From contig JAHHIG010000011.1 in NCBI GenBank assembly GCA_019358895.1, positions 1-64,000 of the forward strand: 64,000 nucleotides of DNA, written 5' to 3'. Made by a program: the position numbers and the translations under genes. This document shows, in pieces, positions 1-64,000 of this stretch. Numbering within the stretch: the stretch's first letter is position 1; each line of letters opens with the position of its first letter. This DNA is from Tildeniella nuda ZEHNDER 1965/U140. GTDB taxonomy: Bacteria > Cyanobacteriota > Cyanobacteriia > Leptolyngbyales > Leptolyngbyaceae. Under the pieces are notes generated by a model. The model was given only the letters and a program-made list of their open reading frames with translations. It was not told the DNA's origin and made no database searches.

Positions 1-299
1 GTGGCAAGCTCGACTTTTCCCAGTCTCTAGCGCAACAACCGATATGGTAAAAATACCAAAAGTCTTATTAGACTGCTGTTTCAGCCTATTGTGCTACGCT
101 GCCTAATTGGATAAAGTCGAGCTTAGAACTCTGTGAATGCAGCTTAGAACTCGGAACATTGACATCAGAACTGAGAGCGTTGAGCTTAGAACTCGGAGGG
201 TCGCGCCTGGAGCTTGAAAGAGGTGATCAAAAACCCGATTTCTGGAGCAATTTGTTAAGACGTTCCTGTAACCTCTTGCAAGAAACTGAGTTTTTACCT
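1..299. other. intergenic, with 21-bp repeats
   Basis: No gene is recognised in this stretch beyond the 3' end of xylB. About 118-200 holds degenerate 21-bp tandem repeats containing GCTTAGAACTC at 121, 142 and 184, with a diverged copy at 163. The minus strand would read as an R-V-L-S heptad. The array is related to the one at the right end of the window. Confidence 0.6.
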
Positions 300-1769
300 C
301 TAGCGCCAACGATCGCGCCATTCGTGCAGGTGAGGGTAGAGAGACTGAAAGCGCTCCCAGGCAGCCATAAGATTGGCATCGGGCGATCGTGGCATCACAG
401 GGTTGGGCTGGATTGGCACCTGAGGCAGCGCTTGCACATCGGCATAGATGCCACTCCCCATACCTGCCAGAATCGCAGCACCACGAGCGGAGGCAGCGGA
501 AACCGTCACGCCATACAGCGGTACTTGCAGAACATCCGCAAGCAATTGCCGCCAAACAGGTTCTAGAGTGCCGCCGCCTGCCAGTCGTAGTTCGGTAACG
601 TTGCTACCTGTAGCAGCGATCGCCTCCAGTCCCTGCTTAATCGCAAACGCAACGCCTTCAAGCGCTGATCGCATCAGGTGCGATCGAGTGTGATGCAAGC
701 CCAACCCAACCCATGCACCGCGCGCATTCGGATCGAGGTGAGGCGTTCGTTCGCCCGTAAAGTAGGGCAAGAACGTCAGCCCTTCGCAGCCAGGAACAAC
801 GTTAAAAGTGTCAGCGTACACCTGCTGCCAGCTCAAATCCAAAAGGTGGCGCACCCATTCCAGTGCCAGTCCTGCGTTTTGCATGGCGGCGAGGGTATAC
901 CACTGGTCAGGAAGTGCAGTGCGATACAGATGTGTGCGAATCGGTGAATCGGCGATCGGCTGCGATCGTGGCGTAACAATCTGCGCTCCAGAACCGACGG
1001 TTAGCTGCATAGTGCCTGACGTTAAAAGACCACTACCCAACATGGCAGCCGCCGTATCAGCCGCGCCTGCAATGACGGGCAACCCCGATCGCAAGCCGAG
1101 ATGTGCGGCAGCGACAGCGGTTAGGGTTCCTGCAATACAGGTGGAGGGTATCAGGGTTGGCAACCAATCAGAACGAAGATGCAGTGCATCTAAAACATCG
1201 ATCGCCCAGCAATCATGCAATACATCGTAAAGCAGCGTTCCAGACGCATCCGATGCCTCAGCAGCGACCGCTCCAGTCAATTGCAAGCGTAGCCAGTCTT
1301 TGGGTTGAAGCGCCCAACGAGCCGTTGCATAAACGTCTGGTTCCTGCGCCTGTAACCACAGCAAGGTTGCACCTGCCATCCCTGTCGTCACGGGGTTAGC
1401 AAGCTGTTTCTGCAATGTGGGAGACAGCGCACGGTAACGATCGAGTGCGTGGCTCGATCGCGTGTCTGCCCAGAGAATGGCAGGACGCAGCGGTTCACCC
1501 TTCGCATCCGTCAGCACCACGCCATGCATTTGACCCGAAAGCCCGATCGCCTCCACATGATCGTCTGGCATACAGTCGCCCTGATTCTGCATGACTGTGC
1601 TGACCGCGATCGCTACTGCTTCCCACCATGCGGCTGGATGCGTCTCCGCCCATCCTGGCTGTGGTGCTTGTACCTTGTAGGCATGAGAAGCTTCAGCAAT
1701 GACCGTGCCATCGATCGCCAACAGCAGCGCTTTCGCCGACCCCGTACCTAGATCAAGACCGAGCAACAT
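300..1769 (-). CDS. xylB: xylulokinase (FGGY family)
   Basis: Sugar kinase of the FGGY family that phosphorylates D-xylulose to xylulose 5-phosphate, feeding the pentose phosphate pathway in the cytoplasm. The protein of about 489 residues opens with the ATP-site signature LGLDLGTGSAKA. It has the GQMHG substrate loop, a GAADTAAAMLGSG segment carrying the likely catalytic Asp, and a C-terminal AGGGTLEPVWRQLLADV motif, in the order seen in xylulokinases. I place the start at the ATG at 1769, directly before the actin-fold strand; a longer in-frame version reaching 1808 adds an unlikely leader. The gene stands alone with no xylose isomerase beside it, and its upstream side is packed with heptamer repeats. 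Other FGGY kinases (for example ribulokinase) are less likely from the motifs. Confidence 0.85.
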   Translation of the reverse strand: MLLGLDLGTGSAKALLLAIDGTVIAEASHAYKVQAPQPGWAETHPAAWWEAVAIAVSTVMQNQGDCMPDDHVEAIGLSGQMHGVVLTDAKGEPLRPAILWADTRSSHALDRYRALSPTLQKQLANPVTTGMAGATLLWLQAQEPDVYATARWALQPKDWLRLQLTGAVAAEASDASGTLLYDVLHDCWAIDVLDALHLRSDWLPTLIPSTCIAGTLTAVAAAHLGLRSGLPVIAGAADTAAAMLGSGLLTSGTMQLTVGSGAQIVTPRSQPIADSPIRTHLYRTALPDQWYTLAAMQNAGLALEWVRHLLDLSWQQVYADTFNVVPGCEGLTFLPYFTGERTPHLDPNARGAWVGLGLHHTRSHLMRSALEGVAFAIKQGLEAIAATGSNVTELRLAGGGTLEPVWRQLLADVLQVPLYGVTVSAASARGAAILAGMGSGIYADVQALPQVPIQPNPVMPRSPDANLMAAWERFQSLYPHLHEWRDRWR

Positions 1770-1824
1770 AGGTAGAGAGGCTAAAAGCTTGTAGAAAAAT
1801 AACTGCACCGCTGGGGTAGCTATC

Positions 1825-1912
1825 AGCTATTAGCTATCAGCTATCAGCTATTAGCTATCAGCTATCAGCTATCAGCTATCAGCTATCAGCTATCAGCTAT
1901 CAGCTATTCCAA
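1825..1912. repeat. heptamer tandem repeat (AGCTATC type)
   Basis: Roughly a dozen direct copies of the 7-base unit AGCTATC/AGCTATT lie just upstream of xylB. This is a classic cyanobacterial short tandemly repeated repetitive (STRR) sequence. Copies differ only by C/T at one position. Confidence 0.95.
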
Positions 1913-1968
1913 CGTTACTAGATGTAACCCAGAAAGCTAGGTCGTATCCACTGGCTGCTGGCATCCTA

Positions 1969-2062
<94 letters not shown>

Positions 2063-2079
2063 TTACTTCCCGACAGACT

Positions 2080-3162
2080 CTAAGCACTTTGAAAGACTTC
2101 ATTAGAGAACATTTCTGTGAGTGCGCCCAAGTAGGGTAGAAAAATTGCTACGTCATTGGGTGAAAGACGATCGTGCATTTCCCAGCCGATCGCCTGTAGC
2201 ATCTCCTGGACAAGCCTCCAACTTACTTTCAAGCGTGGATACAGCATGGCGCAGAGAGGAAACAACTCACGCTGTACAGACTCGATGCTATCTTCCAGCA
2301 CACACAAGCAGAGGTAGACCTGAAACATCTCCACATCACGGATGCTGGACGTTCTTACCTGTGGGGAACTGAGTAATCCGCTGTAGGTCGCATAGTTAGG
2401 AGATTGACGACACGCTTGCCTACAGACTTCCTGGGCAATCCGGGTGCTGATTGGCAATAGGTGCTGCACGCTTCGTAGAGCTGGAGACGTTTGTGGATGA
2501 TTGCCAGCCGCTTCATAAGCAGCCCGAAGCGGCATATATAAATGGTCATCCATCACTTTGAAGTAAGGTTCTAGCAGTAGTCGCTCTGCCGATGAGAGGC
2601 TTTCGAGCAGCGTTTGTCCGGTGTAGTGAAACTGCATACTGACGAAGCCGATCGCCCGTGGATCATCCGCTGTATACTTCTGCCGCACTCGCCCAAACTC
2701 GCCGCCAACCAGCACCGACAGGCGACGAGGGGTGACGCGATCGCCATAGGCAACCAACGCTTTCTCAAACAACGCATGAGAATCAGCCGCAATTTGCCAA
2801 GGATTAATTACGTTTAGATCAATGCCATGACGACGGACTTCTTCGGCTAGGAGGTTTTCGGTCAACGACCATGCCTGGGCACTGGCTAACTTCAGGTTTT
2901 GCTTCAAATGATTGGCTGTACGAACGCGCCCTTCCTGTGACGCAATCTCGGCTAAATCAGCACTTTTGCGAAGTCGCTCTGCCTCATCACGGGTGGTCAC
3001 AGAGATAATGTAATTCTTTGCCCAGAGCGCTGCTAAAGACGAAATTTTGGTTGGCGTTTTTCCAAGTTTCGACTCTGCAATGGAGTTTTTAGCGTCAAGA
3101 GACTGAGATTGCGTCGAAGTGGATGCAGCCGAAGGAGCCATTTTCTTATCCAAACTCATCAT
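2080..3162 (-). CDS. conserved hypothetical protein, mostly helical
   Basis: A soluble protein of about 360 residues that I do not recognise. Residues 1-40 are low-complexity and rich in Ser, Ala, Thr and Gln. From about residue 45 it appears largely alpha-helical, with a run of Glu/Arg/Lys-rich segments (DEAERLRKSADLAEIASQEG) and a Cys-containing stretch EVCRQACRQ near residue 245. There is no signal peptide or membrane segment. The start is taken at the ATG at 3162 (a second ATG follows at 3159); a TTG 15 bases further out is possible. The gene is a single unit between heptamer repeats and the divergent ChaN-like gene. A cyanobacterium-restricted family is my guess; the function is unknown. 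Confidence 0.7.
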   Translation of the reverse strand: MMSLDKKMAPSAASTSTQSQSLDAKNSIAESKLGKTPTKISSLAALWAKNYIISVTTRDEAERLRKSADLAEIASQEGRVRTANHLKQNLKLASAQAWSLTENLLAEEVRRHGIDLNVINPWQIAADSHALFEKALVAYGDRVTPRRLSVLVGGEFGRVRQKYTADDPRAIGFVSMQFHYTGQTLLESLSSAERLLLEPYFKVMDDHLYMPLRAAYEAAGNHPQTSPALRSVQHLLPISTRIAQEVCRQACRQSPNYATYSGLLSSPQVRTSSIRDVEMFQVYLCLCVLEDSIESVQRELFPLCAMLYPRLKVSWRLVQEMLQAIGWEMHDRLSPNDVAIFLPYLGALTEMFSNEVFQSA

Positions 3163-3487
3163 GATTAAACCAGCCAATCAGTACAGAGAGAGCACACATA
3201 TCGGACTCTACTTTGGGGGCATGGTTGAGTCCTACTTGGAAATTGGAATCAGTATGCTGTACGTAGGTATCAGAAAACAACGACTCAGTTACGATTATTT
3301 ACTTTTAATTAGGATTAGTTAATGTTGCTTGCGTAGAAATGCTTGAGCACCTGTTACGAATGGCTACATCTGCACTCAAGACGGACAGAGATCGGCTGCA
3401 TAAGCGGACACCAGACTCAATGTGTGGAAGTCTAAAAGCCATTTGACCACTAAATTTCAAGATTAAATTCTGACTAAAAAATTCGCA
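3163..3487. other. divergent intergenic region
   Basis: A 325-base AT-rich gap between two divergently transcribed genes, so promoters for both should lie here. I see no recognisable operator, repeat or RNA. Confidence 0.5.
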
Positions 3488-4411
3488 ATGCTAACGAATC
3501 AAAGCACCCAATTTGTAGCGTGGTTTCTGAGCCTTTTTATACTGTGTACACTGCCAACTGTAGCTGCACCGCTTGTTACTAAGAACGTTGCACTCGTCGC
3601 GTTCAATCTTCGCCAACAGCAACAAGAAGACCCGGCGATCGTGCTCCAGAAGCTAGCGCAAGCAGACGTAGTTTACTTAGGCGAAACTCACGATCGCCCT
3701 GCCGACCATCAGGCACAGCTTGAAATCATTCAGGCATTGCAGCGGTTGCGACCCAAACTGGCGATCGGTATGGAAATGTTTCAGCGCCCCTATCAATCGG
3801 TCTTAAATCGCTACTTAGCAGGTGCGCTCACAGAGGCGGAACTGCAAGCCCAGAGTCAGTATCAAAAACGCTGGGGCTACCCCTGGAACTACTACGTACC
3901 GATTCTCCGTTTCGCCCAAAGCAACCAGTTGCCTGTTGTTGCACTCAACACTCCCACAGAGGTTACTCGTAAAACCGCTCGCACCGGGCTGGAGAGTCTG
4001 ACGTTAATCGAACGACGTTTCATTCCCCCTCCATCGGCAGTCGTTCTCGGTCCGCAGGCGTATCGCGATCGCATCCAACAAATTCATGCTGATCATAGTG
4101 GCAGCGCGAGCGTCAATTTGGAGCGATTCTTTCAGGCACAAGTGCTTTGGGACGAAACGATGGCTGAACGCATCGCCCAAACGCTGCAACAACAGCCAGG
4201 AACACTCGTGGTCGTTCTGGTCGGTCAGGGACACATTCTTTACGGAGACGGCATTCCAAAGCGGGTTGCTCGACGAGTTCAGGGAATCCGATCGCGCACA
4301 CCGCTCACTCAGATTTCGCTCCTACTGAATGCTGATGTACCAGAGATTCGGCGCGATCGCCAAATTGCTGACTACATCTGGTCTGCGTCAGCAAAGTCTG
4401 AGGAGCCGTGA
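3488..4411 (+). CDS. ChaN/DUF399 family protein
   Basis: A 307-residue exported protein of the ChaN-like (DUF399) family. ChaN members bind haem or iron and belong to the TIKI/EreA-like superfamily. The N-terminus (residues about 9-28) is a hydrophobic signal segment. The family hallmark VVYLGETHD follows at residues 61-69, then IGMEMFQRPYQ around residue 98, and a late VVLVGQGHILYGDGIP block with the second conserved His. These acidic and His residues line the metal site in relatives. A Cys in the signal segment (residue 20) could be a lipobox, but the context is weak. The next genes, L35 and L20, follow on the same strand after 87 bases and are probably transcribed separately. Confidence 0.8.
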   Translation: MLTNQSTQFVAWFLSLFILCTLPTVAAPLVTKNVALVAFNLRQQQQEDPAIVLQKLAQADVVYLGETHDRPADHQAQLEIIQALQRLRPKLAIGMEMFQRPYQSVLNRYLAGALTEAELQAQSQYQKRWGYPWNYYVPILRFAQSNQLPVVALNTPTEVTRKTARTGLESLTLIERRFIPPPSAVVLGPQAYRDRIQQIHADHSGSASVNLERFFQAQVLWDETMAERIAQTLQQQPGTLVVVLVGQGHILYGDGIPKRVARRVQGIRSRTPLTQISLLLNADVPEIRRDRQIADYIWSASAKSEEP

Positions 4412-4498
4412 TGTCGATTACGAAATACTCTCACAATAAGCTTGCACTTTCTGCCCTGTGGATAGTACGATGGGAGACTGTGTTAATTAAAGCGACCC

Positions 4499-4696
4499 AT
4501 GCCAAAGCTAAAATCTCGCAAAGCAGCCGCTAAGCGCCTGAGAGCCAGCGGAACTGGGAAAATCATGCGCCGCAAAACGTTCAGAAGTCACCTGCTTGAG
4601 CACAAAAGCGCTTCTCGCAAGAGACGGCTTGCAGGCGTAGCGGTCGTCAACGAACGGGATGAGGCGAACGTTCGCCTGATGCTTCCTTATCTTTAA
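4499..4696 (+). CDS. rpmI: 50S ribosomal protein L35
   Basis: A 65-residue, very basic protein. The [21 protein letters not shown] opening and internal [13 protein letters not shown] block are typical of bacterial L35, a component of the large ribosomal subunit. The length is normal for the family. It is followed 97 bases later by rplT, the usual pairing. infC, often the third member elsewhere, is not adjacent here. Confidence 0.97.
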
Positions 4697-4793
4697 GATT
4701 GAGTGACTCGTGTTGAGTTAAGCTGTTTAGCTCGACTGTCGCTCAAATTCAGACCGCCAGTTTAAGATTTAGAACCTCAAGGACTTTGTAACG

Positions 4794-5159
4794 ATGACAC
4801 GGGTAAAGCGCGGCAATGTCGCTCGCAAGCGCCGCAAAAAGATTCTGAAGCTGGCGAAAGGGTTCCGGGGATCGCACTCTCGGCTGTTCCGCACAGCAAA
4901 TCAGCAGGTCATGAAGGCACTGCGAAATGCCTACCGCGACCGTCGTAAACGGAAGCGCGATTTTCGTCGCCTCTGGATTACCCGCATTAATGCGGCTTCG
5001 CGTCAGCACGGCTTGAGCTACAGCCAGTTCATGGGTAGTCTCAAGAAGGTAAATATTCAAATCAACCGCAAAATGCTGTCACAGATGGCAATTCTTGATC
5101 CGGCTGGTTTTAGCAAGGTTGTAGAAGTCGTGAGCCAAGCGGTAAAGAAGGCAGCCTGA
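4794..5159 (+). CDS. rplT: 50S ribosomal protein L20
   Basis: A 121-residue basic protein with the canonical L20 pattern: [19 protein letters not shown] at the start, then [17 protein letters not shown], and the [19 protein letters not shown] segment in the middle. L20 binds 23S rRNA early in large-subunit assembly and in many bacteria represses its own operon with rpmI. I found no recognisable leader structure here. The next gene starts 19 bases downstream and may be co-transcribed. Confidence 0.97.
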
Positions 5160-5178
5160 GATAGATTTTGCTGCTGGC

Positions 5179-5967
5179 ATGACGATGAAACTGTCTACGC
5201 TTTTTAGCGGTATTTTAGGCTTTGGCGTTGTGGGGTCACTGTTTTCAGTGATCCCACTTTGCGTGGCAGCGGATCTGCAAACGATTCAGCAGCGCGGGCG
5301 TTTGATTGTGGCAGTTAAAGCCGATCTTCGTCCTCTAGGTTTTCGAGCAAACGGCGGTCAGCTTCAGGGGTTAGAAATTGACATTGCCCAGCGGCTGGCA
5401 CAGGAGCTACTGGGACGAAAAGACGCTCTTGAGCTTCAGACTGTCAGCAACCCGGATCGTCTTGCTGCCGTGTTGGGCGGCAAAGTCGACATTACAATCG
5501 CCCATGTGACTGGCACATCCTTGCGATCGCGCCTGGTTAGCTTGAGCGTCCCGTATTATCTGGATGGCACTGCCCTTGTCACTCGTGATGCCTCAGTACA
5601 GCGTATGGCTGACGTTGGCAAGCGCACGATCGCAGTGCTGGATGGCTCCAGTACCATTGCAACCCTTCGTTATCGCTTGCCCGAAGCCAATCTTATCAGC
5701 GTGTCCTCCTACGATGCTGCCCACACGTTGCTTGAAAAGGGCGACGCGATCGCCTTCGCAGGGGATGCCAGCGTCTTAACTGGATGGGTACAGGAGTTTC
5801 CGTCTTATCGCCTGCTCACGCCGACCCTTTCGGCAGAGCCACTGTGCATTGTGATGCCAAAAGGGTTGCAATATACTGATTTACACTCACGGATCAATCA
5901 AATCATTGCTCGTTGGACAGCCGAGGACTGGCTACGAGAACGCGCTACTTACTGGGGACTACCCTAG
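5179..5967 (+). CDS. family 3 extracellular solute-binding protein
   Basis: A 262-residue secreted binding protein of the polar amino acid type (SBP_bac_3). A signal peptide spans about residues 1-30 (hydrophobic core with VIPLCVAA). The mature part begins with the hallmark LQTIQQRGRLIVAVKADLRPLGF, followed by LEIDIAQRLAQELLG and a GGKVDITIAHVTGTSLRSR block, matching the two-lobe fold. Neither permease nor ATPase is nearby, so it is an orphan receptor or works with a transporter elsewhere. It lies 19 bases after rplT. The ligand cannot be told from sequence. Confidence 0.8.
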   Translation: MTMKLSTLFSGILGFGVVGSLFSVIPLCVAADLQTIQQRGRLIVAVKADLRPLGFRANGGQLQGLEIDIAQRLAQELLGRKDALELQTVSNPDRLAAVLGGKVDITIAHVTGTSLRSRLVSLSVPYYLDGTALVTRDASVQRMADVGKRTIAVLDGSSTIATLRYRLPEANLISVSSYDAAHTLLEKGDAIAFAGDASVLTGWVQEFPSYRLLTPTLSAEPLCIVMPKGLQYTDLHSRINQIIARWTAEDWLRERATYWGLP

Positions 5968-6101
5968 TTAGATGAGTCGTACTGCCGCTTCACAAAAGAT
6001 CAGTTGCCGCTAAGTCACAGCCTCTCTTGCCGCACACCTTTTTGCGGTAAAGTAGATGTGATGCTGCTTTTGACTGTTATACGATCGCTCTACAATCCGA
6101 T

Positions 6102-6629
6102 ATGAACACCTCATTTCCGATCGTTTATGTTTCCTTATTGCTGGTGTTGCTATCGCTGGCTGGCTGGGCAGTTTTAAGCCAAATCTTGAAGACACGCAAG
6201 GTAGAACTAGCGCTTGCGAAGCTTCAGTCGAAGCTTTCTAAAGAGGCAGGCACTGCTCAGGAGTACTACGAACTCGGCAGCATTTATTTAGATAAGAAAA
6301 TTTATTCTCAAGCCACTATGCTCTTTCAGAAAGCGCTAAAGGCAGACGATTTGCAGGAGCCAGAAAGCCCACCCATTTACAATGCTCTAGGCTTTGCCTA
6401 CTTTTCTCAAGAACAATACGACTTAGCCATCCGTCAGTATAAGGAAGCACTCAAAATCGAGCCGAACTATGTCACAGCGCTCAACAACATTGGTCATGCG
6501 TACGAGCGCAAGCAGCTGGCTGCTCAAGCGTTGGAGGTTTATGAACAGGTTCTAGAAGTAGAACCGAAAAACCCTACCGCCAGCCGTCGTGCTGAATCGC
6601 TACGCAAGCGTTTTGTGCCGTCTACTTAG
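6102..6629 (+). CDS. membrane-anchored TPR protein
   Basis: A 175-residue protein with an N-terminal membrane segment (about residues 4-26) followed by three tetratricopeptide repeats at about 53-84, 91-125 and 126-159. Their consensus is clear (AQEYYELGSIYLDKK, YNALGFAYFSQEQYDLAI, TALNNIGHAYERKQ). TPR arrays are protein-binding scaffolds. The anchor suggests it sits on the cytoplasmic or thylakoid membrane with the repeats exposed. Related cyanobacterial TPR proteins act in photosystem assembly, but nothing here fixes the partner. It is a single gene between the binding-protein gene and proS. Confidence 0.75.
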   Translation: MNTSFPIVYVSLLLVLLSLAGWAVLSQILKTRKVELALAKLQSKLSKEAGTAQEYYELGSIYLDKKIYSQATMLFQKALKADDLQEPESPPIYNALGFAYFSQEQYDLAIRQYKEALKIEPNYVTALNNIGHAYERKQLAAQALEVYEQVLEVEPKNPTASRRAESLRKRFVPST

Positions 6630-6825
6630 ATGACTTGGTGGTTTTGGCGGCTAACGGTTCCACCCATTTCGCTATCCTCGTGTGATGAACCCCTGCTGCA
6701 AACGCCGGTTTTTTTTGTTCATTTGTAAGATTGCATGTAATGGTTCTACAGAAGGAAACAAATCCAGTACATAGGATGTTCTAAACTGAAAAGATTGGTG
6801 ACTGAATCGGAAAAGGAAATCGGCA

Positions 6826-8658
6826 ATGCGACTGTCTCAGATGCTGTTTGTGACGCTTCGAGAAGACCCAGCAGAGGCGGAAATTCCCAGCCATAAGCTG
6901 CTGTTGCGAGCAGGCTATATTCGGCGTATTGCAGGTGGTGTTTATGCCTATCTGCCGCTGATGTGGCGAGTCTTGCAGAAAGTATCGCAGATTGTACGCG
7001 AGGAGATGGCAGCGGCAGGGGCACAAGAATGTCTGCTGCCTCAGCTTCAACCTGCCGAACTGTGGCGCGAATCTGGACGGTGGGATACTTACACAAAAGC
7101 GGACGGCATCATGTTTTCGCTCATCGATCGCCAGCAGCGCGAGATGGGCTTGGGACCAACGCACGAAGAGGTGATCACGACGATCGCCCGTGACATGATT
7201 CGCTCCTACCGCCAGTTACCGCTCAACCTTTACCAGATCCAAACTAAGTTTCGGGACGAAATTCGTCCCCGCTTTGGTTTGATGCGTGGGCGCGAGTTCA
7301 TTATGAAAGATGCCTACTCGTTTGATGCTGATGAAACAGGACTCAAGCGGCAGTATGACAAGATGCATACGGCGTACTGCAATATTTTGCAGCGCTGTGG
7401 TCTGGCATTTCGGGCAGTGGATGCCGATTCGGGCGCGATCGGTGGCTCTGGCTCCCAGGAATTTATGGTGCTGGCAGACGCTGGTGAAGATGAAGTCCTT
7501 TACACTGACGATGGCAAGTATTCTGCCAACGTAGAGAAAGCGGTTTCTTTGCCTTCGGATGCAGAACCATCGCCCTTCAAAACGTATGAGAAGTTGGAAA
7601 CTCCTGGCACTGAAACGATCGCGAAACTCGCTCAATTACTCAAATGCTCTCCCAGTGCGATCGTTAAAAATGTCCTTTACCAGGCAGTTTACGATAGCGG
7701 TAGGGTAGTTCTGGTGCTGATCAGCCTTCGAGGCGACCAGGAAGTAAACGAAATCAAGCTGCAAAATGAGTTGACGAAGCTGGCAGACCAGTACGGCAGT
7801 CAGACCGTTCTGTCGTTGACTGTGCCAGATGCAGAGGCTCAGGAAAAGTGGGCAACAAAGCCGTTACCATTGGGTTACATCGCGCCCAATCTAGACGATT
7901 CTTACATCAAAGCTCCCAAACCGATGCCAGCGGGTCAGGTAGCGGTCAATCCTGTGACTCCGAAATTCCTGCGGTTGGTGGATAAGACCGCTACTGAACT
8001 GACGCATTTTGTCACAGGCTCTAACGAGTCTGGCTATCACATTGTGGGTGCAAATTGGGGCACAGACTTTGAGTTGCCTAAGCTTGTTGTGGATGTGCGG
8101 AAGGCGATCGCGGGCGATCGCGCCCTCCACGATCCCATACAAACGCTGAAAACCGCGAGAGGCATCGAAATTGGACACATCTTCCAGCTTGGCACTAGGT
8201 ATTCTCAAGCGCTGGGAGCCACGTATACCAATGAACAGGGTGAAGAAAAGCCTCTGGTGATGGGCTGCTACGGTGTCGGTGTCTCTCGTTTGGCGCAAGC
8301 GGCGGTCGAGCAATCCTATGACAAAGATGGCATTGTGTGGACCACTGCGATCGCTCCATATCAAGCGATCGTGGTGATCCCCGACATCGCCAAAGCCGAG
8401 CAGGTGCAGGCTGCCGAGACGCTCTACGACGAACTCAGTCAAGCGGGGATTGAAACCTTGCTGGACGATCGCAACGAACGGGCAGGCGTTAAATTCAAAG
8501 ACGCGGATCTGATTGGCATTCCCTACCGGATTGTGACCGGGCGATCGCTCCAGCAAGGCAAGGTCGAAGTCGTCAAACGTGCGACTAAAGAAGCTCAAGA
8601 AATCCCACTTGAAGATGTTGTGACGACCTTAAAACAGTGGCTTGCGGAGAAGAACTAA
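6826..8658 (+). CDS. proS: prolyl-tRNA synthetase
   Basis: A 610-residue class IIa aminoacyl-tRNA synthetase that charges tRNA-Pro. It is the bacterial type: the opening [19 protein letters not shown], class II motif 2 with [20 protein letters not shown] near residues 135-155, and motif 3 [10 protein letters not shown] near residue 485. An editing (YbaK-like) insertion lies in the middle, about residues 230-390. A C-terminal anticodon-binding domain follows from about 505, with VVVIP and [20 protein letters not shown]. The length is normal. An AAGGA Shine-Dalgarno sequence lies just upstream of the ATG. The DUF2993 gene begins 3 bases after the stop, so the two are probably one transcript. 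Confidence 0.97.
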
Positions 8659-8661
8659 GCT

Positions 8662-9453
8662 TTGGAATTTCTGACCATCTTTCTCTCTAGCTTGATCACA
8701 CTGATTGCTCCAGCAGGGTTTGTGGTCGATCGCGTTGCCCAAAATGCCATTCGCAAGCAATTTACCTCTGTCGAACAATTGGAAGTCCGCATTGACAATG
8801 CGCCTAGCTACCAGATTGTGCAGGGCAAAGCCGATCGGGTGCGAATCGCCGGACGTGGACTGTTTCTCGCTCAAGACATTCGCCTGGATACACTGGAGCT
8901 AGAAACTGATCCAATTCAACTGGATGCCCGTCGGCTGCAACGCGGGAGACCACGCCTGGAAAAACCGCTCCGAGCAGGAGTACGGTTAGTCATCACTCAG
9001 GACGATCTGAATCGAGCGCTGCGATCGCCCACCGTCCTCAAACGTCTCACGTCCCTCGGCATCAACGCACTGGGGCAACGAGCAACGAGGCAACGCGTCC
9101 AGCAGTATACCTTGCTCAATCCTCGCATTGCCTTGCTCGCTAACCAGCGGCTTCAGATTCAGGCTGAGCTACAGGAAGCGGGTGATCCCGCGACGTTAAA
9201 AATCATGGCAGAGTCGGGTATTGAAATCATTGCAGGGCGGCAGTTGCGGCTCATTAATCCGCTGGTGAGGCTCAATGATGAAGCGGTGCCAGAACAGGTG
9301 GTGCGATCGATCGCTCAGGGGATCAGCGCACAGTCTGACTTGAGGCAGCTAGAAAAATCTGAAACAACAGCAAGAATTTTGCAATTGCAGGTGACACCCA
9401 AGCAAATTAATCTTGCTGCGTTCGTCCAACTCACTCCAGCACAGTCACGTTAG
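8662..9453 (+). CDS. DUF2993 family protein
   Basis: A 263-residue protein of the DUF2993 (LmeA-like) family, common in cyanobacteria and actinobacteria and linked in some members to lipid binding. It begins at a TTG 3 bases after the proS stop, and no better start is visible. An N-terminal hydrophobic segment (about 1-20) suggests export or anchoring. The body carries the repeating beta pattern of the family, with ADRVRIAGRGLFLAQDIRLDTLELETDPI near residues 55-85 and VRLVITQDDLNRAL near 112. It is likely translated with proS. The function is not established. Confidence 0.8.
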   Translation: MEFLTIFLSSLITLIAPAGFVVDRVAQNAIRKQFTSVEQLEVRIDNAPSYQIVQGKADRVRIAGRGLFLAQDIRLDTLELETDPIQLDARRLQRGRPRLEKPLRAGVRLVITQDDLNRALRSPTVLKRLTSLGINALGQRATRQRVQQYTLLNPRIALLANQRLQIQAELQEAGDPATLKIMAESGIEIIAGRQLRLINPLVRLNDEAVPEQVVRSIAQGISAQSDLRQLEKSETTARILQLQVTPKQINLAAFVQLTPAQSR

Positions 9454-9613
9454 CTTGCAGACAGTGCTATCTACAGGCAAAACCTACCCAACTCATCTCT
9501 AGCTCTCAGCCCGTTACTTAAAAATATTTCCATGTTTCCGTAATCGCGCTGAGTAGACTGTAGTTACTTAGGAAGCCCCTTCACATCGCTTGCTATTTGT
9601 AAGGAGAACAGAC

Positions 9614-10273
9614 ATGGAAGACCAACGATCGCGTCGCCAACTCCCGCTAGGCATCATGGCAGGGTTGTCAGCCCTAGTGCTTGCCACAGGTAGCGCTGTC
9701 GCCTGGTGGGGGTGGCAAGCCTCGCAGAAAACTCCTGATGCAATTGAGCGTACTCAAGGGTCTTCAGAGCCGCAAAAAGCACCACCCGTAGCCTCTGCTC
9801 CAACGACGACGCAATCACCTACCAGCACCGCTCCAGCAGCACAAACAAAAACGCTCCAGGTTTACTGGTTGAAAGCGTCGAGTACCACGATCGCCCTTAG
9901 CCCCAGTCCCGTAACGTCTAGCACTAAAGAGAACTCAACCGAAACGCTGTCAGCCGCGATCGACACACTGCTTGCGGGTCCCAGCGATCCTGCCGTCACC
10001 ACGACTATTCCTCGTGACACAAAACTTCGCAGCCTCGCCATTAAAAACGACGGCATTCATCTTGATCTCTCAAAAGCCTTCACGGACGGCGGCGGCAGCA
10101 CCTCAATGACCGCCAGAGTTGGACAAGTACTCTACACCGCAACGAGCCTGACCCCAGACGCAAAGGTTTGGCTGTCAGTAGACGGTAAGCCGCTAGAAAC
10201 ACTGGGCGGTGAAGGTTTGATGCTAGACCAACCGCTGACCCGCGAGAGCTTTAAGCGCGATTTTCCACTTTAA
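9614..10273 (+). CDS. GerMN domain protein
   Basis: A 219-residue protein with an N-terminal signal or anchor segment (about residues 15-38) and a Pro/Thr/Ser/Gln-rich linker. Its GerMN domain runs from about residue 78 to the end, with LQVYWLKASS, TLSAAIDTLLAGPSD and IHLDLSKAFTDGGGS. GerMN was named from spore germination proteins but occurs widely outside spore formers, where its role is unclear. The ATG at 9614 is chosen because an AAGGAG Shine-Dalgarno (9601-9606) sits 7 bases upstream. It is probably periplasmic or lipid-side anchored. Confidence 0.82.
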   Translation: MEDQRSRRQLPLGIMAGLSALVLATGSAVAWWGWQASQKTPDAIERTQGSSEPQKAPPVASAPTTTQSPTSTAPAAQTKTLQVYWLKASSTTIALSPSPVTSSTKENSTETLSAAIDTLLAGPSDPAVTTTIPRDTKLRSLAIKNDGIHLDLSKAFTDGGGSTSMTARVGQVLYTATSLTPDAKVWLSVDGKPLETLGGEGLMLDQPLTRESFKRDFPL

Positions 10274-10289
10274 GATGGGGCGATCGGCT

Positions 10290-10425
10290 CTCAGCCGTCA
10301 GCTTTCAGCTTTTCAGCATTCAGATATTGCGGTAGATAGATCACAGCCATCGTACACGTTGCTGACCGCCGACCGCTGACCGCTGACCGCTGACCGTCAA
10401 TTGCTAATTGCTGACCGCTGTTACC
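10290..10425. repeat. heptamer repeats, mixed type
   Basis: Short intergenic repeat patch between two convergent genes. It has imperfect CAGCTTT-type units near 10300-10320, then four to five GACCGCT units at about 10360-10400 and a further degenerate copy near 10410. This is the same STRR class as at 1.97 kb. Confidence 0.85.
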
Positions 10426-10426
10426 C

Positions 10427-10741
10427 TCACTGCCACTCTTCCGGTTCGCTCCAGCGGCGCAACTTTGGAAAGCGATAAAATTCGTCACCATCATCATCGA
10501 CTTCGGGCACGGCTCCAAAGAATTTCACTTGAGTATCGAGATAGCTTTTAGCCAATTCTGCATTGACTCGTGCTGAAGCGGCGAGTTGAATCAACGACAC
10601 ATTGCCATTTTCGACCTCTAGTAGTTGATAGAAGGCTTGTTCTAAACGAGACTGCTGCTGTCTATTTTGAATGACGTTCGTAACGGACACACCTGCTAGC
10701 ACGCCAAAACCAACGAGAAAGATCCACTCAAAAATTGCCAT
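10427..10741 (-). CDS. small membrane-anchored hypothetical protein
   Basis: A 104-residue protein with one N-terminal membrane helix (about residues 4-23). A Gln/Arg-rich hinge follows, then a compact soluble part that resembles a small helix-turn-helix fold (LIQLAASARVNAELAKSYLDTQ) and ends in an acidic, Trp-containing tail. Length and pattern are typical of a conserved cyanobacterial protein. No function is known to me. It has its own ATG; the gene lies between repeat DNA and the cyclophilin gene on the same strand, 152 bases apart. Confidence 0.65.
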   Translation of the reverse strand: MAIFEWIFLVGFGVLAGVSVTNVIQNRQQQSRLEQAFYQLLEVENGNVSLIQLAASARVNAELAKSYLDTQVKFFGAVPEVDDDGDEFYRFPKLRRWSEPEEWQ

Positions 10742-10893
10742 AGCTTGTATGAGAGGATTTGAGACTAAAGACTAGACTTTGCGGACGATTGTCCTGAGAT
10801 CTACTCCTATCCTTATCTCTACTTTAATGCGTGTACCGAATGAGATCCTCAAGGCTTGGACGTGCTGTACTCTCCAACATCCCATTCACTTGC

Positions 10894-12009
10894 TTACGCG
10901 GTCTTCGGCTCCACCAAGGCGTTTAGACCCTGAATGACTGTTGCTGATTCGATTTTGTCTCCGGCTCTCAGTTGCTCCAGCACGTCTTTGCCTTCAATGA
11001 CGTAGCCAAACACTGAGTAGCGACCATCTAGTAAATTGCGTCCGGCTGGCGTTAGTTCTGGCTCAAACAGGAAAAAGAAAAACTGAGATGAACCACCGTT
11101 GGGATCTTCGCCAGGACGAGCCATTGCCAACGCACCGTAGGATGAAAACGGAAGCACGGGCTGGTCTTTGTAGCGTCCAGCATCCTCTAGAGTGATCTCA
11201 TAAGTCGGTTCATTATCGCCTTGTACCAGCACTTCTAGCGGAATGGCTCGATACTTTTTCGTTTTGGGGTCGATGAAGCCAACGTCGTCTCCAGGCGGAT
11301 CGCCGATTTGCAACACGTAAGATTCTTCGGAGCGAGTGAACGGCAGGTTGTTATAGAAGCCGCGCTGCACTAAATCAACGAAGTTGCCTGCGGTCACTGG
11401 AGCGCTGTAGCCGTCTACAACTGCCGTCATCTTGCCTTTGTTGGTCGTAAATTCGATCGTGGCACGCCCTTTAAGCTGCGGTAGGTTGCTGTAAGCGGCG
11501 GGCACTTCAAAAGGGAATGCCTGCACCATACTTTCTTCAAGCTGCCCGACTAGGTTTAATAGCTCCGATCGCTGTTGAAACGTTTGCTCTTTGTCTTTCA
11601 CTTCGATCGCCGCTTGCAAAGGCGTAATGCCCTCTTTCATTTGAGTCAATAGTGCCTGTGCTTCGGCTTGCTTGGCTGCGGGAATGCTGGCAAGAATGGC
11701 TGGTTCTTTGTCTCGCAAAATCCAGCTAGCGCGCTTGACATCGCCCGCGATCGCGCCCCAACGACGATTTGCCCGCAGTTGTGTGGCAATATCTTCCAGA
11801 CTGCCTTGCAATTCGCGCACAGGCGCATTGTCGATCGGTAAGGAGTACCGCAGTAACGCTTTGCCATCGGTAATCGGATTACCAGCAGGCATAATGTTGG
11901 TGGGTCTGCTAGCCGCAGCACTCAAACCTAGCGATAGAGCCACCATCAGGAGAAGCGTTGCTCCCGTTTTTAGCCAGTCTTTGAAGCGGTCAAAACCTTT
12001 TAGTTGCAT
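10894..12009 (-). CDS. cyclophilin-type peptidyl-prolyl isomerase (AnaCyp40/CYP38-like)
   Basis: A 371-residue thylakoid-lumen or periplasmic cyclophilin. A signal segment (about residues 14-33, ATLLLMVALSLGLSAAA) is followed by a helical region to about 165 that resembles the PsbQ-like bundle of plant CYP38. The cyclophilin domain covers about 170-365, with GRATIEFTTNKGKMTAVVDG, GNFVDLVQRGFYNN and SQFFFFLFEPELTPAGRNLLDGRYSVFGYV. Plant CYP38 is needed for photosystem II assembly; cyanobacterial AnaCyp40 is its relative. Many catalytic residues of active cyclophilins are replaced in this class. The ATG at 12009 gives a proper signal peptide; an in-frame extension to 12123 would bury it. Confidence 0.85.
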   Translation of the reverse strand: MQLKGFDRFKDWLKTGATLLLMVALSLGLSAAASRPTNIMPAGNPITDGKALLRYSLPIDNAPVRELQGSLEDIATQLRANRRWGAIAGDVKRASWILRDKEPAILASIPAAKQAEAQALLTQMKEGITPLQAAIEVKDKEQTFQQRSELLNLVGQLEESMVQAFPFEVPAAYSNLPQLKGRATIEFTTNKGKMTAVVDGYSAPVTAGNFVDLVQRGFYNNLPFTRSEESYVLQIGDPPGDDVGFIDPKTKKYRAIPLEVLVQGDNEPTYEITLEDAGRYKDQPVLPFSSYGALAMARPGEDPNGGSSQFFFFLFEPELTPAGRNLLDGRYSVFGYVIEGKDVLEQLRAGDKIESATVIQGLNALVEPKTA

Positions 12010-12159
12010 ATCTCGGTACAGATTGCTCAAAGTTAGCAAGTAGTGGTCGGGCGCTTTTGCCAACTCAACTGCATGTAAGGGCAGGCGATCGGGCGCTGCA
12101 CAGGCAGCATTAAGCGCTCTCACTTAATAGTGCCACACAGAGGGTACTACAAAGGCAAA

Positions 12160-12285
12160 GGGCACGAGAGTAAGAAACCGCAGAGACGCGGAGAGGCAGA
12201 GATTTAATTCAATTTCATCCTTCACCTCTCTCCTATTCGTTAGCCTTCTTAGCGTGGTTCTCCGTGGAGCGGTACAATGAGGTGC
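12160..12285. repeat. degenerate inverted dispersed repeat
   Basis: The intergenic sequence holds an ACCGCAGAGACGCGGAGAGGCAGAG arm near 12178-12202 and a partly complementary arm (TTCTCCGTGGAGCGG) near 12261-12275. This matches a repeat type often seen between cyanobacterial genes. It separates the divergent cyclophilin and efp genes. Confidence 0.5.
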
Positions 12286-12313
12286 CGAACATTTTCTCCC
12301 GATACACATACTC

Positions 12314-12874
12314 ATGATCTCTAGTAATGACTTTCGATCTGGCGTAAGCATTGAGCTAGACGGATCTGTCTGGCGAGTCGTTGAATTTTTGCACGTCAAG
12401 CCTGGTAAAGGTTCTGCTTTTGTACGCACCAAGCTCAAAAATGTTCAAAGTGGGAACGTCATGGAGCGTACGTTTCGTGCTGGTGAAAGCTTGCCCCAGG
12501 CAAACCTGGAAAAGAACACCATGCAGCATACGTATAAAGATGGCGATGACTTCGTCTTTATGGAAATGGAGACGTATGATGAGGCACGTCTGAGCGCAAA
12601 ACAAATCGGCGATCGCGTTAAATACCTCAAAGAAGGGATGGAAGTGAACGTCGTCCGCTGGGGCGAACAGGTGCTAGAAGTGGAACTGCCCAACTCCGTC
12701 GTACTGGAAGTGACTCAGACTGATCCGGGTCTAAAAGGCGATACGGCAACAGGTGGTACAAAACCTGCGATCGTCGAAACGGGTGCCCAAATCATGGTGC
12801 CGCTTTTTATTACCATTGGAGAGCGCATCAAAGTGGATACCCGCAATGATTCTTATTTGGGAAGAGAGCAGTAG
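12314..12874 (+). CDS. efp: translation elongation factor P
   Basis: A 186-residue EF-P, which binds stalled ribosomes and helps form Pro-Pro bonds. It has the three-barrel layout: N-terminal KOW-like barrel with [19 protein letters not shown] and [17 protein letters not shown] (the modified-site loop with Lys), a middle barrel with [20 protein letters not shown], and the C-terminal signature [25 protein letters not shown]. The length is standard. accB follows on the same strand about 100 bases downstream, the conserved efp-accB order of cyanobacteria. Confidence 0.97.
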
Positions 12875-12974
12875 ACCAGAACGCTAAAGAATGAGGGATG
12901 AAAACACGTTTTAGTCTTTAGCCACTGACCCCTTTTTCGCTTCTACCCCCTTGTTTCTGAGGTCTACATTAACT

Positions 12975-13517
12975 GTGTCACTGGATATAAATGCACTCCG
13001 CGAACTTCTGGCAGCGATTAACCAGACCGATATCGCAGAACTAACCTTAAAAAGTGCTGATTTTGAATTAACCGTGCGTCGAGGCATCCGTCTCAATGAG
13101 CGGCTCAATACGGATGGGAGCGATCGCCTGAAGGCTGAAACATCTCCCCCTCCGCAGGTATTGGGCAACACTGATGCGGCACTGCCTGACCAGTACACGC
13201 CTGAAAGCACCACTCCACCAATCCAGACTCAGCCACTAACGAGCGAGGTGATGCGAGATAGCAAAGCTGATCGCCGACTGGTCGAGGTAATTTCGCCAAT
13301 GGTGGGCACCTTTTACCGTGCTGCTGCCCCTGATGAACCACCGTTTATTGAAGTGGGCGATCGCATTCGTAAAGGACAAACCGTTTGCATTATCGAAGCG
13401 ATGAAGCTCATGAACGAACTGGAAGCAGACGTTGGGGGCGAAGTCGTAGAAATTCTGGTGCAAAATGGCGAACCGATCGAATATGGTCAACTGCTGCTGC
13501 GCCTTAATCCAGATTAA
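12975..13517 (+). CDS. accB: biotin carboxyl carrier protein of acetyl-CoA carboxylase
   Basis: A 180-residue BCCP that carries the biotin shuttled between carboxylase and carboxyltransferase in malonyl-CoA synthesis. The N-terminal DINALRELLAAINQTDIAELTLKS region is typical. A Pro/Thr-rich linker spans about 45-95, and the C-terminal biotinyl domain has the biotinylation motif EAMKLMNE with Lys144. The start is taken as the GTG at 12975, which aligns with the usual N-terminus; a TTG 24 bases upstream would add eight residues. It follows efp, as in many cyanobacteria. Confidence 0.95.
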   Translation: MSLDINALRELLAAINQTDIAELTLKSADFELTVRRGIRLNERLNTDGSDRLKAETSPPPQVLGNTDAALPDQYTPESTTPPIQTQPLTSEVMRDSKADRRLVEVISPMVGTFYRAAAPDEPPFIEVGDRIRKGQTVCIIEAMKLMNELEADVGGEVVEILVQNGEPIEYGQLLLRLNPD

Positions 13518-13726
13518 TCCAGCTTAGATGTGTCGTTCTGGTTGTCACCCCTCTTCCCAAGTAAAGGTAGACTGCTTAAAATTGCCACAGTCATCCAACT
13601 AGCCGCCAGACCTACTGAACAATGATGAAATTCTGAATAAATTATGGACTGTCATCAAACGCTCTATTGCTATAAAGCAGTCAAGTGGCTAAAATCTGGG
13701 GATCAGTGCCCCTCACATTAAATTGC

Positions 13727-14077
13727 ATGAAATCTGCAAAGCCTTCGCAAGAAGTTGTCCAACAAGTGGCTGAATACTTCAGCGTTCTGGGCGAGCCAAT
13801 GCGCCTGCGGATTCTCAACCTGCTCCGTGACGGTGAGAAATGTGTACAAGACTTGGTCGAGGCGACTGACACTAGCCAAGCCAATGTCTCCAAACATTTG
13901 AAGGTCATGATGCAGGCAGGTATTCTCAATCGACGTAGTAAAGGCACTTTGGCTTATTACAGCGTTAAAGATGACCTAATTTTTGAATTGTGCAATCTGG
14001 TCTGCGATCGACTCGCTAACCGCATCGAACAACAGGCTCTCCATTTCAGAGCCTTCACCTTTGCCGGAAAGCGTTGA
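13727..14077 (+). CDS. ArsR/SmtB-family transcriptional regulator
   Basis: A 116-residue winged-helix regulator. The ArsR pattern is clear: EYFSVLGEPMRLRILNLLRDGEKCVQDLVEA for the dimer and first helices, then the recognition helix TSQANVSKHLKVMMQAGIL and the wing RRSKGTLAYYSV. A Cys sits in the KCVQDL segment, near the place of the arsenic-sensing ELCVCDL motif, but only one Cys remains there. Two further Cys lie in ELCNLVCDRL. The ligand is therefore uncertain: metal sensing, redox or neither. The ATG at 13727 is preferred over an upstream GTG at 13685. No metal-resistance gene is adjacent. Confidence 0.85.
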   Translation: MKSAKPSQEVVQQVAEYFSVLGEPMRLRILNLLRDGEKCVQDLVEATDTSQANVSKHLKVMMQAGILNRRSKGTLAYYSVKDDLIFELCNLVCDRLANRIEQQALHFRAFTFAGKR

Positions 14078-14308
14078 GCATAGACAGTGTCATTGTTCAT
14101 TCCATTGCTTGCCACTGCATCGGTAGCGTTTTAAGAAACGTCCACAACAGCTCTCACCACATACGCTCTTTTGATATTTTCTGCAAGCTGCTGTCGTCAG
14201 GCTATGAACAGCCTGCTCCTCTCGTTCCAGACGATGAGAACCGATCAAATACGTTGCGTTGCTCTTAGCACTAACCTTGGCGCTGTCAGATAGCTAAGTA
14301 GGGTCTTG

Positions 14309-14872
14309 CTAAAAGGGACGAGTCAACCGCTTATGCAAAAGCAACTTCTGGGGTTGTCTCAGGAACCAGCAGTGCCAAAAAGAATCAGCTTGCTTTGCTT
14401 GATAACCAGCTTTAGCGTATAGCTGTCTAGCCTGATGGTTATCCTCTAATACATGCAGGTACAAATCTTGAAAGCCTAAATCTAGGGCGATCGCCTCACA
14501 TCGATCGAGAAGCTTTTGCGCCACTCCCTGCCTGCGGGCTTCCAACTGCACAGCTAAATTTGAAAGATAAGGGTAAGGAAGACTGCGGAACTGAAAAGGG
14601 CTTGTTGAACGGAAAGTGATTTCAACTGTTCCAACCAGGCTTGGGCTGCCGCTTGACAACGTCATCGTAGCAACAAGGCAGACGTAGCTCGACTCTGATG
14701 CTGAACGTAGGCGATAGCGCAGATCCTCGTACACACCCATCCGAAGGACAGGGAGAAACAAACGCGTAAGACCATTGCGAGGATAAAAACTAGCGGCAAG
14801 AACCTCAACGAGTTCAGTTAAGTCACTCAGCTGTGCAGAGCGAACAGAGAGATTTGGTGAGTTAAAAGACAC
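14309..14872 (-). CDS. GNAT family N-acetyltransferase
   Basis: A 187-residue acetyltransferase of the Gcn5 family. The acetyl-CoA motif region is YPYLSNLAVQLEARRQGVAQKLLDRCEAIALDLGF (about residues 100-135), followed by LYLHVLEDNHQARQLYAKAGYQ, which is diagnostic for the fold. The start appears to be GTG at 14872. The substrate cannot be predicted; such genes are often annotated as rimI-like. It lies downstream of psbT on the same strand, with a strong hairpin between them, so it is probably a separate unit. Confidence 0.85.
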   Translation of the reverse strand: MSFNSPNLSVRSAQLSDLTELVEVLAASFYPRNGLTRLFLPVLRMGVYEDLRYRLRSASESSYVCLVATMTLSSGSPSLVGTVEITFRSTSPFQFRSLPYPYLSNLAVQLEARRQGVAQKLLDRCEAIALDLGFQDLYLHVLEDNHQARQLYAKAGYQAKQADSFWHCWFLRQPQKLLLHKRLTRPF

Positions 14873-14995
14873 TCCGTGAATGCTGTTTGCTATGGTTCAG
14901 GAACAAACGTAAAAACGTAAAACTAGAGCGTAAATCAAAAAGCTTGAGCTGGTTGCACTTTTTAATCGCGCAATGATTTTAACTACTTAATGAAA

Positions 14996-15036
14996 ACATC
15001 CCACAGCTTCAAGATCTAGGGCTGTGGGATGTTCGC
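14996..15036 (-). terminator. terminator hairpin after psbB-psbT
   Basis: A 12-bp inverted repeat pairs 14996-15007 with 15021-15032 (core CATCCCACAGC / GCTGTGGGATG). On the minus strand it is followed by TTTTC. It lies about 115 bases beyond the psbT stop, fitting a rho-independent terminator of the psbBT transcript. Confidence 0.7.
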
Positions 15037-15150
15037 TTTTATCCGTATGAACAGATAAATTTTTCTTGAGACCAGCGTCTAAAAGACTGTGCGGTGGATT
15101 TAAATTTGACATACAGGCAGGAAAGCCAGTAGGTCACAATTCAAAATGAA

Positions 15151-15246
15151 CTACTTACCAATACGGGGCGGTTCCCGAAAGGCGATCGCGAAAAAGAGCA
15201 CACCGAGCGCCAGCGTAAGAATCAAAATGTAAGCAACGCTTTCCAT
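15151..15246 (-). CDS. psbT: photosystem II protein PsbT
   Basis: A 31-residue single-helix subunit of photosystem II. The reading frame starts [20 protein letters not shown] and ends [10 protein letters not shown], nearly identical to known PsbT proteins. PsbT sits at the monomer-monomer interface of the PSII dimer near D1 and CP47 and helps repair after photodamage. It lies 156 bases downstream of psbB on the same strand, the conserved psbB-psbT order, and the pair is followed by a terminator hairpin. Confidence 0.97.
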
Positions 15247-15402
15247 TGTAGAATTTCTCAACCATTTACTAAGGGTAGTCTACCAACCAAACCGGAGAAA
15301 GTAGCCAACATTTAGAGAAGGGCATACAGCCGAACCATCAGTACGCTAGCGTAAAGCGGATACAGGCTGCACGTCCCTTCCCTAGTGTCACACAACTAAA
15401 GC

Positions 15403-16935
15403 CTACACAGCTTCTTTGCGACGGGTGCTCTTATCACCCACTTTTTGGAAGAAACCCCACTCTACTTGCTCCTCAGAAAGATCTGGATCAACACCCGCAA
15501 AGACATCTCGGAAGATGGTGCGAGTACCATGCCAGATATGACCGAAGAAGAAGAGTAACGCAAAGACTGCGTGACCAAAGGTAAACCAACCACGCGGACT
15601 TGTGCGGAATACACCGTCCGAATTCAGCGTTTCGCGATCGAACACGAATGGTTCACCTAGCTGATTGGCACGTGCATACCGTTTCACGGTTGCCGGATCT
15701 TTAAATGTCTGACCATTTAATTCACCACCATAGAAACTGACTGTCACACCATTCTGCTCAAAGCTGTATTTCGACTCCGCCTTGCGGAATGGGATGTCTG
15801 CCCGGACGATCCCATCTTTATCAGTCAAGACAACAGGAAAGTTCTCAAAGAAATTAGGCAGGCGACGAACCGATAGTTCTCGACCTTCGCTGTCTTTGAA
15901 AACTGGATGTCCCAGCCAGGATTGAGCAATACCATCGCCCTTGTTCATCTGCCCCGTGCGGAACAAACCACCCTTAGCAGGGCTGTTGCCCACGTAGTCA
16001 TAGAACGCTAGCTTCTCAGGAATGGCTGAGTAGGCATCCGATAGACTGGCACCGCTCGCTAGACCTGACTGCACACGGCGATCGATTTCCTGTTTGAAGA
16101 AACTGCTGTCCCACTGATAACGAGTTGGACCAAACAGTTCGATCGGAGTGGTCGCGCTGCCAAACCACATCGTACCTGCCACAATAAACGCTGCAAAAAA
16201 CACTGCTGCAATGCTGCTAGACAGCACTGTCTCAATATTTCCCATCCGTAACGCCTTATATAGACGCTCTGGTGGGCGTACGCTCAAGTGGAACAAGCCA
16301 GCAATAATGCCAACAATGCCTGCGGCGATGTGATGCGCCACGACTCCTCCTGGATTAAAGGGATTGAAACCTGCTGGACCCCATTCGGGCGCTACAGGTT
16401 GAACACTCCCAGTCAGACCATACGGGTCAGAGACCCACATGCCAGGACCAAATAGTCCTGTCAAGTGGAAAGCACCAAAACCGAAACAAAGCAAACCAGA
16501 CAAAAACAAATGAATGCCAAACATCTTTGGCAAGTCGAGTGCAGGCTCACCAGTACGGGGATCTCTAAAGAGTTCCAAATCCCAGTAAACCCAGTGCCAA
16601 CAGGCAGCTAGGAACAACAAACCGGAAAGAATGATGTGTGCAGCAGCAACACCCTCAAACGACCAGAAGCCAGTGTTAACATCAGACTCACCAGTGATGC
16701 TCCAGCCGCTCCAAGAACCAGTGACACCCAAGCGTGCCATGAACGGTAGCACAAACATCCCCTGTCGCCAGATCGGGTTTAGAACTGGATCGCTAGGGTC
16801 AAAGATCGCCAATTCGTAGAGTGCCATCGAACCAGCCCAGCCTGCCACCAGTGCAGTATGCATCAGGTGCGTTGCAATCAGCCGTCCGGGATCATTGATA
16901 AGGACAGTGTGTACTCGGTACCAGGGTAGTCCCAT
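15403..16935 (-). CDS. psbB: photosystem II CP47 chlorophyll apoprotein
   Basis: A 510-residue inner antenna protein of photosystem II that binds chlorophyll a and beta-carotene and passes excitation to the reaction centre. The opening [19 protein letters not shown] is canonical. Six membrane helices carry His ligands (for example [39 protein letters not shown] and [19 protein letters not shown]). The large lumenal loop lies between helices five and six (about residues 255-445). The length is normal. It diverges from a ferredoxin gene across a 567-base gap that should hold its light-responsive promoter. Confidence 0.98.
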
Positions 16936-17502
16936 TGACTACGCTCCTCCTTGTGAATAGCTCAAGATCAACGTATTCCTAAACATTTTATTAAAGCGCC
17001 GGACATTGGTAAATGTACCAGGTCTAAGGCTACTTCAGCGTTGCACTCCCCAATCTGGTCTCCAGTTCGGTTCTTGAATGGAGCCGAATCGCAAGCCACC
17101 AGCTATGTTTATGAAAATGAAAGCGTATAAAGAAGTGTAACCAGTGTGAGAGACGATTGCAAGCAAAGGATGCATTTGGCAGAGTTTTGAGGAAATCCGA
17201 TGCATTCTTGTAAACTTGTGTAACAGCTATCGTCTGTCTAGGTTTGCCAAATCAGTGTTGCGCTTTGGGAAACAACAATTAACTGTTCGTGACGACTTAA
17301 TTCATCCACAATTCATCTGCAACCGTCGCCTTTCAAGGCAAGCGACTGGTTGGAGGAGCTTTTGCTCAGCCGATCGCTGAACTGCTCTGACTTGACTTCT
17401 CTGTCAGGGTGGAGATCAAATGGGATGCGATCGACGTGTGTCGATCGCATCCCATTTCGTTCCTCATCCGCACCACTGCTCTCTTAAAGGAAATTTAAGT
17501 TA
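16936..17502. other. divergent psbB / ferredoxin intergenic region
   Basis: A 567-base gap between divergent photosynthesis genes, so promoters for both are expected. Apart from the perfect hairpin at 17418-17457 I see no other repeat, small ORF or RNA. A GGAGG-like stretch lies just upstream of psbB (minus strand, about 16945-16950). Confidence 0.6.
17418..17457. repeat. perfect 18-bp inverted repeat
   Basis: Positions 17418-17435 are exactly complementary to 17440-17457 with a 4-base loop (GTGT). The arms contain the HIP1-like core GCGATCG. It lies 45 bases upstream of the ferredoxin start and could be a regulatory hairpin in the leader, or a terminator-like element. Confidence 0.9.
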
Positions 17503-17808
17503 ATGACTACCATCAAATTTTTAAAGGAAGACCGAGAAGTGATCGTCGCGAACGGCGCGAACCTGAGGCTCAAAGCTATAGAGAACCGCATCGACATTTA
17601 TACTTTTGTTGGAAAAATGACCAACTGCGGTGGCTATGGTCAATGCGGTACCTGCATTGTCGAGATTGTCGATGGCATGGAAAACCTTTCACCGCCCACC
17701 GAAACGGAAAAAAACAAGTTAAAGAAAAAGCCTGCGACCTACCGCTTAGCCTGCCAAGCCCTCGTCAACGGTGCCGTGACCGTTAAGACTAAACCTTCTG
17801 TTAAGTAG
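17503..17808 (+). CDS. 2Fe-2S ferredoxin
   Basis: A 101-residue ferredoxin-fold protein with four Cys ligands: C42, C48 and C51 in [11 protein letters not shown], and C84 in LACQ. The C-x5-C-x2-C spacing differs from the C-x4-C-x2-C of the main photosynthetic ferredoxin PetF, so this is one of the accessory cyanobacterial ferredoxins. The C-terminus is basic (KTKPSVK), also unlike acidic PetF. It sits between psbB and psbM, a neighbourhood that recurs in cyanobacteria and hints at a photosystem II-linked role. GGAAA just before the ATG may serve as ribosome-binding site. The partner is unknown. Confidence 0.9.
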
Positions 17809-17981
17809 CCTTTCAAAGATGTCTTGCCTCTACCAGCATCCTGCCGTTGTGAGTAGCCAAACCTTGGGTCAAAAGGCACTCAGTGGCTATGGCTGATCTC
17901 TGCTTTTACACCCTGCACGGGGAGAGCGGACAGTGGTATCCTACTTGTATCGATGCAGCGCTATTTAATTAGGCAAGTCTT

Positions 17982-18098
17982 ATGCAAGTCAACGATCTAG
18001 GGTTTATTGCAAGCATCCTTTTTGTCTTGGTTCCATCAGTTTTTCTGCTCATCCTTTACATTCAAACGGCAAGCAGTAATGCCAACAAAGATTCCTAA
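17982..18098 (+). CDS. psbM: photosystem II protein PsbM
   Basis: A 38-residue single-helix photosystem II subunit. The frame begins [19 protein letters not shown] and continues [12 protein letters not shown], the hallmark of PsbM, with a short polar tail. PsbM lies at the centre of the PSII dimer interface and stabilises it. It is 173 bases downstream of the ferredoxin gene and followed by a strong terminator. Confidence 0.97.
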
Positions 18099-18128
18099 GA
18101 ATGCTACCGAGTGTTCTTTGCTCTTTGC

Positions 18129-18162
18129 AAGCGCTGGAGGCAAATGCCTCCAGCGCTTTTTG
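18129..18162 (+). terminator. rho-independent terminator of psbM
   Basis: A perfect 13-bp stem pairs 18129-18141 (AAGCGCTGGAGGC) with 18146-18158, loop AAAT, running into TTTTT. It starts 30 bases beyond the psbM stop. Confidence 0.9.
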
Positions 18163-18344
18163 ATGTTATGGCAAAGGGGGCATAACTCGTCGTTGTCTAA
18201 CTGTCGTTGTCTAGTTAAAGAGCAATCGAATCGCTGACTACAGGAGATTGGGCAAACTGGGCAGTAGCTTTACAGCGGGCTAGTACAAATGCCCCATCAG
18301 CTTGCTCAACAACGCACGAGAGACTGCCGTAGGACAGAGTCGTT

Positions 18345-18716
18345 TTAGCCGATCGTCTCATCGACAATTGACGTAGGGTTTAAGCTGGCAATTGCCCTCA
18401 GTTCATCCTCTGAGAGATCTTGAAAATTGCTTAGCAGCGATCGTAGCTTCATGCGGTGGATATAGGGCCAACCGCCCGATGCTTCAATATCTTTCAATAA
18501 GCTGTACAGTGCCTGACGATTGTCAGGTAGAGAGTCTTGAAAGAGGCTGTCGCGGATCTCCTGGTGTAACCCTTCTAACATCCTCAGCAACGACAGCAAC
18601 GCCAAGCTATCTCCCTGACGACTGCTGGCGAGATTCCGAATAGTGTCGCACAGAGACTGTAGCTTAGATTCAAACTCAAGCTCTTCTGCCTTAGAGCGAT
18701 CGCGATTGCTCATCAA
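18345..18716 (-). CDS. conserved hypothetical protein
   Basis: A 123-residue soluble, mostly helical protein. It opens with charged residues, then LESKLQSLCDTI-like helices, a LLSLLRMLEGLHQEIRDSLFQDSLPDNRQALYSLLKDIEASGGWPYI block around 40-85, and ends with a short LSEDELRAIASL helix. I recognise it only as a cyanobacterial type protein without assigned function. There are no membrane segments and no known motifs. It faces psbM convergently, and psbO lies on its other side in divergent orientation. Confidence 0.65.
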   Translation of the reverse strand: MMSNRDRSKAEELEFESKLQSLCDTIRNLASSRQGDSLALLSLLRMLEGLHQEIRDSLFQDSLPDNRQALYSLLKDIEASGGWPYIHRMKLRSLLSNFQDLSEDELRAIASLNPTSIVDETIG

Positions 18717-19139
18717 AGTGGATTCCCATAAACGCCATCAGACAACCTAGACAGAGTTTAGCTTTAGATACTCCAGTACAGCGGGTAAAAACATTCCATA
18801 GCCGTTTGTCTCCTGTCTCCCAGTGAGCGGCACTAGCAAAGCCAATTTTGTTGTTCAAGCCAAAGTAAAGGTCACATTGCCATGTAGAATGCAAAGTGAA
18901 ACCTTTGTTAAATCATTCCGGGGACATGAGAACTTAGTCAAGTGTAGGCGCGGTTCAGTTTGTCTCTTCAAAAATTAGGCACTGTCTCAGGTGATTAGCG
19001 TCTGTGCTTTATTCGGGCAAGACTGCCTCTTGGCAGCTTTACTGAGAAGGCAAACTTTTTGCCTGATGAGCGAAGACCATTGAAACCCGGCTTTGGATTA
19101 CACTGGCGAAAAAATGTTTACGTCGATATTGAGGTTTTC
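18717..19139. other. intergenic region upstream of psbO
   Basis: A 423-base gap between divergent genes; the psbO promoter should be here. No convincing gene, repeat or RNA is visible. A minus-strand frame at about 18691-18894 has no support. Confidence 0.5.
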
Positions 19140-19970
19140 ATGAGGTACCGCGCTTTAACCGTTGCAGTTCTGGCACTTTGCTTCAGCCTATTGACCGCTT
19201 TTTCTACAAGCCCAGCGTTTGCTAAAGAAGCTCTCACCTACGATCAAATTCGAGGTACAGGCTTGGCTAACAGTTGCCCTCAGCTAGAGGAGACATCTCG
19301 TGGCTCGATTCCGATCGATTCTGATAAGTCCTACTCGCTAACCTCCCTTTGCTTACAGCCGACGAATTTTCTTGTTAAGGAAGAATCTGCGAACAAACGA
19401 CAAAAAGCAGAGTTCGTTTCCGCTAAATTGATGACCCGCTACACCTCAAGCATTGAGTCGGTAGAGGGTAAGCTGAACGTCAATCCTGACGGCAGCCTTA
19501 CCTTCATTGAGGAAGACGGTATTGACTTCCAAGCCATCACCGTTCAGCTTCCCGGCGGCGAACGTGTCCCGTTTCTATTCACCATTAAGAGCCTAGTTGC
19601 GACGACTCAGCCAGGGCTGAGCAGCATTGGCACCTCGACCGATTTTGAAGGCGTATTTAAGGTTCCCTCATACCGAACCTCTAACTTTCTTGATCCTAAA
19701 GGTCGTGGCTTGACGGCTGGTTACGACAACGCGGTTGGTCTACCTGGTCAAGCGGATGGCGAAGAATTGGCGAAAGAAAACACAAAGCAGTTCCAGCTTG
19801 ATAAGGGTAACATTTCGCTTCAGGTTGCCAAGGTTGACAACGTGACGGGTGAAATCGCGGGTACATTTGAAAGCGAACAGCCTTCTGAGACCGACATGGG
19901 TTCCAAAAAAGCAAGCGATATTAGGATTCGTGGTCTTTTCTATGCCCGCGTTGAGCCAACCGCCGCGTAA
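19140..19970 (+). CDS. psbO: photosystem II manganese-stabilizing protein PsbO
   Basis: A 276-residue lumenal extrinsic subunit that shields and stabilises the Mn4CaO5 cluster of oxygen-evolving photosystem II. The signal peptide ends at AFA before KEALTYDQIRGTGLANSCP. The two Cys (in NSCP and SLCLQP) form the conserved disulfide. PsbO signatures follow: KRQKAEFVSAKLMTRYTSS, the DFEGVFKVPSYRTSNFLDPKGRG block and a final RGLFYARVEP. The ATG at 19140 gives a normal signal peptide; an in-frame upstream extension to 19059 is not credible. Confidence 0.98.
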   Translation: MRYRALTVAVLALCFSLLTAFSTSPAFAKEALTYDQIRGTGLANSCPQLEETSRGSIPIDSDKSYSLTSLCLQPTNFLVKEESANKRQKAEFVSAKLMTRYTSSIESVEGKLNVNPDGSLTFIEEDGIDFQAITVQLPGGERVPFLFTIKSLVATTQPGLSSIGTSTDFEGVFKVPSYRTSNFLDPKGRGLTAGYDNAVGLPGQADGEELAKENTKQFQLDKGNISLQVAKVDNVTGEIAGTFESEQPSETDMGSKKASDIRIRGLFYARVEPTAA

Positions 19971-20110
19971 GCCTTTCTGCCGCACTTGTTAATGTCTCTA
20001 CGTGTTTGTGCTGAACCGTTTTCACTCTTGCCACAATCACTCAGTCCTAATTAGTGAAGCCTCTGGTACACTTCAGCCATTGCTCCACGGCAAGGCAAAA
20101 GATGTTACCT

Positions 20111-20262
20111 CACGCGATGTGCAACTAATTCGCCCTCATCCCCACCCTTCTCCCCAGGGAGAAGGGCTTCCAGACCGTTCCGGTTCCCTCTCCCGATGGG
20201 AGAGGGCTAGGGTGAGGGCAGTTTTGGCAGGTATTTTAGGAAAGTCGCACATCGCGTTACCT
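20111..20262. repeat. REP-like hairpin element, copy 1
   Basis: The core at 20132-20220 reads CCCTCATCCCC...TTCTCCC, then GGGAGAAGGG, a loop, TCCCTCTCCC / GGGAGAGGG, and closes with CTAGGGTGAGGG. It is enclosed by locus-specific complementary arms (20111-20126, GCGATGTGC; 20247-20262, GCACATCGC). Similar cores occur at 28.49 and 63.35 kb. Confidence 0.85.
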
Positions 20263-20292
20263 CTTGCAATTCAACCATTATCTATCTTTTTC

Positions 20293-20318
20293 TAAGGGGC
20301 TTTAAGCCCCTTTTTTAT
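20293..20318 (+). terminator. rho-independent terminator after psbO
   Basis: AAGGGGC and AGCCCCTT pair around a TTTA loop and are followed by a run of T. It lies about 325 bases beyond the psbO stop, past the REP-like element. Confidence 0.8.
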
Positions 20319-20827
20319 ACCTATACGCTGAGTTCCCTACTTAGTAAATTAAGGTTGCAGTTAGCCGTTTGAGTAATATTTTGCAAGAATTAGTTTCTGC
20401 TTAGACACCTTTCCGTAGAATTAGTGAGTCCGTGGTTACGTTGCTGAGAGTGTGAGCTAATTGTGCTAACTTCCTCCTGACCATGATGTTCCAGTCACTG
20501 GTAAAAACCCGGTTTTAATCGAGCTAGTTTAATTGTCAAATCCGTAGGAATGCCGTTGCTGCAGTCTACAGGAACGAGTAGTGTTGGTTTGTAACCAGTA
20601 AGACGTTGGCACAATACCTGGTTATGCTGAGAACTCCGCTTTTAACTGAACTAAGTAGTTTTAGCGCTCTTTGCTGGAATACTTCAGCGTTTCTAGTCGA
20701 GTTACCAGTCGTTTGAAAAAGCCTATGCCCCCAGTCAATGCTTTAGCAAACAGTGCGCCCTGCTGAAAATCAAAAGACTGAGTTTGAATCGTCCTGATGT
20801 CACTTGCTCTACCGACTGAAATTCGTC

Positions 20828-21604
20828 ATGCTTACGACAGCTAATTATGAACTGAAAAGCGAGAGTTTGCAGCTTCTGCGAACCTATCAACAATCCCCTT
20901 CTCCTCAGGTTCGGAATCAACTGGTCGAACTCAATTTTGGTTTAGTCAGAAAAGAGGCACACCACTGGATTCATCAATGCACAGAGTGTTACGAAGATTT
21001 GCTACAGGTTGGCTCGATCGGGTTGATTCGGGCGATCGAACGCTTTGATTTATCCAAAGGACACGCCTTCAGTTCGTTTGCCATTCCCTATATTCGGGGT
21101 GAGATTCAACATTACCTGCGTGATAAAAGCCCTTCTGTACGTATTCCCCGACGCTGGCAAGAGCTTGAGCGGCAGGCAGTGGTGGCAGCACGTGAGCTAC
21201 AAATCAAGCTGAAACGTCAACCGCTAGATTCAGAAATTGCAGAGGCGATCAACATTGGGGTGTCTGAGTGGCAAGAAATCAAGCTAGCTTGCCGTAACCG
21301 TGCCATGCTCAGCTTAGATGCGCCAGTCCGTGATGAGGATGAAGGAGCATCGTCGCTGGGCGAATTGGTGCCAGATAATCAGTACCGGAGTTTTCAACTA
21401 GCGCAAGAAGATCAGCTTCGCTTGCAACAGGCACTAGTACAGCTAGAAAACCGGACTCGTGAAATTTTGGAATTTGTCTTTCTGCATGACCTAACCCAAA
21501 AAGAGACTGCCGATCGACTAGGTATCAGCGCAGTGACGGTTTCGCGTCGGGTTAAGAAAGGATTGGAGTCCCTTCAGCATCTTATGGTGGGCGTTGAAGA
21601 CTAG
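20828..21604 (+). CDS. sigF: RNA polymerase sigma factor, SigF type (group 3)
   Basis: A 258-residue alternative sigma factor. Region 2 holds LVELNFGLVRKEAHHWIHQCTECYEDLLQVGSIGLIRAIERFD, region 3 includes DKSPSVRIPRRWQELERQ, and region 4 ends with FLHDLTQKETADRLGISAVTVSRRVKKGLESL, the -35 binding helix-turn-helix. The sequence resembles cyanobacterial SigF, which controls type IV pilus and motility genes and salt or stress responses. The ATG at 20828 is preferred. No anti-sigma gene is adjacent. Confidence 0.9.
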   Translation: MLTTANYELKSESLQLLRTYQQSPSPQVRNQLVELNFGLVRKEAHHWIHQCTECYEDLLQVGSIGLIRAIERFDLSKGHAFSSFAIPYIRGEIQHYLRDKSPSVRIPRRWQELERQAVVAARELQIKLKRQPLDSEIAEAINIGVSEWQEIKLACRNRAMLSLDAPVRDEDEGASSLGELVPDNQYRSFQLAQEDQLRLQQALVQLENRTREILEFVFLHDLTQKETADRLGISAVTVSRRVKKGLESLQHLMVGVED

Positions 21605-21691
21605 CAGTTTGTCACCACTTACTTCTGCGTCTAGCGTGAGGCTTTTTAGAGCTGTCTCCGGCTAATGGCTTAGTTTGAGTCAGTCTTAAAA

Positions 21692-24205
21692 CTAGGGTGC
21701 TAGCGGCAGCGTAAACCAAAAAGTGGCACCGTTACCTGGCGTGCTTGTCGCTCCGATTTGTCCACCATGAGCGGTAATAATCTGACGGCAAAGATAGAGA
21801 CCCAAGCCGACTCCGGTAGAGCGGCGGGCGCGGGTACCACGAGCATACCGTTCAAAGAGGGAATCGCATTCGCTAACAGTCATGCCGACTCCGTTATCCC
21901 GAACGCTACAACAAATTAAATCATCTTCGATCGCGGCTTCTAGGGTCACTTGTAGTCCGGGAGGGTTGTGCTTGAGAGCATTCGTGAGGAGATTCTCAAA
22001 GACACGTCGAATTAGCGCTGGATCGGCAGTGACCAGTGGCAGATCAGGCGAAACCTCATTGACTAACGTTGCCTGACTCTCGACTAGCAGTGGTTCTAGA
22101 TCGTTGACGATCGCCCGTACTAGATTGCCCAGAGACAGCCGTTCGCAATTTAAGTTGATACCCCAGGCTTCGCTGGAATGAGCCTCTAGCAACGAATTGA
22201 TCATCTTGAGCTGACGATCGCCGCTTTGGATCATCCGTTCCAACACAGAGCGGGAGATGACAACGGTGTCGCCAGCTTTTTGCTGGAGATTTTTGAGCAC
22301 CATCATTGTGCCCATGACAGGTGTCCGTAAGTCATGCGAAACGGCGTTCAGGAAGTCGTCTTTGGTTTGGCTGAGTTCCTGAAGCTCCTGCATATTTTGC
22401 TGAAGCTGGGCTGTGCGTTCCTGCACCTGCTGCTCCAGATTGGCGGCAAGGGTTTGTACTTGCTGGTACAGTTCTGCTTGCTGGATGGCGATCGCTACTT
22501 GTACTGCCAGTTGTTCTAGCAGCTGAATCTCGAAGGCTGTCCAGTGACGCGGTTGCTCACATTGATTAGCGATTAACACACCAAAAAATTCGTCGCCTAG
22601 AATAATGGGTACACCAAGACTAGCTTTGATATGACAGCGGGTGTAATAGTCTGAAAGAAGGGGTGATAGCGTTGCGGTGGCTGTGTCGTCGATTGCTTGC
22701 ACTTGTCCTTGAGCAAAGAGTGCTCGAATTTCGCGCAGGTAGATATCGTCTGCAATCCAGGTAAGAATTGATCCCCAGGCGGGGGCGGCGGACTCGGCAA
22801 CAACCTTACCCTGCCAGGCAGCATCGATTTGACCGATAAAGACGCGATCGACCTTCAAGAATTGACGTACCTCAGCTACGGTTGTTGTGAGGATTTGATC
22901 CAGGTTCAGCGATCGCCGAATGCGTAGAGCAATGAGTCCCAACAAGCGATCGCGTTCGGCATTTGCTTGAAGCTGTGCGATCGCCCGTTTTCGCTGCGTA
23001 ATGTCACGCACAATGGCTAGCACTTCATCTTTGCCGCTGACCACTAAACGGGCTTCATAATCGCGTAGCTCCTCCCGGTTTAGCAGTTGATATTCAAAAA
23101 TTTGGATCTCACCCGTTTCTAGCGTGCGCTCGATATGATCCATACGCTGTTGGGCGGCGGCTGGGGGGAGTACCTCGTAGACAGTTTTGCCGATCATGCT
23201 GCTTGGCAAGATGGCAAAATCGCTTTCTTGATCCGCCTTGCAGTCGAGGTACATGCCGTCTCGACGGATGCGAAACATCATGTCGGGGATGGCGTTCAAA
23301 AAGGCAAGGTTCCGTCCTTCGCTAATTTGGAGCGCTTCTTCTGTACGTTTGCGATCGGTGATGTCGATCGTGACTGTCTGCAAGCAAGGAGTATCTTTGA
23401 GGTGAATGATTTCCGCAGAGAGCAGCGCGACTCCTACTTCACCGGATTTGCGGCGAAAGTTCATCTCCAGGTTATGAACCGAGCCAGCCGCTTGAAGCAT
23501 TTGCAACATTTGGGCACGCGCTTCTAAGTCTACCCAAAGGTTTAAATCTGCAATGGTGAGTCCAATGATTTCGTCTCTCTGATAGCCTGTGATGTCTAGA
23601 AAGCTATCGTTGACATCAATGACACGCGATAGAGTGGCTGGTTGCAGCGTTGTCAGGGTGATGGCGGTGGGGCTGGAACGGAAAGCGATCGAAAACTTTT
23701 CTTCCGATTCGCGTAGTGCTGCCTCGGCGCGTTTGCGTTCAGTAATATCACGCTCGATTGCCAGCACCTCGTTTTCACCGCTGATCACCAGACGCACTTC
23801 ATAATCTCGTAATGCGGTTGTACCAGTATCCCAGTCGTTCAGAAGCTGGTACTCAAGTGTTTGCAGTTCGCCGGAGTCAAGGGTACGGGCGATCGCATCC
23901 AGGATCGTTTGTGCCAGATCAGGCGACAAATGCTCACAGAGGTTGGTTCCTACGATCGCTTCACGACTAACCCCGTGCTCAGCATCTTCTGGCGTACCTT
24001 TAAAATCCAGAGTGTCACCGTTCCGATTGCTCAAAAACACGCGATCGGGCAATGCACTCAAAATCGCCTCGTACCTTACACGTCGCGGTTCTATCTGCGG
24101 TTGCAGCAACTGGCGCTCTACCAGTAGGTTCAGAAGCCGCTCAAACGCCTCGTCATCTTGACAGCAATCCCGTATTGCCTGTAAATCAGCCGTCTCAAGA
24201 ATCAT
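21692..24205 (-). CDS. multi-PAS/GAF sensor histidine kinase
   Basis: A soluble sensor kinase of 837 residues without membrane helices. Three PAS domains (about 45-155, 165-285, 290-405) are each followed by a PAC-type DITxRKR motif. A GAF domain (about 415-560) includes AVQVAIAIQQAELYQQVQ. A coiled coil leads into the HisKA domain with the phospho-acceptor in FLNAVSHDLRTPVMG (about residue 622). The ATPase domain has NLLTNALKHNPPG, DNGVGM and GVGLGLYLCRQII. An ATG at 24205 is preferred to a TTG at 24220. The signal and partner are unknown; no response regulator is adjacent. One PAS has AIERDITERKRAE and another AIVRDITQRKRAI, indicating internal duplication. Confidence 0.92.
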   Translation of the reverse strand: MILETADLQAIRDCCQDDEAFERLLNLLVERQLLQPQIEPRRVRYEAILSALPDRVFLSNRNGDTLDFKGTPEDAEHGVSREAIVGTNLCEHLSPDLAQTILDAIARTLDSGELQTLEYQLLNDWDTGTTALRDYEVRLVISGENEVLAIERDITERKRAEAALRESEEKFSIAFRSSPTAITLTTLQPATLSRVIDVNDSFLDITGYQRDEIIGLTIADLNLWVDLEARAQMLQMLQAAGSVHNLEMNFRRKSGEVGVALLSAEIIHLKDTPCLQTVTIDITDRKRTEEALQISEGRNLAFLNAIPDMMFRIRRDGMYLDCKADQESDFAILPSSMIGKTVYEVLPPAAAQQRMDHIERTLETGEIQIFEYQLLNREELRDYEARLVVSGKDEVLAIVRDITQRKRAIAQLQANAERDRLLGLIALRIRRSLNLDQILTTTVAEVRQFLKVDRVFIGQIDAAWQGKVVAESAAPAWGSILTWIADDIYLREIRALFAQGQVQAIDDTATATLSPLLSDYYTRCHIKASLGVPIILGDEFFGVLIANQCEQPRHWTAFEIQLLEQLAVQVAIAIQQAELYQQVQTLAANLEQQVQERTAQLQQNMQELQELSQTKDDFLNAVSHDLRTPVMGTMMVLKNLQQKAGDTVVISRSVLERMIQSGDRQLKMINSLLEAHSSEAWGINLNCERLSLGNLVRAIVNDLEPLLVESQATLVNEVSPDLPLVTADPALIRRVFENLLTNALKHNPPGLQVTLEAAIEDDLICCSVRDNGVGMTVSECDSLFERYARGTRARRSTGVGLGLYLCRQIITAHGGQIGATSTPGNGATFWFTLPLAP

Positions 24206-24642
24206 CGCCAATGCCTGCAAGTAACGCTACTGTCTTGCTTCCTGGTTTCTACTGCTTCTATTTTCCTGTTAAAACCTGGAATGGACTCGTTTTCAAAGGA
24301 AGAATTTAAGCCCTTTGAGTCGTTTTAGCGTGACTCTAAACCGCTACAAACTCCTTCTTTGAGTGCCCTGCGAAAAATAATCGTGCATTCGTGTAGGGAG
24401 CGAGTATCATCACGGTCAACTTTCTATCGTCGCTCCTGTCGATTTTAACCGCAACTAATTGCATAACCATACGTCTTCAATGTTAGAAGGAGAAATGCCG
24501 TTCTCGATCGTGAGTCTCAAAAAAACGGCTTTTCTGCTAAAAATCGAAGCTTTTTGCCGATATTTCCTCACAGGAACCTTCAGGCTCCTTCAAGGTCTAT
24601 AAATCTAACGAATCATCAATGTGTCTTTGGAGAACTTTTCCC
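24206..24642. other. divergent intergenic region
   Basis: A 437-base gap between the divergent PAS kinase and SLH protein genes; it must contain both promoters. No repeat, small gene or RNA is recognised. Confidence 0.5.
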
Positions 24643-25869
24643 ATGTTTTATGTCAATGCGTGGAAATCTGGGACAGCCATTTTGGTTGCTCTTGGTATGA
24701 CTGCGGGAACCGCTGCACCCATAGTCATGATGGCTCCCGCTTCTGCCCAAACCACCTTTCCAGATGTACCGTCTAGCTATTGGGCAAGCGGCTTTATTCA
24801 AGAACTGGTCACACGAGGCATTATCGCTGGGTTTCCGGATGGGTCTTTCCGCCCTGAAGAGCCAGTCACGCGCGCTCAGTTTGCCGCCATTGTGAGCAAA
24901 GCGTTTAACAAAACGCCCACTCGCAACCCGGTACAGTTTACTGATATTCCGGCTGGTTTTTGGGCAACCGATGCCATTCAGAAAGCTTACACGACTGGCT
25001 TTCTGGCTGGCTATCCTGGCAACACCTTCAGACCGAGCGAAAACATCCCTCGTGCCCAAGTGCTAGTCTCTTTGGCGAACGGGCTGAATTACGCCGCTAC
25101 TGGTCCAGTTGATAGTGTGCTGGTGGCGTACAACGATGCTGCCAGTATTCCTGACTATGCCCGTCCTAGTGTCGCTGCCGCGACCCAAAAGCAAATTGTC
25201 GTCAACTACCCTGATGTCAAGACACTCGGTCCCAATCAAACAGCCACACGGGCTGAAGTTGCCGCCTTTGTTTATCAGGCATTGGTAAGCACAGGACAGG
25301 CATCTGCAATCAATTCGCCGTATATTGTTGGGGCAGTTCCACAAGGAGTACGTATTCCGGCTGGAACTGCGCTGCCTGTACGCTACGAAAAGGCAGATAA
25401 AATCCTGCTTGCCAAAAATGAACCGAATCCCACGCCGATCACCCTGAAAGTGTCACAGAATATTGTTGACGCTCAAGGAAAGGTGCTGATTCCAGTGAAC
25501 AGCGATGTGATTGGGCAACTGCAAACGACCCAGGGCGGCGCTCAGTTTGTTGCTAGTCAGATTGTGCTGCCGGATGGTGCTCAATTACCTGTAAGTGCCA
25601 ATTCTGAACTCATTACCAGGACTGAGACGGTGACCAAAGGTGCCAACGTCGGCAGAATCATCGCGGGTACCGTTGTGGGAGCTGGTGCAGCGGCTGGTAT
25701 TTCTGGAGTCACGGGCGATCGCGTCATTAAAGCTGAAGAAGTTCTGCCAGGTGCAGCCGTGGGTGCGCTTGCTGGATTCTTTCTCGGTAAAGACAGAGTG
25801 GATCTAATTGTGATCAATCCCAATACGGATCTGAACTTAACGCTGGCATCAGACCTCGTGATTCGTTAA
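24643..25869 (+). CDS. SLH-domain envelope protein
   Basis: A 408-residue exported protein. A signal peptide (about 1-37, ending ASAQ) precedes three S-layer homology repeats: FPDVPSSYWASGFIQELVTRGIIAGFPDGSFRPEEPVTRAQFA, FTDIPAGFWATDAIQKAYTTGFLAGYPGNTFRPSENIPRAQ and a shorter third unit ending TATRAEVAAFVYQAL. SLH repeats bind cell-wall polymers. The C-terminal half (about 240-408) is beta-rich with a Gly/Ala-rich segment ([17 protein letters not shown] and GAAVGALAGFFLG), perhaps a membrane-associated hairpin. A GGAGA Shine-Dalgarno supports the ATG at 24643. It probably anchors between peptidoglycan and outer membrane. Confidence 0.88.
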   Translation: MFYVNAWKSGTAILVALGMTAGTAAPIVMMAPASAQTTFPDVPSSYWASGFIQELVTRGIIAGFPDGSFRPEEPVTRAQFAAIVSKAFNKTPTRNPVQFTDIPAGFWATDAIQKAYTTGFLAGYPGNTFRPSENIPRAQVLVSLANGLNYAATGPVDSVLVAYNDAASIPDYARPSVAAATQKQIVVNYPDVKTLGPNQTATRAEVAAFVYQALVSTGQASAINSPYIVGAVPQGVRIPAGTALPVRYEKADKILLAKNEPNPTPITLKVSQNIVDAQGKVLIPVNSDVIGQLQTTQGGAQFVASQIVLPDGAQLPVSANSELITRTETVTKGANVGRIIAGTVVGAGAAAGISGVTGDRVIKAEEVLPGAAVGALAGFFLGKDRVDLIVINPNTDLNLTLASDLVIR

Positions 25870-26015
25870 GGCTAAGTGAAACAATAGCGGCATGTTCCTG
25901 TATTCGCTATCAGCTATCAGATTTTCTCTGATGGCTGACAGTCACAAGGCATGACGTTATTTTTTGTAGTCGGTAACCACTCTTCATTCTGAGGTCAACC
26001 GACTGAATCTAAAGG

Positions 26016-27533
26016 TTAGGCGATCGCCAGTCGTATGACCACTGTTGTGCCAGGTCCTTTACTTGTCACAGTGCCCGTCACTTCTTGAGCTACCCAACTC
26101 ATCCGTGCAGGGCTAAACACATCGATTTCGCCGTGCATTTGTGTCACTAGAGTACGCGCGATCGACAACCCCAGACCACTCCCAGGAATATCGGTTTGAG
26201 CTTGAATACCTCGATAACGACGCTCAAAAAGATGAAGCAGATCTTGAGGTGGAATACCTGGTCCAGTGTCTGTAATCGCAATTTCGGCTGACTGTTGTCG
26301 GTCTTCTGCTGTTTGCCCCTTCACATTGCCTACGCTTGCCTGCAATAGAACTAAGCCGCCAGCGGGGGTGTACTTCAGGGCATTGTCGATCGCATTACTG
26401 AGTATTTCTTGCAGCATCTGAGCATCTGCTTTCACAGGTGGCAGGTCTTCGGGAATATTGGTGAGTAGTTTGAGGTCACGATCTTGAGCAATCGCGCTTG
26501 CCGATGCCAGCAGCGGCTCCAGGACAGTTGCTATCTTGCAAGGCTTTAGAACGAGGGGAATGCTTGACAGAAAGCCTGCTGCTGGTAGCAGAGGCAGATT
26601 TTGTGCGCCCTGTCGTAGCGTCGCAGGATCGTCCATAGTACGATCGCCTAACTGCCGATCTTGGGTAGCGGGGGGCAGCGCTAGTGGTGGCAGGTTCACT
26701 GCATCAGCTCCCGCTACAGCTAATTCAAGCTGCTGGGCGAGGTCACGTAAGCGCGCTGTCTCACGCACAAGACTAGCAGCAATCTCACGATTGCTATCTT
26801 CGGGTAACAACCGTTTGAGAATTAATTTGCCAAAGGTCTGGAGCGTTGTCAGAGAGTTGCGAAACTGATGCAGCAAATTATCTAGCAGGTCATGCTGCTG
26901 TTCTTGAAGCATCTGCTGCTGACGATGGTCTTGCTTTAACCACTGATAGCGCTGGTCAAGGACACACGCGATCGCCAGTGTCTCGGCAATCTGATGAATT
27001 TGCGTTTGTTCCCACTCCGTCCAAGAGCGATCGCTCCGCTCTGTAACCAGCAACCCCAACACCACTTCTTCGTGCATCAGCGGCAGCACGATACGGCGCT
27101 CAGGCACCAGCGCTCTACGTTCCGACTGCGAATGTTCCGACGGCGAATAGGTCGCCGCCTCGACGCGTGAGACGCGATCGCTCTCAAGCCAAAGCCAATC
27201 AGTCGCTGTCTCTGCTGCTCGAACGGTTGCTTCATTCGATGTCGAGGCGGGAAGATGCTTGACCTGCAATAAGTCAGGATGCGGCTCTGCTAGTAACCAC
27301 GGGGGAGGTTTAGCAGCATCGATCGCCGACGTGAGCGATCGAGCCACCCCCTGCGCTTGCCAATCAACAGCCGTCTCTGGATAAGCGACTACAGGTATGA
27401 GCTGTGTCTCTGCGCCGTCCACTAATTCTTGCGTTAGATACACTACGCTCAAGGAGGCACCCAACGTCTGCGTCAGGAGTACAACCTGTGCCCGACAAAG
27501 AGAGATGAATTCTGCACTGTTCAGCGTCAGCAT
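26016..27533 (-). CDS. GAF sensor histidine kinase, Hik2/CSK-like
   Basis: A 505-residue soluble sensor kinase. The N-terminal sensor begins MLTLNSAEFISLCRAQVVLL, with a Cys at residue 13, and reads as a GAF domain to about 235. The H-box LLDNLLHQFRNSLTTLQTFGKLILKRLLPEDSNRE is unusual and matches my recollection of Hik2 and the chloroplast sensor kinase CSK. The ATPase domain has EILSNAIDNALKY, DTGPGIPPQDL and GSGLGLSIARTLV. Hik2/CSK sense plastoquinone redox state or salt through the GAF domain, and Hik2 phosphorylates Rre1. The ATG at 27533 is chosen over a TTG start at 27668. The Hik2 assignment is from memory of the motif, not alignment. Confidence 0.72.
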   Translation of the reverse strand: MLTLNSAEFISLCRAQVVLLTQTLGASLSVVYLTQELVDGAETQLIPVVAYPETAVDWQAQGVARSLTSAIDAAKPPPWLLAEPHPDLLQVKHLPASTSNEATVRAAETATDWLWLESDRVSRVEAATYSPSEHSQSERRALVPERRIVLPLMHEEVVLGLLVTERSDRSWTEWEQTQIHQIAETLAIACVLDQRYQWLKQDHRQQQMLQEQQHDLLDNLLHQFRNSLTTLQTFGKLILKRLLPEDSNREIAASLVRETARLRDLAQQLELAVAGADAVNLPPLALPPATQDRQLGDRTMDDPATLRQGAQNLPLLPAAGFLSSIPLVLKPCKIATVLEPLLASASAIAQDRDLKLLTNIPEDLPPVKADAQMLQEILSNAIDNALKYTPAGGLVLLQASVGNVKGQTAEDRQQSAEIAITDTGPGIPPQDLLHLFERRYRGIQAQTDIPGSGLGLSIARTLVTQMHGEIDVFSPARMSWVAQEVTGTVTSKGPGTTVVIRLAIA

Positions 27534-27948
27534 GAAGCGATTTCTAAGAGCAAGCTGCAACGAGGGATTTATTCTCAAGCATAGCTCGGTTATTGGTACA
27601 TCCAATGGAGCAGAGTTACCGTAGATTGGCAATGATGCGCTTCCAGGTCGCTTTACTAATGGCAACAAATGCCGAATCAGGGCTTACGTAAACCTCGGAG
27701 GTTTTAACCAAGCATCAAGCATCGTTACCAATCTAGTCGCTTAAACCTCCGAGGCTTTAATCACAATGCGTAGGTTTAAGTGCACAGCATCTCACGCTGA
27801 AACCTTTTCCTGACCTACTTCCCTAGGAAGTTCTAAATCTTTGTATCTTTGGGTTAAAAGAAGTTGAAATTCTAGCCCCAAATCGATATACTTGCGTCGT
27901 CTTTGTAACTATCACTACACTTGAGCGACAATAAAGGGGGTAACGGGA
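27534..27948. repeat. intergenic inverted pair (AAACCTCGGAGGTTT)
   Basis: Positions 27690-27705 (AAACCTCGGAGGTTTT) and 27743-27758 (AAACCTCCGAGGCTTT) are reverse complements with one mismatch. Each is itself nearly palindromic. They flank a 37-base spacer in the divergent gap between the Hik2-like kinase and the DUF3155 gene and could form a cruciform or paired binding site. No other feature is seen in this gap. Confidence 0.75.
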
Positions 27949-28266
27949 TTGGCAAGGAGACGTAAGCGGAAAAGCCGTAGAAGGCAAGAGGGACGGAGGA
28001 TTCTGGAGAATGTACCGCAGTTTAGCATTGAGTGCGGTGAGGATAAGCCAGTGACAGCAGCTCGAAAATTCATTCATTCAGAAGGCATTGCACCACCAGC
28101 CTTACTGCTTGTGAAGCGCAACGAGCACACCACCGATCGGTATTTCTGGGCGGAAAAGGGGTTGTTTGGAGCGCAATACGTTGAAGAAAACCATTTTCTG
28201 TTCCCCAGTCTGAAGCTCTCGGATGAAGAGTCCGATGAACTTCCAGTGGTTGCTCAGAGCCGTTAA
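27949..28266 (+). CDS. DUF3155 family protein
   Basis: A 105-residue cyanobacterium-specific protein. The first 17 residues are extremely basic (MARRRKRKSRRRQEGRR), followed by an ILENVPQFSIECGEDKPVTAARKFIHSEGI segment typical of DUF3155 and an acidic C-terminus (SDEESDELP). The basic head suggests nucleic-acid binding or interaction with an acidic surface, but no function is established. It starts at a TTG; no ATG exists in frame before the conserved part. A hairpin terminator follows at 28355. Confidence 0.85.
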   Translation: MARRRKRKSRRRQEGRRILENVPQFSIECGEDKPVTAARKFIHSEGIAPPALLLVKRNEHTTDRYFWAEKGLFGAQYVEENHFLFPSLKLSDEESDELPVVAQSR

Positions 28267-28354
28267 TCGTCAGATGACAGTTTTGGCAATTGCTACCGAG
28301 TATGTTGTTGACCTTACAGCATGCAAAATCTCGATCCACCAAGCATTTAATCCA

Positions 28355-28389
28355 AAAACCCCGTCCGGAGTCTCTCTCAGGCGGGGTTT
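28355..28389 (+). terminator. terminator-like hairpin
   Basis: AAAACCCCG and CGGGGTTT arms surround an 18-20-base loop about 90 bases beyond the DUF3155 stop. The downstream T-run is weak, so termination is plausible but not certain. Confidence 0.5.
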
Positions 28390-28457
28390 GGCTTATGCAG
28401 AGGCTTTTAAGTAGACGCTTCGCATATCAGCGGGAGAATCAGCAGACTATAACCCGC

Positions 28458-28628
28458 GGCGTTGGTGAATGGCGGGATGCATTGCCCTCATCCCCTTTCT
28501 TGAATGCCCGAAGGGCTATACCCTTCTCCCCAGGGAGAAGAGAGTAAGAACTCTGGTTCCCTGTCCTTTTGGGAGAGGGCTAGGGTGAGGGTCAGTCAGA
28601 TGGATTCATCCCAGGGTTCAGCAATGCC
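28458..28628. repeat. REP-like hairpin element, copy 2
   Basis: The core at 28485-28591 starts CCCTCATCCCC and ends GGCTAGGGTGAGGG, with internal TTCTCCCC / GGGAGAAG and GAGAGGG units as in copy 1. Outer arms 28458-28483 and 28604-28628 are complementary at about 18 of 25 positions. The core contains a small extra insert (GAATGCCCGAAGGGC) not found in copy 1. It lies in the 404-base gap between convergent genes. Confidence 0.85.
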
Positions 28629-28670
28629 TACCCCGCAATAGACAACTCTTTTGGCTTGCCCGATCGATCC

Positions 28671-29201
28671 TTAAAGCGGCTTTAGGGAAAGGTTTCGCTG
28701 TAGTTCTGCCAACTCGTCACGATGCGCTGTGACTGTGACGACACTCATCGCCTGTGGCTCTGAAGTGCTCTCTCCGTCAATCTGAAGCACAACTTTTTCA
28801 GGTCGCGCAGCTCCACGCCAGTAAAAAATTCCCGCGATCGGCGATAGCAACGTTAGTCCCAGCAGTGCTTGAGAAAAATCGGGCAAGAGCATCGTCAGCA
28901 TCAGCGCAAGACAGAGGAAACCGATCGCTGCCAGTAGCGTCAAAAAAACAGCCATTGCCCAACTCGGTCGAACCAATCCCTCAAAGGTCACCCGAAGTTG
29001 TGTCGCATCCGTTGCTGCAATGCGATAAGCACGGCTTGAAAAGTAGTTTTGCAGTTGGTCTAGAAGTGCCACTTCTGACTGCTCTGACGCAAGCCTAACC
29101 ACTTCGATCCGATCCTTAACCGAAGCCCGAATAAAAAACATTAGCCCTACCGACATCAGCAGCGCTAGCACGAACGTTGACGGCAGAATAGCGACATTCA
29201 T
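28671..29201 (-). CDS. cofactor assembly of complex C subunit B (CCB2/CCB4 family)
   Basis: A 176-residue membrane protein. It has one N-terminal helix (about 5-24, followed by FFIRASVKDRIE) and a second hydrophobic pair in the middle (about 80-125, WAMAVFLTLLAAIGFLCLALML and LLGLTLLSPIAGIFYWRGA). This matches the PF11152-type family, formerly DUF2930. In plants CCB2 and CCB4 help attach haem ci to cytochrome b6 of the b6f complex. The assignment rests on the pattern PSWAMA...SPIAGIFYWRGAARPEKV, recognised from memory. It is a single gene between a repeat element and the PadR gene. Confidence 0.72.
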   Translation of the reverse strand: MNVAILPSTFVLALLMSVGLMFFIRASVKDRIEVVRLASEQSEVALLDQLQNYFSSRAYRIAATDATQLRVTFEGLVRPSWAMAVFLTLLAAIGFLCLALMLTMLLPDFSQALLGLTLLSPIAGIFYWRGAARPEKVVLQIDGESTSEPQAMSVVTVTAHRDELAELQRNLSLKPL

Positions 29202-29410
29202 TATTTAGACGGTTGCCTGGAACAGCTTACCGCTTAGTTTACGTCATAGTCTCACAAATTCGGTCAGAGCAGGGGAGTGTCAGCAGTCACCCCCCTACAT
29301 CATCACAACTAAAGCCTAATCATCTGGAACCTGAGCGTGCTCAAAAACTGAAGCATGGGGACTCGATCGCGCGACCCAAGACAGTCACATCATCACAAGC
29401 ACACTAAATG

Positions 29411-29803
29411 CTAATTGTGACTTGGAGCTAACCCATTTGAGTGAACCACAGTACTGTGGTTTCTGACATAGTCGTACCATAGCCGAGTCAAGTCCTGCGC
29501 CTGCTGCGCCATCTCAGATTTGATCTGGTACATCCGGCGAGGACGACCTCGTCCCTCCACCTTTTTCCAATAACCTTCGATGATTTGCTCATCCTCTAGG
29601 AATTTCAGCGCGCTGTAAAGCACAGTATCAGAGAGACGGTAAGTTGGATATTCGTTCTCCAGCAGTTGAATCAGCTCTGTACCGTACGAATCGCCACGCG
29701 ATAAAACGGCAAGGACATAACACACTGCTAACTCTTTGTTGAGGTAAAACGGTGGCGGTGCTTGAAAAAACTGATAGATATCGTCAAACTTCATCTTTCC
29801 CAT
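29411..29803 (-). CDS. PadR-family transcriptional regulator
   Basis: A 130-residue winged-helix regulator. The PadR features are LAVCYVLAVLSRGDSYGTELIQLLENEYPTYRLSDTVLYSALKFLEDEQIIEGYWKKVEGRGRPRRMYQI (about residues 25-93). After the wing comes a short C-terminal helix with aromatic residues for dimerisation. The cyanobacterial clock-associated Pex protein is also PadR-like, but that identity is not demonstrated here. No kai genes are in the window. It is monocistronic, with an ATG at 29803; a second in-frame ATG follows 9 bases in. Confidence 0.82.
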   Translation of the reverse strand: MGKMKFDDIYQFFQAPPPFYLNKELAVCYVLAVLSRGDSYGTELIQLLENEYPTYRLSDTVLYSALKFLEDEQIIEGYWKKVEGRGRPRRMYQIKSEMAQQAQDLTRLWYDYVRNHSTVVHSNGLAPSHN

Positions 29804-30586
29804 CCAGACATACGAGTTAGTTCATGTTTTCTGCAGAAAGTGCAGAATGAACGGAGGACAATAAACATACCCTAGCAATGACACCCCAAGGACAGCCATC
29901 ATCCAAAAGCATTAAATTTGCACTCAAAGTAAAAATCTTATACTGCTTGGTGATTGTCCCTGTTTTGTACTTAACCAGCCCAATGGTTTGGTTAATTGAG
30001 CCTCGACTATAGCGTTTCTTTAATCCAGTGAGTTGTGAACACGGCGCTCAAGCCCCTTCCTTTAGATGTCGATGATCTCACTGTTCTAAGAGGTGCTGTA
30101 GTCAGTTGAGCCTGCGGACGCTAGGGTTAAACGTGAAGAACCTCAATGATTGAAAGCAATCTTGAGAAACTCTTACTCTCAGCCGCTAATGATGGAATCC
30201 TCATTCCATTGCTCATGCATCGCTAGTAAACAAACTGAGCTTCTCGAAAGAAGTCCAACTTGAGGTGCAAAGAGTATGAACAGAGACAACGTTAGACTCT
30301 GTGGCAGACAACAAGGACTTTAGCTTGCACACCCTCATTCTAGATCGTAATCCGAATATCGTTCGCCTAGAAAGAAATAAGCTTTGCTTTCTAAGGCTAA
30401 TGCATGATACGTGATGTTTGGCTTGAGGGGTGACAGCTATCAAAGTGACCAGTCGTAGAAAGAAAACTGATGGTCGAGTTGCACTCCTTAGCTGGATTGA
30501 TCGGCTGCCGCTGCACTAAGACCAGCTCCAGTGCACTTGTATACCGCTCTGCAAGCTGTTCGTAGGCGATTGACAAGACTCTGGCT
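29804..30586. other. long intergenic region
   Basis: A 783-base stretch between two minus-strand genes. Frames within it are short, overlap each other and resemble nothing known, so I call no gene. No strong hairpin or repeat is visible. It could hold a small RNA or a decayed gene. Confidence 0.45.
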
Positions 30587-31264
30587 TTACTTGACCAAGC
30601 CCGATCGCAGCGCAACGACAGCCGCCTGAACGCGATCGTCAACAGCGAGTTTATTCATAATGCCGCGAACATGAGTTTTCACCGTATTGGGGCTGAGGTA
30701 AAGCGCTGCGGCAATTTCAGGATTACTTTGACCTTCAACCATGAGTTGCAACACCTCCTGCTCTCGATGAGACAACTGACCAATGTTACCTGTGGGTGTC
30801 GGTGGTTTGAGATGTTCGATCACACGACGAGCAATTTGTGGATCGAGATAAGTTGCGCCTTCTTGGGCAGCCGCGATCGCAGCCAACAAGCGTTCCACGT
30901 TGGTGCCTTTAATGCAGTAAGCATCTGCACCGCTAGAGAGCGCTGCAATCACTTCAGTTTCGGTTGTGTGCGACGTTAGCATCACGACACGCACAGAAGG
31001 TAAGGCTGCCTTAATCTGCTGCGTCGCTGCAATACCGTCCAGCCGTGGTAGTCCAATATCCATCACGATGATGTCGGGCTTCAGTTTCAGTGCGGCTTCA
31101 ACGCCCAAGTAGCCATCGCTGGCTTGTCCGACCACCGTCAGTTGAGGGTAGTCTTCCAGGCATTGCTCTAAGCCTAGCTGCATCATGGGGTCATCTTCGA
31201 CAATCAGAATCCGCAGAGGCGGCAGGTCTACAGCAGGACTGTGTGGTTGAATCTCATCAGGCAT
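30587..31264 (-). CDS. NarL/FixJ-type response regulator
   Basis: A 225-residue two-component regulator. The receiver domain (about 13-130) has acidic residues in IVEDDPMMQ, the phospho-acceptor Asp in PDIIVMDIGLPRLDG, and a switch Thr in VVMLTSHTTE. The expected conserved Lys is in YCIKGTN. The output domain (about 155-220) is a LuxR/GerE helix-turn-helix: LSHREQEVLQLMVEGQSNPEIAAALYLSPNTVKTHVRGIMNKL. No cognate kinase is adjacent, so it is an orphan. The target genes are unknown. Confidence 0.93.
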   Translation of the reverse strand: MPDEIQPHSPAVDLPPLRILIVEDDPMMQLGLEQCLEDYPQLTVVGQASDGYLGVEAALKLKPDIIVMDIGLPRLDGIAATQQIKAALPSVRVVMLTSHTTETEVIAALSSGADAYCIKGTNVERLLAAIAAAQEGATYLDPQIARRVIEHLKPPTPTGNIGQLSHREQEVLQLMVEGQSNPEIAAALYLSPNTVKTHVRGIMNKLAVDDRVQAAVVALRSGLVK

Positions 31265-31504
31265 AAAAGCAACTCGAATTGAATGAGGAAGTGACTCGTC
31301 AGATCCCGCGCACGCAAATGCTCATTGCATCCTATGGTAAACGAAAAAACTGACTGCTTATTTTTGTGCAGAAACCCGGTTTTTGCGTTGACTTTGACCA
31401 ACGTGCAGTGGCGCGATCGAAGTTAAGCAGTTGCTGCTACCGTCTAGCTTGATCAAGCCTTGCCATGAGAGACTAAGAGCAGTGCGCTTTCAGGCATTTG
31501 CATT

Positions 31505-32074
31505 ATGTTCGGTAAGTCAGCCACCTCGCCCACTTTAAGGGAGATTGCCAAAACCTTTCGCATGACAGGCTGGATTAGCCTTTGGATTCAGCTCGTGCTT
31601 ACAGTGGTTTCGAGCGTTATCTTAATTTTTGCTGGTGCGCTAAGTCGTTCTGGCGGTGCCAACCAGAATAGCCCCACGACTGGGATCGGTGTCCTTGTAA
31701 CGATCTTTGGCATCGCGGTGCTGGTTTTTAATATGTATTGGGCGCTGTTCCGCTACATTCCGATCGGGCGCAAACTAGACGGCGTAGCAGCCAACCGACC
31801 TCGCAAGTCCGATACCATTCAGGTTTTGCGTACTGGTTTGATTGCAAGCCTCATTGGCATCTTACTTTCCCTGCTAGGTGCAGAAGCGACTGTAGGCTTG
31901 CTGGCAGCCAAAGCGTTTAATCAGGGTATTGGTGGCTTCGTAAATACCGATCCGTCAAAGTTTATTCAGCCGCTCGACATTTTGGTTGTTCAAGCGAGTA
32001 TTAATGTCATCCTGGCGCAGTTTTTTGGCATTGCAGCGTCGCTTTGGCTGCTAAACCGTATGAGCCGCCAGTAG
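31505..32074 (+). CDS. DUF3611 membrane protein, PIC1/TIC21-like
   Basis: A 189-residue integral membrane protein with four hydrophobic helices (about 23-45, 60-82, 105-128, 155-182). It belongs by pattern to DUF3611, the family of plant PIC1/TIC21 in the chloroplast inner envelope, which has been linked to iron uptake and protein import. The FRMTGWISLWIQLVLTVVSSVIL opening and the ALFRYIPIGRKL block after helix two fit this family. In cyanobacteria it would lie in the plasma membrane. The gene is monocistronic and is followed by heptamer repeats. Confidence 0.78.
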   Translation: MFGKSATSPTLREIAKTFRMTGWISLWIQLVLTVVSSVILIFAGALSRSGGANQNSPTTGIGVLVTIFGIAVLVFNMYWALFRYIPIGRKLDGVAANRPRKSDTIQVLRTGLIASLIGILLSLLGAEATVGLLAAKAFNQGIGGFVNTDPSKFIQPLDILVVQASINVILAQFFGIAASLWLLNRMSRQ

Positions 32075-32080
32075 GGGAAA

Positions 32081-32297
32081 GGAGGCAGGAGGCAGGAGGC
32101 AGGAGGCAGAAGGCAGGAGGTTGAGCTTTCAGCCGTTGGTTTTCAGCCCACTCCCTACTCCCCACTCCCTACTCCCCACTCCCTACTCCCTACTCCTCAC
32201 CCCTCACACCTCACTTCCGCGAAGAGGCAGAAAGCAGGAGTGAAGAGAGTTAACGTTGATCTGCCGATCGGTCTTTTTAGCCTTTAGCCTTTCTACT
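32081..32297. repeat. composite heptamer-repeat cassette
   Basis: Modules in order: GGCAGGA units (32081-32120), a GTTGAGCTTTCAGCC linker, CTCCCTA/CTCCCCA units (about 32147-32197), CTCACAC units, then the linker CTCACTTCCGCGAAGAGGCAGAA (about 32210-32232), and TTTAGCC units (32277-32297). The last linker recurs inverted at about 58.27 kb. Confidence 0.85.
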
Positions 32298-32315
32298 CTC
32301 TTCTAAAGCTGACTC

Positions 32316-32507
32316 CTACCCTTCTAGCCAGTCGAAGATTTGCTCAAGCTGCTCCAGTGAAACCAAGCCGTACTGCCAGAGAATCATAGGCAAAGGTCCG
32401 GGGTCTTGCTCAGAGTGACGGAGTGCCATGGCGATCGCCGCTGCTGAAAGAGCCAGTTCTTTTTGTAAAAAATTGATGAGTTGAGTGTTGCTACGGTCAG
32501 ATTGCAC
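32316..32507 (-). CDS. DUF2949 family protein
   Basis: A 63-residue soluble helical protein typical of the cyanobacterial DUF2949 family. LINFLQKELALSAAAIAMALRH is followed by a linker and LPMILWQYGLVSLEQLEQIFDWLE. The C-terminal sequence resembles the helix pattern of small regulatory or adaptor proteins, but function is unknown. The start is a GTG at 32507. It sits between a repeat cassette and the long clpB upstream region. Confidence 0.82.
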   Translation of the reverse strand: MQSDRSNTQLINFLQKELALSAAAIAMALRHSEQDPGPLPMILWQYGLVSLEQLEQIFDWLEG

Positions 32508-33045
32508 GGCTAGACTTTTTACCCCTGAATGTTAAGTTGACGAATTTGAGTGCGCGATCGCTACAGTGACGGGTATAGCGTGGCGCTATGCTACTGAATG
32601 CCCACTGCAAAGGCATCACCCACTGGGGTCGCCCAGTTGAGTGAGGTTTGCTGATTGCAATCGTGATCTTACGTATTTGCCACTCACTTAAACCATAATC
32701 CTTGGTAAATGAACAGAGAATTTTATTCGGTCGTCAGCCCGCAGTGGCGATCGTCTACACGCTTGGCGTTTACAACAGTAAAAAGTAAGGTCTAGCCCCA
32801 TATATAGAGTCTGAAGCGGTTGTGAAGATTTACGATGATGTCTCCGTTTGTTAAATGATTGCCTGGTAGCTATCAGTTGCAATTTTGCGTTTAGGGCTGA
32901 CTGCCGATGCTAGCAACTGGAGGCTTTAAATACTCTTACGGTTTCGGCAATACTCATTGAGATGGCGTGAACACCGACCCTAACAATCGTGCTGGCTTCT
33001 CTACAATGACGTTAGTAACTACAGCGAACGTTTATCGAGGGGAAC
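32508..33045. other. intergenic region upstream of clpB
   Basis: A 538-base gap between divergent genes. I looked for a CIRCE operator (TTAGCACTC-N9-GAGTGCTAA) expected for HrcA control and found none. No other motif is evident. Confidence 0.5.
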
Positions 33046-35679
33046 ATGCAGCCAACCAACCCCAATCAATTTACAGAAAAAGCCTGGGAAGCGATCGCGC
33101 GCACACAAGAGGTTGTGAAGCAGGCGCAACAGCAGCAAATTGAATCAGAACACTTAATGAAGGCGCTGCTAGAACAGGACGGACTTGCCAGCAGCATCTT
33201 CAATAAACTGGGCGCAGAGGTCAGACTGGTCAGCGATCGTACGGATGAGTTCATTCGCAGACAGCCCAAGGTTTCTGGCAACAGCACATCAATTTATTTA
33301 GGACGTAGCTTGGATAGCTTGCTCGATCGTGCCGACAGCTACCGCAAGCAGCTTGGCGACGAGTTTATTTCCGTGGAGCATCTGTTATTGGGCTATGCCA
33401 ATGACGATCGCTTTGGTAAAGGATTGCTGGCGGAACTTAAACTAAATGAAACTCAGCTTAGAAACGCGATCGATCAGATTCGAGGAAGTCAAAAGGTGAC
33501 AGACCAAAATCCAGAAGGCAAGTACGAGTCCCTAGAAAAATATGGGCGCGACCTGACACAGTTTGCCCGTGAAGGCAGACTCGACCCTGTGATTGGGCGT
33601 GATGATGAGATTCGTCGCACCATCCAGATTTTATCTCGTCGAACCAAAAACAATCCCGTGCTGATTGGTGAACCGGGCGTGGGTAAAACGGCGATCGCGG
33701 AAGGACTTGCCCAACGCATCATCAAGGCTGAGGTGCCAGAATCACTCAAAGATCGCAAACTAATCTCCCTGGATATGGGTGCACTCATCGCGGGAGCAAA
33801 GTATCGCGGTGAGTTTGAAGAACGGCTGAAAGCTGTGCTCAAGGAAGTCACCGAAGCACAGGGACAAATCATCTTGTTTATCGATGAAATTCATACCGTG
33901 GTTGGAGCAGGAGCCGCACAAGGCTCAATGGATGCCGGAAACTTGTTGAAACCCATGCTGGCAAGGGGCGAACTTCGTTGTATTGGTGCGACAACACTGG
34001 ATGAATACCGCAAGTACATTGAAAAAGATGCCGCGCTAGAACGACGCTTCCAACAGGTTTACATCGATCAACCGAACGTTGAAGACACAATCTCAATCCT
34101 GCGCGGCTTGAAGGATCGCTATGAGACACACCACAGCGTCACGATTTCAGACAATGCCTTGGTTGCCGCAGCCACCCTTTCTTCTCGTTATATCAGCGAT
34201 CGTTTCCTGCCTGATAAAGCCATTGATTTGGTTGATGAGGCGGCTTCAAAGCTGAAGATGGAGAAGACTTCAAAACCGGAGGAGCTTGAGATCATTGATC
34301 GTCGCATTACGCAATTGGAGATGGAAATCCTGTCTCTTAAAGGCGCGATTGACTATGGTTCGGTGGAGCGGCGTCAGCGGTTAGAGAAAGAGCTTGCTGA
34401 TCTGCGAGAGGAGCAGCACACCCTAAATGCTCAATGGCAAGCAGAGAAAGAGTCGAGTGATCGAATCCAAAAGCTGCGTGAAGAAATCGCTCAGCTTAAG
34501 ACCGAGCTTGAGCAAGTCGAAAGTCCCCAAAGTCCAAGTTATGACCTGAACCGTGCATCTGAGATCCAACACGGTCGGTTGCCCCACTTTCAGGAGCAAC
34601 TTCAAAAAGCGCAGGATAAATTCAATCAGTCACAAACTCACGGTATATCTCTACTGCGTGGAGAAGTCACTGAGTCTGACATTGCTGAAATTATCTCGAA
34701 GTGGACGGGCATTCCCATCAGCAAACTGGTGGAATCGGAAATGCAGAAACTCCTGCATTTAGAAGATGACCTGCACAAGCGCGTGATTGGACAGGAAGAA
34801 GCGGTTACGGCTGTGGCAGATGCGATTCAGCGATCGCGCGCTGGCTTAGCAGACCCCAACCGTCCCACTGCTAGCTTTATCTTCTTAGGACCGACTGGTG
34901 TTGGTAAAACCGAACTTGCCAAGGCACTCGCTGCTTACTTGTTCGACACGGAAGACGCGCTGGTTCGTATCGATATGTCTGAGTATATGGAGAAGCAGTC
35001 GGTTTCACGCTTGATCGGTGCACCTCCAGGGTATGTAGGTTACGACGAAGGCGGACAGTTGACGGAAGCGATCCGTCGTCGTCCCTATGCGGTGATTCTG
35101 TTCGACGAAATCGAGAAAGCGCATCCGGATGTATTCAACGTGATGCTGCAAATTCTGGATGATGGACGCGTGACCGATGCTCAAGGGCACACGGTGGACT
35201 TCAAAAACACTGTCATTATTATGACCAGCAATATCGGTTCGCAGTACATTCTGGACGTTGCGGGTGACGATAATCGCTACGACGAGATGCGATCGCGCGT
35301 GATGGAGGCAATGCGTACTAGCTTTCGCCCCGAATTTCTCAACCGAATCGACGAGATCATCATCTTTCATGCGCTACAGCGATCGGAGCTACGGCAAATC
35401 GTCAAGCTTCAGATATTGCGACTGGCAGAGCGGTTGGACGATCGCAAAATGTCTCTCAAGCTCTCTGACAGCGCATTGGACTTTCTCGTGGAAGTCGGCT
35501 ACGACCCTGTCTTTGGTGCCCGTCCACTCAAACGTGCCATTCAGCGTGAACTCGAAACGCAGATTGCCAAGGCGATCCTCCGTGGGGAATTTACCAACGG
35601 CGACACCATCTTTGTGGATGTGGAGAATGAGCGACTAGCATTCAACCGCCTATCGTCGGAAGTGCTGACAACGCAGTAG
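33046..35679 (+). CDS. clpB: ATP-dependent chaperone ClpB
   Basis: An 877-residue AAA+ disaggregase that threads aggregated proteins through its hexamer with DnaK help. The N-terminal Clp_N domain (about 1-150) starts [20 protein letters not shown]1 (about 165-400) has Walker [10 protein letters not shown] near 208 and [11 protein letters not shown]. The coiled-coil middle domain (about 405-530) distinguishes ClpB from ClpC/ClpA. NBD2 (about 560-775) has Walker [10 protein letters not shown] near 615 and [12 protein letters not shown]. The C-terminal D2-small domain ends with a short tail. The length is standard. No ClpP-binding loop is seen, as expected for ClpB. Confidence 0.97.
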
Positions 35680-35844
35680 AGGGGGCGGAGGAGGCACGGG
35701 AGCAGGGGAGGCTGAAGGGGAAAAGGGAGAAAAGCAAGAGGCTCAGGTTGAGCGCTGTAGGATTTTGACCCTTTTGAAGAGGCGCTGCATTGCGCTCCCT
35801 TGCTTCCACTACTGCCTCCGCCTCCCCTGCCGATAGTCTTCCTG
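35680..35844. repeat. purine/pyrimidine-rich inverted repeat
   Basis: The clpB-to-kinase gap has a purine-rich left arm (about 35680-35710, GGGGGCGGAGGAGGCACGGG) and a pyrimidine-rich right arm (about 35810-35830, ACTGCCTCCGCCTCCCCTGCC). They are partly complementary. It could fold as a bidirectional terminator between the convergent genes. Confidence 0.6.
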
Positions 35845-37458
35845 TCAACCTGCGGGTGCGTTGGTCAAGTCAACAGGCAGCTCGACTGTAAAGCAGGTTT
35901 GTCCTTCTCCGCTCGTGACCTGAATGGAACCGCCCAAATGGTTGAGTAACTTCTTTACCAGCGTCAGTCCTAGTCCTGTTCCTCCTTGCCGCCAGCGATC
36001 GGCGCTAGGAATGCGGTAGAACTGATCAAAAATGCGAGGGAGTTCAGTTGCCGGAATTTCAACGCCAGAGTTACAAACCTGCATTTGAATCGTCGGTACG
36101 GTGGTTGATAGGGCATTTTCGATTAGCTGCACAGCGAGGCTAATTTGCTCATTGTCAGGCGTATACTTGACCGCGTTATTCAGTAATTCTGTCAGCACCC
36201 GACTGAGGGCAGAGGCATCTGTCACGATCGGCGGCAGGTTAGAGGCAGCCGTCATCTGTAGCTGTTGCTGCTGATTGAGTGCGCGTTCCTGAAACGTTTC
36301 TAGTAGTTCGGGTAGCCAGCTTTGCAGGTGAACGGTCGTCAGGTCGATCGTGTATGCGTCAGCGTTGAGCCGTTGTAAATCCAACAAGTCATTCACCAGG
36401 CTCAACTGGCGGTTACACTGATCGCTCAAAATCGTGAGATAACGAACGGTTTGGTTAGGATCGGTGCTCTCTATGAGATAACCCTGTTGACTTAAGGAAA
36501 TTTCCAACATGCGGATTGCCATTTTGATGTTGGTGAGTGGCGTTCGCAGTTCGTGAGAAACCGTGTTCAAGAAGTCATCTTTAAGTTGATTGATGGTTTG
36601 AAGTTCCGTCATTTGTGCCTCTAGCTGCACTGCCCGGGCGATCGCCAGATTGCGTTCTTCTACCTGCCGCCGCTCGGTAATGTCGCGGAAGACTAAAACC
36701 GCTCCGGTGATGGTGCCTGCTTCATCACGAAACGGCGCAATACTATCTGCAATCGGAATGGTGTGACCCGTACGGGAACACAGCAGCGTTCTGTCTGCCA
36801 ACGAAGTAACGTTGCCCGTTTGCAGTACGTCAGTCGTAGGGTTGGGTAATAGGCATTGAGTATCTTCATGGATCAGGTGGAAAACGTCGGTGATGTTCTG
36901 ACCGATCGCCTCTTCCTGCCGCCAGCCAGTTAACACTTCAGCCGCAAAATTGATAAATTTGACGCGGCTATGAGCGTCAACCACAATGACACCATCACCG
37001 ATCGATCGCAGGATGTTGAATAACCACTGTTCGCGCCGTTCTAGCTCCTGATCCAGTCGATGGCGCTGTAGTGCAGTTTCGATCGCAACATACAGTTCAC
37101 GTTCCTCGATTGGCTTGAGGACGTAACCGAACGGACCCGTTACTTTAGCTCGTTCGATCGTGCTGCGATCGGAATAGCCTGACGCATACACTACGGGAAT
37201 ATGTAAGCGCTCCCAGATTTGTTGTGCTGCCTGAATGCCGTCCATTTCGCCCTTCAGCCGGATATCCATCAGCACGATGTTAGGATTTGTGGTGCGCGCA
37301 AGCTGCACTGCCATTTCGCCCGAAGTGGCAATATCTACCACCGCATAACCCAAGTTTTCTAAACAATCCCTAATGTCGGCAGCAATAATGCTTTCATCTT
37401 CAACGATCAGAATCTGAACCTTTTCTACATTGGGCGTTGGAGCCGGAGCGGTCATCAT
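35845..37458 (-). CDS. hybrid response regulator / PAS / histidine kinase
   Basis: A 537-residue signalling protein. The receiver domain (about 14-130) has the phospho-acceptor in PNIVLMDIRLKGEMDG and Lys in FGYVLKPI. A PAS domain (about 145-265) ends DITERRQVEER. The HisKA domain has FLNTVSHELRTPLTNIKMAI (about residue 305), and the ATPase domain has ELLNNAVKYTP, CNSGVEIP and GTGLGLTLVKKLL. The gene overlaps the upstream ethylene-receptor-like kinase by ATGA, so the two are translationally coupled. It may receive phosphate from that kinase through its receiver and pass it on. It lacks membrane segments, so it is cytoplasmic. Confidence 0.92.
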   Translation of the reverse strand: MMTAPAPTPNVEKVQILIVEDESIIAADIRDCLENLGYAVVDIATSGEMAVQLARTTNPNIVLMDIRLKGEMDGIQAAQQIWERLHIPVVYASGYSDRSTIERAKVTGPFGYVLKPIEERELYVAIETALQRHRLDQELERREQWLFNILRSIGDGVIVVDAHSRVKFINFAAEVLTGWRQEEAIGQNITDVFHLIHEDTQCLLPNPTTDVLQTGNVTSLADRTLLCSRTGHTIPIADSIAPFRDEAGTITGAVLVFRDITERRQVEERNLAIARAVQLEAQMTELQTINQLKDDFLNTVSHELRTPLTNIKMAIRMLEISLSQQGYLIESTDPNQTVRYLTILSDQCNRQLSLVNDLLDLQRLNADAYTIDLTTVHLQSWLPELLETFQERALNQQQQLQMTAASNLPPIVTDASALSRVLTELLNNAVKYTPDNEQISLAVQLIENALSTTVPTIQMQVCNSGVEIPATELPRIFDQFYRIPSADRWRQGGTGLGLTLVKKLLNHLGGSIQVTSGEGQTCFTVELPVDLTNAPAG

Positions 37459-39317
37459 GCTTTACTCCCAACAAAGGTAATTCTGAATTCTGTGCCACGA
37501 TCGCGGTTAAGCTCGATCGTGCCCTCTAATTGGTTGACCAAATCTTTCATTAGTTTTAATCCCAACGAATTGACTTGAGCGAATGCAAAGTCCGCTGGCA
37601 TCCCAATGCCGTTATCACGCACTGTGAGCACGATGGTATGGTTGCCCTGCCGATGCAGCTCGATCGCAATTTCGCCGGGTTGATCAGCAAACGCGTATTT
37701 CAGCGCATTAGAAACTAATTCATTAATGATTAAGCCACAGGGAATTGCCGCATCAATATCGAGCGAAACATCATCAATACACGTTTTAAGCGTAATGGCA
37801 TTGGAGTTGATGTTGTAAGAGCTAAACAGGCTGGCTGCCAGATTTGGCACATAATGGCTCAAGTTAATGTGTGCCAAATCTTCAGAGCGATACAGTTTTT
37901 CATGCACGAGCGCGATCGATTTAATGCGAGTTTGGCTTTCTAGCAAAATGTCGGTTGCCTGTTTGTCTTTCACTCGCCGTTGTTGCAGACGGAGCAAGCT
38001 ATAAACAATCTGCAAATTATTTTTGACTCGGTGATGAATTTCCTTCAGCAGTACATCTTTTTCGCCCAACGAAGCCTGCAACCGCTCTTCTGCCTGACGC
38101 AGCTCCTCCAACTGTTTTGCGGCTGTAATATCGACCGCAACACCCAGAATTTGTTGCGCTGAGCCATCCGGGTTGCGGGCAAACAGCGTTTCCTGGCGTT
38201 GGAAGTAGCGCCACTCGCCATTACGGTGTTTCATCCGCAACTCAGTACCGAGGATCGCGCCATCGCTTGCCGTATTCCAGCGTCTAAGATCTACGTATCT
38301 CTGTAAAAAGTCGTCTGGGTGCATGACGGTTTGCAGGAAGGTGGGCTGCATCGCCTGAATCTCATCCACGGTATAGCCGAGGTGCTCTCCAAGCTCACGA
38401 TTCACGTAGATGCTGTCTTGCTTAGCCAGGTCGAATACATCGATCACGGCTGGGCTAGTGTCAGCGATTTTTTGAGCAAATCGCTGGCTCTCTTGCAGTG
38501 CCGCTTCTGCCTGTTTGAGGTCAGTGATATCGCGCCCGACAGACTGATACTCGACGAACTGACCTTGCTCGTCAAACAACATTCGATTGTTCCACTGCGT
38601 CCAGCGCCGTTGTCCGGCAACCAGAACTCGGTTTTCGTTCGTGGCGATCGGGTGCTCCTGGTTCATTGACTGCAAGGTACGTTCGATCTGTTCATCGTCT
38701 TCCTTAACCACAAAGGGCTTGTAAGAAGTGCCGATCGTGTCCTCTTTCTGCCGTCCAAAGTAACGGCAATAGGCTTCATTCACAAAGGTCAGCGTGCCAT
38801 CTGGTTTGAAGCGGGCGATCAGTTCTGTCTGATCTTCGACGATCGCGCGATAGCGGGCTTCACTGGCTCGAAGGGCGGCTTCAATTTGCTTGCGCTCAGC
38901 AATTTCGCGCTCTAGCTCTCGGTTTGCCGCCTCCAGTTGTGCAGGACTGGGTAAAGAGAGTGCTTTGGGCAACAGCGGTATCAGCTCCAGCGCCGTAATC
39001 AGAGAGATGGTTGCTGTCGCTACTTTGATGGTGCCTGACAACCAGTAGACGGGGTACCAGAGCGTCCAGATTTCCAGAATATGCGTAGTGCCACACGCGA
39101 TGATGAAGGCTCCAAAGAGCAGGAAGATCCAGCTAAAGGGTAAATCTTGCCGTTTGCGGACGAAGTAGAGTAACGCGATCGGAATGGAGTAATAGGCGAT
39201 CGCAATCACCGCGTCTGAAAGGATGTGCAGCGCCACCAATTCAGGCTGCCAAAGGTAGCAGTGCCCATGCGGAATAAACGATCCGGTCGTGAAAAGAGCC
39301 TGGATAGCGTCCAACAT
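37455..39317 (-). CDS. ethylene-receptor-like PAS histidine kinase
   Basis: A 620-residue membrane sensor kinase. The N-terminal three-helix domain (about 30-115) closely follows plant ETR1: Asp35, Tyr42, Ile45 and Pro46 in DAVIAIAYYSIP, and copper ligands Cys74 and His78 in FIIACGTTHILEIW. These residues are needed for ethylene binding in plants. Two PAS domains follow (about 150-285 and 285-405), then a HisKA_2-type kinase with KEIHHRVKNNLQIVYSLLRLQ (about residue 430) and an ATPase domain with NELVSNALKYAF and DNGIGMP. It resembles Synechocystis SynEtr1 (Slr1212). The ATG at 39317 is preferred, because the frame upstream to 39413 runs into an inverted repeat. The downstream partner overlaps by 4 bases. 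Confidence 0.9.
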   Translation of the reverse strand: MLDAIQALFTTGSFIPHGHCYLWQPELVALHILSDAVIAIAYYSIPIALLYFVRKRQDLPFSWIFLLFGAFIIACGTTHILEIWTLWYPVYWLSGTIKVATATISLITALELIPLLPKALSLPSPAQLEAANRELEREIAERKQIEAALRASEARYRAIVEDQTELIARFKPDGTLTFVNEAYCRYFGRQKEDTIGTSYKPFVVKEDDEQIERTLQSMNQEHPIATNENRVLVAGQRRWTQWNNRMLFDEQGQFVEYQSVGRDITDLKQAEAALQESQRFAQKIADTSPAVIDVFDLAKQDSIYVNRELGEHLGYTVDEIQAMQPTFLQTVMHPDDFLQRYVDLRRWNTASDGAILGTELRMKHRNGEWRYFQRQETLFARNPDGSAQQILGVAVDITAAKQLEELRQAEERLQASLGEKDVLLKEIHHRVKNNLQIVYSLLRLQQRRVKDKQATDILLESQTRIKSIALVHEKLYRSEDLAHINLSHYVPNLAASLFSSYNINSNAITLKTCIDDVSLDIDAAIPCGLIINELVSNALKYAFADQPGEIAIELHRQGNHTIVLTVRDNGIGMPADFAFAQVNSLGLKLMKDLVNQLEGTIELNRDRGTEFRITFVGSKA

Positions 39318-39360
39318 TGAAGTAACGTCTGACACAGTTTTTTCCGAGAAAGAGACGGTT

Positions 39361-39485
39361 AGGGGATTGCAAGAAAACAAGATACCAGTGGTTTGGGTTT
39401 CGGCTACGCTCAACCCGCGATGACTGAAGGTTGAGCGCCGTCGAAACCTGGTTCATTGGTCGGTGATTAAACCGCAAAGCCCTTA
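39361..39485. repeat. long inverted repeat, left copy
   Basis: About 122 bases that recur in inverted orientation at 41543-41664, roughly 93 percent identical by eye. The core (GGTTTCGGCTACGCTCAACC ... GGTTGAGCGCCGTCGAAACC) is itself an imperfect 20-bp hairpin. It lies upstream of the ethylene-receptor-like gene and overlaps a longer in-frame extension of it. Confidence 0.9.
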
Positions 39486-39621
39486 CGTCAAGTGATAAAC
39501 CTAAATAAGGACTTGCTAGGTCACTTCTTCTAACCAAAGTAAACCCAAAAGCTTTGAAACAGGAGCCAAATGGCGGTAATTTTCTAGTTATTTAGCGCAA
39601 GACAAATTTTTGTGAACACAA

Positions 39622-39652
39622 CATCCCCGACTTCTTCAAAAGTCGGAGATTT
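39622..39652. repeat. small dispersed hairpin (CCCCGACTTCTT)
   Basis: ATCCCCGACTT and AAGTCGGAGAT arms around a short loop, about 90 bases before the ABC transporter gene. This hairpin type is common between cyanobacterial genes. It may also act as a weak terminator. Confidence 0.6.
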
Positions 39653-39741
39653 TAAGTGAGGCGAATTTGCACATTGATGCAGAGAAGAAAGACGGCTTAC
39701 AATCTTGACGGAAGAGTAGATACGCCAAGCATGAGGCGGTA

Positions 39742-41526
39742 ATGACTTTGGTACAGCAAGCAGAGCTTCGAGAACCGTCATCCATACAGCCCATCTGGCG
39801 CGTGTTGGGCAGTTTGCGCGGCTACGTCTGGACGGCTCTGGGCGCACTGGGCAGCCTGTTACTGCTCACTGTAGCGAGTGCAGTTACGCCTCAACTGTTT
39901 CGCTGGGGCATTGATCAAGGCATTGCGAAGCAGAACCTGTCGATCGTGCTCTCCAGTGCTGGCTGGCTGGTGGTTGCGGCGATCGGTCGTGGTTTGTTCA
40001 ACTTTGGGCAAAGCTATTGGGCTGAAGCCGCCTCTCAAGGTGTTGCCTACGATTTACGCAACACGATTTTTAGTCAGATCCAAAACCTCAGCTTTAGCTA
40101 TCACGACCAGTCGCAAACGTCGCAACTGCTGACTCGCGTGACCAATGATATTGAGCAGATTCGCGCCTTTCTCAGCACCAGTTTAATCCAGGTCATTAAC
40201 TCAATCGTCACGCTGGTGGCGATCGCTGTCATTCTGCTGGTCATGAACTGGAAGCTGGCGTTGATTACGCTGACCGTCGTGCCGATGGCGGGTTTTCTAC
40301 TAGCAAACTTTCTCACTCGCAATGGAGCGCTCTTTAAGCAGGTGCAAGAGCAACTGGGCGACCTCAACGCCATCCTGCAAGAAAATCTGGTGGGCATTCG
40401 CGTCGTGAAAGCGTTTGTGCGCGAGTCTACTGAAACAACGCGCTACACGTCGATGAATGATGCGCTGGTACGGGCAAATATGAAAACCATCCGTGCCATC
40501 CGCAATACGTTTCCGTTCATCTTCTTATTGAGTAATTTGGTCACGCTGGCAGTGTTTGGCTACGGCGGCGCAGAGGTCATTGATGGTCGGTTTTCGGTGG
40601 GCGAACTGGTCGCGTTCAACTCCTATTTGTTGTTGATTTTGCAGCCAATTTTGTTAATTGGCTTTGCGGCACCCGCGATCGCCCAGGCAGTTGCTTCTGC
40701 TGAACGGGTGTATGAAGTGGTGGATGCCAAAGTGGAAATCCGCGATCGACCGAATGCGGTGCCCTTTGAAACCTGCGGCGGCAGACTGACCTTTGAAAAC
40801 GTATCCTTCCGCTATCCCGGTGCTACGACTGAGGCGCTCAAAGGAGTCTCGTTTGAAACCAGACCGAACGAACTTATCGCCGTCTTGGGCATGACGGCAT
40901 CAGGTAAAAGCACCATCATGAACCTGATTCCGCGCTTTTACGATGCCACGACTGGTGCCATTCGCATTGATGGGCGAGACGTGCGCGATTTTACGCTCCA
41001 AAGTCTGCGATCGCGCATCGGTATTGTCTTTCAAGAAACGACATTGTTCTCTGGCACTCTCCGCGAAAACATTGCCTACGCTAAGCCGAATGCCTCCTTA
41101 GAGCAGGTGATCGAAGTTGCCAAAGCCGCTCAAATGCACGACTTCATCATGGGCTTACCCGACGGCTACGAAACGATCGTTGGTGAACGTGGCGTTGGCT
41201 TATCAGGTGGGCAAAAGCAGCGAGTGGCGATCGCCCGTACGCTACTCACTGACTACAGCATCCTGATCCTGGACGATAGCACCTCTGCCGTCGATGCCCA
41301 AACCGCCGCCCAAATTCAAGCCGCCTTAGATGACTTGATGCACCAGCGTACCTGCACTTCATTCGTCGTCGCTCAACGCATCAGCACCGTTCAAAACGCC
41401 GATCGCATTTTTCTGATGGATAAAGGTCGCCTGATGGCACAAGGCACCCACGACGAATTAATGCAGACCAGCCCACTCTATGGCGTGATTTTGGAATCGC
41501 AGGTCAAGCGATCGGTATCTGTGTAG
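39742..41526 (+). CDS. ABC transporter, fused permease and ATPase (exporter type)
   Basis: A 594-residue half-transporter expected to act as a dimer in the plasma membrane. Six membrane helices lie in about 35-320, including LRGYVWTALGALGSLLLLTVASAV and LLILQPILLIGFAAPAIAQAVA. The nucleotide-binding domain (about 350-590) has Walker A GMTASGKST, Q-loop VFQETTLFSG, signature LSGGQKQRVAIARTLL and Walker B ILILDDSTSAVD. Walker A is slightly unusual (Met-Thr-Ala-Ser). The substrate is unknown: lipid, peptide or drug export are all possible. The gene lies between two ~122-bp inverted repeats, a cassette-like arrangement. Confidence 0.92.
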   Translation: MTLVQQAELREPSSIQPIWRVLGSLRGYVWTALGALGSLLLLTVASAVTPQLFRWGIDQGIAKQNLSIVLSSAGWLVVAAIGRGLFNFGQSYWAEAASQGVAYDLRNTIFSQIQNLSFSYHDQSQTSQLLTRVTNDIEQIRAFLSTSLIQVINSIVTLVAIAVILLVMNWKLALITLTVVPMAGFLLANFLTRNGALFKQVQEQLGDLNAILQENLVGIRVVKAFVRESTETTRYTSMNDALVRANMKTIRAIRNTFPFIFLLSNLVTLAVFGYGGAEVIDGRFSVGELVAFNSYLLLILQPILLIGFAAPAIAQAVASAERVYEVVDAKVEIRDRPNAVPFETCGGRLTFENVSFRYPGATTEALKGVSFETRPNELIAVLGMTASGKSTIMNLIPRFYDATTGAIRIDGRDVRDFTLQSLRSRIGIVFQETTLFSGTLRENIAYAKPNASLEQVIEVAKAAQMHDFIMGLPDGYETIVGERGVGLSGGQKQRVAIARTLLTDYSILILDDSTSAVDAQTAAQIQAALDDLMHQRTCTSFVVAQRISTVQNADRIFLMDKGRLMAQGTHDELMQTSPLYGVILESQVKRSVSV

Positions 41527-41542
41527 AGGCGATCGCCTGTTT

Positions 41543-41664
41543 AGGGTTTTGCGGTTTAATCACCGACCCATGACAGGTTTTGACGGCGCTCAACCTTCAG
41601 TCATCGCGGGTTGAGCGTAGCCGAAACCCAAACCACAGGTATCTTATTTTCTTGCAATCCCCTT
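41543..41664. repeat. long inverted repeat, right copy
   Basis: Reverse complement of the repeat at 39361-39485 with a few mismatches and small gaps. It starts 17 bases after the ABC transporter stop. A reading frame in this copy begins with the same residues as the upstream extension of the ethylene-receptor-like gene, only because of the shared repeat. Confidence 0.9.
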
Positions 41665-41760
41665 AAGAGAACTCACTTTGAACCCAACCTGGCTGAACCC
41701 AACCTGGAGCCTCAAACAACATCTTCTCGTGAAGAAACCTGGTTCTGCATAAGCTCTACA

Positions 41761-41794
41761 AAACAGCCCCAGACATCGCTGCCTGGGGCTGTTT
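41761..41794. terminator. bidirectional terminator
   Basis: A perfect 12-bp stem pairs 41761-41772 (AAACAGCCCCAG) with 41783-41794 and a 10-base loop. It lies between the convergent ABC transporter and hypothetical genes; T-runs on both sides fit a two-way terminator. Confidence 0.85.
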
Positions 41795-41811
41795 ATTGAT
41801 TGAACTAGGCG

Positions 41812-42153
41812 CTAGGCACTACGTCGGATAGGAATCACATTGAGTGCCTTCAACGCTTCAAGCATCTCGTGTTTTTTAAGGTGCTTATTTTTCCCATGTG
41901 CATCACGCCATTTGATGCCTGCCTGCTGGCATTGCTGTCGCAACTGCTCTACTGGCGAGAGCGATCGCTTCGCTGGTGGGACTGGTTCAACAATTCGGGT
42001 CGATGGCGTTGAGATGTGCTTGGATCTGGACTTGGACTTTAACTGAACGGGATGGGTGAACCGCTGATGGGTATACAAAGCAAGCGAACCTGCAACGTAA
42101 CTGAAACTCAACAATTCGATCGCAACCGTCGCCTGGGTCAGTAACTCTTCCAT
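41812..42153 (-). CDS. small hypothetical protein with SAP-like C-terminus
   Basis: A 113-residue protein. Residues about 6-25 form a hydrophobic helix (VAIELLSFSYVAGSLALY), followed by a basic linker (KSKSRSKH). The C-terminal part, LSPVEQLRQQCQQAGIKWRDAHGKNKHLKKHEMLEALKAL, looks like a SAP-type helix-extended-helix motif that often binds nucleic acid. The ATG at 42153 has a good AAGGAA Shine-Dalgarno upstream; a longer frame to 42261 adds unsupported sequence. The role is unknown. Confidence 0.65.
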   Translation of the reverse strand: MEELLTQATVAIELLSFSYVAGSLALYTHQRFTHPVQLKSKSRSKHISTPSTRIVEPVPPAKRSLSPVEQLRQQCQQAGIKWRDAHGKNKHLKKHEMLEALKALNVIPIRRSA

Positions 42154-42435
42154 GATCAAAAATTCCTTTTGTGACCCACCTGCCGCCAACAAATGTAGCG
42201 AAGCTGGGGACAGATGGAGATTTTGAGACAATAGTAGCAGCCTGAGCCAAAAAGGGAGCACTTTTTCTTCAGATTATTGCGGTGATGGAGCAAGACTCCG
42301 TTAGGCTAGAAATGCTGGTTGCTGATTGGACTCTAGACAGTCACTCCAGGCGCTTCAAAAGCCTAAATCTAGAGCGTTTTTTCGCCAACCAGTTGCCCGT
42401 CCCGCAAGCACTAGAACCTTTTTCAACCCCCATTC

Positions 42436-44616
42436 ATGCCTGCACTTACGACCCCATTCATACCGCTTGCTTTTCCCCTTACTGCCGTTGTGGGTCAGGA
42501 AGCCATCAAACTCGCCCTACTGCTGGCAGCCGTCGATCCAGGCTTGGGCGGTGTGGTCATTGCCGGTCGTCGAGGTACTGCCAAATCGGTCATGGCACGG
42601 GCACTTCATGCACTGTTGCCGCCGATCGAAATTGTCGAAGGCTCCCTTAACAGCGATCCACTGCATCCCGAAGAGTGGGACGACGAGACCATTGAAAGGA
42701 TAAAGGATGAAGGCTCAAGGCTAAGTATGGAACCTGTTTTAGACTTTAGCCTTGATATTTTAGCCTTTCCTACAGCAGTGATTCCCGCGCCCTTTGTACA
42801 AATTCCTCTGGGCATTACAGAAGATCGGCTGTTGGGTTCAGTGGATGTCACCCAGTCAATTAAGCGGGGCGAGACGGTATTTCAGCCCGGACTGCTGGCA
42901 GAAGCGCATCGAGGCGTACTTTACATTGACGAAATCAATCTACTGGATGACCAGGCGGCAAATTTACTGCTGTCGGTGCTGACGGATGGACGGAACCAGA
43001 TCGAGCGCGAAGGCATTAGCTTTCAGCATCCCTGCAAACCGCTGCTGGTAGCTACCTACAATCCAGAAGAAGGAGACTTGCGCGAACATCTACTAGACCG
43101 GATTGCGATCGCCCTTTCTGCTGACATGGTGCTGGGTTTAGACGATCGTGTACTTGCGGTCGAGCAAGCCACTCGTTACACCGACTCACCACAGACGTTT
43201 TTGACTCAATACACCGACGACATCGACTCGCTCAAGACTCAAATTGTGCTGGCGCGAGAATGGCTCAGAGACGTGCAGATCACCTCCGAGCAAGTGGGTT
43301 ATCTGGTGAATGAAGCAATTCGTGGCGGTGTGATGGGGCATCGAGCCGAACTATTTGCCGTGCGCGTTGCCAAAGCTCATGCTGCGTTAGATGGTCGTAC
43401 AGACGTAACCGCAGACGATTTACGACGTGCCGTTGAATTGGTCATCGTGCCGCGATCGACCATTATACAAACGCCTCCTGAAGCACCGCCGCCGCCGCCC
43501 CCCCCCCCTCAGAGCCAGCAGGAACCAGAAGACGAGACAGAGCAGGAGCAGGACGATCGCGACGACGATGATCAGGATCAAGACAAGCCAGAACCAGAAA
43601 CACCCGCTATTCCTGAAGAATTCATCTTCGATCCCGAAGGCGTAATCCTCGATCCGTCCGTCCTCTACTTTGCCCAGTCAGCAACCCGACAGGGCAAATC
43701 CGGTAGCCGTGCCATTATCTTCTCGGACGATCGCGGTCGCTATGTCAAACCCATGCTACCCAAAGGAAAGGCACGCCGCATCGCTGTTGATGCCACACTG
43801 AGAGCTGCGGCTCCCTATCAGAAAGGGCGACGGGCGAGGAGAGAGGAGTCAGCGGTCAGCGGTCAGCAGTCAGCAGTCAGCAGTCAGCTTGCATCCAACT
43901 CGACATCCTACTCGCCACTCGCCACTCCCTACTCCCCACTCCCATCCCCTCCCCCCAAACGCGTCTTCGTCGAGCAAGCAGACATTCGTGCCAAACGCTT
44001 AGCGCGCAAAGCCGGAGCGCTCGTTGTCTTCGTTGTGGATGCGTCTGGCTCGATGGCGCTCAACCGGATGCAGTCAGCAAAGGGTGCCGTGCTGAGGCTG
44101 CTGACTGAGGCATACCAGAACCGCGATCAGGTCGCGTTGATTCCGTTTCGGGGCGAACAGGCAGAGATTTTGCTGCCGCCCACCCGCTCGATCGAAGCTG
44201 CAAAACGACGACTCGATCGCATGCCCTGCGGAGGCGGTTCACCCTTGGCACACGGGCTAACTCAGGCAGTACGAGTGGGCATGAACGCCAGACAGTCGGG
44301 CGATATCGGGCAAGTGGTGGTGGTTGCCATTACTGATGGTCGCGGGAATGTACCGCTGGCACGATCGCTCGGTGAGACCATTCCACCCGATGAAAAGCCT
44401 GACATCAAAGCCGAACTGCTCGACATTGCTGCCAAAATTCGCGCTCTTGGCATTCAGCTACTCGTTATTGACACCGAAAACAAATTTATTTCCACTGGTT
44501 TTGCCAAGGAACTGGCGCAGCAAGCAGGCGGCAAATATTACCATCTACCAAAAGCCAACGATCAGGCGATCGCAGCAATGGCGCGAGGGGCGATGCGTGA
44601 TATGACTCGTTCTTAA
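42436..44616 (+). CDS. chlD: magnesium chelatase subunit ChlD
   Basis: Subunit of the enzyme that inserts Mg into protoporphyrin IX, the first committed step of chlorophyll synthesis, together with ChlI and ChlH. The 726 residues comprise an N-terminal AAA+ domain with a GRRGTAKS loop at 44-51, IDEINLLDD and [10 protein letters not shown] proline run follows (PPPPPPPP near 355) with an acidic linker. The C-terminal integrin-I domain has MIDAS motif DASGSM and [11 protein letters not shown]. ChlD proteins are usually about 670-680 residues; the extra length is explained by two tracts that read like intergenic repeats (residues about 88-112 and 468-505). Confidence 0.95.
42700..42772. repeat. 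repeat-like tract inside chlD (first)
   Basis: An in-frame segment coding residues about 88-112 reads AAAGGATAAAGGATGAAGGCTC... and ends TTTTAGCC. It resembles the GGCTAAAGGATGAAG repeats at 32.28 and 58.20 kb. It falls between the LHPEEWDD and [17 protein letters not shown] motifs, where other ChlD proteins have a shorter variable loop. Confidence 0.65.
43846..43955. repeat. heptamer cassette inside chlD (second)
   Basis: In frame within chlD: GTCAGCG/GTCAGCA units (about 43853-43893), then a linker (CATCCAACTCGACATCCTACTC), then CGCCACT/CTCCCTA/CTCCCCA units to about 43952. The residues encoded are [23 protein letters not shown] followed by SPLP-type repeats. The layout mirrors the intergenic cassettes at 50.47 and 53.19 kb. 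Confidence 0.9.
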
Positions 44617-44799
44617 GAGCGGTCAGCGGTCAGCGGTCAACGCAGGATTGAAAGCTGAAAGCTGACGGCTGAAAGCTAAGTAGGACTACTCCATACCATG
44701 AACCGTTCTTAAGAGCGGTCAGCGTAGGATTTAAAGCTGAAAGCTGACGGCTGAAAGCTGACCGCTAAAAGCCAAATAGGACGACTCCATACCAGGAAC
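44608..44799. repeat. 96-bp tandem duplication over the chlD stop
   Basis: Copy 1 is 44608-44703 and copy 2 is 44704-44799. Both run from CGTTCTTAAGAGCGGTCAGCG to CTCCATACCA(T/G)GAAC. The unit contains the chlD stop codon, GGTCAGC units and AAAGCTGA units. Copies differ in heptamer number. Confidence 0.9.
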
Positions 44800-44899
44800 A
44801 GGTTCATACCCCAATCCGTCTAAGCTAGACAGGCTTGCGATCGACTTGGGTATACTGAGAAGTCCAAGCCTTCTATCCGTTATCAACCGTTGCAACCCT

Positions 44900-45187
44900 A
44901 TGACGCGCACCCGACTGAAGCAAACCATTTCCGGTTTTCCCGTCCGCAAAACGCAGCGGCGACTGTTAAGCAAAGAATTGGATTTGCTGCTCCTCACAGG
45001 TTGTTCCTGTCTGCTTACCCTGTTGCACCACCCCATTAGTGAAGCCATCCAAGCGCAATCTCCTGCCCGTAATGCGCCCTTAGAAGCATCCACCCAGACA
45101 GGTCAGCAGAACCTCAAGCTGGCTGGTCAGTTTTCGCTCACCATGCCACCCGAACGGAAGAAGGTCAAGGTGGTGAAGGAAGGGTAG
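44900..45187 (+). CDS. small hypothetical protein
   Basis: A 95-residue protein. The N-terminal third is basic (MTRTRLKQTISGFPVRKTQRR), followed by a hydrophobic helix (about 28-43, DLLLLTGCSCLLTLL) and a polar tail ending KVKVVKEG. It may be a single-pass membrane protein or have an unusual signal segment. I do not recognise the family. The ATG at 44900 is chosen because upstream sequence is repeat-derived. It follows chlD by 283 bases. Confidence 0.55.
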   Translation: MTRTRLKQTISGFPVRKTQRRLLSKELDLLLLTGCSCLLTLLHHPISEAIQAQSPARNAPLEASTQTGQQNLKLAGQFSLTMPPERKKVKVVKEG

Positions 45188-45282
45188 GAGAAGGCAGAGG
45201 GCAGAGGGCAAAGGGCAGAAAAAGCTGGATGGTCAAAACAGCTTTAGCAACGTCATAACCGCTTCACTTGTGCCTTTTACCT

Positions 45283-45594
45283 TCATTCCCTCGCTCGATC
45301 GCCGTGTGATGGACAGGGTGGCGCAGAAATCGAGCGATCGAGCCACGCGACGGCTTGCTGAAGTCTGGGTAATGCTTCCTCTGGCTGATCTTTGAGCAAA
45401 AAGACGATCGCGGCGGCGGCTTGCTCATTGGCACGCACCTTGCGGTTGGACTTGAGGCGATGCCAGTCTCGTTCGGCGATCGCAAGTTTTTCCAATAACG
45501 CTTGCGCGAGTTCAGCCGCGCTAAATTGGCTCAGGCTATTGCTAGTAGCGGTAACTGCTGGTGACGACGCTGTGGAAAGGGAGGTATCAGGCAT
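45283..45594 (-). CDS. small conserved hypothetical protein (DUF6439-like)
   Basis: A 103-residue protein. A Ser/Thr/Ala-rich start is followed by LAQALLEKLAIAERDWHRLKSNRKVRANEQAAAAIVFLLKDQPEEALPRLQQAVAWLDRSISAPPCPSHG, which I recall from the cyanobacterial DUF6439 family. The part from about 28 to 95 is helical; function is unknown. It diverges from the coiled-coil protein gene, with start codons only 56 bases apart. Confidence 0.7.
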   Translation of the reverse strand: MPDTSLSTASSPAVTATSNSLSQFSAAELAQALLEKLAIAERDWHRLKSNRKVRANEQAAAAIVFLLKDQPEEALPRLQQAVAWLDRSISAPPCPSHGDRARE

Positions 45595-45650
45595 ACGGTT
45601 GCGGCGATCGTGGGCATAATCAAGGGTATCTCTACTCTACTACTGCCGTT

Positions 45651-46100
45651 ATGCCGCTGCCGCCACCATCGCCTGATTCTGCCTCCAATCACGATCATGA
45701 CGTACCGCTGTTGGAAACGTTCGAGCAAGAGTTAGCAGCCGTTGAGCGATCGCTGCATGATCTCAAAGAGCGCTATACGCAGGTGCAGCAGGATGAGCAA
45801 ACGCAGGCACAACTTCAGGAGCGTAAGGAGCAGCTTAAACGGCAAATGCAGCGATCGTCCGCCCCAGACCTCAAAGCCGAGTTAACCCATCTTCAAGCGC
45901 AGATTGACGAACTGGAAGTAAACCTGGAAAGTAAACTATTTTCCTGGGGCAGTCTGCGGGAACCATTTTGGCAAATAGTTCGTTTCGGTGGGTTAGGCAT
46001 TGTCATTGGTTGGTCGATCGCCTTTACCGTGTTGCAAAGCCCCAATCCATCGCCTCGCCCTCCGGTTCCTGCACCCGGATCGCCTCAGCTAGAAAGGTAG
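45651..46100 (+). CDS. coiled-coil membrane protein, hypothetical
   Basis: A 149-residue protein. Pro-rich residues 1-12 are followed by a long coiled coil (about 22-95: FEQELAAVERSLHDLKERYTQVQQDEQTQAQLQERKEQLKRQMQ...). A membrane helix (about 112-130, FGGLGIVIGWSIAFTVL) and a Pro-rich tail complete it. The arrangement suggests a membrane-anchored scaffold with cytoplasmic coils. No family is recognised. The ATG at 45651 is used; an upstream frame overlaps the divergent gene. Confidence 0.68.
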   Translation: MPLPPPSPDSASNHDHDVPLLETFEQELAAVERSLHDLKERYTQVQQDEQTQAQLQERKEQLKRQMQRSSAPDLKAELTHLQAQIDELEVNLESKLFSWGSLREPFWQIVRFGGLGIVIGWSIAFTVLQSPNPSPRPPVPAPGSPQLER

Positions 46101-46232
46101 GATGAGGTTTTTTCAGCCGTCACTGCTGACATAGCATCAACTCTAGGGGAATGATTGTATTTGGATACGGTGTAAGACTCTCTGTAAAAGAGCAATCGCA
46201 CTTACAAATTCAGGCAAGCCTACTTGAAGCTA

Positions 46233-46649
46233 TCAATTATACCAGAAGTGACCATCGGCAGAGCCACCAATTTGACTGTTAATTATTTCAACAGCACAAT
46301 ATTTACTGGAGGAGCCTTCTATCTTCTCGGAACTGGTTTTCTCGAACTGCCAATTAGGCTGCTTAGACGATCGCCAGGGTCTGCCAAACCAGGTATTGCC
46401 ACTCTCGTCCTTAAACCAAATCAGGGCGGAATTCTGACTGTAATCTATCACTTTGATAGTTCTTGCATAGCCAATCAAACATCCATTATCAGAGGCTTGT
46501 TTGATCGCAGGAGAGAACTCAGACGCATACAGCCACGAAAGAAACTCCCATTTGCCATAAGTACACCCAAACATCAGTAAAATGAATCCAATTACGTACA
46601 TCCGGAAAAACTTGTCAAGCCGGAATGCGGGTTTCTGTTTTACCATCAT
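46233..46649 (-). CDS. hypothetical membrane-anchored protein
   Basis: A 138-residue protein with a basic start and one hydrophobic segment (about 17-30, MYVIGFILLMFGC) ending in a Cys that could be a lipobox (LLMFGC). The rest is soluble, with a Trp/Phe-rich middle (ALIWFKDESGNTWFGRPW). The region is lower in GC than its neighbours and the protein matches no family I know, so recent acquisition is possible. The start is ATG-ATG; either could be used. Confidence 0.55.
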   Translation of the reverse strand: MMVKQKPAFRLDKFFRMYVIGFILLMFGCTYGKWEFLSWLYASEFSPAIKQASDNGCLIGYARTIKVIDYSQNSALIWFKDESGNTWFGRPWRSSKQPNWQFEKTSSEKIEGSSSKYCAVEIINSQIGGSADGHFWYN

Positions 46650-46819
46650 GACCTTCAGCCATTAAAAATAGTATCTGGTGAGATTGCAGCCAATGAAGTA
46701 GTTAAGCTTTTCAAAGAGCCACATAAATGCAAAAAGGTCAGGTCTAACAATTGACCTAACCTCTAAAGTCTTTCCAAAAACAATTGGCTTTGCTGGCGAA
46801 GGCACTGCCCAACGAAATG

Positions 46820-47143
46820 TTAGGAAGCCATTGCGACTTCGACCATTTCTTGCAGTTCGCCTTTTTGGTACAGCTCAATCAAAATATCAGAGCCGCCGAC
46901 AAATTGACCGTCTACATAGACCTGGGGAATGGTGGGCCAGCTAGAGTATTCTTTAATGCCCTGACGAATCTCCTCATCTGCGAGGACATCCACTGTCTCG
47001 AAGGGAACGCCGAGCGTGTTGAGGATTTGCACAACGTTGTTGGAGAAGCCACATTGGGGCATAAGCTTGTTGCCCTTCATGAAGACCATGATTTTATTGT
47101 GGTTGATGAGGGTTTCGAGCCGCGTTTGGGTTTCAGGAGTCAT
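46820..47143 (-). CDS. grxD: monothiol glutaredoxin (Grx4/GrxD type)
   Basis: A 107-residue monothiol glutaredoxin with the CGFS active site (MPQCGFSNNV, around residue 31), which binds a [2Fe-2S] cluster with glutathione and a BolA partner. Other family hallmarks are VFMKGNKLMPQ, WPTIPQVYVDGQFVGGSDI and a final helix. The ATG at 47143 gives the normal length. It lies 62 bases after the bolA stop on the same strand, so the pair is likely an operon in iron-sulfur trafficking or iron sensing. Confidence 0.93.
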   Translation of the reverse strand: MTPETQTRLETLINHNKIMVFMKGNKLMPQCGFSNNVVQILNTLGVPFETVDVLADEEIRQGIKEYSSWPTIPQVYVDGQFVGGSDILIELYQKGELQEMVEVAMAS

Positions 47144-47205
47144 AGGTTTGGAGGGGTGAGGTGTGCGAAAGAAGTGGAGCCAAAAGAGCCGAGCTTGACA
47201 CAATT

Positions 47206-47460
47206 TCAGACCGCTTGGCTGGCGATCGCCCAAGCTTGAGGGGTATACGTCTTAATTGCCATTGCGTGGATTGCCCCGCTGAGTAAATGCTGCTGGACTG
47301 CCTTATTCACCAACTGATGCTGCTGCACCAGGCGTTTGCCGTCAAACTGAGATGACACAACGGTCACTTCGTAGTGTTCACCGTCATTTGTCAAGACCTG
47401 CACCTGGGCATCGGGCAGTTCAGCTTTGATCATGGTTTCAACCTGATCGGGGCTAATCAT
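47206..47460 (-). CDS. BolA family protein
   Basis: An 84-residue protein with the BolA fold: a start with ISPDQVETMIKAELPDAQVQVL, then DGEHYEVTVVSSQFDGKRLVQQHQLVNKAVQQHLLSGAIHAMAIKTYTP. The His in the HAMAIKTYTP loop is a typical cluster ligand in BolA-glutaredoxin complexes. The ATG at 47460 has an AAGGAG Shine-Dalgarno upstream. It precedes the CGFS glutaredoxin gene, a functional pairing conserved widely. The function is in iron-sulfur handling; details in cyanobacteria are less certain. Confidence 0.93.
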   Translation of the reverse strand: MISPDQVETMIKAELPDAQVQVLTNDGEHYEVTVVSSQFDGKRLVQQHQLVNKAVQQHLLSGAIHAMAIKTYTPQAWAIASQAV

Positions 47461-47575
47461 GTGCTCTCCTTGACCGCTACTAATATTCATAGCTCCAGTT
47501 TAACGTTCAGTGTCAAGCTGAGTTTCATTCGTTTGGAGAGAGATACGATCGCCTGCCCTCTTCTATAAACACCTA

Positions 47576-48187
47576 CTAGCGCGGTGCCGCGCTCGGCTGG
47601 TCAGCGCGAGGACGAGGGTAAGGCGCATCTACAAAACCCAACTCCAGGAGCTGCTGATACGCTTTTTGTCCCAGGTTACGGGTTGGCTGTTGACTGCGAA
47701 TGATTTGCACAAGCAGCGGTACTGCTAGTTCAGGCTGGTTCTGAGCACGATGTACGAGAGCCAGTTGATACGTCGCCTGGTCACGCATTTCAGCAGACTC
47801 CAGCGCTTTGCGTCGTTGAGTATCGGCAATGCGGTTGTCAATGCCGGAAAAGCTGCCAGCCAGGTCTTGATAAAAGTTAGACAACTGGTTGAAGACTTGC
47901 CGCGCTTCCTGAAGTTTTTTGATCGCGTTCGGGTAGTTTTGAGCCGACACAGCCTTGTCCGCTTCATCCATCAGGCGCTTGCCACCCTGTTGGCTGAGCA
48001 GTCCGGCATCTTGATCGGTTGGTTTCAAAACGCTTGGGTCGTTCGGGTTGATCGGCTGCGCCCGATCGGGACTGGATGGCAACGCTTGAGCAAAACCGCT
48101 TGCAGGCTTTAGCAGTACGGCAGCAGCCAACAGAGAAAGGGAGAGAATCCCCGCAGTGCGGAAACGAGTAGTTCCAAAGAGTTCCAT
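47576..48187 (-). CDS. exported TPR-like hypothetical protein
   Basis: A 203-residue protein with a signal peptide (about 1-34, ending SGFAQA) and a helical body. Repeats such as GGKRLMDEADKAVSAQNYPNAIKKLQEARQVFNQL and ATYQLALVHRAQNQPELAVPLLVQIIRSQ resemble degenerate TPRs. A Pro/Arg-rich tail follows. It is probably periplasmic or lumenal and protein-binding. I know of similar cyanobacterial proteins but no function. It diverges from the PrcA-like protease gene. Confidence 0.68.
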   Translation of the reverse strand: MELFGTTRFRTAGILSLSLLAAAVLLKPASGFAQALPSSPDRAQPINPNDPSVLKPTDQDAGLLSQQGGKRLMDEADKAVSAQNYPNAIKKLQEARQVFNQLSNFYQDLAGSFSGIDNRIADTQRRKALESAEMRDQATYQLALVHRAQNQPELAVPLLVQIIRSQQPTRNLGQKAYQQLLELGFVDAPYPRPRADQPSAAPR

Positions 48188-48360
48188 GAGTCAGCTCTAG
48201 CCCTTATTGCAGAAATAGAAAGTGTAGAAAACAGAAGAAACACAACTGTATCAAAACTGTGAGTATATTACCATTGCAGGGTAACTCTACGCCTGAGTAG
48301 TCGTTAGCGACTAGGCACCGTCCTCTAAGCCTGCACCCTTCGTCTCAATGAGGTGTTTCA

Positions 48361-50475
48361 ATGACGAATCAAACGCCAGCAAACTCAGCGCAAGGTACTC
48401 AGGGCGCAGCCATGCCTGAGTCAAGCATCAATAAAGTGTTGCAGCGCGGTGGCGAAGAACTGTTGCTGGAAAAAGTGGACGATCGCTTTACGGTCAACGC
48501 CACAGATCAAGCGGCGATCGCAAATCTCCTTCAACCGCTGCCCGCAGATGTCAGCCCGGAGCGTGCGCCAGCTCAGCTCACAGAAATTGTGGTCGCCCCA
48601 GCGCAGCGTGATGCGGTGATGCAGCAGGTGCGAGATGCCGATGCCGTCAACTACGCCAGTCATGTCTATCAACTCAAGGACGATCCGGCATCGCGGCTGT
48701 ATTTAACGGATCAAATGACGATTCAGTTTGCGCCCTCAGTCACACCAGACGCGATCGCGCAAATCACTACACCGATAGGGTTACGCCAGGTGAAGCCGAT
48801 CGCAGGCGTGCCGAACACCTTTGTGTTTGAAACCACTACTAGCGCTCAAGAAAATCCGCTTAAAATTGCCAATCGCCTGATGCAGCGATCGGAGGTACTG
48901 ACCGCTGAGCCAAACATTATTGTGCGGACGCAAGATCACTATCGTCCTCGTGACCCCATTTATCCCAAGCAGTGGCATCTTAACCACAACGGCGGCGCTG
49001 ATCTGGCTCTCAATTCTCATGTTTTCGCCGAGACAGCGTGGGATATTACGCGAGGCATTCGATCGGTCACGATCGCTGTCATGGATGACTCTGTAGACCT
49101 CACCCATCCGGACTTTCAGGGCATTGGCAAAATCGTTGCCCCGCGTGACTTCAAGGAGAATGACTTTCTGCCACTGCCCGGTGATCCCGATGACAATCAC
49201 GGTACCGCCTGTGCAGGAGTTTCTACCGCTGAAGAAAACGGCGCGGGAGCCGTTGGAGTGGCTCCTGGTTGCGCCCTCATGCCCATTCGCACAACGGGCT
49301 TTTTGGATGATCAGACGATCGAAGACTTGTTCGGCTGGGCAGCCACAAAAGGTGCATCGGTCATTTCCTGTAGCTGGGGACCCGCGGCTGTCTACTTCCC
49401 ACTCTCACTCCGACAGCGTGCCGCCCTCACTCAAGCTGCCACCACTGGGCGCAACGGCAAAGGCTGCGTAATTGTGTTCGCTGCTGGAAACGCTAACCGC
49501 CCGACCAACGGCACCATCAATGAAAGCGGCTGGACTAACAATGCCTTGAGCGGTGATACTGCCTGGTTAGGAGGCTTTACCGTGCATCCCGATATCATCA
49601 CAGTTGCCGCTTCAACTAGCCTTAATAAAAAAGCGGCATACAGCAACTGGGGCGCAGAAATCTCCGTTTGTGCGCCCAGCAACAACGCACCACCGGGTAT
49701 CGGTCTTCAGGATATCGGCTATGTTTTTACGCCACCGCAAGTCAGAGGCGCGTTGCCTGGATTGGGCATTGTGACGACCGATCGCGTGGGTGCAGCAGGC
49801 TATGCTCCCGATAATATTGCGATCGATTTTGGTGGTACATCCAGCGCTTGTCCGTTGGTGGCAGGAGTTGCAGCGCTGGTGCTATCGGCAAACCCTGATT
49901 TGACAGCAACAGAGGTTAAGCAACTGCTACAGCAAACCGCAGACAAAATTGTGGACTCCAACCCCGATCCGCAGTTTGGTTTCCGCAAAGGTACGTATGA
50001 GGCAGGGGGACGGTGCGACTGGTTTGGCTACGGTAAAGTGAATGCTGCCAAAGCGGTTCAGGCAGCCGTGCAGCGACAGGCAATGGCAGCGATCGCTCCC
50101 TCTCGCCAGATCCAGCAGCAAAACACGACCAGCAGCGCCATTCCCGATCACAATCCCCAGGGATTAACCAGCACGATTCAGATCACGGAGACTGGCACCG
50201 TACGATCGATTCAAATCAGCGTAGCGATCGACCATAGTTTTCTCGGTGATCTACAAATCAGCCTGACCTCACCCAGCAATCAAACCGTTTTGCTGCAAAG
50301 CCGCACCCTTGGACGCAGCACCCGCCTTCAGACCACTTACACACTGCAAACGACAGCACTACTCAGGCGCTTCTTGAACCAACCCGTTCAGGGACGTTGG
50401 CAACTGCGCATTGTCGATGCCGCCGAAGGCGACACGGGGACGCTGAATAGTTGGACGTTGACAGTGGGAGTGTGA
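48361..50475 (+). CDS. subtilisin-like protease with P-domain (PrcA-like)
   Basis: A 704-residue S8 peptidase resembling the calcium-dependent protease PrcA of Anabaena. A pro-region lies at about 1-190. The catalytic domain (about 200-570) has triad residues Asp243 in VMDDSVDLTHPD, His280 in DDNHGTACAG and Ser494 in GGTSSACPLVAG. A C-terminal proprotein-convertase P-domain spans about 605-704 (SVAIDHSFLGDLQISLTSPSNQTVLLQ). The N-terminus is polar (MTNQTPANSAQGTQ), with no signal peptide or membrane helix, so it is cytoplasmic or exported by another route. All triad residues are present, so activity is expected. Confidence 0.92.
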   Translation: MTNQTPANSAQGTQGAAMPESSINKVLQRGGEELLLEKVDDRFTVNATDQAAIANLLQPLPADVSPERAPAQLTEIVVAPAQRDAVMQQVRDADAVNYASHVYQLKDDPASRLYLTDQMTIQFAPSVTPDAIAQITTPIGLRQVKPIAGVPNTFVFETTTSAQENPLKIANRLMQRSEVLTAEPNIIVRTQDHYRPRDPIYPKQWHLNHNGGADLALNSHVFAETAWDITRGIRSVTIAVMDDSVDLTHPDFQGIGKIVAPRDFKENDFLPLPGDPDDNHGTACAGVSTAEENGAGAVGVAPGCALMPIRTTGFLDDQTIEDLFGWAATKGASVISCSWGPAAVYFPLSLRQRAALTQAATTGRNGKGCVIVFAAGNANRPTNGTINESGWTNNALSGDTAWLGGFTVHPDIITVAASTSLNKKAAYSNWGAEISVCAPSNNAPPGIGLQDIGYVFTPPQVRGALPGLGIVTTDRVGAAGYAPDNIAIDFGGTSSACPLVAGVAALVLSANPDLTATEVKQLLQQTADKIVDSNPDPQFGFRKGTYEAGGRCDWFGYGKVNAAKAVQAAVQRQAMAAIAPSRQIQQQNTTSSAIPDHNPQGLTSTIQITETGTVRSIQISVAIDHSFLGDLQISLTSPSNQTVLLQSRTLGRSTRLQTTYTLQTTALLRRFLNQPVQGRWQLRIVDAAEGDTGTLNSWTLTVGV

Positions 50476-50575
50476 GGAGTGAGGAGTGAGGAGTGAGGAG
50501 TGATTTCGAGTTGATCCTGACCGCTGACCGCTGACCGCTGACCGCTCCCTCCTGCCTTCCACCTTCTGCCTTCCA
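50465..50575. repeat. heptamer cassette, inverted copy
   Basis: In order: GGAGTGA units (50471-50500), linker TTTCGAGTTGATCC, GACCGCT units (50518-50547), then CTGCCTTCCACCTTC units to about 50575. The reverse complement matches the cassette at 53190-53340 module for module, including the linker. It begins within the last bases of the protease gene. Confidence 0.9.
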
Positions 50576-50577
50576 CC

Positions 50578-51294
50578 TCACTCCACCAAATGATGATCCA
50601 TCGCAAACCGCACCAGTTCAGCGCGGTTGTTGGTATCGGTTTTGCGCAGCAAGCTGCTGACGTATTTTTCGACGGTGCGTGGGCTGAGGTGCAAATGTTC
50701 ACCAATTTGCATATTTGATTGCCCGTCCGATAGCACTTTGAGGACTTCGCGTTCGCGTTGAGTGAGGTTTAGCGCTGCAACAACGATAGTTAACGCCGCG
50801 TTCTGCGCTGCCGTGTGATTGTCGTTGTGAGTTGCCTGGGACGATCGCGATCGCTCCGTACGTTCAACATCACGCAAGCGCTCTGCATTCCCCCTTGCAA
50901 AGCGCCACTCCAGCTCAATCAATTGCAGTCGCTCCAGCAGATTTCGTACGACTGCTCCTAGCTCTTGCAGCTCAAACGGCTTGGAGAGATACACGTCACA
51001 GCCTGCCTGATAGCCTCGAATACGCTCTTGCGTGTCGTTGCGTGCCGTCAAAAACACTACAGGCAACAAGCGTGAAGTAGGGCGCTGCCGAATACGGCTT
51101 ACTAGCTCGTAGCCATCCATCTGCGGCATGGTGATGTCGGTGACAACGAGATGGGGCTGATAGTCTTCAACCAGCTTGAGCGCCTCTCGACCATTTTCAG
51201 CAGTGACAACCAGATAGCCGATCGTCTCCAGATAATCGCTGATCGACAGACGTGTTCCTAAGTCATCATCAGCAACAAGGATTGTGAGAGGCAT
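50578..51294 (-). CDS. LuxR-type response regulator, Rre1/Ycf29-like
   Basis: A 238-residue response regulator. The receiver (about 1-120) begins MPLTILVADDDLGTRLSISDYLE, with phospho-acceptor Asp in HLVVTDITMPQMDGYE, Thr in VVFLTARND and Lys in VYLSKPFEL. The LuxR DNA-binding domain (about 170-235) has LTQREREVLKVLSDGQSNMQIGEHLHLSPRTVEKYVSSLLRKT and ends RAELVRFAMDHHLVE, which matches Rre1 (chloroplast Ycf29) as I recall it. Rre1 controls heat-shock, salt and redox genes and is phosphorylated by Hik2. A Hik2-like kinase lies at 26.0-27.5 kb. The linker between domains is 40-50 residues. Confidence 0.83.
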   Translation of the reverse strand: MPLTILVADDDLGTRLSISDYLETIGYLVVTAENGREALKLVEDYQPHLVVTDITMPQMDGYELVSRIRQRPTSRLLPVVFLTARNDTQERIRGYQAGCDVYLSKPFELQELGAVVRNLLERLQLIELEWRFARGNAERLRDVERTERSRSSQATHNDNHTAAQNAALTIVVAALNLTQREREVLKVLSDGQSNMQIGEHLHLSPRTVEKYVSSLLRKTDTNNRAELVRFAMDHHLVE

Positions 51295-51397
51295 ACAAGA
51301 GCTGCTGCTAGTGTGTCTAAGTCTTAAACATTACATTTTTTAGAAAGCGCTATCAAAACTAAAATATATCGGTTTTGTCCGTGTCTGTGTGGCATTG

Positions 51398-51447
51398 ATG
51401 AGCGATCGCTAACAGAAATTTGTAAAAGCCTGCGGGCGATCGCTCAT
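51398..51447. terminator. HIP1-containing inverted repeat, possible pgi terminator
   Basis: ATGAGCGATCGC (51398-51409) and GCGATCGCTCAT (51436-51447) are exact complements with a 26-base loop, just beyond the pgi stop. There is no T-run, so a terminator role is uncertain; the arms each contain a HIP1 octamer. Confidence 0.5.
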
Positions 51448-51468
51448 TCCATCCGAGTGAGAGCAATT

Positions 51469-53055
51469 TTAGCGAAGGCGTACGTTCAAGCTAGAGGGAT
51501 CGCCGGGATTGCCTTCCAACGAAACATTTCGCTCATTGGCAGAGAGGTGACGCACAATCTTGTAAAGCGTCTCAGTGTGGTCAGATGCACCGATTTTTGC
51601 TGCTAATGCTGTCAGAGAGAGCGGCGCTCCTTCCTGCTCCAGCGCTTCTACTACTTCCATCTGTAGTTCTAAGATTGCTGCTGCTGCTTTCTTTCCAGCT
51701 TCTACCCCTGGTTGGTGGTAGGCATTGATATTGACGAGAAAGCCATAGAAACCCACGGCTCTTTCGTACAGTGCGATCAAGGCTCCTACCTGTCTGGGAG
51801 TAACTTCAGGAATGGTGACCGTGATGGAATCGCGCTGGTTTTCGTAGAGCGCTTGCCGGGTACCTTGGAGCAGCCCGGAAAGGTAATCTCCAGCCGTCAC
51901 ACCGGGTTCCACTTCAATGGATGGCTTGTCACGATCTTTCAGTACTTCGATAAAGGTGAGAAAGAAGTTTGGCACGCCTTCGCGTAGCTGCTGCACATAG
52001 GCATGTTGGTCAGTCGAACCCTTGTTGCCGTAAACCGCAATGCCCTGATAGACCGTTTTGCCATCCAGGTCTTTTTCTTTACCCAACGACTCCATCACTA
52101 ACTGCTGAAGGTAACGGCTAAACAGCAGCAGGCTGTCTTTATAGGGCAGCACCACCATATCTTTTTCGCCCTTGCCGTTGCCTGCAAAGTACCAGGCAAG
52201 TGCCAACAACGCAGCCGGATTTGTTTTTAGCTGTGGCGCACGAGTGGCAGTATCCATCTCTTTTGCTCCTGCCAGCAGACTGCGGATGTCAATGCTTTGC
52301 AGGGCTGCGTCGAGCAATCCGACAGCCGAAAGCTCTGAGGTGCGTCCGCCCACCCAGTCGAACATGGGGAACGTTGCCAGCCAGCCTTCCGATCGCGCCA
52401 GGTCATCCATTTTGCTACCAGGCAGGGTGATTGCAACCGCCTGTCTGGCAAAGTCTAAGCCCTTGTCTGCGAAGGCTTTCTTTGCCTCAAGCATACCGTT
52501 GCGGGTTTCGGGTGTGCCGCCGGATTTGGTGATGACGATGACCAGTGTGCTGCTGAGACGATCGCCCAAACGCTCAAAGGTGCGATCGAAGCCATCCGGG
52601 TCAGTATTATCAAAAAAGTGAATCGCTAGCGGTGGCTGCTCAGGTGCCAGTGCCGCAGCGACAAATTCGGGACCCAATGCTGAACCGCCAATGCCGATCG
52701 AGAGAATATCGGTGAATTTGGTCGCTTGTGGTGGACGAATATCGCCTGCATGAATCTTTTGGGCAAACGCTTCAATTTGGTCAAGCGCCCCAGTAATTTC
52801 TTGCTTGAGCGCTGGCGTGGGTGCCAGGTCGGGATCGCGCAACCAGTAATGACCCACCATACGGGTTTCGTCGGGGTTGGCGATCGCGCCTCCTTCCAAT
52901 GCCGCCATGTTCTTAAATGCCTGTTCAAATTTGGGCTGCATGGTCGCCACAAAGACATCATCAAACCGCATTCGGCTGATGTCTAAGTACAGTCCTAAAC
53001 CATCGTGATAGTAAAGCCAGTCCTGGTAACGTTGCCAGAGTGCAGCAGCATCCAT
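51469..53055 (-). CDS. pgi: glucose-6-phosphate isomerase
   Basis: A 528-residue enzyme that interconverts glucose 6-phosphate and fructose 6-phosphate in glycolysis and the Calvin cycle overflow to glycogen. Conserved segments include [23 protein letters not shown], the sugar-phosphate loop [38 protein letters not shown] and [14 protein letters not shown]. The catalytic Glu is expected in this last area, and Lys/His in [17 protein letters not shown]. The ATG at 53055 is preferred over a GTG at 53067. It is monocistronic and lies between the two heptamer cassettes. Confidence 0.97.
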
Positions 53056-53419
<364 letters not shown>

Positions 53420-54610
53420 ATGTTCGATTTCAGCGGCATTCTGCTGTTCTTTACACCTGGCTATCTTGTCTCGCTCATCATCTTTACGGCAACCTTTGCG
53501 CTGTTCAGCTTGGGCTTAAATTTGCAATGGGGTTTCACAGGGCTAATTAATTTTGGTCACATTGCTTTTATGACGGTTGGGGCATACACCACCGTGCTAT
53601 TGAGTTTAAGGGGAGTACCGCTCATTCTGGCAGCGTTGATTGGGGCAGTCTTGGCGGCTGGATTAGGGCTGCTGATCGGACTATCCACATTGCGACTGCG
53701 GGAAGATTATTTGGCGATCGTGACCATCGGCGTGTCTGAAGTCATTCGGCTCATTGCGCTTAACGAAGAATGGCTGACACAAGGCGCACGCGGTGTTTAC
53801 AGCTACCCCTTGCCACTGGAAGCGCTGACTCGACCCACGTTTATCAGTAAACTTGGCATGATTGGCATCTGGACAGCAATTTTTGCGCTGGCAGGCTGGC
53901 AGCTCTGGCGGTGGACATGGCAACGGCTCGATCGTCTCGGTCAAAAAGATACCCGCAACAGCACTCAACCGGGGCAAATCGGCAAACTGGCGCTTGGCAT
54001 CTCGACTGCTCTTTTAGGCTTAGTGCTGTACTGGGCAGGTGCCGTTTCGCTCTACGATTATTCTTACAAAGCGGGCTTGATGCTGGTGCTGGTGATCGTG
54101 CTGGCGCTAGTGTACTGGCGACTGGAGGCGCTAGTGCGATCGCCCTGGGGTCGCGTCTTGAAAGCCATCCGTGAAGATGAGGAAATCGCCAAAGCGCTGG
54201 GCAAGAATGTGTTCTGGTACAAGCTACAAGCGCTGATGCTGGGTGGGGCGATCGCAGGTATTGCCGGAGCCTTCTACGCATGGCAGTTGAGCTTCATCAA
54301 TCCGGATGGCTTCATTCCGCTGATTACCTTTCAGGCATGGACGATCGTGGTTCTGGGTGGCGCTGGCAACAACGCTGGAACACTGCTAGGAGCCGCGATT
54401 TTTTGGGCATATAACTCTGTAACGCGGTTTTTGCTGCCTGCGATCGCCCCTGCCCTACACGCGATCGTGCCTGCCATTCCGCCGCAATTAGATGAAGGCA
54501 GAGCCGGAGCGTTTCGGATTATGATCATCGGCTTGCTGCTCATTGTGCTGATGATGGCGCGACCACAAGGCATTTTAGGGAAGAAGGAGGAACTGTCTCT
54601 TGGTCGATGA
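53420..54610 (+). CDS. branched-chain-type amino acid ABC permease (LivM family)
   Basis: A 396-residue membrane permease with about nine helices. The family block FGHIAFMTVGAYTTVLLSL appears near residue 45. The LivM-specific block EDYLAIVTIGVSEVIRLIALNEEWLTQGARGVYSYP follows. The EAA-like loop contacting the ATPase is SPWGRVLKAIREDEEIAKALGKNVFWYKLQALMLGGAIAGIAGAFYA. The ATG at 53420 is preferred; the upstream frame comes out of repeat DNA. The ATPase gene overlaps its end by 11 bases. Similar cyanobacterial permeases (NatC/NatD) carry neutral amino acids; other substrates are possible. Confidence 0.9.
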   Translation: MFDFSGILLFFTPGYLVSLIIFTATFALFSLGLNLQWGFTGLINFGHIAFMTVGAYTTVLLSLRGVPLILAALIGAVLAAGLGLLIGLSTLRLREDYLAIVTIGVSEVIRLIALNEEWLTQGARGVYSYPLPLEALTRPTFISKLGMIGIWTAIFALAGWQLWRWTWQRLDRLGQKDTRNSTQPGQIGKLALGISTALLGLVLYWAGAVSLYDYSYKAGLMLVLVIVLALVYWRLEALVRSPWGRVLKAIREDEEIAKALGKNVFWYKLQALMLGGAIAGIAGAFYAWQLSFINPDGFIPLITFQAWTIVVLGGAGNNAGTLLGAAIFWAYNSVTRFLLPAIAPALHAIVPAIPPQLDEGRAGAFRIMIIGLLLIVLMMARPQGILGKKEELSLGR

Positions 54611-55475
54611 AAACTCCCATACCGTTGATCCAGTTGAACACTTGAGCCATCCTGACAGTGAAGACCTGGCAGACATTCTGGCAGACGTGGAACCGATCGA
54701 TCGTCCTGCTAAGTTACAACTGCCACTCCTGGCAGCAAGTGGGCTGATCAAACGCTTTGGTGGGCTGATTGCGATCGATCATGCCTCGATCGAAGTCGCC
54801 AAAGGCAGCATTACTGGACTCATCGGACCCAATGGTGCGGGCAAAACGACCCTCTTCAACCTGCTCTCCAACTTTAGCCATCCCGACAAAGGGCGCGTGC
54901 TATTCGATGGCGAACCCATTCACCAACTCCAATCGCATCAAATCGCGCAACGCGGTATGATCCGCACCTTTCAGGTTGCACGAGTTCTTTCGCGCCTCTC
55001 GGTGCTAGAAAATATGCTGCTGGCAACCCAACATCAAACGGGCGAAAATTTTTGGCTCACCTGGTTTAAACAAAAGCAGATTACCGCCGAAGAACGTCAG
55101 CAGCGCGATCGTGCCATAACCATTCTGGAGTCGATCGGGCTGGCACACATGGCACACGAATATGCTGGCGCTTTATCCGGCGGTCAACGCAAACTCTTGG
55201 AAATGGGACGAGCGCTGATGAGCCAACCCCAACTCATTTTGCTCGATGAACCCGCCGCTGGCGTGAACCCCACGCTCATTAATCAGATTTGCGATTGCAT
55301 TCTCACCTGGAACCGTGAAGGGCTGACCTTTCTCATCATCGAACACAACATGGATGTGATTATGTCCCTGTGCGATCAGGTCTGGGTGCTCGCCGAAGGT
55401 CGCAATCTCGCCGTTGGCACACCCACCGAAATTCAAACCAATGCTCAGGTGCTAGAAGCCTATCTGGGGCAGTGA
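54600..55475 (+). CDS. branched-chain-type ABC ATPase (LivG family)
   Basis: A 291-residue ATP-binding subunit. The N-terminal extension of about 45 residues (VDENSHTVDPVEHLSHPDSED...) is acidic and unusual for LivG. Then come Walker A GPNGAGKTT (about 77), FQVARVLSRLSVLENML, signature LSGGQRKLLEMGRALM and Walker B LILLDEPAAGVNPTL. It starts at a TTG with a strong AAGGAGG Shine-Dalgarno and overlaps the permease stop, so it is translationally coupled. The LivF partner ATPase that normally follows is missing here. Its last 77 bases are duplicated 300 bases downstream. Confidence 0.92.
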   Translation: MVDENSHTVDPVEHLSHPDSEDLADILADVEPIDRPAKLQLPLLAASGLIKRFGGLIAIDHASIEVAKGSITGLIGPNGAGKTTLFNLLSNFSHPDKGRVLFDGEPIHQLQSHQIAQRGMIRTFQVARVLSRLSVLENMLLATQHQTGENFWLTWFKQKQITAEERQQRDRAITILESIGLAHMAHEYAGALSGGQRKLLEMGRALMSQPQLILLDEPAAGVNPTLINQICDCILTWNREGLTFLIIEHNMDVIMSLCDQVWVLAEGRNLAVGTPTEIQTNAQVLEAYLGQ

Positions 55476-55477
55476 AG
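55401..55477. repeat. direct repeat A (3' end of livG-like gene)
   Basis: The final 77 bases of the ATPase gene recur, diverged, at 55774-55848. Both run from CGCAATCTCGCC to GGGGCAGT(G/A)AAG. Confidence 0.9.
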
Positions 55478-55478
55478 C

Positions 55479-55574
55479 ATGGATTTCAATGCCTTGGTAG
55501 CCGCGATCGTGGCTGATCGAACCGTTTATCGTCCTGATCCAAGCCGTTGGGTTAACTGGAGATTCAGAAGATGA
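55479..55574 (+). CDS. small ORF in duplication scar
   Basis: A 31-residue frame from an ATG directly after the ATPase stop, encoding MDFNALVAAIVADRTVYRP... and ending WRFRR. Its TGA overlaps the next ATG (ATGA), a pattern of real coupled genes. No family is recognised. It lies between the two direct repeats. Confidence 0.35.
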   Translation: MDFNALVAAIVADRTVYRPDPSRWVNWRFRR

Positions 55575-55762
55575 CCTTGCAAGATTTACAAACGTGGGCA
55601 CAGGCGCAGATTGACAATACAGCACGACCAGAAGTGCGACCAGAGGTTGGTGTTTCGGTGCTGCAAATGGTGGATGAGCTGGAACAACTCCAGGCGTATG
55701 TGCAGGAATTAGAAGCAAAGCTGGCAGCAACGATGCAACCATCATCGCAGGTAAGCGGCTGA
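55571..55762 (+). CDS. small helical ORF, hypothetical
   Basis: A 63-residue frame starting MTLQDLQTWAQAQIDN, with a coiled-coil-like second half (VLQMVDELEQLQAYVQELEAKLAATM). It overlaps the preceding small ORF by 4 bases. It could be a small adaptor or part of a broken gene. The family is unknown. It lies between direct repeats of the ATPase gene end. Confidence 0.45.
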   Translation: MTLQDLQTWAQAQIDNTARPEVRPEVGVSVLQMVDELEQLQAYVQELEAKLAATMQPSSQVSG

Positions 55763-55773
55763 TCGACATCATT

Positions 55774-55848
55774 CGCAATCTCGCCATTGGCACCCCCCGA
55801 AATTCAAACCAATGCCCAGGTGCTAGAAGCCTATTTGGGGCAGTAAAG
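55774..55848 (+). pseudogene. duplicated fragment of the livG-like gene end
   Basis: A 75-base copy of 55401-55477. It retains EIQTNAQVLEAYLGQ-type coding but lost two bases at CACCCCCCG (CACACCCACCG in the original), which breaks the frame. It ends with TAA in place of TGA. It is a remnant, not a functional gene. Confidence 0.9.
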
Positions 55849-55902
55849 AGTTAAACCGTCGTCTGACGTATACTCAAAACTAAGAGTTAATCGGGGGTCT
55901 AT

Positions 55903-56271
55903 ATGGCTCACATTACGCCTGAGCAGATGGCAGTTTACCAAGCATCTCATCATGCCAGAAAGGAGCAAAAGCAGCAGCAGCTCTTGCTTCGCCAACAGCA
56001 CGGATTGCAGGTAGCGCATCAGGCAGCACAGTTGTTAAAAGAGAAATTCGGCGCTACACGCATCGTTCTCTTTGGTTCTTTACTTGATCTGAATCGGTTG
56101 CATCCTCAGTCTGATATCGATCTTGCCGCATGGGGCTTACACGAGCAAGACTATCTTCATGCCGTATCTCAATTACTAGATTTGTCAGACTTCTCCATCG
56201 ACTTAATTGAAGCAGAATATGCTCCACCAAAACTTTTAAAGTCCATTCAGGACACTGGAAGAGAATTGTGA
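55903..56271 (+). CDS. MNT-domain nucleotidyltransferase (antitoxin-like)
   Basis: A 122-residue protein with a minimal nucleotidyltransferase domain. The catalytic pattern is LFGSLLDLNRLHPQSDIDLAAWG (Gly-Ser, then Asp-x-Asp about residues 65-87). MNT proteins of this kind act as antitoxins that AMPylate or otherwise neutralise the HEPN ribonuclease encoded next door. The N-terminal 45 residues are a Gln/Lys-rich helix (RKEQKQQQLLLRQQHG). The stop overlaps GTG of the HEPN gene (GTGA). Two-gene operon. Confidence 0.83.
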   Translation: MAHITPEQMAVYQASHHARKEQKQQQLLLRQQHGLQVAHQAAQLLKEKFGATRIVLFGSLLDLNRLHPQSDIDLAAWGLHEQDYLHAVSQLLDLSDFSIDLIEAEYAPPKLLKSIQDTGREL

Positions 56272-56737
56272 CTACCTATGCACTGCTGATTGGGCAAATT
56301 GCCAGGATTTGACCGATTTAGAACGGTTAGTGACGCAAACAATAACGCTGTTACAGAAAGTTCAAAGGACTGGTGATGAAGACTATCTGGGTACAGTTGC
56401 CTTAAATCTACACAGTTTTTACTCTGGTACAGAACGAATTTTTCGAGAGATCGCGAGAACGGTTGATGATTCCATGACTGAGGGTACAAATTGGCACAGA
56501 CGCTTATTGAGGCAAATGTCAACAGAAATTGCAGATGTTCGCCCCGCTGTGCTTACAGAAGCAACCCGTAATACATTGGATGAATACTGTGCCTTTCGTC
56601 ACGTCGTCAGGAATGTCTACACGTTTGATCTACGGGTAAACAGAATTCAGGCATTGGCAGCAGAGTTACCTGCTTGCTATGAATTGTTTCGGCAGGATAC
56701 TGAAAGCTTTTGCGCCTTTTTAGCAGCAATCACTTAA
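56268..56737 (+). pseudogene. HEPN toxin-like protein, frameshifted
   Basis: The HEPN partner of the MNT gene. The GTG at 56268, overlapping the antitoxin stop, opens MTTYALLIGQIA and then hits TGA at 56310. The rest of the protein continues in the -1 frame: a slip at GCCAGG (56301-56306) would give QIAQDLTDLERLVTQT and a complete ~155-residue HepT-like protein. From there the fold is intact, with LNLHSFYSGTERIFREIARTVD, the GTNWHRRLLRQM block and FRHVVRNVYTFDLR, the R-x-V-R-N type motif of HepT-like ribonucleases. A TTG at 56309 could start a 142-residue truncated form. I treat it as probably inactivated, or as a frameshift-dependent gene; sequencing error is possible. Confidence 0.75.
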
Positions 56738-56860
56738 GAGAAGGCATTGGATCGCCACAAAAAACCAGCATCAGAGACACGCTCCAATGCTGGCAATCAA
56801 AGTCTATTGGTTGATGGTGCAGTAGCCGTCTAACAACCAAAAACTAACCACTAACAACTT

Positions 56861-58084
56861 CTAAGGTGCAAGGGCATTGCCGCGAATCAGGCTGCCGATC
56901 GTCTTCGCGGTAATCTTCAACTGCGTCAGGGGATTTGCAGGCACCACTGTTTTATACAGGTAGCTGTCGAAGGTAAGTTTCTGCACATCGATGTCAGAAC
57001 ACATTTCGACAAACGCCTCACGGGTGGCATCCGATCGGTAGAAGACGGTTTGCAGGATATCCAACACCTTATAAGTCAAGCCATACTGCTTATCCCAGCG
57101 CTTGATGTAGACCTTGAGATCCGCTTCGGTGGGGACGCGATCGCCCTTTTCCGAAAACTCGACAATTGCCTCAGCACACATCCGCGCCGACTTTGCTGCG
57201 AAGTAAATGCCTTCACCCGATGACTTGGTGACGGTGCCTGCTGCATCACCCACCAGCGCCACACGCCCAACCACCCGGCGCGGTCTGGGATGTTCGGGAA
57301 TGGGATGTGCTTCCACGCGAATAATTTTGCCGCCGCGCAGTCTTGCCGCTGCACGAGCGCGAATGCCCGCTTGCAGTTGCTTGATTTTCGCCTGGTTGGG
57401 CTTCATTGTGCCCGTACCAACGGCAACGTGGTCGTATTTAGGAAAGACCCAGGCATAGAAGTCGGGTGACACATCATCACCGACATACATTTCTGCCAGC
57501 TCGTTGTAGTACGCCATCTTGTCTTCGGGCAGGCGAATCCGCTCCTGAAAGGCGATCGCGTAGTTGTAATCACCCGCATCGATCGCTTTCGCCACGCGTG
57601 AGTTGGCACCATCGGCACCAATCACCAGATCCACTTGCAGCGTTTTCGGCTCACCTTCCAGACTGCCATTAGAATGATCGGCATAGTGCAGCGTGTAAGG
57701 ATCTTTGTCATTGCTGGGAATTTCTAGCTTGTGCATCGTGCCATTGATGACCTTCGTACCCAGCTTCTCAGCCCGATCGCGCATAAAGCCATCCAGCACT
57801 TCCCGACGGCACATCCCAATATATTCATCGTCCTTCAGCGTGCCGCCAATATTGACCTCCACGTTTGATGGCGAGATCATTTTCATCTTGCGAACACGGC
57901 GATCGATAATCTCCGGCGGCAAGTCAAACTCGCTCACCATACACAGTGGAATCGCGCCGCCACAAGGCTTCACGTTGTCTAACTTGCGCTCAATTAAATA
58001 GGTTTCAATCCCCGCTTTTGCCAAAACTTCCGCCGCAGAGGAGCCTGCTGGACCGCCACCGACAACCGCAACCCGTAGTGCCAA
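56861..58084 (-). CDS. chlP: geranylgeranyl reductase ChlP
   Basis: A 407-residue FAD-linked reductase that saturates the geranylgeranyl group to phytyl for chlorophyll a, tocopherol and phylloquinone. The N-terminal Rossmann motif is VAVVGGGPAGSSAAEVLAKAG, followed by CGGAIPLCMVSEFDLP. A central DLVIGADGANSRVAKAIDAGDY block and the flavin motif RVALVGDAAGTVTKSSGEGIYFAAKSARMCAEAI are diagnostic. The start is TTG, with GGAGA about 7 bases upstream. The length is normal for ChlP. It is monocistronic. Confidence 0.96.
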   Translation of the reverse strand: MALRVAVVGGGPAGSSAAEVLAKAGIETYLIERKLDNVKPCGGAIPLCMVSEFDLPPEIIDRRVRKMKMISPSNVEVNIGGTLKDDEYIGMCRREVLDGFMRDRAEKLGTKVINGTMHKLEIPSNDKDPYTLHYADHSNGSLEGEPKTLQVDLVIGADGANSRVAKAIDAGDYNYAIAFQERIRLPEDKMAYYNELAEMYVGDDVSPDFYAWVFPKYDHVAVGTGTMKPNQAKIKQLQAGIRARAAARLRGGKIIRVEAHPIPEHPRPRRVVGRVALVGDAAGTVTKSSGEGIYFAAKSARMCAEAIVEFSEKGDRVPTEADLKVYIKRWDKQYGLTYKVLDILQTVFYRSDATREAFVEMCSDIDVQKLTFDSYLYKTVVPANPLTQLKITAKTIGSLIRGNALAP

Positions 58085-58419
58085 AGGTTTTCTCCTACAT
58101 CATTAGAAGCTACAGGATGCATGGTATCACGGACATTTCACGCAGATCCCTGAGTTGAAGGAGATCCCGCGAAGTTGAAACAGAGCTTAATAAATTGAAG
58201 GCTAAAGGATGAAGACTAAAGGATAAAAGTTGGAGTTAGCGGTCAGCGGTCAGCGGTCAGCTTTTTAGCCTTCTGCCTCTTCGCGGAAGTGAGGTGTGAG
58301 GTGTGAGATGTGAGGTGTGAGGTGTATTAGCTTCTGCCTTCTGCCTTCTGCCTTCTGCCTCCTGCCTCCTGCCTTCTGCCTTCTGCCTTTTGCCTTCTGC
58401 CTTCTGCCTTCTTCGTCCC
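58085..58419. repeat. composite heptamer cassette
   Basis: This intergenic stretch between two minus-strand genes is mostly repeats: GGCTAAAGGATGAAG units (58195-58225), GGTCAGC units (58238-58260), linker TTCTGCCTCTTCGCGGAAGTGAGG (58274-58297), GTGAGGT units, then CTTCTGC units (58332-58415). The linker matches the one at 32.21 kb in inverse orientation. Confidence 0.9.
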
Positions 58420-59106
58420 TCACTTCCCAATATTCCCCGGTGTTGGAATGCGCGACGGGAGAATGGCACCAGGCGTAGTTGTAGCTGGCTGAGGACTCCC
58501 AGTGATTGCACCACCAGGAGCAGTTGTCGGTGCAGTGGGAGTCTTTGGGGTAGTCGATCGCGGCTGAGATGAGGTTGTCGGAGCTGTGGGTGCAGTTGGC
58601 GTTGATGTCACCGTAGGCTGAACGGTAGTCGCAGCGACAGATGGCGCTTTATTCAGACCCAGAAGTGCTTTGGCGGTACTGTAGTAGGTTGCCCAACGGC
58701 GTGGATCGGGCTGGCTGCGCCACTGCGATCGGGTGGTTGCCAGTGACAGTACGGGAACAGTAGATACGGCATTTTCAGCGATCACAACGATCGCCACATC
58801 CGTGACCAAAATATCGCGATCGAAGCTCCGTTGCGTGGCGGCTCTGGCGATCGCTTCCGCACGACGTACCAATGTATCGTAAGTTTCACTCGGCTGCACG
58901 TCGATCGTCACATTCACTGTTCCTGTATACGCATGGACGGCGAGAGGGGCGATCGCGTGAGTCACCAGCAAGCCACTAGCAAGCCCCAACATCACTGCTA
59001 AATTTGTCAGCACCACTTGCCGTTTCAACCAGCGACGGGATCTACGCCCGGTTAGAACGATGATCAATGGTAAAGGGTTGCGGTGAAGCGACTCCAAGGG
59101 CAGCAT
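58420..59106 (-). CDS. Pro/Thr-rich membrane-anchored hypothetical protein
   Basis: A 228-residue protein. The N-terminal third has a basic head ([12 protein letters not shown]) and a membrane helix (about 33-55, [19 protein letters not shown]). A small folded part (about 60-150) contains [27 protein letters not shown] and [23 protein letters not shown]. The C-terminal 70 residues are low-complexity Thr/Pro/Ala. The ATG at 59106 is supported by an AGGAGG Shine-Dalgarno. It is probably anchored with the folded domain outside. No function is recognised. Confidence 0.68.
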
Positions 59107-59411
59107 AATTCCTCCTGGTTGCGGTGAAGCGTGGGACTTGCAAATGGGATGCCCCATTATGGTTCAGCCTGCCCAAAAAACAACCGATTAAACTACAGCG
59201 CCAGTCAAGAACTAAATGTGACAGGTTTGTATTGGCTCACATTGCCATTGCATCGACCCACACCTCGACTTGATCGACTTCCAATACGATCGTGTTACCT
59301 ACCAATACCATTGCATCGCGTCACATTTTGATTGATTCAACTCACTGGTTTGAGCAGCTCATTGGTTTGAGAGCTTGGCAGCTTGTTGAAGAAGTCGCAA
59401 AGCTGTGTTGT

Positions 59412-60179
59412 CTACACCTGCTCTGGGTCAATGCCGAGCGATCGCAACCGTGCTGCCAAACGCTCCGATCGTTGTCGCTCTTGTGCTGTCCGTTGCCGCT
59501 CTTGCTGTAGCTCCGTCTGTTCGCGTTCAGTCGGTGTGAGTATCCAGTTTTCGGCTGCGTCGTACCAGCGCAACCACAAGCGTTCAACACCCTGATAGGT
59601 TCCTTGCCATACGCCTAACCCCAGCGCTAAACCTGACATCCAGAGGCGGGGGGCTGCCAGGGTCAATTCGTGGTAGCGATCGGCTTGCAGCTCAAAGGCT
59701 CGGAGTGTATCGGTGTAGCGGTCAAACACGATGTAATAAGGTACTCGCAGGATCTGTTCGTACACCTGCCATTTTGTCGGCGGTTGCTCGATCGATCGCA
59801 GCGTTTGTCCCAGATCTTCTTTTTCAGTTCCAGGCGAGAGAAGTTCGACTACCACAAAGGGCGTAACGCCTTCTTGCCAGTTCACGTAGCTGAGGCGTAG
59901 ATCGCGTCCTTCATAGAGGCGGGATGTCCCGACAACCGCAAACCAGTCTGGGCGCTTGTACCAGAGCGGATGCCGCACATCATAGTAAAGATTGAGATCG
60001 CTGGCGACGAAAATCTCAGCAGCAGCATAGTTTGGCGGATTGAACGTTTCTCGCAATAGCTGGGGCTGAAAAACGTGAAATTCGTCGGGCAAGCCGGGTT
60101 CCTCAGGATCTTCGCTAGGAAGATCGTACATGGTAGGGAGAAATTCTTTGGCGGGACGTGGGGGGTCGGTTTGATACAT
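59412..60179 (-). CDS. Uma2 family endonuclease (DUF820)
   Basis: A 255-residue protein of the Uma2 family, common in cyanobacteria and related to PD-(D/E)XK nucleases. The conserved core is DLNLYYDVRHPLWYKRPDWFAVVG and FVVVELLSPGTEKEDLG, with a later VPYYIVFDRYTDTLRAFEL. Acidic residues in PDWF and ELLSPGTEKED fit the family active site. The C-terminal 40 residues form a Glu/Arg/Gln coiled coil (REQTELQQERQRTAQERQRSERLAARL). The biological role of the family is unclear; no partner gene is adjacent. Confidence 0.88.
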   Translation of the reverse strand: MYQTDPPRPAKEFLPTMYDLPSEDPEEPGLPDEFHVFQPQLLRETFNPPNYAAAEIFVASDLNLYYDVRHPLWYKRPDWFAVVGTSRLYEGRDLRLSYVNWQEGVTPFVVVELLSPGTEKEDLGQTLRSIEQPPTKWQVYEQILRVPYYIVFDRYTDTLRAFELQADRYHELTLAAPRLWMSGLALGLGVWQGTYQGVERLWLRWYDAAENWILTPTEREQTELQQERQRTAQERQRSERLAARLRSLGIDPEQV

Positions 60180-60292
60180 GGTGCGATCGCTTGACCAACT
60201 ACCTTACATATAGCATTTTGCCTTCTAGAGCGAGCGTGTCATGATAGAGAGGACTGGGAATGCTATGTCAATAAATATCTGGGGCATCTGAT

Positions 60293-62344
60293 ATGAGACA
60301 GTGGGCAATCAGCGTTGGCATTAATCAGTATCAGTTCTTTCAGCCGTTGAGCTACGCCCAGCAGGATGCTCAGGCGATTCAGCGGTTTCTGATTACAGAG
60401 GTGGGCATTCCGGCTGAACAGTGCCTGCTGCTCACGGAGACATCGCCTCCTCAATGGGGCAAATCGACCTATCCCGATCGCCAAACGATCCAGAGTTGGC
60501 TTGATCTGCTGATGCAGCGATACATGCAGCCAGGAGACGCTCTCTGGTTTTTCTTCAGCGGCTATGGCGTGTGTCAGCAGGGGCAAGATTATCTGGTGCC
60601 GATCGAGGGTAATCCAGCAGCGATTCAACCGACTGCTATTCCACTAGAAAGCATCTTCCGTAGCTTGAGGCAGGTTTCGACGGAGAAGGTTTTGGTGCTG
60701 CTGGATGCGAATCGCAACGAAAGCAGCTTTTCGTATGAAACAGTCGGCACGCATACAGAGCATTTGGCACGCATCACAGGCATTCCCACGATGCTGTCTT
60801 GTCAGCCAGAGGAGTTTTCGCGCGAAACGTCAGCGTTGGGACACGGCTTTTTCACAGCAGCGCTGTTGGAAAGTTTACGAGACCATCATTGTACGACGGT
60901 AGGCGCGTTAGGACAGTACTTGAGCAGGACTGTACCAGCGCTAGGTGAACACTATTGGCGACCCCTTCAGCACCCAGTAACGATTTGTCCAGCCGAAAAA
61001 CTTCAGCAACCGCTTGTACTGCCGGTGTCTGCCGTTGCGATGCATTCAGGTGACGATGGTGATAGACCGATCGGAGGTCATCGTGCCACGCCACAAACGA
61101 CAGCAAATGGTACGGTCTCGACAGCCTCGCAGACACCCTCCAATGCAGGCACCCCCGATCGGTCTGGTACTACTAACGGCAACGGTGGTTGGCATTTCGC
61201 TTCAACAACGGCTGTGGTGGAACCGACACAGCGATCGCCCTTCACGTCCAACGGTGGCACGATTAATACTAATGGTGGGTCGATCGCTCCATCAGGAGAA
61301 AACTCAGGCGCTCATGCTGTCTACCCATCGTATGGTAATCCTGGTAGCTCCAATGGCTCGACGAACGGTTCGACACAGTCTGCTAATGTGACCACTCATC
61401 CAAGCAATGGCACGTCAGCCCACACACAACCAAATGGCTTCAAAACACACTCCCCTATCGACAGTGCTCCTAAAAATCACGAGAATGGAGTAGCTCAATC
61501 CACTCCCGCCGCCGTGCCTCAGCTATATTCTGACGATCCGGAAGACACAAACGACAGCTCTGATGCTCTTTTCTGGCAGCCTGTATTGCGGTGGGGCAGC
61601 TTTGTGGTGGTCGGGCTGATTCTAGGAGTGCTGCTGCGTAACTGTGCCTCTTTTACACCCAAAACTTCAACAGTCGCGCCGCAAGCCGCCAATGGCATGA
61701 AGCAAGCAGGCTCTGGACAAGTACCCACATCAACAACACCGCCTGATGTAAAGCCATCTGATGCCAGACCATCTGATGCCAGACCATCTGATGCAGCGAC
61801 GATCGTGCCAGTGGTTCCGTCAGCAGCTCCAGCGGTCAATGCGCTCTCACCGCAGCCGATCGCCACCACTCAATCGTTTGGGGTATCGGGTGCGAGTCGA
61901 ATTAATCTGTCTGCTAGCGCTGGAGCCGCAGCAACCCCTCGACCCGCTCAGCCAACAGTGGCTACTCGCACTCTTCAACCGCCAGTCCAATCTCATTTGG
62001 CGAAAGCGAGAGCATTAGCAGCCGTTAACAGCGATCAGGCATCGCCGTACTGGTTTGCCATTCAAGAAGCCAGCAAGGTGCAGCGGGGACAACCTGACTA
62101 CGCACAAGCAAAGCAGGAGATTGCCCTGTGGAGTCGCCAAATTATGTCGATCGCCAACCAACGGGGCAGACAGAGCAGCTTTGATGCGGCAATTGTCGCG
62201 GCGCGGTTAGTCCCTCAAGACCAGCCAAGGTACGCTGAGGCTAAAGGCGCGATCGCGCGCTGGTGCCCATCCCTCAAACGTCAGCGAGTTGCTAATCCTG
62301 TTCAGCGACAACAAGCAAAGACTACTTGCCGCAGCCTTAGCTGA
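60293..62344 (+). CDS. caspase-fold protein lacking the catalytic dyad (pseudo-orthocaspase)
   Basis: A 683-residue membrane-linked protein. An N-terminal caspase-like domain (about 1-240) starts RQWAISVGINQY. At the catalytic sites FFSGYGVCQQGQDYLVP has Tyr91 where His is expected, and LLDANRNESS has Asn140 where Cys is expected, so proteolysis is not expected. A long Asn/Gly/Ser/Thr-rich linker follows (about 245-425), then a membrane helix (about 428-450, WGSFVVVGLILGVLL) and another disordered Pro/Ala/Thr stretch with three SDARP repeats. A helical C-terminal domain spans about 570-680. Cyanobacterial orthocaspase relatives with altered dyads are known, so this could be a regulatory pseudoenzyme. 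Confidence 0.9.
   Translation: MRQWAISVGINQYQFFQPLSYAQQDAQAIQRFLITEVGIPAEQCLLLTETSPPQWGKSTYPDRQTIQSWLDLLMQRYMQPGDALWFFFSGYGVCQQGQDYLVPIEGNPAAIQPTAIPLESIFRSLRQVSTEKVLVLLDANRNESSFSYETVGTHTEHLARITGIPTMLSCQPEEFSRETSALGHGFFTAALLESLRDHHCTTVGALGQYLSRTVPALGEHYWRPLQHPVTICPAEKLQQPLVLPVSAVAMHSGDDGDRPIGGHRATPQTTANGTVSTASQTPSNAGTPDRSGTTNGNGGWHFASTTAVVEPTQRSPFTSNGGTINTNGGSIAPSGENSGAHAVYPSYGNPGSSNGSTNGSTQSANVTTHPSNGTSAHTQPNGFKTHSPIDSAPKNHENGVAQSTPAAVPQLYSDDPEDTNDSSDALFWQPVLRWGSFVVVGLILGVLLRNCASFTPKTSTVAPQAANGMKQAGSGQVPTSTTPPDVKPSDARPSDARPSDAATIVPVVPSAAPAVNALSPQPIATTQSFGVSGASRINLSASAGAAATPRPAQPTVATRTLQPPVQSHLAKARALAAVNSDQASPYWFAIQEASKVQRGQPDYAQAKQEIALWSRQIMSIANQRGRQSSFDAAIVAARLVPQDQPRYAEAKGAIARWCPSLKRQRVANPVQRQQAKTTCRSLS
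61753..61797. repeat. 15-bp tandem repeat within the caspase-fold gene
   Basis: Three copies of CCATCTGATGCCAGA encode PSDARPSDARPSDA in the linker. The length is a multiple of three, so copy number can vary without breaking the frame. Confidence 0.9.
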
Positions 62345-62386
62345 TGACTTTCGGTCATGACCGAATTGCTTGTGCTTCGACGTTCG

Positions 62387-63022
62387 CTAAGGTCGGTGAA
62401 CGTTTTCTTGTGACTGAGCCGCGCCTGAATCCACATTGTAGTGGGGCAACAACACCGAACCACCCCACAGCAGAACAACACCAACCAACATGCCAGTCAG
62501 CCAGCGCACTTGTTGTTGCAACTGCCGAATCTGACGATCGCGCTCTGTTGTTGGTGCCAAATTGCCTGCCAACGGTATATTAACCGCAGGGGCTGCTGGA
62601 TCGGTCAACGGTGCGGGCAGTGGTGCAGGTGTTTCCTGAGCTTCAATCACTTTTGTCACAGTAACGGCAGGCTGTGTATCTGGCGCGTTGAAGCGGACTT
62701 TGCGGTGCAGCCAGTTAGTGATCAAGCGCGGGCAGTTTTTGTATAACCAGCGCAACGCGAAAGGCTTGAAGGCTGGCTTCGACATCACCGCGATCGCCTT
62801 CATCAATTGATTGAGCGGTTGAGCGCGAAACTTTTGATTAATCAGGTTGACTGAGCCAACATCATACAGGCAGTCCAGGATGAACTTAATCGTCACCGCC
62901 TCCTGCCTGAGCATGTGATCTAACAAAAGCTGCACATCTCTCATGCGTTCAGCCTGTCTCTCTGCCTCTGCGGTCAATTGTCTTGACTTCGCTTCTTGTC
63001 CTGATAGTGCCAGTTTAGCCAT
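62387..63022 (-). CDS. membrane protein of unknown function
   Basis: A 211-residue protein. The N-terminal 110 residues are helical and basic/Gln-rich (SGQEAKSRQLTAEAERQAERMRDVQLLLDHML; KFILDCLYDVGSVNLINQKF). An APxPL-rich linker follows (about 125-165). One membrane helix lies near the end (about 175-195, WLTGMLVGVVLLWGGSVLLP). The ATG at 63022 is preferred; a TTG 63 bases out is the alternative. It converges on the caspase-fold gene with 42 bases between stops. No family is recognised. Confidence 0.66.
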   Translation of the reverse strand: MAKLALSGQEAKSRQLTAEAERQAERMRDVQLLLDHMLRQEAVTIKFILDCLYDVGSVNLINQKFRAQPLNQLMKAIAVMSKPAFKPFALRWLYKNCPRLITNWLHRKVRFNAPDTQPAVTVTKVIEAQETPAPLPAPLTDPAAPAVNIPLAGNLAPTTERDRQIRQLQQQVRWLTGMLVGVVLLWGGSVLLPHYNVDSGAAQSQENVHRP

Positions 63023-63309
63023 CGCAACTTGGTTAAACCCGTGAATATATTCAAATATAGTACGCGTATCATCCCAGCATGGCAAAGACTATGACTATTC
63101 GCCTACTGTCTAAAGACGGTAGCGTTTTGTCCTTGTGCAATTGACGATACAGAGCTGGGTTTTGGCGCGTTGTGCGATCGATGCAGCTTCTGGGTGAACA
63201 TCTCAATGAAGCGTTTAGTTGCAGGGCTAGAGGATATCGCAACAAGAGTGGAATGTTGTCAGAGAGTTGTTAATCTGGCAACGAAGGATTGACGTTGGGC
63301 TTGTAGCGA

Positions 63310-63449
63310 AGGGAGCATGTCACTTTCGCAGATTGCCAATTTTGCCCTCATCCCCAGCCCTTCTCCCGAAGGAGAAGGGAGCAACATTCAAAGTCCCTCT
63401 CCTGCGGGAGAGGGATTTAGGGTGAGGGCGCAAAGGTGACATGCTCCCT
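63310..63449. repeat. REP-like hairpin element, copy 3
   Basis: The core at 63345-63430 runs from CCCTCATCCCC through CCCTTCTCCC / GGAGAAGGG and CTCTCCTGCGGGAGAG to TAGGGTGAGGG. Arms 63310-63326 (AGGGAGCATGTCACTTT) and 63432-63449 are complementary with one mismatch. Confidence 0.9.
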
Positions 63450-63470
63450 GTAGCGAATGCTTCGACTACG

Positions 63471-63530
63471 CTCGACATTCTTGTCTTTGTGCTCAACATT
63501 CTTATGTCTAGGCTCAACATTCTTAGGCGA
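63471..63530. repeat. 21-bp tandem repeat array, first block
   Basis: Three units of the form CTCAACATTCTTATGTCTAG, the first starting with CTCGACATTC. They are separated from the second block by about 110 bases of unrelated sequence. Confidence 0.9.
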
Positions 63531-63644
63531 TTTCCACGAAAGAAATTACCTGACGTAGTACGGTCATCTTGCCCACGTCCCAAGCGAGACGCTTGCACTA
63601 CGAAATAAATTAGGTAGATTCGTAGACTCTTTAAGAGAAATCTC

Positions 63645-63935
63645 CTTATGTCTAGGCTCAACATTCTTGTGTCTAGGTTCGACGTTACTTATGTTTGTGC
63701 GCGACACCTCTATGTTTCTGCTCAACATTCTTGTGTCCAGGCTCGGCGTTACTTATGTTTGTGTGCGACACCCCTATGTTTGTGCACGACATTACTTGTG
63801 TCTAGGCTCAACATCGTTGCGTTTGCATTCAACATTCTTATGTCTAGGCTCAACATTCTTGTGTTTGCGCTCAACATTCTTGTGTTTGCGCTCAACATTC
63901 TTATGTCCAGGCTCAACATACTCCAGGTCTGCGGG
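63645..63935. repeat. 21-bp tandem repeat array, main block
   Basis: About thirteen degenerate units of 21 to 22 bases, most containing CTCAACATTCTT and ending in TCTAGG or TTTGCG. The 22-base units break any frame, so it is not coding. On the minus strand a unit would read R-M-L-S-L-D-I. Confidence 0.92.
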
Positions 63936-64000
63936 TTGAGCGCAACCGAAACCAACTTCAGAGTCATGTTTCGGCATTGTAATCAACTTCAGGGTTGAGT

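Follow-up and report, generated by a model that had tools for sequence, protein, structure and literature searches.

The gene chlD, which encodes magnesium chelatase subunit D, occupies positions 42436-44616 (+) of the window (the whole 64,000-nucleotide stretch that was analyzed), and two tracts within it resemble tandem repeats of the same genome. The question raised by this locus is whether repeat DNA has become a part of the protein and, if so, by which route and how commonly. The 726-residue product was assigned by the NCBIfam equivalog TIGR02031 (E 3.8e-235; 782 bits, above the cut-off of 499.55). ChlD was found in all 30 genomes searched, its own genome included; as far as found it is single-copy in this genome, the next strong match being ChlI (43%). 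The near relatives of this protein, namely those of Leptolyngbya sp. FACHB-321, Leptolyngbya sp. ES-bin-22, and Stenomitos rutilans, would place the host in the Stenomitos clade of the Leptolyngbyaceae.

The chlD open reading frame stays open across both repeat tracts, and both are thus in frame, as the initial annotation had claimed. The first tract falls in a loop within the AAA+ half of the protein (loop 1), and the second tract falls in a loop immediately ahead of the integrin-I domain (loop 2). The protein is longer than usual, but the excess is about 40 residues rather than the proposed 50 or so: from the VVGQE anchor to the stop codon it spans 709 residues, compared with a median of 668.5 for the 78 ORFs that have the anchor (22 of the 100 unique ORFs lack it and were left out of the count). 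The AlphaFold model of ChlD, built from 34 ChlD rows, has a mean pLDDT of 53.7 and is too poor for placing the loops in space; thus, low confidence at both loops gives weak support for disorder. Heptad arrays of AGCGGTC, TGAAAGC, and AAAGCTG were also detected by TRF immediately 3' of the chlD stop codon (44618-44772, +).

The loop-2 tract (43846-43955; ChlD residues 471-507) is a composite cassette with three parts: (i) a first arm at 43847-43888 (+) with the structure (GTCAGCR)6, for which TRF gave a period of 7 and 6.0 copies and which is translated into 15 residues, (ii) a centre at 43889-43906 (+), identified by pattern match as a diverged copy of GGATCAACTYGAAATC, and (iii) a second arm at 43907-43948 (+) of ACTCGCC/ACTCCCC heptads, also translated into 15 residues, for which TRF gave periods of 7 and 21 (4.9 copies of period 7 at 43910-43943). 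The period-7 identity of the tract is 0.70, compared with 0.29 for codon shuffles, and none of 1000 shuffles scored as high. Within its own genome the tract has at least 84 matches, which is a lower bound since 40 of 535 candidates were scored.

The best non-self match, 81% identical over query positions 2-109 (E 7e-22), is a cassette at 53188-53341 (+) located directly before a permease ORF that starts at 53354. Another cassette of the same family is intergenic and has the reverse orientation (50472-50579, -; detected by TRF, with a centre match on the minus strand). The chlD centre reads ATCCAACTCGACATC; its counterpart at three other loci, 53.2 kb (+), 50.5 kb (-), and contig 9, is ATCAACTYGAAATC. 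In about 1.66 Mb of sampled sequence the centre pattern had four matches in total, all from the genome of chlD (chlD itself, 53267 (+), 50501 (-), and contig 9:212658) and flanked by like arms. Since the centre is common to all these loci, the order arm-centre-arm, which the initial annotation had described as shared with the 50.5- and 53.2-kb loci, is real. A further two-arm heptad cassette, with an AGGAGGC arm followed by an ACTCCCT arm, was detected by TRF at 32080-32207 (+). The 53.2-kb cassette (53188-53353) also lies in an open frame that runs on into the permease ORF, with no ATG, GTG, or TTG before 53354.

The loop-1 element (42694-42769, +; 26 residues, 87-112) has a different architecture. 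Its matches, folding, and period 7 characterize it as an imperfect heptad inverted repeat of the GGATAAA/GGATGAA/GGCTAAA family. The genome contains 43 matches to the tract 42700-42772, of which the best other than the tract itself is 78% identical (E 7.5e-11), in agreement with its proposed kinship to a genomic repeat family. Its period-7 identity is 0.45, compared with 0.25 for codon shuffles, one of 1000 shuffles scoring as high; for a wider stretch around loop 1 two of 1000 shuffles matched the observed score. The tract folds into a hairpin (z -5.06; none of 200 shuffles as good), and the loop-1 tracts of three congeneric chlD genes also form hairpins, with z from -3.8 to -4.8.

Hairpins of this kind would fit mobile palindromic coding elements resembling the Rickettsia palindromic elements (RPEs), in which discrete hairpin units with an ORF insert as wholes and are copied by a transposase. 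One of five near relatives of loop 1 elsewhere in the genome folds strongly (z -7.2), and three of the seven non-self relatives that were fetched sit in frame within other proteins: one separates the SNF2 domain from the helicase C domain of a SNF2 protein, another is in a hydantoinase B domain, and the third is in a PMT domain. However, the other four near relatives show moderate or weak folding (z -2.1, -2.1, -1.6, and -0.5), the loop-2 tract forms no hairpin (z -0.09), its relatives at 53.2, 32.1, and 50.5 kb likewise do not fold, and the copies differ in unit number and family instead of being copies of a single consensus. (One further stretch of the folding set, L018:2820-2910, stops short of the loop and is uninformative.) We therefore regard the RPE-like account as rather unlikely. 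A single hairpin mechanism for both chlD tracts was rejected as well, being true of loop 1 alone.

Comparison of ChlD proteins demonstrated that both loops vary among relatives. Seven genomes of the genus were examined, and in every one of them both loops contain period-7 DNA and the ChlD frame is open across them. For loop 2, between 0 and 3 of 1000 codon shuffles reached the observed period-7 score in each genome; for loop 1, this number was 0 or 1 in six genomes and 12 in G003, where the signal is weakest. The heptamers often differ, being GTCAGCR in G000 and G001, GAAGGCA with ACACCCC in G005 and G006, and AACTCAA with ACTCCCC in G004, and loop 2 ranges from 26 to 53 residues of unrelated sequence. 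The extra segments of close relatives differ in heptamer number, as the initial annotation had predicted, and also in heptamer family.

Beyond the genus, loop 2 is short in most ChlD proteins and frequently consists of QPx alone. In a tree of 86 ChlD, 59 have a short loop 2 (fewer than 16 residues), 13 have a heptad loop, and 14 have a long loop without significant period 7, the last two classes depending on the chosen ends (L059 scored 4/1000 once, yet is counted as non-heptad in the tree). The tree was obtained after dropping 12 of 98 rows in which loop 2 was not delimitable, and it excludes ORFs shorter than 600 residues, for example that of G010, whose loop 2 shows period 7. At least four changes of the heptad state are required on this tree, two of them forced by well-supported branches, and Tolypothrix and Hassallia (Nostocales) form one separate case; the loop-2 site thus appears to be a recurrent landing place. 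Unrelated extra segments in many ChlD proteins had been named in advance as a sign of chance composition. Such segments do exist, as 14 of the 27 long loop-2 segments lack significant period 7, but all eight segments longer than 30 residues are period-7 DNA, and the chlD tract matches the repeats of its own genome end to end.

Heptad inserts are by no means restricted to chlD. In 864 kb of the genome we identified 68 period-7 arrays, compared with 7 arrays for periods 5, 6, 8, 9, and 10 combined; 21 of the 68 are within greedily chosen ORFs, some at gene ends. An array with 21-base units (13 copies, 67% matches), with larger periods of 63-64 bases as well, is also present at 63466-63919 of the window. 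Among 40 loci that match the chlD cassette, 17 are in long frames, and 14 of these, counting ChlD, interrupt a gene that has family matches both before and after the insert. The 14 hosts are ChlD, AnmK, aspartate kinase (LysC), LarB, a TPR protein, dihydroorotate dehydrogenase (PyrD), tocopherol cyclase, RecF, a PHO4 phosphate transporter, RsgA, a heavy-metal P-type ATPase, RecJ, MutS2, and a histidine kinase; for LarB, tocopherol cyclase, and RecF the second family match was confirmed separately. The remaining long-frame loci are L242, which has no family, L254, with a one-sided match, and the N-terminal array of a WD40 protein, for whose upstream part nothing matched above the cut-off. This WD40 protein contains six arrays in total, several of them between WD repeats. 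A GH116 enzyme, found outside the 40 loci, carries four arrays; sequence comparison with the solved Thermosynechococcus enzyme (PDB 9vmj) revealed from none to about 8 residues at the insert sites, and two of these sites are empty in the congener G001.

Two parts of the initial annotation did not hold in light of these data. The repeat families are not purely noncoding, since their members also occur inside genes, and the chlD case is not rare: both loops are filled in every congeneric genome examined, loop 2 is filled in other lineages including two Nostocales, and the cassette is present in at least 13 other genes with two-sided family matches among the 40 loci.

The loops of other hosts share the behavior of the ChlD loops. 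In PyrD, RecF, LysC, and in part RsgA, the congeners are mostly filled at the same loop with different heptamer families; thus, the site seems to be older than its present repeat content. The RsgA loops of G001, G002, and G003 are not measurably heptad (169-354 of 1000 shuffles as high) and that of G006 is marginal (20 of 1000), the PyrD loop of G001 has 9 residues and is not measurably heptad, and for LysC the period was scored in the one genome of seven that the anchor pattern caught, so that the evidence for the other six is the alignment. In G001 the PyrD match and the LysC match each include a single TAA; since their aligned open frames begin near the protein start, this TAA precedes the conserved part. 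The genes of the PHO4 phosphate transporter (L237:2102-2230, +) and the histidine kinase (L256:1921-2049, -) share a 129-bp composite at 94% identity; it is read in the same frame in both and has weaker copies (86-91%) on contig 16. This composite may be regarded as the strongest sign of copying as a unit, although the two host genes are 4 kb apart and a local duplication could account for the pair.

The wide range of hosts bears on a possible role of selection. The genus may need a longer flexible linker in ChlD, with heptads being mere raw material, and the loops filled in 7 of 7 congeneric genomes are what such a need would give. Nevertheless, persistence is equally expected if deletion is simply rare, the 26- to 53-residue loops have unrelated sequences, and at least 13 unrelated proteins among the 40 loci show like inserts. 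We consider selection for such a linker to be improbable.

Seven and three have no common factor, and thus a heptamer array encodes one and the same heptapeptide in every frame: VSGQRSA for GTCAGCG and TPHSPLP for ACTCCCC. Orientation matters, as GTCAGCG in its reverse form, CGCTGAC, meets a stop in each frame. We classified 116 arrays from five genomes by strand: long open frames contained 25 of the 40 arrays open on both strands, 21 of the 66 open on one strand, and 0 of the 10 open on neither (chi-square p 2e-4), a test that is partly true by construction because an array within an open frame must be stop-free. This gradient is what gene-blind insertion followed by loss of the broken genes predicts. 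As to the order of the arms, among 51 close pairs, 27 have a purine arm followed by a pyrimidine arm, 5 have the opposite order, and 19 have both arms of one type (27 vs 5, p 1e-4); this bias comes mainly from the genome of the window (18 to 0), the ratio in G005 being 5 to 4.

The same arithmetic could serve phase variation, in which a gene is toggled off and on as slippage of a single 7-base unit changes its frame. Seven is not a multiple of three, the chlD arrays have about 5 and 6 units, and repeats of this kind are capable of slippage. However, the hosts include ChlD, PyrD, and LysC, which are expected from their roles to be essential, the arrays are imperfect and deep within genes, and the ChlD frames remain open in all seven genomes; phase variation is therefore very improbable. 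The probability that the tracts are just low-complexity linkers, rich in S, P, Q, and R, whose resemblance to the repeats is accidental is negligible, because, even though loop 2 holds non-repeat extra residues in 14 of 86 ChlD and the linker ahead of it is proline-acidic in most aligned rows, period 7 is above codon shuffles and the loop-2 tract aligns end to end, centre included, with a cassette outside genes, so that chance composition was rejected on the codon-shuffle test and the shared centre.

Altogether, the chlD tracts are very probably heptanucleotide elements of the STRR type (short tandemly repeated repetitive sequences) that entered in frame and were kept in two tolerant loops, with turnover of families since then. 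According to this scheme, heptad elements would spread through the genome regardless of genes; an insert would be readable provided that its strand has no stops and that it measures a multiple of three; a readable insert would survive where the protein fold tolerates extra residues; a filled loop would tend to remain filled; and the unit number and heptamer family would turn over via slippage and exchange with other copies. In this scheme we infer the spreading step, and slippage or exchange between dispersed copies is the presumed route of turnover; the longer ChlD is probably made and functional. The initial observation is thus confirmed and its interpretation partly supported: repeat cassettes did become an in-frame segment of ChlD, at positions where most ChlD proteins have short loops, but the chlD case is one instance of a general process and no rarity.

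Tentatively, and with more doubt than belief, one may go further and view these repeats as a translatable satellite: composite cassettes, blind to genes and encoding a frame-independent peptide, that seed the proteome of the genus with interchangeable linkers rewritten by exchange. If true, nature would here have run a linker-insertion experiment on core enzymes. Counting against the STRR-type scheme proper, an earlier heptamer review that PMC4692102 cites found such repeats to be suppressed mid-gene in prokaryotes, and PMC4692102 itself describes a heptamer that is under-represented on the coding strand, which fits selection and not pure tolerance.

The implications of these results are several. 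Noncoding satellite-like DNA turns into protein in many genes of a free-living bacterium, and simple arithmetic (seven versus three, no shared factor) explains why heptamers suit entry into proteins. Aligned congeners provide filled, refilled, and empty sites in one enzyme loop, so that rates of entry, turnover, and tolerance become measurable. Heptad stretches in tocopherol cyclase, MutS2, and the PMT protein (L235, L250, and L012, respectively) draw matches to PF21300, a grass antifreeze beta roll; these are likely annotation artefacts. Annotators are thus warned that the inserts yield false Pfam hits, in three proteins here, and split alignments.

Comparison with known systems starts from the cyanobacterial STRRs, which have seven-base units, form many dispersed arrays, and have been described mainly as intergenic. 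A 1997 paper reportedly found them in heterocyst formers, within the gene for RNase P RNA. In six genomes that we searched for this known STRR site, heptad runs fell within the RNase P RNA match of G003 (L307:1788-1811) and G005 (L310:1642-1669), and G000, G001, G002, and G006 had none at the cut-off used. The repeats described here share with STRRs the tandem 7-base units and the many dispersed arrays in one genome (at least 84 tract matches; 68 arrays per 864 kb), and differ from them by forming two-arm cassettes within at least 14 protein genes.

Heptamers inside ORFs are already in print. According to the accessible portion of PMC4679880, 10 of 169 sets of the TAACTGA heptamer lie within ORFs, in the reverse orientation, which has no stops, and related heptamers occur in a variable surface loop of an RNA polymerase beta prime homologue; in the corresponding portion of PMC4692102, the GGGGAYT repeats of Nostoc are 68% intergenic, with a notable intragenic share. 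As far as these portions extend, both accounts deal with single heptamer families, unlike the composite cassettes reported here, and contain neither a change of families at a single loop among congeners nor a list of core enzymes.

In-frame dispersed elements of Rickettsia are a second precedent. As presented in the available part of PMC10969869, RPEs are dispersed repeat DNA, palindromes of about 150 bp with a conserved peptide, placed in frame within unrelated metabolic genes. By this partial description, the chlD-type repeats resemble RPEs in being in frame in unrelated protein genes. With respect to a palindromic, hairpin-forming unit the two tracts disagree, loop 1 folding and loop 2 not; the loop-2 cassette lacks a palindrome and codes alike in every frame, and heptamer family and number vary between congeners in place of a conserved peptide and a fixed unit of about 150 bp. 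With most subscription papers outside reach, no title or abstract opening that we saw concerned in-frame heptad cassettes in cyanobacterial core proteins. Against these precedents, and within the literature searched, three features look new: the composite cassettes, the number of core enzymes hosting them, and the shared sites at which the heptamers change genus-wide.
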